A stretch of 26,368 bases of DNA from Candidatus Mcinerneyibacteriota bacterium (GCA_016937175.1 JAFGWL010000016.1:1-26368); one strand, 5' to 3'; positions 1 to 26,368 are shown, counted from the stretch's first letter. Numbers and translations are program-made. Notes: generated by a model from the letters alone, not told the origin.

Positions 1-11
1 ATCTCTATCAT
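1..11 (-). CDS. Start of a divergent gene, cut by the window edge
   Basis: Only the first three codons (Met-Ile-Glu) are inside the window, so the product cannot be named. The call rests on signals read on the minus strand: an ATG at 11..9, a perfect AAGGAGG ribosome binding site at 24..18 with a 6-nt spacer, and a good promoter just upstream (60..32). The predicted leader would be only about 14 nt. It would be transcribed away from the membrane-protein operon that starts at 225. Confidence 0.5.
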
Positions 12-31
12 AATCGTCCTCCTTGATCCCT

Positions 32-60
32 ATTATAGGAAAAAGAAAGGGGGATGTCCA
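32..60 (-). promoter_or_regulatory. Sigma70-type promoter of the leftward gene
   Basis: On the minus strand there is a TGGACA -35 box at 60..55, a 17-nt spacer and a perfect TATAAT -10 box at 37..32. Transcription would start near position 25, immediately before the ribosome binding site of the leftward gene. Box sequences and spacing are seen directly; activity is inferred. Confidence 0.55.
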
Positions 61-157
61 GAATAAAATATAACATTATAAGAAAATACTTATATTCAAG
101 AGAGGATAATTAAATAAAGTCCCGGCTCTTTGTTCGTTTTCCAAAACTAAATATATA

Positions 158-185
158 TTGACAGAATAGCACTTTGCCTTATACT
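158..185 (+). promoter_or_regulatory. Sigma70-type promoter of the membrane-protein operon
   Basis: A perfect TTGACA -35 box (158-163) is followed by a 16-nt spacer and a TATACT -10 box (180-185). Transcription would begin around 192, leaving a leader of about 33 nt with an AAGGAGG site at 214-220 before the ATG at 225. The surrounding 1-224 stretch is strongly AT-rich compared with the genes and holds nothing else I can identify. No further strong promoter is evident up to 7571, so this one may serve nine genes. Confidence 0.65.
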
Positions 186-224
186 TTTTACGTGTTTCAA
201 TGATTTAATCGTCAAGGAGGTACT

Positions 225-1355
225 ATGAAACGGCTGCTGTTCACTGTCATTCTTATCTCCGCCGCCTTTTTTTCGTTATCCGCACAGGAGAGCGAAGGGA
301 TCTTTGCAGTGGAGGATGTGAAATACGATTCGGGCGGGTCCGTGGACCTGTCCTGGAATCTGCCGGGGCTGCAGGAGTCGCAGACCCTGGAGATCTACAG
401 AGTCTTTCATGGAGAAGAAGGGAAGATCATTCAGAGCAAAGACCTTTCCGGGCGCTTCACTGATCGGAATCTGAACTATAAGGATAGCTATTCCTATGTC
501 CTGCGCGTTATGAATGAAGACGGAACCATCGCAAAGGAGATCTCGGCGGGGCCTGTCCTTCCGGGAGCAGCCTGGTTCAGTATGAAAAGGGCCATTGTCT
601 TAGTCGCCCTTATCATCATCTTTTACCTGATCATCCACTATATCCGGGCCTCCCGAAGGGGGATCGAGTTTCCCATCCGGAAGATCCCCGCGCTGGAATC
701 TGTGGATGAGGCCATCGGACGGGCTACTGAGATGGGTAAACCCATCCTCTTTGTTCCGGGGATCATGGACATCGATGACGTCCAGACTGTAGCCGGGATC
801 ATCATCCTTGGAGAGGTGGCGTCCAAGACGGCAGCCTATGATGCGACATTGAATGTCCCGGTCTCCCGCTCCATGGTCATGTCCACGGCGCGTGAGACGG
901 TTAAAGAGTCCTATCTGAAAGCCGGACGGCCCGATGCCTTCAATGAGAACATGATCCACTATCTCACCGATGACCAGTTCGGGTATGTCTCCGGTGTGGA
1001 CGGGATCATGGCCCGTGAAAAGCCCGCAGCCATCTTCATGCTGGGGACCTTTTACGCCGAGAGTCTTATCCTGGCTGAGACAGGTAACTCCATTGGGGCC
1101 ATCCAGATCGCGGGAACGGCCATGCCCTCCCAGCTTCCCTTTTTTATTGCTGCCTGCGACTATACGCTCATCGGAGAAGAATTGTACGCTGCCTCTGCCT
1201 ACCTGAGCGGTCAGCCCCATATGCTGGGTGCCCTCAAGGGGCAGGATATGGCCAAACTCTTTATTATGATCATTCTCATAGTCGGGACGGTTCTGACGCT
1301 TATTTCCCCGGCAGTGGGAGCCTGGATCATCAACGTCTTTAGCAATATCGGCTGA
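225..1355 (+). CDS. Membrane-anchored Fn3-like protein with conserved domain of unknown function (DUF6754-like)
   Basis: A 376-residue protein. Residues 1-20 form a signal peptide or N-terminal anchor ending in LSA-Q. Residues about 27-110 look like one fibronectin type III beta-sandwich (a YSYVLRV strand near 89-95). A membrane segment follows at about 123-140 with basic RASRRG after it, then a soluble domain (about 145-340), and a hydrophobic C-terminal segment at about 345-372. The arrangement Fn3, membrane helix, conserved domain matches the family I recall as DUF6754, which has no assigned function; I could not confirm this by search. The start is well supported by AAGGAGG 4 nt before the ATG and by the promoter at 158. 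It is the first gene of a tightly spaced cluster with three more membrane proteins and a TPR lipoprotein, so a shared envelope complex is inferred. Confidence 0.8.
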   Translation: MKRLLFTVILISAAFFSLSAQESEGIFAVEDVKYDSGGSVDLSWNLPGLQESQTLEIYRVFHGEEGKIIQSKDLSGRFTDRNLNYKDSYSYVLRVMNEDGTIAKEISAGPVLPGAAWFSMKRAIVLVALIIIFYLIIHYIRASRRGIEFPIRKIPALESVDEAIGRATEMGKPILFVPGIMDIDDVQTVAGIIILGEVASKTAAYDATLNVPVSRSMVMSTARETVKESYLKAGRPDAFNENMIHYLTDDQFGYVSGVDGIMAREKPAAIFMLGTFYAESLILAETGNSIGAIQIAGTAMPSQLPFFIAACDYTLIGEELYAASAYLSGQPHMLGALKGQDMAKLFIMIILIVGTVLTLISPAVGAWIINVFSNIG

Positions 1356-1369
1356 CAGGAGGAAGAGAT

Positions 1370-2029
1370 ATGTTTTGGAAAAGACAATTTCCCATAATGA
1401 TCACCGCCTTTGTCGCCGTGGTCATGATCGTTGCTTATTTTATTCCCAAACCTGGGTTCGCAGGTACCCGTGATAACTTACAGCAGTGGTTTTTGATTGT
1501 TGTCACGTTTACCATGGTTTTAGGCCTTTTGAACCTCTTTTTTGTGAGCCTGCATAAGGCCCGCAAAGGCCGCAAAGAGGACCGGTTCTATAACTGGGTG
1601 ACTATTGTGGCCTTACTCGGGACCATTGCAGCAGGGTTTTTAAAAGGCGGGATCAACAGCCCGGCTTTCGATTTTATCTTCAATTATGTCTACATCCCGC
1701 TGAGCGCCACGATCTTTTCGCTGCTGGCCTTTTATGTGGCATCGGCCTCCTTCCGGGCCTTCCGGGCCAAGTCGGTCATGGCGACCATCCTCCTCATCAC
1801 GGCTTTTATCGTGATGCTGGGACGCGTCCCGCTGGGAGACTGGGTCACCGGCTGGGCCCAGGGGACTTCTCTGGATTTCCTCTATCTGCCCAACATCACC
1901 AACTGGATCATGGAAGTGATGAATATGGCAGGGCAGAGAGCGGTCCTCATGGGGGCGGCTTTGGGGCTCATCGCCACGGGCATCAAAATCATCCTGGGTA
2001 TCGAACGTTCCTACCTGGGTGGAGAATAG
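1370..2029 (+). CDS. Six-helix membrane protein of unknown function
   Basis: I do not recognise a named family. The 219-residue protein has about six predicted membrane helices (roughly 8-24, 40-62, 75-92, 105-127, 136-152, 190-209), a basic loop RKGRKEDR near 66-72 and a short polar tail ending IERSYLGGE. AGGAGG at 1357-1362 precedes the ATG by 7 nt, and only 14 nt separate it from the previous gene. It ends in TAG. The next gene is in the same reading frame and begins after three codons, so readthrough would give a fused protein. Its place between two other membrane proteins suggests an inner-membrane subunit of the same complex; that is inference. Confidence 0.75.
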   Translation: MFWKRQFPIMITAFVAVVMIVAYFIPKPGFAGTRDNLQQWFLIVVTFTMVLGLLNLFFVSLHKARKGRKEDRFYNWVTIVALLGTIAAGFLKGGINSPAFDFIFNYVYIPLSATIFSLLAFYVASASFRAFRAKSVMATILLITAFIVMLGRVPLGDWVTGWAQGTSLDFLYLPNITNWIMEVMNMAGQRAVLMGAALGLIATGIKIILGIERSYLGGE

Positions 2030-2038
2030 GGGGGTATT

Positions 2039-2878
2039 ATGTCATTTCTTGAAAAACTCGACCGGCTGGACCGCCGGATTATTTTTCTCATCATCGGGAT
2101 CGCTGTTTTTGTCCCGCTGCTTTTCCGGGTCCCCATCAAAGTGGTGCAGTCTCCTATTGTCCAGGATATCTACGAGGGGATCGAAGCTTTGCCTGAAGGA
2201 AGCATGGTCCTGCTCTCCTTCGACTATGACCCCTCCACCCTGGCGGAGCTGCAGCCTATGTCAGAAGCGGTGATCAAACATTGCATCCTGAAAAAGCACA
2301 GGATGGTCTTTATGGGGCTCTGGCCCCAGGGGCCGAAACTGGCCCAGGGGATCATGGAGACTGTGGCTCCTCAATACGATCTTCAATACGGCGTGGATTA
2401 TGTCAATCTCGGGTATAAGACGGGCGGTATGGTCGTTATCAGCAGTCTGGGATCGGCCATCACAGATCCCTTTCCCACAGATATGAACGGGGTTTCGCTC
2501 CGTAATCTGCCCATCTTTGACAACGTCAAGACACTCCGTGATTTTGATTATGTGGTCTCCATGTCGGCAGGCGACCCGGGGATCAAACACTGGGTCATGA
2601 TCGCCAAAGACCGGTTCAAGGTCCCGGTGGGGGGCGGGGTGACAGCGGTGAGTGCTCCCGCTTTCTATGCCTATTACAACTCGGGACAGCTGGAAGGCCT
2701 CATGGGCGGGTTGAGAGGGGCTGCCGAATACGAGACCCTCATCGACACTCCCGGAACGGCTTCTTACGGTATGAGTGCCCAGAACTGGGCCCACCTGATG
2801 ATCATTCTCTTTATAATCATCGGGAATACCACCATGTTGATCCTCAAACGAAAAAAAGAAAAAAGTAGGGTAAGGTGA
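2039..2878 (+). CDS. Bitopic membrane protein with large alpha/beta domain, unknown function
   Basis: A 279-residue protein with an N-terminal membrane helix (about 14-30), a soluble domain of about 220 residues and a second membrane helix near the C-terminus (about 252-271) followed by a very basic tail, KRKKEKSRVR. By the positive-inside rule both ends should be cytoplasmic and the middle domain outside the membrane. That domain alternates hydrophobic strands (SMVLLSFDY, RMVFMGLW, GMVVISSLG, YVVSMSAG) with helices, like a Rossmann-type fold, and has a Gly-rich GGLRGAAEYE near its end. No catalytic motif is recognisable. The ribosome binding site is a G-run (AGGGGGG) ending 4 nt before the ATG. 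Confidence 0.75.
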   Translation: MSFLEKLDRLDRRIIFLIIGIAVFVPLLFRVPIKVVQSPIVQDIYEGIEALPEGSMVLLSFDYDPSTLAELQPMSEAVIKHCILKKHRMVFMGLWPQGPKLAQGIMETVAPQYDLQYGVDYVNLGYKTGGMVVISSLGSAITDPFPTDMNGVSLRNLPIFDNVKTLRDFDYVVSMSAGDPGIKHWVMIAKDRFKVPVGGGVTAVSAPAFYAYYNSGQLEGLMGGLRGAAEYETLIDTPGTASYGMSAQNWAHLMIILFIIIGNTTMLILKRKKEKSRVR

Positions 2879-3555
2879 TGACGATGACATTTGCTGGAGC
2901 AATCGGAATTTTTCTGGCAGGAGTGCTGACCCTTGCCATATTCAGTTTCCTCTACAAGGATAACCCGGTCTACAAGTTTGCCGAACATCTTTTTGTAGGG
3001 ACTTCGGCCGGGTATTGGTTTATCTATAATGTGTACAATATCTTTGTTCCCAATGTCCTGGTCGCCTGGCGTGAAGCCGGAGGATTCGCAGACTACTTCA
3101 ATGTGGCTCTTCCGGTTCTCCTCGGTTTCTTCATGCTCATGCGTCTGATCCCGTCAGTCTCCTGGATCTCACGCTGGGCCATGGCCTTTTCCGTGGGGAT
3201 GACGGTGGGATTCAATACCATCACAGAGCTGCAGACCAATATCCTGCAACAGATCGGAGCCACCCTGAGCCCCTTTGCCAGCCTTCATTTCAACAACGGC
3301 GGCCTGGTCGCTTCGGTGAACGCGATCATAATTCTGCTTGCCGTTCTGGCTGCTTTGGTGTATTTTTTCTTTTCCAAGGAGCATACCGGAGGATACGGCC
3401 ATATTGCCAAGGTTGGGATATGGGTCCTGATGATCACGTTCGGAGCTTCCTTCGGATACACGGTTATGGCGAGGATTTCGCTCCTGATCGGCCGTGTGCA
3501 GTTTTTACAGACGGATTGGTGGGTTGCGATTAAACATATCATCGGCCTTGGTTGA
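2878..3555 (+). CDS. Polytopic membrane protein of unknown function
   Basis: About 225 residues with six or seven predicted membrane helices and short loops; no family recognised. The stop of the preceding gene overlaps this start (TGATG). Three starts are possible: GTG 2875, ATG 2878 and ATG 2884. GTAGGG sits 7 nt before 2878 and TAAGG 8 nt before 2884, so the choice among them is open. The overlap with its neighbour implies translational coupling and fixed stoichiometry with the bitopic protein upstream. With the two preceding genes it makes a likely inner-membrane core. Confidence 0.72.
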   Translation: MTMTFAGAIGIFLAGVLTLAIFSFLYKDNPVYKFAEHLFVGTSAGYWFIYNVYNIFVPNVLVAWREAGGFADYFNVALPVLLGFFMLMRLIPSVSWISRWAMAFSVGMTVGFNTITELQTNILQQIGATLSPFASLHFNNGGLVASVNAIIILLAVLAALVYFFFSKEHTGGYGHIAKVGIWVLMITFGASFGYTVMARISLLIGRVQFLQTDWWVAIKHIIGLG

Positions 3556-3580
3556 TGGAAAAGAAAGAGAGAGGTAAAGT

Positions 3581-4822
3581 ATGAAAAAGTTAACTCTTAT
3601 TGTCATCCTGATCATAGGTGTGGCGGGAACATTCCTTCTGTCAGGGTGTGCCGGGACACAGGAAGAGGACCCTTTCGGGGATACCGCCATCGTGGAGACG
3701 ACACCTCCCTATGTTGTGGCTTATAACAAAGGGTATACACAGGCTGCAGCCAGAAACTGGGCGGGAGCCGTTCCTTTTTACGAGGAAGCCGAATCTCATC
3801 TGATGAAGCTCTCTGAAGAGCAGCTCAAAGAGCCCGGCACAGAGAATATCTATCAGAAGACCCTGATGGGACTGGCCCTGGCCTACGGAAATATGGGAAA
3901 TATCGGAAAATCCTCCGGCTATTTCAAAAAGTATATCAACCGCTGGCCTGCAGACATCAACGGATATCTCAACTATGGGGCCATCCTGGAGAAGAACGGG
4001 CAGTCTGAAGAAGCCTTTGCCCAATACACCAAAGCCATGAATGTCAATCCTGAGAGTGCCGTAGCTGAATTTGCCCTGGCCAATATTTACCGACAGGACG
4101 GCCGCCTGGACGATGCCATCACATACTATAAAAAAGGGTTGGCCAAAGACCCCGGATTCCAGGACGGAAACGGCTGGTTCCAGCTGGGGAAGACCTACGA
4201 GGAAAAAGGGGATTATGACGGCCAGATCAAAGCTTACGAAGAGATGGCCCAGGTCCGGCCCGATGACTGGCAGGCCTATTTCTACCTGGCCGATGCCTAT
4301 CTGACCAAGGGGATGAAAGTAGGCGCCGATAAAGCGCGGCTGACCAGCGCTGACCGTGAACTGCGGATCTCTTACTATGACAAAGCCATTTCCACAGATA
4401 AAAAGGGGTTGAGCATCAAGCCCGATTCTGCCCAGATCATGACTCATCTGGCCAGCTCCCTGATCCGTAAAGCTGAGATGTATAACAAGGGAACTGCCCA
4501 GTATGCTAAAAATGCCGAAGAAGCCATAGGAGTCCTGGAGCAGTTTACAACAGTTTATCCGGACAATGAAAAAGGATATGCCCTGCTGGCCGATGCACAG
4601 CAGAAACTCCGCAATTTCACAGGAGCCATTGCCAACGCCCGGAAATCTCTTGAGATTCTGGATAATCCCTATGCCCATTCGATCCTCGGCGATGTCTTCT
4701 TTATTCTTGAGCGGTGGCAGGAGTCTAAGGCTCATTACCAGGCCATTGCCAACAATCCCCAGTACCCCTATGTGAGGGGTCGTCTGGAAATCATCGAAGC
4801 CAGGATACGCGGAGAGTATTAG
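3581..4822 (+). CDS. TPR-repeat lipoprotein
   Basis: A 413-residue exported lipoprotein. A basic-hydrophobic signal peptide (1-22) ends in the lipobox LSG-C with Cys23 as the lipidated residue; the following Ala-Gly does not resemble a classical inner-membrane retention signal, so an outer-membrane location is likely but unproven. The rest is tetratricopeptide repeats, clearest around residues 125-245 (NGYLNYGAILEKNGQSEEA, AEFALANIYRQDGRLDDA, WFQLGKTYEEKGDYDGQI, AYFYLADAYL), with further helical repeats to the C-terminus (about 325-410). TPR lipoproteins usually act as assembly or docking factors in envelope machines. Following four membrane proteins at 25-nt spacing, it is probably the periplasmic or outer-membrane partner of that complex. 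It ends in TAG with a backup TGA four codons later. Confidence 0.85.
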   Translation: MKKLTLIVILIIGVAGTFLLSGCAGTQEEDPFGDTAIVETTPPYVVAYNKGYTQAAARNWAGAVPFYEEAESHLMKLSEEQLKEPGTENIYQKTLMGLALAYGNMGNIGKSSGYFKKYINRWPADINGYLNYGAILEKNGQSEEAFAQYTKAMNVNPESAVAEFALANIYRQDGRLDDAITYYKKGLAKDPGFQDGNGWFQLGKTYEEKGDYDGQIKAYEEMAQVRPDDWQAYFYLADAYLTKGMKVGADKARLTSADRELRISYYDKAISTDKKGLSIKPDSAQIMTHLASSLIRKAEMYNKGTAQYAKNAEEAIGVLEQFTTVYPDNEKGYALLADAQQKLRNFTGAIANARKSLEILDNPYAHSILGDVFFILERWQESKAHYQAIANNPQYPYVRGRLEIIEARIRGEY

Positions 4823-4833
4823 ACCGGAGCTTT

Positions 4834-6087
4834 ATGATTTCTTTTGATTTTTCCAATGTCCTCAAGGCCAATATCGGAGGGGAATTCGGGCTCAGCCCGA
4901 ACTTCCCCGACGAGTATAATGAGATCATCCGGAAAGGATATCTGAAGATAGAAAACGGGCGGGGGGAATACCCCTACCATTTCATGGAGCTCCCCTATGA
5001 AGACCATGAAGAGATCAAGAAGTACTCTGATATCCTGGGGAAGTACAAGAACTTCGTCGTGGTGGGGATCGGCGGTTCAGCGCTGGGGGCCTATGCCCTT
5101 TTCAACGCCCTGAAACATCAGTATCACAACCTTATCTCCGACCGGAGGATCTTTTTTATCGATAATTCTGACCCTGCGACGATCCTTAATGTCTTTGACG
5201 TAGTGGATCTGAAGAACACCCTTTTCAATATCATCACGAAATCGGGGAGCACTGCCGAGACCATGTCGGCTTTTTCCCTGATCTTCAACATTTTGAAGGA
5301 GGAGGGGCTGCCTCTTAACGATCATCTTGTCGTGACCACGGACCGGGAAAAGGGAGACCTGGTCAAGATCGCCGGAGAGTATAATCTTCCGACCTTCACC
5401 ATTCCCGAAGGAGTCGGCGGACGCTACTCCCTCTTTACACCGGTCGGGCTTCTGCCTGCCCTCTATATGGGAGTCGATCTGGATGCGCTTCTGGAAGGAG
5501 CCAAAGATGTGGATTCCTATTGGAGAAGGACACCAGCTGAGGAGAACCCTATTGCTGTCAGTGCCCTGGTCAATTATCTCTATCATACAGAGCAGGCCCG
5601 GAATATTCTGGCCATGATGTGTTATAAAGATGCTTTGAGGGGGATGGGACTCTGGTATCAGCAGCTCTGGGCCGAGAGCCTGGGAAAAAAGTATGATCTG
5701 GACAGCAACCTGGTAGAGACGGGAGCGACTCCGGTCGTACTACGGGGAGCTACGGACCAGCATTCCCTTCTGCAGCTCTTTATGGAAGGGCCCAACGACA
5801 AACTCTTTGTCTTCTTTGATGTCAGAAACCCCGACAGGGACAGAAGATTCCATATCGGTTCCTTGAGTAAGTATAAGAGCCTGGCCTATTTTGACGGGAA
5901 AAGCTCCCACGACCTGATCACAGCCGAGATGTCAGGAGTCAAATATGCCCTGGCCTTCAACGGGAAACCCAATTACACGGTTTCTCTTGAATCACTGGAT
6001 GCCTATCATCTGGGTGCGCTGATCTATGCCCTTGAGCTTCAGACGGTCTTTACTTCGACTCTCTACAATGTCAATCCGTTTGATTAG
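4834..6087 (+). CDS. pgi: Glucose-6-phosphate isomerase, cut short by an in-frame TAG
   Basis: Glucose-6-phosphate isomerase interconverts glucose 6-phosphate and fructose 6-phosphate in glycolysis and gluconeogenesis. Visible are the SIS-fold phosphate loops GGS (80-82) and KSGST (136-140), a complete first PGI signature at 192-205 (EGVGGRYSLFTPVG), a likely catalytic Glu281 in AESLGKK and catalytic His310 in DQHSLLQLF. The frame stops at TAG (6085-6087) after NPFD, where the family continues with Gln-x-Gly-Val-Glu-x-x-Lys. The next 43 codons encode exactly that tail, up to TGA at 6219, for a total of 461 codons, the usual bacterial length. As written the 417-residue product lacks the active-site Lys and should be inactive. 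A sequencing error, a recent CAG-to-TAG mutation or amber suppression are the options. Weak ribosome binding site GGAG 4 nt before the ATG; 11 nt after the TPR gene. Confidence 0.93.
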   Translation: MISFDFSNVLKANIGGEFGLSPNFPDEYNEIIRKGYLKIENGRGEYPYHFMELPYEDHEEIKKYSDILGKYKNFVVVGIGGSALGAYALFNALKHQYHNLISDRRIFFIDNSDPATILNVFDVVDLKNTLFNIITKSGSTAETMSAFSLIFNILKEEGLPLNDHLVVTTDREKGDLVKIAGEYNLPTFTIPEGVGGRYSLFTPVGLLPALYMGVDLDALLEGAKDVDSYWRRTPAEENPIAVSALVNYLYHTEQARNILAMMCYKDALRGMGLWYQQLWAESLGKKYDLDSNLVETGATPVVLRGATDQHSLLQLFMEGPNDKLFVFFDVRNPDRDRRFHIGSLSKYKSLAYFDGKSSHDLITAEMSGVKYALAFNGKPNYTVSLESLDAYHLGALIYALELQTVFTSTLYNVNPFD

Positions 6088-6219
6088 CCCGGAGTCGAGG
6101 AGGGGAAAAAAGCCACTTACGCTATCATGGGGCGTGAGGGGTATGATGAGAAGCGTAAGGAGATGCAGGATAACATCAAAGAGACCCTTTCCATGGAGAT
6201 CCCTTCCAAAAGTAAGTGA
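6085..6219 (+). other. Intact C-terminal tail of pgi beyond the in-frame TAG
   Basis: Read in the pgi frame, codon 418 is TAG and is followed by PGVEEGKK and about 35 further residues before TGA at 6217-6219. This supplies the second PGI signature, with the active-site Lys expected at position 425, and shows no frameshift or further stop. The TGA lies within 6 nt of the next gene's ATG and overlaps its alternative GTG start, matching the tight spacing seen elsewhere. This indicates that the gene originally ended at 6219. Confidence 0.85.
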
Positions 6220-6224
6220 GCGGC

Positions 6225-6488
6225 ATGGATAACCGGATTCTCATTTATGAGACATCATCGCTTCCTGAAGCGGAGATTTTGAGAGGGTGGCTGGAATCCA
6301 ACGGGATCGCAGCTTTCCTTCTTCACGATGACTGCGGAGGAGTCAGCCCCGGATTGACCTTCAGCCGGGGGATCCGGCTATGGGTAGATAAAAAGGATGA
6401 ACAAAACGCCCGGATATTACTCAAAGAATTTTTAGAAGGAACATGGGAGGAGGAGCGTCATGAAAGTGATCACGGAATGGAAGGGTAA
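6225..6488 (+). CDS. DUF2007-like small protein
   Basis: A small soluble protein of 87 residues from the ATG at 6225; a GTG at 6216 would add three residues. The N-terminus (ILIYETSSLPEAEILRGWLESNGI) and the strand RLWVDKKDEQNARILLKEF match the pattern of the DUF2007 or 'putative signal transducing protein' family: a ferredoxin-like fold in which an xxEAExxxxxLExxGI helix leads to a V-x-x-x-D-x-x-x-A-x-x-L end. The function is unknown. The ribosome binding site is poor, so translation may depend on coupling to pgi. Its last 29 nt overlap the OsmC gene in another frame. Ends in TAA. Confidence 0.7.
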   Translation: MDNRILIYETSSLPEAEILRGWLESNGIAAFLLHDDCGGVSPGLTFSRGIRLWVDKKDEQNARILLKEFLEGTWEEERHESDHGMEG

Positions 6489-6873
6489 CATGCTCTTCAG
6501 GGCGAACGGAAATTACGGGTATGCTATGATGGATACCTCCGGGGAAGTCGGCGGGCAGGAGACAGCGCTCAGTCCTAAAGAAATGATCCTGGCCGGGTTG
6601 GCCGGGTGTACAGGCATGGATGTGATCTCTATCCTGAGGAAAATGCGCGCTCTTCCGGAGAAGATGGATGTTGTCGTCGAAGCGGCGTTGGATCCTGAAT
6701 TTCCAAAACCCTTTACCTCTTTTAAAATCATCTTTCGTTTTTGGGGGGAGCAGTTGGACAGGGAAAAGATCGAAAAGGCGGTTAAACTCTCTCATGAGAA
6801 ATATTGCGGTGTCTCGGCGACGTTAGGCCAGGCAGCTCCCATCGAACTTCAAATAGAGCTGAATCCTCGTTGA
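6460..6873 (+). CDS. OsmC/Ohr-family protein
   Basis: A 137-residue protein of the OsmC/Ohr family, many members of which reduce organic or fatty-acid hydroperoxides through two conserved cysteines. Both are present: Cys50 in AGLAGCTGMDVISIL and Cys116 in HEKYCGVSATL. The length and the LSPKEMILAGLAGC entry into the central helix fit the YhfA-like branch rather than Ohr itself, so the substrate is uncertain. A strong GGGAGGAGG site (6445-6453) lies 6 nt before the ATG, inside the upstream gene. It overlaps the next gene by a TTGA junction. A cytoplasmic thiol-dependent role is inferred. Confidence 0.88.
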   Translation: MKVITEWKGNMLFRANGNYGYAMMDTSGEVGGQETALSPKEMILAGLAGCTGMDVISILRKMRALPEKMDVVVEAALDPEFPKPFTSFKIIFRFWGEQLDREKIEKAVKLSHEKYCGVSATLGQAAPIELQIELNPR

Positions 6874-7571
6874 TAAGAGAGTCCCGCTTTTCCTCTTCTT
6901 ATAAAAAAATCTTCAAGAAGGCCTCCCCTTTTCTGGATAAGGATACAGCTCTCTGTCTTGGATCTGGGGAGACAGTCCTGGTAGGGATATCAGGCGGACC
7001 TGACAGTCTTGCTCTCCTCCATTTTCTTACCCATCATCCTCTTCAGCTCCGGGTCTTTCCCTGTATGGTGGATTATGGATTTGAGGAGGAGGTGAGGATG
7101 GCCTGCTCTGTGTGCGAGAGCCTGGGACTGGCATTAATCCGTATTAAAGCAGAAAGGCCGCAAAACTGCTATCTCTGCAGCCGTGAGAGGAAGAAGGCAC
7201 TTTTCGGAAAGGCTTCTGACTTAGGGGCGCGGATCCTCTTTATGGGACATCATGGAGACGATCTTCTGGAATCTTTTTTCATCAGCCTTCTCTACGGAGG
7301 GGAGATCCATACGTTTCAGCCTGTGGAAATGTTTCATGGGTCTTTTTTCCTGGCGCGGCCCTTTTGCGGCCTCTTTAAATATGAAGTGGCCGCTTACAAT
7401 CAAAAATTCCACCTGCCTTCTTTGCAGAAGCCTTCATGTCCCCTGGCGGGAAGCGGTAAACGGACAGAGGCCCGGCGGCTTCTTCAAGCCTTCTCAAGGG
7501 GAGAGAAAAGGCGGATCCTCACGACTCTGCTGAAGGCTTCCCCGTCAGGAAAAAGCCCTTTTCTCCTCTGA
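6870..7571 (+). CDS. TtcA-like PP-loop ATPase, probable tRNA 2-thiolation enzyme
   Basis: About 233 residues if translation starts at the TTG at 6870, which overlaps the stop of the OsmC gene (TTGA). A longer reading from ATG 6804 would run through that gene and is less likely. The PP-loop SGGPDS (41-46) binds ATP and adenylates the target base. Cys100 and Cys103 in NCYLC and Cys190 in KPSCPL match the CxxC plus distal Cys that hold the [4Fe-4S] cluster in TtcA. FMGHHGDDLLESFF is the family's conserved middle motif. TtcA thiolates cytidine 32 in tRNA. The P-loop has Pro where TtcA usually has Lys, as in TilS, but TilS lacks the cysteines. It is shorter than E. coli TtcA. Last gene before a hairpin. 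Confidence 0.78.
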   Translation: MIRESRFSSSYKKIFKKASPFLDKDTALCLGSGETVLVGISGGPDSLALLHFLTHHPLQLRVFPCMVDYGFEEEVRMACSVCESLGLALIRIKAERPQNCYLCSRERKKALFGKASDLGARILFMGHHGDDLLESFFISLLYGGEIHTFQPVEMFHGSFFLARPFCGLFKYEVAAYNQKFHLPSLQKPSCPLAGSGKRTEARRLLQAFSRGEKRRILTTLLKASPSGKSPFLL

Positions 7572-7601
7572 GAGAACCCTTCATGGGGCGAGGGGTTCTC
7601 T
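7571..7601 (+). terminator. Hairpin at the end of the first operon
   Basis: AGAGAACCC (7571-7579) pairs perfectly with GGGTTCTCT (7593-7601), and three more pairs including one G-U extend the stem to 12 bp around a 7-nt loop. It starts at the stop codon of the TtcA-like gene and lies 18 nt before the next promoter. No run of T follows directly (only GTTTTCC about 10 nt on), so it may be a weak terminator or a 3' end stabiliser. Confidence 0.5.
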
Positions 7602-7619
7602 TCAGGGACATGTTTTCCA

Positions 7620-7647
7620 TTGAATAGAATTCTGCTGGTGGTATAAT
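7620..7647 (+). promoter_or_regulatory. Extended -10 promoter of the pyrE operon
   Basis: TTGAAT (7620-7625) and a perfect TATAAT (7642-7647) are separated by 16 nt, and TGG directly before the -10 box makes it an extended -10 element. Transcription should start near 7654, giving a leader of about 70 nt before pyrE. This is the strongest-looking promoter in the window. Confidence 0.7.
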
Positions 7648-7661
7648 GAGGAAAACACGAA

Positions 7662-7698
7662 AACCGGCGGCTTAGCATCTGATAAAGCCTGCCCGGTT
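7662..7698 (+). promoter_or_regulatory. Hairpin in the pyrE leader
   Basis: AACCGG (7662-7667) pairs with CCGGTT (7693-7698), and GGCTT (7669-7673) pairs with AAGCC (7685-7689) around an 11-nt loop, with a small internal loop between. It occupies most of the 5' leader and ends 14 nt before the ribosome binding site. No T-run follows, and I do not see a PyrR-binding consensus, so attenuation by a known mechanism is not supported. It may stabilise the message or bind a regulator. Confidence 0.35.
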
Positions 7699-7725
7699 AT
7701 CCAGGAAGCATCAAGGAGGAAGGTT

Positions 7726-8304
7726 TTGGATAAAAAGCAGCTGCTTGATCTTTATGAAGCGAAAGGAGCCCTTTTGAAAGGGCATTTTCTTCTGTCGTCA
7801 GGAAGACACTCAGACCAATATCTGCAGAGCGCTCTTATTCTGCAATATCCCGATATCGCCGAAAAACTGGGCAAAGCCCTGGCTGAGAAATTCAAAGGAA
7901 TAGAGATCGATGTTGTGGTGGGCCCGGCCATGGGCGGCATTATCGTGGCCCATGAGACAGCCCGGGCCCTAGGTGTACGGGCTCTCTTTACAGAGCGTGT
8001 CGACGGCATGGTCTCTCTCCGGCGCGGGTTTTCCCTCAGAGAAGGGGAAAGGGCTCTTATCTGTGAAGATGTCGTAACCACGGGGAAATCCGTTAAAGAG
8101 GTCATCGCCCTTCTTGAATCCCTGAAGGTCGAGATCGCCGGAGTCGGGTTTCTTGTGGACCGGAGCAACGGAGAGGCCTCTTTCGGGTATCAAGCCCAGG
8201 CTCTGCTCACTCTGGATGTTACCTCGTATGACCCGGATGACTGCCCCCTGTGCCGCCGGGGGATTCCCTATATCAAACCGGGAAGCCGGAAAGAGGTGCG
8301 ATGA
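7726..8304 (+). CDS. pyrE: Orotate phosphoribosyltransferase
   Basis: PyrE joins orotate to PRPP to make orotidine 5'-phosphate in de novo UMP synthesis. The 192-residue protein carries the PRPP-binding motif ALICEDVVTTGKS (about 111-123), the N-terminal HFLLSSGRHSDQYLQ substrate loop, and the C-terminal DDCPLCRRGIPYIKPGSR tail typical of the roughly 190-residue form of the enzyme. Translation starts at TTG 7726: AAGGAGG (7713-7719) is 6 nt upstream and no better ATG is near. It opens the second operon and overlaps coaX by ATGA. No other pyrimidine gene is in the window. Confidence 0.93.
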   Translation: MDKKQLLDLYEAKGALLKGHFLLSSGRHSDQYLQSALILQYPDIAEKLGKALAEKFKGIEIDVVVGPAMGGIIVAHETARALGVRALFTERVDGMVSLRRGFSLREGERALICEDVVTTGKSVKEVIALLESLKVEIAGVGFLVDRSNGEASFGYQAQALLTLDVTSYDPDDCPLCRRGIPYIKPGSRKEVR

Positions 8305-9056
8305 GCGACCCTGTCCTCGTCATCGATATCGGAAATTCCATGACGAAATTCGCCTTTTTTAACGGGGGCGAGATCGAAAACTACCAGACGTATCCCACAC
8401 GCAGTGTCATGACAAAGCCGGAAATCGTCACAGAGACGGAACTGAGTAAATACTTCAAGAAAGGGACCGACTATGGAGCGCTTTCCAGCGTCGTCCCCGA
8501 AGCCACGGGTGTGGTCAAGTGCCTTATGAAGTCTTTTGTCCGCAAAAAACTCTTTGCCGTGTCGGAGATGGATCTTAAAATGGAGATCGATTATCAGGGA
8601 GTTTTAGGGGAGGATCGGATCATGGGTGGGTATGCTGCCCGTCACTTCCATGGGTTTCCTGTCATCGTCGTCGATGTAGGGACAGCCCTGACCTTCTCCC
8701 TTGTCGATGAGAAAGGCGTCTTCCGGGGCGGAATGATCTCTCTGGGGCCCTACTCTCTCCTCAAGAGCCTGGCCGGCAGGACATCTCAGATCGACATGAT
8801 CGACCTGGAAGTCCCTGCGAGAAATGTGGGAAGGAATACGGAAGAATCGGTCAATGCCGGTGTCTTCTGGACGGTTCTGGGGGCCATGGAATATTGCATC
8901 ACACGGATCGAAGAGTTTGTCGGCCATCCTTGCCGGGTGGCCCTGACCGGAGGGTATTCGGTCTTTTTTGCTGATTTCATCAAACATCCCGTGGAGCTGG
9001 ATCCCTTTTTGGTTTTACGCGGCCTGAACGTGGCCTTACAGGAAAACATAAAGTGA
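8301..9056 (+). CDS. coaX: Type III pantothenate kinase
   Basis: CoaX phosphorylates pantothenate, the first step of coenzyme A synthesis; type III enzymes need a monovalent cation and are not inhibited by CoA. The 251-residue protein has the ASKHA-fold motifs in order: VIDIGNSMTKFAFF (7-20), GEDRIMGGYAARHF (about 107-120), VVDVGTALTFSLVD with its catalytic Asp (about 122-135), and NTEESVNAGVFW (about 180-191). The ATG at 8301 overlaps the pyrE stop and has AAGAGGTG just upstream; an upstream in-frame ATG at 8250 would only add residues encoded within pyrE. The length is normal for the family. Confidence 0.92.
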   Translation: MSDPVLVIDIGNSMTKFAFFNGGEIENYQTYPTRSVMTKPEIVTETELSKYFKKGTDYGALSSVVPEATGVVKCLMKSFVRKKLFAVSEMDLKMEIDYQGVLGEDRIMGGYAARHFHGFPVIVVDVGTALTFSLVDEKGVFRGGMISLGPYSLLKSLAGRTSQIDMIDLEVPARNVGRNTEESVNAGVFWTVLGAMEYCITRIEEFVGHPCRVALTGGYSVFFADFIKHPVELDPFLVLRGLNVALQENIK

Positions 9057-9071
9057 GTAACGGAGGTAAAC

Positions 9072-9455
9072 ATGGATCATGAGCGTATGGAAACATTCAT
9101 CGGAGATACATGCCGCATTGAAGGAACATTGAACGTGGAACACGGGATCACCATTTCAGGCAGGTTCAAGGGAAATATCAAAGCCGGGGGGAAAGTCATC
9201 ATCTCCTCCACCGGAGAGATCCAGGCGGATATCGAAGCCGATGAGCTGGTGACGGCAGGGAAGATCACAGGCAATATAACCGCTAAAAAGCGTACTGTGA
9301 TCCACAGCACAGGTTCCATCATCGGGAAATTAAAGACTGATAAACTCCTTCTTGAAGAGGGAGGCGTTCTGAACGGGGATATCAATATGGGGGCCTCTTC
9401 AGCCCCGGCCCATGAAATTAAAAACCGTCCCCATGAAAAAGAAAAGTCAGAATAG
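9072..9455 (+). CDS. Bactofilin
   Basis: A 127-residue bactofilin, a bacterial cytoskeletal protein that polymerises without nucleotide into membrane-associated filaments and often localises cell-wall enzymes. The central domain (about 9-105) shows the repeated Gly-x-[ILV] beta-helix pattern (GTLNVEHGITISGRFKGNI, GEIQADIEADELVTAGKI, GSIIGKLKTDKLLLEEGG). The C-terminal tail is short, polar and charged. A CGGAGGTAAA site precedes the ATG. Its last 23 nt overlap the M23 peptidase gene, a recurring pairing in which bactofilin guides an M23 enzyme in shaping the cell. Confidence 0.92.
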   Translation: MDHERMETFIGDTCRIEGTLNVEHGITISGRFKGNIKAGGKVIISSTGEIQADIEADELVTAGKITGNITAKKRTVIHSTGSIIGKLKTDKLLLEEGGVLNGDINMGASSAPAHEIKNRPHEKEKSE

Positions 9456-10548
9456 ATCCTATTTTCTTTTTATACTCCTCTTGCTTATCCCGGCCTCTTT
9501 TTCGGCGCAGAACAGTGTCAGGGCCGGGATTCCCATTTATGTTCAAGACAATACCCTCTGCCTTAACAGGACCTTTTTCCGGGGAGAAAGGATAGAGGCC
9601 CTGGCCGGCGGCCGTAAACTTCCTGTAACCGAAGACCGTGGTTTTTTTCATATCCGGCTGCCTCTTCTGGTTTCTTCAGCAAAGGAGCTGAGAATCATCA
9701 CAGATGATGTCTCGTTCAATCCCCTTTTGACGGAAGAAGACCTGGCCCTGGGGTTTGTGCAATTTCCCCGGGAGTGTATAGAGGGGGTCGCCCGGAGAGT
9801 GGAGATAGACCCTCCGCGCCCTCTGGAAAAGCTGGAGGTAAGGATGGACGGAGAAAAAATCCCCCTTTATCGGGGGAGAGGAGACCGGGTCATCTTTTAC
9901 CTGGCCTATCCTGTCTTGTCGGGAGAAAATGAAAGTCTTATCACTGTGAAAGCCGTCACACGGTCAGGTTTCGCCGGGAGATACACTTTTGCTGTCAAAG
10001 TGAAAAAAGGGAAATATCTTAAAGAACGGCTGACTCTGGGAGCTGTCTATACGGGGGAAGACGGACTGGGACGCATCCGTTCACTTCTCCTGGATTATGA
10101 GAATAAAAAAGTGGCCCGGCTTCTGAAATCAAAATCGGGGTGGCTGGGGGATCCTCCCCGTGGATTCGATCTCCCTGTAGGAGGGAGGGTCACATCCCCT
10201 TTCGGAGTGATCCGCTCCTATAACGGCAGGGGATACCGGACCTACCATACAGGGGCTGATATCGGAGGAAACCCTGCCGGGACACCGGTGACTGCACCTT
10301 TGGGCGGTGAAGTCCTCTGCGCAGAAGATTTTTACGCCAGGGGGCTTACGGTCATCCTGGATCACGGGTGCGGCGTCAAATCCCTCTATTATCACCTGGA
10401 CCGGTTGGAAGTGAAGACGGGGGAAGCGGTCAGCCCGGGAGATGTTCTGGGGGATGTGGGGACGACAGGGTTTTCCACCGGGCCCCATCTCCATTGGGAG
10501 GTCCGTGTGAACAGTATACCGGTGAACCCCATGCTATTTCCCCATTGA
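9433..10548 (+). CDS. Exported M23-family metallopeptidase
   Basis: A 371-residue exported protein from ATG 9433; an in-frame ATG at 9412 is also possible. The signal peptide has basic KKKSQNR, a leucine-rich core and a likely cut after SFSA. The middle (about 30-235) has no clear motif but looks beta-rich. The C-terminal LytM/M23 domain has every zinc ligand: His272 and Asp276 in HTGAD and His354 in HLHWEV, with YYHL between them as the expected catalytic His. M23 enzymes cut peptide cross-links in peptidoglycan. No ribosome binding site is evident, so translation is probably coupled to the overlapping bactofilin gene. This fits a cell-shape module. It converges with the minus-strand gene at 10569. 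Confidence 0.9.
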   Translation: MKKKSQNRSYFLFILLLLIPASFSAQNSVRAGIPIYVQDNTLCLNRTFFRGERIEALAGGRKLPVTEDRGFFHIRLPLLVSSAKELRIITDDVSFNPLLTEEDLALGFVQFPRECIEGVARRVEIDPPRPLEKLEVRMDGEKIPLYRGRGDRVIFYLAYPVLSGENESLITVKAVTRSGFAGRYTFAVKVKKGKYLKERLTLGAVYTGEDGLGRIRSLLLDYENKKVARLLKSKSGWLGDPPRGFDLPVGGRVTSPFGVIRSYNGRGYRTYHTGADIGGNPAGTPVTAPLGGEVLCAEDFYARGLTVILDHGCGVKSLYYHLDRLEVKTGEAVSPGDVLGDVGTTGFSTGPHLHWEVRVNSIPVNPMLFPH

Positions 10549-10568
10549 TATGGTTGTCACAGAGGATA

Positions 10569-10910
10569 TCACTGCATTTTTTTCATGACATGGATCATAA
10601 TCATATAGCCGGCGATGGTGAGGGAGGAGGAGAAGATAAGGCTCAGGGAGAAGGGGACTTTAATTTTCAGAAAAAAGGGAAGAGCCAGGAAAAAGAGCAG
10701 AGAGGGGAGGACAAGCCAGAAGACATTCAGAGAGAGGGCCCTGATGGTCTCGGTGTTCTTTGTCTCGATGTAGATCCAGAGGATCGCAAGAAGAGACGTG
10801 AGAGGGAGGGAGGCCAGTAAGGCGCCCATAAGGCTGCTTCGTTTGGAGATCTCAGAGACCAGGACTATGATAAGAGCTGAGAGGATGACTTTGACCAGAT
10901 AAAAGAGCAT
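10569..10910 (-). CDS. DUF3147-like small membrane protein
   Basis: A 113-residue protein with about four membrane helices. The N-terminal pattern KVILSALIIVLVSEISKRSS and LLASLPLTSLLAILWIYIETKNTE followed by FWLVLPSLLFFLALPFFL is that of the DUF3147 family, whose function is unknown. AGGAGGT lies 5 nt upstream of the ATG and directly follows the stop codon of the AEC permease gene, so the two are co-transcribed from the promoter near 11931-11958. The 20-nt gap to the converging M23 gene holds no convincing terminator. Confidence 0.82.
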   Translation of the reverse strand: MLFYLVKVILSALIIVLVSEISKRSSLMGALLASLPLTSLLAILWIYIETKNTETIRALSLNVFWLVLPSLLFFLALPFFLKIKVPFSLSLIFSSSLTIAGYMIMIHVMKKMQ

Positions 10911-10923
10911 AGGAGACCTCCTG

Positions 10924-11865
10924 TTAAAAGAGAGCCTCTGTGATGAGGTACCACAGAGGAATGGTCAGTAAGGAAAGGGCCGTGGAGAGGGTGACGATGG
11001 ACGCCTGGAGTTTTTTATCCACGATGATATGTTCTGCAAAAAAAGGAGCCATGGCGGCTGTGGGCATGATGGATTCCAGCAGAATGACTTTTCGCGTCAC
11101 AGGATCCAGGGGAAAAAAGAGAGAGACCAGGCAGCAGACAGCCCATCCCAGGAGATATCCCAGGATAAGGCGGTGGAAACAGGAAAGCAGGACAGTGGCC
11201 AGTGATGACTTTTTCATGGTAAAGTGAAAAGAGAGGCCGATGGTAAAGAGGATCAGGGGGATGGTCATCGAGGCAAACTGGCTGATAAAGTCGGAGATCA
11301 GAGGCGGAAAAGAGAAAGAGAGAAGGTTAAGGCCCAGTCCGGCTGCTGCAGAAATAAGGGGAGGGGCGGAATTTTTCAGAAGAATCCGCACGATCTCTTT
11401 TCCTGAGACATTCTCTTCCTTGTTGAGGAAATAGATCAGGCCGAATCCCACCAGGAGAAAGATGGGCCAGAAAAAGAGGGTAAAGAATACGGACCTTGTA
11501 AAGCCGGTATCCCCATAAAAATGATACATCACTCCCCAGCCGAGATAGCCGTAGTTTCCCACAAATGTTGAAAAGACAAAAGCGTTGCGGAGAGCCTGTC
11601 CCCGCGGGAGGATACGGCTCATGAGAAGAGAGGAAACGGCAAAGAGAAGCGTCAGAAGGAACATGGCCAGAACAGACGGTGCGATCTGACTTAAGCTCTC
11701 CAGGTTTGCATTGAAAAGATTGCGGAAGACGATAAAAGGGACGGTGACTCGGATGACGAATTTTCTCAGGGATGCCGCCTCGTCAAGAGAGAATCCAAGA
11801 AAACGGAAAAGAATGCCGAGGGCGATGGGGAGAAGAATGGAAATGACAATGGTGAACAGATGCAT
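10924..11865 (-). CDS. AEC-family permease (auxin efflux carrier type)
   Basis: A 313-residue polytopic membrane protein of the AEC family, whose bacterial members export or import small carboxylates and similar anions; the substrate cannot be told from sequence. About ten helices are visible, starting with MHLFTIVISILLPIALGILF. Typical AEC features include the N-terminal FVIRVTVPFIVFRNLF helix, NYGYLGWGV in the middle and IMPTAAMAPFFAEHI near the C-terminus. An upstream ATG at 11958 would add 31 hydrophilic residues, but the ATG at 11865 has AAGGGAG 8 nt before it and puts the first helix at the N-terminus, as is usual. Followed after 13 nt by the DUF3147-like gene. Confidence 0.87.
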   Translation of the reverse strand: MHLFTIVISILLPIALGILFRFLGFSLDEAASLRKFVIRVTVPFIVFRNLFNANLESLSQIAPSVLAMFLLTLLFAVSSLLMSRILPRGQALRNAFVFSTFVGNYGYLGWGVMYHFYGDTGFTRSVFFTLFFWPIFLLVGFGLIYFLNKEENVSGKEIVRILLKNSAPPLISAAAGLGLNLLSFSFPPLISDFISQFASMTIPLILFTIGLSFHFTMKKSSLATVLLSCFHRLILGYLLGWAVCCLVSLFFPLDPVTRKVILLESIMPTAAMAPFFAEHIIVDKKLQASIVTLSTALSLLTIPLWYLITEALF

Positions 11866-11930
11866 GGACAACGCTCCCTTCCTAAGATGGCAGCAGGAGA
11901 AAGGACGGGCGCTTTTCCTGCCTTCTATCG

Positions 11931-11958
11931 AGTATAAGAGGGATTGGTTTTTGAGCAA
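11931..11958 (-). promoter_or_regulatory. Promoter of the AEC permease operon
   Basis: On the minus strand TTGCTC (11958..11953) and TATACT (11936..11931) are 16 nt apart, with a start expected near 11924 and a leader of about 60 nt. The -35 box touches an inverted repeat (11957-11980), so a protein bound there could block it. Confidence 0.5.
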
Positions 11959-11980
11959 GCCTTTTTGAAGAAAAAGGTTT
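11957..11980. repeat. Inverted repeat between divergent promoters
   Basis: AAGCCTTTTT (11957-11966) and AAAAAGGTTT (11971-11980) form a 10-bp stem with one G-U pair around GAAG. It sits between the -35 boxes of the leftward AEC operon and the rightward dxs operon (11983), touching one and ending 2 nt before the other. It could be an operator for both; a terminator role is unlikely because it lies upstream of both transcripts. Confidence 0.4.
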
Positions 11981-11982
11981 CC

Positions 11983-12010
11983 TTGAAATCTGCGGCATCT
12001 CCTGTATTAT
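11983..12010 (+). promoter_or_regulatory. Promoter of the dxs operon
   Basis: TTGAAA (11983-11988), a 16-nt spacer and TATTAT (12005-12010). Transcription would start near 12017, leaving about 35 nt before the dxs ATG. No other promoter is obvious before the window ends, so this could drive nine genes over 14 kb, though internal promoters within coding sequence cannot be excluded. Confidence 0.55.
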
Positions 12011-12051
12011 GAAAACCATGACAGGACGCAAGCCATGAACGGAGCCGGTGA

Positions 12052-13932
12052 ATGAAGGAAATACAGGAGAATCTGAAACGAAAAAAAATCCTCCATAACC
12101 GCTTTCAGGTCGATGATCTGAGGGCTTTAAAAGAGGAGGAACTGCCTGCTCTGGCTGAAGAGATCCGGGAGGTCATCATCAGCCGTTGCCTGGAAAACGG
12201 AGGCCACCTTGCCCCTTCCCTCGGGGCCGTAGAACTGGCTGTCGCTCTTCATTACACATTCCGGACTCCCCGGGACCTTCTTATCTGGGATGTGGGCCAT
12301 CAGGCCTATGCCCATAAGATTCTTACGGGGAGGATCGCAGATTTTCAAAATCTCAGACAGCATGGCGGGATCTCAGGGTTCCTTAAAAGGGAGGAGTCTC
12401 TTTACGATGTATTCGGAGCCGGGCATGCTTCCACCTCGGTTGCAGCGGCCGCCGGTTTTGCCAAAGCAAGGGACCTTAACGGAGAGGATTACAAAGTCAT
12501 CACCGTCATCGGAGACGGAGCGATGACAGGCGGGCTGGCCTTTGAAGGGCTGAATCTTATCGGAGCTGAAAAGCTGGATGTCCTTGTGATCCTGAATGAC
12601 AACGATATGTCCATCGACCATAATGTCGGGGGGCTTTCCAAATACTTCAACCGGGCTATTACCACACGGTTCTATAACAGGATCCGCGAGGATATGCAGA
12701 GATTCGTCAAATCCCTGCCGGCAGGCGATTCGGTCTACGAATGGCTTCGGCGCCTGGAAGAATCTATGAAAAACATGGTCATCAAAGGGGCTTTTTACGA
12801 AGACCTGGGTTTTAATTATATCGGGCCGGTGGATGGGAACAACCTCAAGGAGCTCCTCTCTTTTATCAGAAAGACAAAGGAGATGAAGGGGCCGGTCCTC
12901 CTCCACGTCCGAACAAAAAAGGGAAAGGGATACAGCCCCGCCGAAGAGGATCCTGAATCTTTTCACGGTATATCCCCCTGCAGAACGGGGAAGAAGGGAA
13001 AGACCTATACAGCGCTCCTGCAAAAGGAGCTCCTCAAATGGGGGAAAAAAGAGAAGGATCTTGTGGCTGTTACTGCCGCTATGCCGGCGGGAACAGGGCT
13101 CGGGGTCTTCAAGGAGGTCTTCCCGGACCGTTATATCGATGTAGGGATCGCTGAAGGAAGCGCTGTAATCATAGGGGCTGCTTTGGCTCTGGCTGGCAAA
13201 AAGCCTTTTGTGGGGATATATTCCACTTTTTTACAGAGAGGTTATGACCAGCTGATCCATGATGTAGCCCTTCAGGATGCCCCTGTCCGGTTCCTCATCG
13301 ACAGGAGCGGGCTGGTCGGGGAAGATGGCCCGACGCATCACGGAGCCTTCGATATCGCCTATCTCAGAACGATCCCGGGGATGACGCTCCTTGCTCCTGC
13401 CGACGACAAGGAGTTCCGGGATATGATCGCCTTCTGCTGCCGTTATGATGAGGGCCCGGTGGCTTTACGCTATCCCCGCGGTGAAGCTGTCTCTCTCCCC
13501 GGAAGGAACGATGCCCCTGTGGAAAGGGGGCGGGGGCTTCTCCTCAGGCCCGGTCGGGACCTGATGATCTTTGCTTTGGGGAGGATGGTCAAAGAGGCCC
13601 TGGATGCTGCCGGCCTTCTGGAAGAAAGGGGGATCGACGCAGGTGTCTACAATCTCCGTTTTGCCAAACCCCTGGACAGGGAGGCCGTTATAACATACGG
13701 ACTCAGAGCCCGGGGAGTAGTATCGCTGGAATATGGGACGCTTTCAGGAGGGATCGGCGAAGAGATCGCCCGGATCATCGCAGAGGAGGGCGGAGAAAAG
13801 CTTCCGTTTCTCCCGCTGGGGATCCCTGACCGTTTTATAGAACAGGGGACGCAGCAGGAACTGATCCGGCTATGCGGATTAGACAGCGCTTCTCTGGCCG
13901 AAAGGATGACCGCATGGTTCACCCGCGGTTAG
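12052..13932 (+). CDS. dxs: 1-deoxy-D-xylulose-5-phosphate synthase
   Basis: DXS condenses pyruvate and glyceraldehyde 3-phosphate to 1-deoxy-D-xylulose 5-phosphate, the entry to the MEP isoprenoid pathway, using thiamine diphosphate. The 626 residues are normal length. Visible are DVGHQAYAHKILTGR (about 79-93), AGHASTSVAAAAGFA (about 123), the thiamine-diphosphate motif GDGAMTGG (154-161) with NDNDMSI downstream, the conserved Glu368 in VGIAEGSAV, and DRSGLVGEDGPTHHG in the pyrimidine-binding domain. GGAG lies 7 nt before the ATG. It ends in TAG and overlaps tlyA by 19 nt. Confidence 0.95.
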   Translation: MKEIQENLKRKKILHNRFQVDDLRALKEEELPALAEEIREVIISRCLENGGHLAPSLGAVELAVALHYTFRTPRDLLIWDVGHQAYAHKILTGRIADFQNLRQHGGISGFLKREESLYDVFGAGHASTSVAAAAGFAKARDLNGEDYKVITVIGDGAMTGGLAFEGLNLIGAEKLDVLVILNDNDMSIDHNVGGLSKYFNRAITTRFYNRIREDMQRFVKSLPAGDSVYEWLRRLEESMKNMVIKGAFYEDLGFNYIGPVDGNNLKELLSFIRKTKEMKGPVLLHVRTKKGKGYSPAEEDPESFHGISPCRTGKKGKTYTALLQKELLKWGKKEKDLVAVTAAMPAGTGLGVFKEVFPDRYIDVGIAEGSAVIIGAALALAGKKPFVGIYSTFLQRGYDQLIHDVALQDAPVRFLIDRSGLVGEDGPTHHGAFDIAYLRTIPGMTLLAPADDKEFRDMIAFCCRYDEGPVALRYPRGEAVSLPGRNDAPVERGRGLLLRPGRDLMIFALGRMVKEALDAAGLLEERGIDAGVYNLRFAKPLDREAVITYGLRARGVVSLEYGTLSGGIGEEIARIIAEEGGEKLPFLPLGIPDRFIEQGTQQELIRLCGLDSASLAERMTAWFTRG

Positions 13933-14705
13933 ATGCGTTCCTCACAGAAAAGGATTTTTTTGAGAGCCGGACAAGAGCTTCCCGCGCAGTCCGGAAGGGA
14001 TATGTCGCCGTCAACGGGCTGACAGCCAGGAAGCCCTCTCTACGTGTCTTTCCGGAAGACAGGGTGACTGTCCTGGGAGATCCCCTGCCGTATGTCAGCA
14101 TGGCTGCTTTGAAACTCAGGCTTTTTCTGGATGAGACAGGGCTGGACGTCAGCGGGCTGAAAATCTGCGATGCCGGAGCCTCCACAGGAGGATTTTCACA
14201 GATCCTTCTTCAGAGGGGAGCCTCGTTCGTCTGGGCTGTGGATGTGGGACGTAATCAACTTCACCCCTCTCTGGCAGGGGATCCGCGCCTTGCTTTGTAT
14301 GAAAAGTGTGATATCCGGGATTTTCTGGCCTCTCCCCCTCCGGGGCTTGGGATGATCACCGCCGACCTTTCTTTCATATCTCTGACAAAAATCGTTCCTT
14401 TTTTCGCTGCTGCCCGGGTGCCTTCCCTCCTCCTTTATAAACCTCAGTTTGAGACTCCTCCGGGAGACAAGAATAAAAAAGGAGTGGTCACCGACTTGTC
14501 TCTTCATGAAAGAGCCCTGAAGAGCTTCCGAGATTATCTGTTGAAAGAAGGGTTCTTCCCACTTATAATCAAAAGGTCAAAAGTTTTAGGAGGAGAGGGA
14601 AACAGAGAGTATTTCATCTTCTGTGAGAGAAGAGCGGCTGCTGTCATAACCCCGGACGAGATAAAGAGGGAAGTGCTTAAAGATGAAGATTTCCTTGATT
14701 TCTAA
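13914..14705 (+). CDS. tlyA: TlyA-family rRNA 2'-O-methyltransferase
   Basis: A 263-residue protein with an N-terminal S4 RNA-binding domain (about 1-60) and an FtsJ-like methyltransferase domain. Known TlyA enzymes methylate ribose in 16S and 23S rRNA; some family members have been called haemolysins. The SAM-binding motif DAGASTGGFSQ is clear, and the catalytic K-D-K-E set is present: Lys in YVSMAALKL, Asp in ADLSFISL, Lys in YKPQFE and Glu in NREYFIF. The usual YVSRGGxKL linker reads YVSMAALKL here, an odd change. ATG 13914 has AAAGGA 8 nt upstream; longer starts would lie deeper in dxs. The stop overlaps nadK by 23 nt. The order dxs-tlyA-nadK-recN recurs in many bacteria. Confidence 0.9.
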   Translation: MVHPRLDAFLTEKDFFESRTRASRAVRKGYVAVNGLTARKPSLRVFPEDRVTVLGDPLPYVSMAALKLRLFLDETGLDVSGLKICDAGASTGGFSQILLQRGASFVWAVDVGRNQLHPSLAGDPRLALYEKCDIRDFLASPPPGLGMITADLSFISLTKIVPFFAAARVPSLLLYKPQFETPPGDKNKKGVVTDLSLHERALKSFRDYLLKEGFFPLIIKRSKVLGGEGNREYFIFCERRAAAVITPDEIKREVLKDEDFLDF

Positions 14706-15465
14706 CCCGAAGCAGAAGGAGAAGTGGGCGGGGAAGACCGAGCCCCTTCAAGAATGGTTCCGTACCCATTGTGTCATCGAAGATGATCCGGAAAAAGCCC
14801 AGTGGATCGTGACCCTGGGTGGAGACGGGTCCCTCCTTTATGCCATGGGGCGTTACGGAACTCAGAAATCCTATTTCGGGATCAACCTCGGCCATCTCGG
14901 TTTTCTGACCTCGGCTGAAGTGACAGGGACTTCAGATGTCCTTGAAGATGTCTTTATCCGGAAGATCTATAAGACAGAACTTGTCCGCTATCTGCTCTAT
15001 CGGGGTAACGGGCATGAAGGGCTTGCTGTCAATGATGTAGTCCTCAAGGGGGTCCGTGTGGAAGAGATGTCCCGTTTCGACGTCTTCCTCAACGGAGCAT
15101 TTATCCATACCCAAAGCGCTGACGGGCTCATCGTCTCCTCTCCGGTAGGGTCCACCGCTTATAACCTTTCTGTGGGAGGGTCTATCATCCATCCCGAAGC
15201 GGGAGGGTACATCCTCAATTCTATTGCCAGCCACGCTCTGGGGATCCGTCCTCTGGTCATGGGGGAGAGGCATACTCTGAAAATCGTTCCTCATCAACCT
15301 ATGTCCCTCATTATCGACGGCAGGCTGAGCGGGACTGTGGAAGGCCCCCTGGAAGTCTCACTGGCCCGGGATGCCTTTTCCCTGATCAGAACGGTAGATT
15401 GGGACTTCTATCAGGTCCTCCGCCTGAAAATGCATTGGGGAAAAAGGGGTGAAGAAAAATGCTAG
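14683..15465 (+). CDS. nadK: NAD kinase
   Basis: NAD kinase phosphorylates NAD to NADP, the only known route to NADP in bacteria. In 260 residues it shows the catalytic GGDGS at 46-50, the GINLGHLGFLT loop, the NAD-binding AVNDVVLKG, and DGLIVSSPVGSTAYNLSVGG, all diagnostic. The start lies inside tlyA; GAGGG is somewhat distant (about 12 nt), so translation may be coupled. It ends TAG, overlapping the start of recN (ATGCTAG). NADPH demand by the MEP pathway opened by dxs is a plausible but unproven link. Confidence 0.94.
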   Translation: MKISLISNPKQKEKWAGKTEPLQEWFRTHCVIEDDPEKAQWIVTLGGDGSLLYAMGRYGTQKSYFGINLGHLGFLTSAEVTGTSDVLEDVFIRKIYKTELVRYLLYRGNGHEGLAVNDVVLKGVRVEEMSRFDVFLNGAFIHTQSADGLIVSSPVGSTAYNLSVGGSIIHPEAGGYILNSIASHALGIRPLVMGERHTLKIVPHQPMSLIIDGRLSGTVEGPLEVSLARDAFSLIRTVDWDFYQVLRLKMHWGKRGEEKC

Positions 15466-17147
15466 AACGGCTCCACATGCAGGATTTCGCCATTGCAGAT
15501 GATGTCACTCTTGAATTCAGCCGGGGGTTCAATATCATCACAGGGGAGACGGGAGCGGGGAAATCCATCATCTTGAATGCCATCGCCATGGCTATGGGGG
15601 ACAGAGCTGACCAGGAGATGATACGCCTGGGTTCTGAGGAAGCCGTCGTCGAGGCTCTTTTCACCATGCATCCTCTTCTGGCGTCCTGGCTCAGGGAGAA
15701 GGGATTCCCCCTGGAAGACGTCTGCATCGTCAAAAGGATCGTAAAACGGAATGGGAAAAACAGGGTATTCATCAACGGGGCTTCGGCTACGCTGTCCCAG
15801 CTGAAAGAGATAACCGAGCGGCTTATCGACCTCAATAATCAGAGCGAGCATCAGATGCTCATGGATCCGTCGAGCCACCTTCTCTTCCTCGACTATTTTG
15901 GAATGCCCGGCAAGGCTATGGAAGATTACCAGTCCCTGTACAAAGAACTTTATCACCTTACTGAAAGGTATGAGCATTTTAAACGTGAGGAGAGGGAGAT
16001 CCGCCGCAAGATCGATACTTATCGTTTCGAGGTCAGCGAGATAGAAGCTGTTAATCCCCGGCCGGGGGAAGACGAGACTCTCCTGGAAGAGGTGAAGATC
16101 CTGGAAAAAGCCCGGTCCATCATGGAGCATACCGCCTTTATCGACAGGCTCCTCAACGAGAATGATGATTTTACCGGAGCTCTTGAAGAGGTCGCAGCCC
16201 GCCTTGAAAAGCTGCGGGGGATCGGCGATACCATGGACAGCCTGGTGGAAGACCTTCATGCCCATCTTGATGGAATGGGAGAAGCTTCCCGGGCTCTCCA
16301 GCGCTATGTAGAAGGAATGGAGCTGGATGAGGAACATTTGGATGAAGTGAACCGCAGGCTGGCTGACATCGAAAAACTCAAAAGAAAATACGGGGATTCC
16401 ATAGAAGATGTCCTGGCCTACGGTAGCCGGATAAAAGAGGATCTCGCCGTTTATGAGGAGATGACTTTCGATGCCGAGTCTTTCAGCCGTAAAATTGAAG
16501 AACTGGGTTGTCAGATAGAAGAGAAGGATAACGCTCTGTCGGCTCTACGTCAGGAAGCAGCCCGGGATTTTTCCAGCGCTATAGAGGCAGAGCTGAAGGA
16601 TATCGGAATGGAGCAGGCTCGCTTTGAGGTCAGGTTTTTGCCGCTGGACCAGGGCCTGGCTTTTCATGAAAAATTTTACGGCCCCGCCGGAAGCCTGCGA
16701 GCAGAGTTTTTTATCGAGACCAATCCGGGAGAAGGAAGCCATCCCCTTGTGAGGACGGCCTCCGGAGGTGAACTGTCACGGATCCTCTTTGCCCTGAAGT
16801 CTGTGATCGGACGCCATCTGGATATCCAGTGTATGATCTTTGATGAGATAGACAGCGGGATCGGCGGGGCTGTGGCAGGGATGGTCGGGTCTAAACTGGC
16901 CAGGCTGGCGCAGAAATATCAGCTGATCGTGATCACACATCAGCCCCAGATCGCAGCTCTGGGAGAGCGCCATTTTCACGTGGAAAAGGTCTATGCCGGT
17001 GAGAGGACCGTCACACGGGCCCGTGTCCTTGAGGGAGAAGAGATCGTCGAAGAGGTCGCCCGGATGATCTCCGGGGCACGGGATGATCAGGAAGCTTTGA
17101 ATGTCGCCCGGCGCATGCGCCGACAGGAAGAACCGGAGAGAGCATGA
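15459..17147 (+). CDS. recN: DNA repair protein RecN
   Basis: RecN is an SMC-like ATPase that acts at double-strand breaks. The 562-residue protein has Walker A GETGAGKS at 29-36, a long charged coiled-coil region (about 150-390), and the C-terminal ABC signature SGGELSR (about 434) followed by Walker B and D-loop MIFDEIDSGIGG. The length and order are standard. It starts 7 nt before the nadK stop ends and overlaps the next gene by ATGA. Being tied by overlap to a giant outer-membrane gene is unusual. Confidence 0.95.
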   Translation: MLERLHMQDFAIADDVTLEFSRGFNIITGETGAGKSIILNAIAMAMGDRADQEMIRLGSEEAVVEALFTMHPLLASWLREKGFPLEDVCIVKRIVKRNGKNRVFINGASATLSQLKEITERLIDLNNQSEHQMLMDPSSHLLFLDYFGMPGKAMEDYQSLYKELYHLTERYEHFKREEREIRRKIDTYRFEVSEIEAVNPRPGEDETLLEEVKILEKARSIMEHTAFIDRLLNENDDFTGALEEVAARLEKLRGIGDTMDSLVEDLHAHLDGMGEASRALQRYVEGMELDEEHLDEVNRRLADIEKLKRKYGDSIEDVLAYGSRIKEDLAVYEEMTFDAESFSRKIEELGCQIEEKDNALSALRQEAARDFSSAIEAELKDIGMEQARFEVRFLPLDQGLAFHEKFYGPAGSLRAEFFIETNPGEGSHPLVRTASGGELSRILFALKSVIGRHLDIQCMIFDEIDSGIGGAVAGMVGSKLARLAQKYQLIVITHQPQIAALGERHFHVEKVYAGERTVTRARVLEGEEIVEEVARMISGARDDQEALNVARRMRRQEEPERA

Positions 17148-20100
17148 GAAATACCTGTTTAGTGATACTACTCTTTTTTGTTACGACTTTTTCCGTATCG
17201 GGGGTGTCTCTTCCGCCTCCGTTCTATTATGGAGCCGAATACGAGTCCCTTTCGGCTGATTTTGAATTTGACCCGGATATCTGGAAGAGTTCCACTGATA
17301 CCGGAATCGCAACTCCCCGGGAAATGATGGCAGAGGGGCTTGTCCCCGACATTAAGATCGCGAAGGATTCGACGATCAGGATCTCCGGCAGCAAGAGGAT
17401 CAGCTTCGAGATCGCGCGGAAGACTTATCCCAATGTCTCAGATATCGCCGATTCCAATTACTACCAGTCGTCAGGATCCATCGAACCTGATATCAATCAG
17501 CAGCTTCAGGTAAAAGTGGAAGGTGTGATCAAAAACAGGATCTTTATCGATGTGGATTATGACGATACCAAAGAGATGGAGGACAGGGAACATATTTCTG
17601 TGGTCTACAAAGGGACAGAAGATGAGATCATAAGGGAGATCGCATTGGGAGATCTGAATCTCAGCCTTCCCAAAACGGAGTTCATCTCCTTCAACAGAAC
17701 ACTGTTCGGGGCCAGGGCGGCTCTTGTCATGGGCCCCTATTCCTATTATGGCCTTATTACCAAAGAAGAAGGTGTCACCGGCAGTGATTCCTTTACCGGG
17801 TTCAGTGATATGACCCAGAACAGTATCAATAACACGGCTTTCCTCACCTCCCCTGTCCATCTCTCTTTACAGCAGGGGATCCCGGGGATCGCCCTTCCCC
17901 TGAGAGCCGGAGAGGTCTACCTCTATTACGATGACGGGGTCTTCAATGAGGAGGATGAGGGGCGTATTCAAGCCGGCGAGTTTTATTTTGAACCGCTGAC
18001 TCCCATCACAGATTATGTGGTGGACTATGACAAGGGAGTTATAGTCCTGAAGAAGACCCTGTCCTCCACAGGAACGGTGGCCATGATCTATACCGACGCC
18101 GACGGTATCACCTACGGGAACCCTGACCCCGCGTCCTTCTCTTACGGGACACTGATTTATTCCAGACGGAATGAGACGGAGTATCAGCTGTTGCGTCAAC
18201 AGTTCCAGCAGAAGAATATCTACTCTCTTGGGCAAAACGACCTGGATATCAACGGGCTGACCCTTGAGATCATGGACCTGGGCAATAAGACGGAGATCAC
18301 GGTTACGGCTGATGATTTAAGCCAGAAGACCTACAGTTATATGTATCTTTTCGGAATCGACCGTGACCGGGACGGGACAGCGGACCTGCCGTTTCTGAAC
18401 CTGGCAGACGGGTATCTCGATTTTTCTTCCTATGAGAACGGGTTTATAGCATTATCGACACTTCAGCCCTTCAATACGCAGCAGTTCCTGTCTGAAAGCG
18501 AGCCTTCGGGAATCGTTCCCGACCTTCCCCCTTATCTGGAAGCTGTACGGCAAGAGATAGGTGATACCCCCTTTGTGGCCCTGATGGAAGCCCTGGATAA
18601 CAGCGGGATCTACGAAGAGGGGTCTACAACGCCGCGGAAGTATATGATCTATACCGAGTATTTTTCCCCCCAGCCCGTTTTTAACCTGGGACGGTTCAAT
18701 ATCATCGAAGGAAGTGAAAAGGTCGCTGTCAACGGGGAGGTCCTCTTCCGGGGACGGGACTATTCCATTGATTATCTTACGGGTACTGTCCAGATCCTGA
18801 ATGAAAGTGCAGTCACTGAGAACGCGGCTGTAACCATTACTTTTGAGTACCGCCCGCTCATGATGTCACAAAGCAAGACCCTCATAGGTAACCGCGTAGA
18901 GTATAACCCCAATGAGCATTTGAGCGTGGGAGCCACCTACATGGATGAGTGGATGCCCGAGTCCGATGATGAGACTATCCCCCGTCTGGGAGATGAGACG
19001 ACGCGTCACAGCGTCTACGGTGCCAATATCAACTATACCGTCAATGAGAAGGATTATAATATCCTGGCCAAGGCGGAGGCAGCCAAAAGCCGGGTGAATC
19101 CCAATACATACGGGATGGTCTATCTGGAAGATATGGAGTCCAGCGAACAGGTCAAGAGCATCTCTTTGTCGAAAAGCTCCTGGTTTATCGCTTCTCCTCC
19201 GGAGGGCTTCTCCCAGGAGAACCGTTTTATTCCCACATACACTATTTCGGACGGCTCTGTTTTTGATTCATACAACTATTTTTCCAATGACTATGTCGAA
19301 CTGAGAGAGATCAACTCCAATTACGGAACCGGTGACAATATGATCTTAAAATTCAGACAACTACCCGGAGTGGGGGCCTTTACCTCCTATGCGACTATTG
19401 TCTCTCAGAACGGGATGGACCTCAGCGACTACAAACAGCTGGAGATCTGGTATAGGGTCAATACGGGCGCCACAGGAACCATTCATCTTGATATGGGGTA
19501 TATCAGTGAAGATGCCGACAGCGACGGAACCCTGGATACAGAAGATACCGACGGGAATATGACTTTGAATGCCGGAGAAGACACAGGGTTTGCCTTTGAC
19601 CTTCTGGGAACCGTGTACCCGATCGGGACACTCAACGGGACACTGGACAGCGAAGACCTGAACCGGAACGGCATCTTGAACGAGAGCGAGGCTGTGGTCC
19701 ATTACTCCTTCGACCTGGGAGAGGGGGAGTCTCCCGAAGAGAATGAGTGGCGTGTCCTCACCGTCCCGCTGGATTCTGCAGCTGATTTTGATGAGAGTAT
19801 TCTCAAAGTCGTCAAGAATATAAGGATCTGGGGAGAGGGCTTCAGCTCGGAGACGGAATTCGCCCTGGGACGGCTGGCGGTAGTGGGAACTGTCTGGGAG
19901 GTGGATGAAGTCTATCCTCCGGGAAGTACGCTGGAGATCAGCTCTATCAGCCAATATGACGACCCCAATTATATCAATCTTCATCATGAAGTGGACAAGG
20001 AGACCGACCGTGTCCTGGAGGATGTTTCTTTGGTCATGGATTTTGACATGATCCCCGACGGTACGGATGCAAGTCATGCCTTTTCCCGGAAAGACTTGGG

Positions 20101-22165
20101 GACAAGCCGGGATTTCACCCTGTACAACAAGCTAAGGATCTACTATTTCCCCAAGGAGACAAACGGGGACTATTCCTTTACTGTCCGGCTCATGACGAGC
20201 CAGGATAACTATTTTGAAAAAGAAGTCTCTGTCCTTCCCGATGATCTCGGGGCCTGGCATTATCTGGAGTTCGATATGGGGCGGATCGATGATCCTGCCC
20301 AGGGTGCGACTCTGGTGGGTGAACCGAACATCAAAAATATCAACTATATCCTCATCGGAGTCTCCGGAGATAACGGGCCCTACGACGGAGTCCTCTATGT
20401 CAACGATATCCGTCTGGTCGATTCCAATATTCAGGAGGGAATGGCCAGGTCGGCCACAGTCCAGGCTAACTACAAAAGCTTCGCCGGGGCCTATTACCAG
20501 TTTACCGACAGGGACGGGAAATTCGCTCCCATCGGCCAGTCTCCCGGGGAGATAAATACCTCGAGCCATACCTTCCGGGGGAATGTCAATTTCGCCAAAT
20601 GGTTCTGGGAAGAAAGCGGCATCAATCTGCCGGTCAATTTGAATTATTCCAGCAGCCTGAGTGAGACCGATGCCAGTGTTTTGTCTGGGGTGACCTATCG
20701 GTCCCGGGGGAAGACAGAAAGCGATACTCTGGGAGTGATAGCCAAACTCTCTAAAACTGAATGGCCTACCCTCTCCTATGCCTATAACTCCTTTGAACAG
20801 ACCGTGGAAAATGAGACGAGACCTTTGTATCAAAAACGGATCAGCCACGATATCGGCCTGAGTTACCTCCCTCCTGATGCGGAATTCCTCCTGGTAAACT
20901 GGCTTCCCGATTCGTTTAATTTCAATTATAAAAGGGATAAAAGTGATTACCTGAACCTGATTGAAGAGAATAAGAATACCGATTCTATGAAACTGACCGA
21001 AGATTGGCGTCTCCAGGTCAACTGGGTGCCTTTTAACGGATTAAGGTCGGCCTTCTCCTATAATCTCAAAGACCAGTGGGATGAGATACAGGATCTCTAT
21101 ATCAACAGGAGTCTTGTCTCCTCCTTTGACAATTCGTTGGACAAACGTCTATGGATCATGGATTTTTATGCTAAATACCGGGCGCAATACAGAGAATCGT
21201 GGAGTTATGAGAGGGCCATGAACGAGGGGAATTACTCTTTCAAGACCTTTGACCTGTCCAACCTCTATGAGACAAGGATGACTCTTCATCTGATCGAGTA
21301 TGCCAGAATCATTCCTCTGTTTCAGAGAAAACTCGACCTTACCTCTTCGTTTAAACTTACAGACCGCTATTATTTTGATATGACACCGGGAAAATCCGGA
21401 GCGGGGGTCTTCTTCGGGTCTCTGGCCAGCCTGGATGTCGAGGGGGATCCCGACCAGGAGACATCGACCCAGGTGGTCTCTCTGGAGACTAAAACCGAGT
21501 TTGTCGACGGGGTCTCTTTTAACCTGGTATATGACTGGACGACAAAAGATACCGATAATGCAGGGAATATCCAGGAGGAGGAAGTCATCAACTGGCCCGA
21601 TGCTTCGTTCACCCTGAACACGTTCAGAATGATCCCTCTGCTCAAGAGATTCGATAAATTTGTCGTCTCCCACTCTCTCTCCCTGAGATACAGTGAGAAG
21701 GAGACCATGACCTACGGGTATTACTCCCGGACCACCCGGAACCAGTCCCTCTTCGGCGAATGGCGCGTCTCCTGGAGCGGTATGCTTACCACGAGGTGCT
21801 ATTATAAAAAGAGTTATCAGGAGAATATTACCACGACTTATGACCGGGACGAGGAGCGTAAGGAAGGCTATCTTGAGTTCAGTTATCGGGTAAGAAATGC
21901 AAAACTGCTCAAAGGGCTTTTCCGGAAAAGTGAAAGCAAAGTAAATACTCTTTTGACATTAAACGGAAATCTTCGTTATATCGGCCAGCAGTACAAAGTG
22001 GGGACAGACTATCACTCGTTTGAATCCAATTTCTCGGGGAAATACGATTTCGGGACGGGGATGACCCTTTCGGCTCTGTTGGGTTATAATCTCTACAGAA
22101 GTGAGATCCCCACAAAGGATTATAATGAGATCAAATTGGGAGGAGAGTTTGAGATCCGTTTTTAA
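17144..22165 (+). CDS. SprA/Sov-like giant outer-membrane protein
   Basis: A 1673-residue exported protein. SprA (Sov) is the 36-stranded translocon of the type IX secretion system in Bacteroidota; homologues elsewhere are mostly uncharacterised. A signal peptide (about 1-20) is followed by stretches that match my memory of SprA: YKGTEDEIIREIALGDLNL (about 154-172), YLTGTVQILNESA (about 543), TLIGNRVEYNP (about 579), GANINYTVNE, and LEDMESSEQ with SSWFIASPP (about 660-685). Asp-rich EF-hand-like loops lie at about 790-815 and 834-850. The last 500 residues alternate aromatic beta-strands and end in FEIRF, a C-terminal Phe beta-signal typical of outer-membrane barrels. Known SprA proteins are longer (over 2000 residues). 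No other type IX gene is in the window. It is embedded by overlaps between recN and a secreted CBM9-like protein. Confidence 0.82.
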   Translation: MRNTCLVILLFFVTTFSVSGVSLPPPFYYGAEYESLSADFEFDPDIWKSSTDTGIATPREMMAEGLVPDIKIAKDSTIRISGSKRISFEIARKTYPNVSDIADSNYYQSSGSIEPDINQQLQVKVEGVIKNRIFIDVDYDDTKEMEDREHISVVYKGTEDEIIREIALGDLNLSLPKTEFISFNRTLFGARAALVMGPYSYYGLITKEEGVTGSDSFTGFSDMTQNSINNTAFLTSPVHLSLQQGIPGIALPLRAGEVYLYYDDGVFNEEDEGRIQAGEFYFEPLTPITDYVVDYDKGVIVLKKTLSSTGTVAMIYTDADGITYGNPDPASFSYGTLIYSRRNETEYQLLRQQFQQKNIYSLGQNDLDINGLTLEIMDLGNKTEITVTADDLSQKTYSYMYLFGIDRDRDGTADLPFLNLADGYLDFSSYENGFIALSTLQPFNTQQFLSESEPSGIVPDLPPYLEAVRQEIGDTPFVALMEALDNSGIYEEGSTTPRKYMIYTEYFSPQPVFNLGRFNIIEGSEKVAVNGEVLFRGRDYSIDYLTGTVQILNESAVTENAAVTITFEYRPLMMSQSKTLIGNRVEYNPNEHLSVGATYMDEWMPESDDETIPRLGDETTRHSVYGANINYTVNEKDYNILAKAEAAKSRVNPNTYGMVYLEDMESSEQVKSISLSKSSWFIASPPEGFSQENRFIPTYTISDGSVFDSYNYFSNDYVELREINSNYGTGDNMILKFRQLPGVGAFTSYATIVSQNGMDLSDYKQLEIWYRVNTGATGTIHLDMGYISEDADSDGTLDTEDTDGNMTLNAGEDTGFAFDLLGTVYPIGTLNGTLDSEDLNRNGILNESEAVVHYSFDLGEGESPEENEWRVLTVPLDSAADFDESILKVVKNIRIWGEGFSSETEFALGRLAVVGTVWEVDEVYPPGSTLEISSISQYDDPNYINLHHEVDKETDRVLEDVSLVMDFDMIPDGTDASHAFSRKDLGTSRDFTLYNKLRIYYFPKETNGDYSFTVRLMTSQDNYFEKEVSVLPDDLGAWHYLEFDMGRIDDPAQGATLVGEPNIKNINYILIGVSGDNGPYDGVLYVNDIRLVDSNIQEGMARSATVQANYKSFAGAYYQFTDRDGKFAPIGQSPGEINTSSHTFRGNVNFAKWFWEESGINLPVNLNYSSSLSETDASVLSGVTYRSRGKTESDTLGVIAKLSKTEWPTLSYAYNSFEQTVENETRPLYQKRISHDIGLSYLPPDAEFLLVNWLPDSFNFNYKRDKSDYLNLIEENKNTDSMKLTEDWRLQVNWVPFNGLRSAFSYNLKDQWDEIQDLYINRSLVSSFDNSLDKRLWIMDFYAKYRAQYRESWSYERAMNEGNYSFKTFDLSNLYETRMTLHLIEYARIIPLFQRKLDLTSSFKLTDRYYFDMTPGKSGAGVFFGSLASLDVEGDPDQETSTQVVSLETKTEFVDGVSFNLVYDWTTKDTDNAGNIQEEEVINWPDASFTLNTFRMIPLLKRFDKFVVSHSLSLRYSEKETMTYGYYSRTTRNQSLFGEWRVSWSGMLTTRCYYKKSYQENITTTYDRDEERKEGYLEFSYRVRNAKLLKGLFRKSESKVNTLLTLNGNLRYIGQQYKVGTDYHSFESNFSGKYDFGTGMTLSALLGYNLYRSEIPTKDYNEIKLGGEFEIRF

Positions 22166-24272
22166 AATCATTGTGCTGATCTCCCTGATAACGGGGCCTT
22201 CGGGGGCTTTGGCTCTGGAGTTGAAGCCTGTCACAACCGCTTCCCGGACCTCTTTCTCTTATGAGATCGCACCCACAGGGGATGGAGAGACTGCTCCTTA
22301 CCCGACTGTATATCTGGGCTATGAGCGGCAGATGGTCAGCGGAATCCTCAGGGGACGGGGTGATTTCAATGCAGCCCTCAATTTCGGCTATACCCCCAGG
22401 GAGCTTTCTATTATGTTGCGGGTTCATGATGACGATATTATTGAGGATTCCCCGGGGGAGAACGATGCCTTTGCCCTGGTGCTTTCCCTGGAGGGTTATT
22501 CTGACCGGAAGATATATTGGGAAAGCAGCGGGAAGAGAGAAAAGGGCCTTTACGGAGAGGGACATGTCCGAGTAGAGGAGGAGAGCGAACAGGACCGCAT
22601 TTATCACATCTCTGTTCCCTGGGGCTCCTGGCCCCTTCTTCAATACAAGCCCTACCGCCTTCAGCTCTGGGCTTATGACTGTGACAGTTGGGGAAAGAAG
22701 ACCCTGAGGCTTGGAGACGTTCCTTTAGAGCTGATGCTGAACCCTCCTCTCCCGGGCGAGGGGCCTGTTGTGGCTGCAGGGCGTTTTTATCTCAGGGAAG
22801 GGGACAACCTGATCCTCTATGGAGAGCTCTTTTCCCGGAGAGAAGAGACACGGCAGGCCGTCTTCAGGGTCAACGGCCGTGAAATAAAATCTCCACTTAT
22901 GGTGAGAGAGGGAAGGACCCCGTTCAAGCTTATCCTCAGCTCCGGAGAGTGGAAGGAGCATAATCTCCTGGAATGGGACGCTCCGGAAGGGGGCGTCTCG
23001 CAGACTTTTGATGTAATCAAAGTGAAAGATGATTACATCCCTGTACAGTCCGATGAGGATATTTTGCAGAATGCCTTTTTAAAAAGCCATGTTCTCCTGC
23101 GGCATGGCCCCCTTTTTGATACTCCCTATGAGTTCTTTTATCATCCCGGCCCGGAAGATTCCTGTCGATGGATCATCACCGGGAGCTATGAAAAGGCCGC
23201 AGTGCTTCTCAAAACTGCAGAAGAAGGATATCGCGGGAACCTTTATATCTTTGTCCCTCCACGCGAGCGGGCAGCTCCCCTGGCTTACGATTTCAACTTT
23301 TTCTGGAAAGAGACTGCAGCTGATGATCTTTTTCTGGAAGGAGAGGCCGGCCGGGCTTTTTTAGAGATGATCAAAAAGGGGCCGGCTTCTTACAGGCCTT
23401 CTCTCCATCTGGTCCGTATTGAGGATCCAGGGTCGTTTCTCTATGATCCCGAAATCGATTCTCTCCGCAGTTACCAGGTCACTCTCTGGGAAGGGCGGGA
23501 GACGAGGGGGATCTCCTATCCCGATTTTTTCCGCATCAGGCCGCTCCCGGAAAATAATGAAATCAGGGCCTTTTTTTCAGAGGCGGATAAGTCCGCAGGA
23601 GAGGATGCCCCCTTGTTCCTGCGCTCGACGGCTCTTACTCATAACCGCCTGGGAGAGATGGAGATCTATGAACTGCTTCACTATGATATCTCTTTTTTTT
23701 CAGCAAGCCTGGATACAAGCCGGGAAGCGCCGGAGATCTACACAGAGAATATCAGATATTTTACTTATCCGGTTGGCGAAGAAACCGAATCTCTTTTCAT
23801 CAATGGGAAGGCTTATCCTGCTTTTCCGGGAGAACTCAATCGTTTTTCCCTGGATGAGAAGAATGATATCTGGAATGTCTTTGTCAGCGAGTCCATCGCT
23901 TTGCCGGGGATCAAAGACTTTTTTTCAGGTTCCGTGAAAGCCGCCGATGAAGAGACAGCCCGGAAGATGAAGCAATTGACCGGCTATGAGCCTCCGCTGG
24001 GCCGGGGAAAACGGCTTCTTTTCTGGGGGCCGGACCTTCCAGCCGACCTGGAGAGCTCTTTTAATATCCTTAAAAACAATGAAGAGGTCACCACCATGAA
24101 TGGGAACAAGATCAGGCTGGATGAACCTTTCCTTCTTCTTTTTGAAAGCGAGAAAGGCCTGCTTTTGTGGATGACTGCCGATCCCTCGGGACTCTTATCC
24201 GCACCTTCCAACTATATTGTTTTTGACAGCGCCGGAAAGATCACCCGGCTCGGGGGAGTGATGCCCCGATGA
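22125..24272 (+). CDS. Exported protein with CBM9-like N-terminal domain, unknown function
   Basis: About 715 residues from ATG 22125 (AAAGGA 5 nt upstream). A TTG at 22149 with GGAGG 5 nt upstream gives a cleaner signal peptide ([21 protein letters not shown]) and may be the true start; ATG 22101 is also open. After the signal, residues about 45-190 resemble a CBM9-type carbohydrate-binding beta-sandwich: [19 protein letters not shown], then [11 protein letters not shown] and [14 protein letters not shown]. The remaining 500 residues are beta-rich with no recognised motif; one stretch (VFRVNGREI to QTFDVIKV) looks like a second sandwich. It overlaps the SprA-like gene by 41 nt and dtd by ATGA. 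Coupling to the SprA-like gene suggests a periplasmic or surface partner, which is inference. Confidence 0.7.
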
Positions 24273-24718
24273 AAGCCTTGATACAGCGCGTGAGCCGTGC
24301 CTCTGTCACCGCTGAAGGAAGATGCGCAGGACGGATCGGAAAAGGACTCCTGGTCTTGCTGGGTGTAGCCCCTGAAGATACTTCCGGTGATGTAGATATG
24401 CTTCTGGATAAGATCCTGCATCTTCGCATTTTCGAAGATGGCCGGGGAAAGATGAACCTCTCCCTGGAGCAGGTTTCCGGAGGACTTCTTGTCGTTTCTC
24501 AGTTTACCTTGCTGGCTGATACTTCGCGGGGTAACCGACCCTCCTTTACTGCCGCGGCATCTCCCGGCCAGGCCGCAGACCTTTACAGACTCTTTCTTGA
24601 AAAGGCCTCTGCTCGTGGGAGGATCCCGGTGGCTTCCGGAGTCTTTGGGGCTCACATGGAAGTCGAACTGGTCAATGACGGCCCGGTGACCCTTATGCTG
24701 GAGAGCAGAAAAAGATGA
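24269..24718 (+). CDS. dtd: D-aminoacyl-tRNA deacylase
   Basis: Dtd removes D-amino acids, and glycine mischarged on tRNA-Ala, from tRNAs. The 149-residue protein is standard length and carries the [13 protein letters not shown] start, the active-site SQFTLLAD (77-84) and the cross-subunit Gly-Pro motif in NDGPVTLML (136-144). The active enzyme is a homodimer in the cytoplasm. It starts within the stop of the upstream gene and overlaps maf by ATGA. Confidence 0.94.
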
Positions 24719-25302
24719 TGCCGCATTTTATCTTGGGTTCTGCTTCTCCCCGGCGGCGGGATCTTTTTGAGCGCCTGGGGCTTTCATTCAGGATCCATCC
24801 GGTTGATATCAGGGAAGATTCACATCTTCAGCATGGCAAACCTTCCCGGACTGTTTTGGATATCGCGGGAGAGAAGATGAATGCGCTGGAAACTGAGGGG
24901 CCTTTTGAACGGGAAGTCTTCCTTGTGACAGCGGATACCATCGTCTGTATCCGGGGAACCATCCTCGGGAAACCGCAGACAGAGCGGGAGGCCGAAGAGA
25001 TGCTGTTTCGCCTTTCAGGGAGCATCCATACCGTCTATACAGGAGTTGTGATATCCCGGGGAGGAAAGAAAGCCGCCTTCTGTGAGAAGACCCGGGTCCG
25101 CTTTATGCCTCTTTCCCCTGAACTCATCAGGCGATACCTGAAAACGGGGGAGTATGAGGGTAAAGCCGGCGCTTATGCTATCCAGGGCAAGGGGGCTTTT
25201 TTCATTTCCTCTATCCGGGGGGACTATTACAACGTCGTTGGATTTCCCGTCAACGCCTTTATAAAAACCCTTTCCAGCCGTTTCGGAGTCGATCTTCTAT
25301 GA
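24715..25302 (+). CDS. maf: Maf-family nucleoside triphosphate pyrophosphatase
   Basis: Maf proteins hydrolyse dTTP, UTP and modified nucleotides to monophosphates, and have been linked to septum control. In 195 residues the family landmarks are complete: [11 protein letters not shown] (7-17), the catalytic Asp in VTADTIV (about 73), [10 protein letters not shown] and [10 protein letters not shown] near the C-terminus. Two adjacent ATG codons (24715 and 24718) are both plausible. It overlaps dtd before and the rRNA methyltransferase gene after (ATGA). Confidence 0.93.
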
Positions 25303-26368
25303 AAGATGAGCGGCTGGAGCTTGTCAAACTCTTTTTGAGATGGCAGAAGAGCCTCTATCTGAGCAGGATCCTGGAAGAGAAGCCGCTTTCCCCTTTTATC
25401 CTTTTCCATGCCCGGGGCGTCATCGAGAACCTTCTTTTCCTCGACCATGCCATGGCGCCCTTTGTCCGGAATGACCCGGGCCGGGAGGCCCGCTGGATCC
25501 TGCGGCTGGCTTTTCACGAGCTGCTTTTCAGTGAAAAGAGTGAAGACTATGCTGTTACCCATGAAGCGGTCCGTCTCGCCGGGCGCCTTTCCCCTTCCAA
25601 AAAGGGATTTGTCAATGCAGTTATAAGAAATTTCCTGCGTCAGGGGAAAACTGTCTCCCTTCCCCGGGATGAAACAGAGGCTCTCTCGGTAAAATTTTCT
25701 CTTCCCCTGTGGATCACACAGCTGTTGGTAAGCCAATACGGAAGAGAGACTCTGGAAAGGATATTGGACTATTTCCGCAAGCGAAGGGACTATGATATCC
25801 GGATAAACCTGGAGCTGACAGACCACTCCTCCTATAAGGGGCTTCTGGAAAAGGCCGCAGTCACCTTTACCGAATGGCCTGACGGATGGGAAGGGACTTT
25901 CCGGATTCGGGGACACCACAGTCCTGCGGGCCTTCCCGGCTATGAAGAGGGGCTTTTTTTTAACCAGGATCTCGGAGCTCAGGTCGCTGCCTCTCTTCTT
26001 CTTCCGGCTGAGGGCTCTCTTCTGGATGTAGGGAGTGCCCCCGGGGGGAAACTGATGTTTCTGGCGCCTTTCCTGGACATGAAAGACGTGGAAGCTTTGG
26101 ATGTCTCCCCGCAGCGGCTTGACCGCCTCTCGGAGAATCTGAAACGTCTCCGGATCCCTTTCCCCCGCCTGACAACCGGGGATTTTTTGAAATTCGAGCC
26201 CGGGCGGCTTTATCAGAGGATATTCCTGGATGTTCCGTGTTCGGGACTGGGAGTCCTGGCCAAAAAGGGGGATATCGCCTATCGGCTGACTCCTTCAGAG
26301 CTCGACTCTCTAAAATCGATCCAGCAGGATTTTCTGGAAAAAGCGATGACACTTCTTGCTCCGGGAGG
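25299..26368 (+). CDS. rsmB: RsmB-type 16S rRNA (cytosine-5) methyltransferase, 3' end missing
   Basis: The frame is open from ATG 25299 to the window edge: 356 codons without a stop. Residues 1-130 are a NusB-like RNA-binding domain (WILRLAFHELLFSE, THEAVRLA, GFVNAVIRNFL), which separates RsmB from other NOL1/NOP2/Sun proteins. The methyltransferase domain follows: FFNQDLGAQVAA, SAM motif LDVGSAPGGKLMFLA (about 246), and LDVPCSGLGVL with Cys314, the cysteine that releases the product. The nucleophilic Cys (usually in a TCS motif) should lie just past the window, since the sequence ends in LLAPGG. Motif I reads GSAPGGK where CAAPGGK is common. RsmB makes m5C967 in 16S rRNA. Confidence 0.9.
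   Translation, partial: MKDERLELVKLFLRWQKSLYLSRILEEKPLSPFILFHARGVIENLLFLDHAMAPFVRNDPGREARWILRLAFHELLFSEKSEDYAVTHEAVRLAGRLSPSKKGFVNAVIRNFLRQGKTVSLPRDETEALSVKFSLPLWITQLLVSQYGRETLERILDYFRKRRDYDIRINLELTDHSSYKGLLEKAAVTFTEWPDGWEGTFRIRGHHSPAGLPGYEEGLFFNQDLGAQVAASLLLPAEGSLLDVGSAPGGKLMFLAPFLDMKDVEALDVSPQRLDRLSENLKRLRIPFPRLTTGDFLKFEPGRLYQRIFLDVPCSGLGVLAKKGDIAYRLTPSELDSLKSIQQDFLEKAMTLLAPG

Follow-up and report, generated by a model that had tools for sequence, protein, structure and literature searches.

A DUF6754 gene quartet and its co-occurring MutL-type ATPase: a shared inner-membrane system of putative function

What do the first genes of this window, the whole stretch of 26,368 nucleotides from a Candidatus Mcinerneyibacteriota bacterium (GCA_016937175.1, JAFGWL010000016.1:1-26368) analysed here, make together, and do all of them belong together? 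Five ORFs lie on the plus strand at 225-1355, 1370-2029, 2039-2878, 2875-3555 and 3581-4822, with gaps of 14 and 9 nt between the first three, an overlap of 4 nt between the third and fourth, and 25 nt before the fifth, exactly as a first, sequence-only reading had described them. The first four are referred to as A, B, C and D, and the fifth codes for a TPR lipoprotein. All five had been taken as one undescribed, envelope-spanning machine behind a strong promoter. A promoter-like site (TTGACA-N16-TATACT, 158-185, plus strand) does stand about 40 nt upstream of gene A, with 11 of 12 consensus matches, but the region has no more such sites than shuffled sequences do (6 found, 5.7 expected); what speaks for this one is therefore its position and its close match, and a promoter is plausible at this place.

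Gene A (225-1355) is a full member of PF20539 (DUF6754), a domain of unknown function in Pfam, which it matches with 400.8 bits against a cut-off of 27 (E 2.6e-120). The protein is predicted to consist of a signal peptide or transmembrane (TM) helix, an extracytoplasmic Fn3 domain (residues 25-115), a TM helix (120-144), a Rossmann-like domain (154-329) and a C-terminal TM segment (331-360), and its AlphaFold model has a mean pLDDT of 92.6. The Fn3 domain, already suspected from the sequence, is confirmed by its fold match to FN3tt (Z 11.1, 85 residues, rmsd 2.0), and the best fold match of the Rossmann-like domain is Sir2 (Z 11.7, 140 residues, rmsd 3.4). A Foldseek comparison of A with the PDB gave seven matches, mainly Fn3 proteins and multidomain chains at high rmsd. 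The charge bias points to a cytosolic location of the DUF6754 domain, and the placing of the Fn3 arm on the extracytoplasmic face of the core is supported. Across 109 quartets, A has 47 near-invariant residues, all of them at residue 152 or later, so that the cytosolic domain is the conserved working part. The arm ahead of the membrane helix, Fn3-sized in most quartets, ranges from absent to about 670 residues, and in 6 of the 109 fewer than 60 residues precede the helix; the arm is thus dispensable.

For the other three membrane proteins no such entry was found. Gene B (1370-2029, plus strand) encodes about six TM helices with the N-terminus inside, gene D (2875-3555, plus strand) about six to seven, and gene C (2039-2878, plus strand) two TM helices around a Rossmann-like domain (residues 36-240), which the charge bias places outside. 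The membrane topologies are consistent with the hydropathy of the alignments and with the positive-inside rule, D being the least clear. The model of C (mean pLDDT 95.7) gave MT0777 as the best fold match of its ectodomain (Z 10.8, 140 residues, rmsd 3.2), and Foldseek found no PDB match with E below 1e-3. The DUF6754 domain and the C ectodomain share the general Rossmann-like fold with Sir2, CODH epsilon, RCK and others, at a sequence identity of about 10%; this fold is of a very common type and says nothing of function. Single sequences of B, C and D gave nothing above chance in Pfam or NCBIfam, and their 19-member alignments gave no Pfam match, the members being scanned singly, and no solved structure in a profile search, in keeping with the earlier statement that known transport, secretion and pilus families are not matched by sequence. 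As regards RnfA/D/E- or NqrB/D/E-like membrane subunits, B and D match no Pfam family by sequence. Profile comparisons of B with D and of A with C showed no homology.

Conservation across phyla, a test set beforehand, speaks for a unit of the four genes A-D. A scan of genome contigs for DUF6754 yielded at least 563 relatives and at least 79 loci, found in Fermentibacteria, Zixibacteria, Cloacimonadota, Stahlbacteria/WOR-3, Neomarinimicrobiota, Eisenbacteria, Latescibacterota, Coatesbacteria, Planctomycetota and an Armatimonadetes record, with the order A-B-C-D in nearly all of these loci. DUF6754 occurred in 13 of 41 genomes, and the copies examined had B, C and D beside them as a quartet. In total, 109 intact quartets were collected from many candidate phyla, rarely in the order B-C-D-A and up to three in tandem, with median intergenic gaps of 10, -1 and -1 nt. 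Of 109 A genes followed by more than 3 kb of sequence, 94 had B, C and D found directly; the others were resolved by tblastn, two of them as permuted B-C-D-A, except at three loci: L074 has A alone, in L068 the second quartet is cut short, and in L112 an insertion interrupts the quartet. In genome searches, profiles of B and of D each hit 19 of 78 genomes, precisely those with A, and C was present in 92 of 94 genomes with A and in 2 of 262 without it, both by weak matches. The recurrence of A-B-C-D over so many lineages is far beyond chance.

The quartet is often present more than once, with 196 DUF6754 copies in 102 genomes (mean 1.9; two or more in 49 genomes; maximum six). The genome of the window itself has three, namely the one at 225-3555 and two in B-C-D-A order on contig C34. 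In a tree of the 109 concatenated quartets, the tandem positions 1, 2 and 3 of Zixibacteria and their allies fall into three separate clades, which indicates that quartets were copied as units and then differentiated while the set was kept. The four genes have correlated pairwise distances (0.80-0.86), which agrees with inheritance of the quartet as a unit without proving it. With regard to a possible role in anti-phage defence or as a phage module, no quartet was found in plasmids, PHROG gave no match, and the two weak matches in PADLOC were both to a small neighbouring protein, S137, discussed below.

The fifth gene does not share this conservation. The TPR lipoprotein (3581-4822, plus strand) is real, but it is not supported as a fifth member, because only 3 of the 41 genomes, each from the window's own taxonomic order, have a full-length counterpart, and no such gene was seen beside quartets outside that order. 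It is tied as closely to the next gene as to the quartet; this neighbour encodes a glucose-6-phosphate isomerase (4834-6087, plus strand; PF00342, E 5.3e-42) and follows the TPR gene in the window's order only. The five-gene unit is therefore reduced to A-D, for which the proposal of an undescribed inner-membrane core is borne out.

The commonest neighbours of A are instead a MutL-type ASKHA ATPase (PF13941) and a protein for which we coined the label E (375 aa, beginning MAHAYTPGLKV), often directly upstream of A. In several phyla the order S151-S137-MutL-E-A-B-C-D recurs. Its two leading genes code for small proteins, S151 for one in the membrane and S137 for a charged, helical one; in other phyla S137 stands directly ahead of A even without MutL. 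This cytoplasmic half (E, the MutL ATPase and S137) was absent from the sequence-only reading and is encoded elsewhere in the window's genome, where S151, S137, MutL and E lie together on contig C68 (L126:7689-11554), apart from the quartet.

Among 386 genomes, E was found in 98 of the 102 with DUF6754 and in 0 of the 284 without it (Fisher p 1e-87), a functional association of unusual clarity. MutL was present in 97 of the 102, compared with 13 of the 284 (p 1e-69); these p values treat genomes as independent, and although most come from different families, shared ancestry inflates them. Of the 13 MutL proteins in genomes without DUF6754, 9 are of the short GlmL-length form. S137 follows the same pattern, in 16 of 19 genomes with A and 0 of 59 without. 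E is missing from four genomes with A, and MutL from five; among these five is one that is about 100% complete and has three quartets and E. Several genomes encode a MutL-E fusion. A shared system of quartet, E and MutL is thus well supported.

E can be divided into a barrel-sandwich N-terminal part, a conserved middle part and a KOW/SH3-like end. The first of these weakly resembles the N-terminal domain of RnfC and NqrA (best E 2e-5), which are peripheral subunits of membrane complexes; the E of the window's genome stays under the cut-offs (RnfC_N 21.2 bits against 25.6, NQRA_N 19.3 against 25). Apart from this, no Rnf or Nqr subunit was recognised here, nor was any Fe-S or flavin motif seen. 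The ATPase belongs with the MutL/GlmL family, having intact ASKHA phosphate and adenosine motifs, and the protein on C68 scores 433 bits with PF13941, over its cut-off, but remains below the NCBIfam cut-offs for GlmL (240 against 475), Or-4 (231 against 600) and glmL_fam (176 against 204 bits). It differs from the family in its tie to the membrane quartet and in its length of about 605-650 aa, with a C-terminal extension that a classical-length relative lacks.

How might these parts work together? A-D are probably four subunits of one inner-membrane complex, of which B and D would form the bulk of the membrane core, with A turning its highly conserved Rossmann-like domain toward the cytosol and its optional Fn3 arm outward, and C presenting its Rossmann-like domain to the outside. 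Because the quartet is almost always accompanied by E and the ATPase, it is probably an energy-driven machine that connects the cell interior with the space outside the inner membrane. We see an even chance that it is an ATPase-coupled complex, in which A-B-C-D is driven or gated by MutL through E. The cytosolic module on the complex would comprise the C-terminally extended MutL/GlmL-type ASKHA ATPase, E as an adaptor and S137. MutL would bind and hydrolyse ATP, and the conformational change would pass from MutL to E, which may dock on A at the DUF6754 domain, and then through B and D to the C ectodomain, which would bind or release a ligand. If a ligand is handled on one face by the C ectodomain and on the other by the DUF6754 domain, as we infer, small-solute transport becomes the likeliest task, and the outcome would be that a small solute crosses the inner membrane in a process driven or gated by ATP; transport as the task is nevertheless a tentative first guess.

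Full-length E occurs about once per genome, whereas quartets number one to six, which suggests a shared energising pair, so that one MutL-E pair may serve several quartets of differing specificity. ECF transporters are comparable in this respect, as one energising module, with its ABC ATPases, is common to several membrane partners, the S-components. The likeness is limited to this ratio of about one E to 1-6 quartets, since neither the ABC ATPases nor the S-components of ECF transporters are seen here. The boldest form of the model, a new class of primary translocator in which a MutL-family ASKHA (actin/Hsp70-fold) ATPase powers, via a barrel-sandwich adaptor, several interchangeable four-subunit complexes with Rossmann-like domains on both faces, is doubtful. 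To our knowledge, MutL/BadF-type ASKHA ATPases are accessory or activating proteins and are not known as pump motors, which counts against the ATPase-coupled complex in general.

The common neighbours of the quartets showed no substrate theme. TldD/PmbA-like genes (6 loci), ExbB/TolQ-like genes (9 loci) and TrkH/TrkA with an ABC-2 transporter (Cloacimonadota) were considered as functional clues and rejected as too lineage-bound. Similarly set aside were genes ahead of S151 for nickel-pincer (LarE-like) and DUF151-like proteins, linked at only 2-3 loci, and KDO synthesis genes beside the HTH-MutL-E fusion described below, which are confined to the window's genus, the neighbours of other fusions being unrelated.

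Two other explanations are unlikely. The first is a relay for sensing or regulation: the state outside would be read by C and the Fn3 arm, and the quartet would pass it to the DUF6754 domain, E and MutL, which would regulate genes or the activity of enzymes. In the genus and order to which the window belongs, a MutL-E fusion carries an XRE-type HTH at its N-terminus, so that a MutL-E unit probably acts at DNA there, and the ligand-sized Rossmann-like domains of A and C on opposite faces would suit a sensor. However, no HTH was present at the sequence starts of the fusions in the other genomes examined, and a relay needs fewer than two conserved polytopic subunits. The second, to which we give the same low probability, is a membrane-bound enzyme or redox complex, in which the DUF6754 and C domains would hold substrates or cofactors and MutL would repair or activate the complex with ATP. 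GlmL/BadF-type proteins are thought to repair or activate their partners in this way. With its 47 near-invariant residues, the cytosolic domain of A is conserved to an enzyme-like degree, Sir2 is the best fold match of that domain, the relatives of MutL are named after B12-dependent mutase systems in NCBIfam, and E begins with the RnfC/NqrA-like part. On the other hand, the fold likeness is of a very common type, B and D have no conserved cysteine/histidine pairs for metal or haem, and the common neighbours of the quartets included no recognisable B12-dependent mutase or other B12 enzyme.

That the quartet simply belongs to a known family of transporters or secretion systems is quite improbable: B and D are polytopic, such families diverge fast, and searches of Pfam, NCBIfam and PDB sequences can miss them, but neither single sequences nor 19-sequence profiles gave a match. 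Least probable is the envelope-spanning machine of membrane core, Fn3 arm and outer-membrane TPR partner, for although the TPR gene lies close downstream, in the same order in two further loci (L041 and L028), and most quartets have an Fn3-sized or longer arm, the arm is absent in some quartets, the TPR partner is missing beside every other quartet seen, and with this lipoprotein confined to one order the idea loses its only outer-membrane candidate, no conserved one having been found.

We thus return to the ATPase-coupled complex as the preferred reading. The architecture of A-D with E and MutL is new as far as found, and its function is putative; we know of no described system with the same set of parts. 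DUF6754 has no mention in the 5.39 million open-access papers searched, PF13941 had no match there either, and GlmL and MutL returned nothing useful. No database entry was found for three of the four membrane families or for E, and the remaining family is the domain of unknown function. The set is nonetheless carried by about a quarter of the sampled genomes (102 of 386), mostly of different families. What was an orphan gene cluster thereby becomes a testable system of defined parts, with Planctomycetes, of which cultured species exist, among its carriers. If the MutL ATPase drives the complex, this would add a role for ASKHA ATPases beyond those known.

The genes that adjoin the quartet of predicted inner-membrane proteins A to D differ among loci. 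A PmbA/TldD-like gene stands beside it at L024, L027, L042, L044, L053 and L057, loci that belong to the window's order, to Zixibacteria and to Coatesbacteria, and in Stahlbacteria/WOR-3 (L092, L096, L108, L062) D is followed on its 3' side by a DUF4388 protein and more small conserved genes, then by ExbB/TolQ-like genes. The quartet itself is split in Neomarinimicrobiota TS1B10-2 (L112:5561-11908), where a 6.8-kb insert of four ORFs parts gene A from B and C. C-like matches (E-value ~1e-25) occur in genomes G095 and G233, both of one family and both lacking DUF6754, the domain of A; these proteins are possibly a distant relative of C in a different setting.

Elsewhere in the window, a 1673-aa frame with a single, N-terminal TM segment and then a 723-aa frame (17144-22165) are possibly envelope-assembly genes.

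The window's genome also encodes, on contig C8 (L127:7878-10925), an XRE-type HTH, the ATPase MutL and the barrel-sandwich protein E in one frame, adjoined by kdsA/kdsD-like genes. MutL-E fusions of ~950-1010 aa, apparently without the HTH, occur in other genomes among unrelated neighbours. Genome G009 (locus on C33, L140:8983-10104), with completeness rated at ~100%, gave no match to MutL and contains three quartets, E and the small helical protein S137; there, E may function either independently of MutL or together with an ATPase that escaped recognition.
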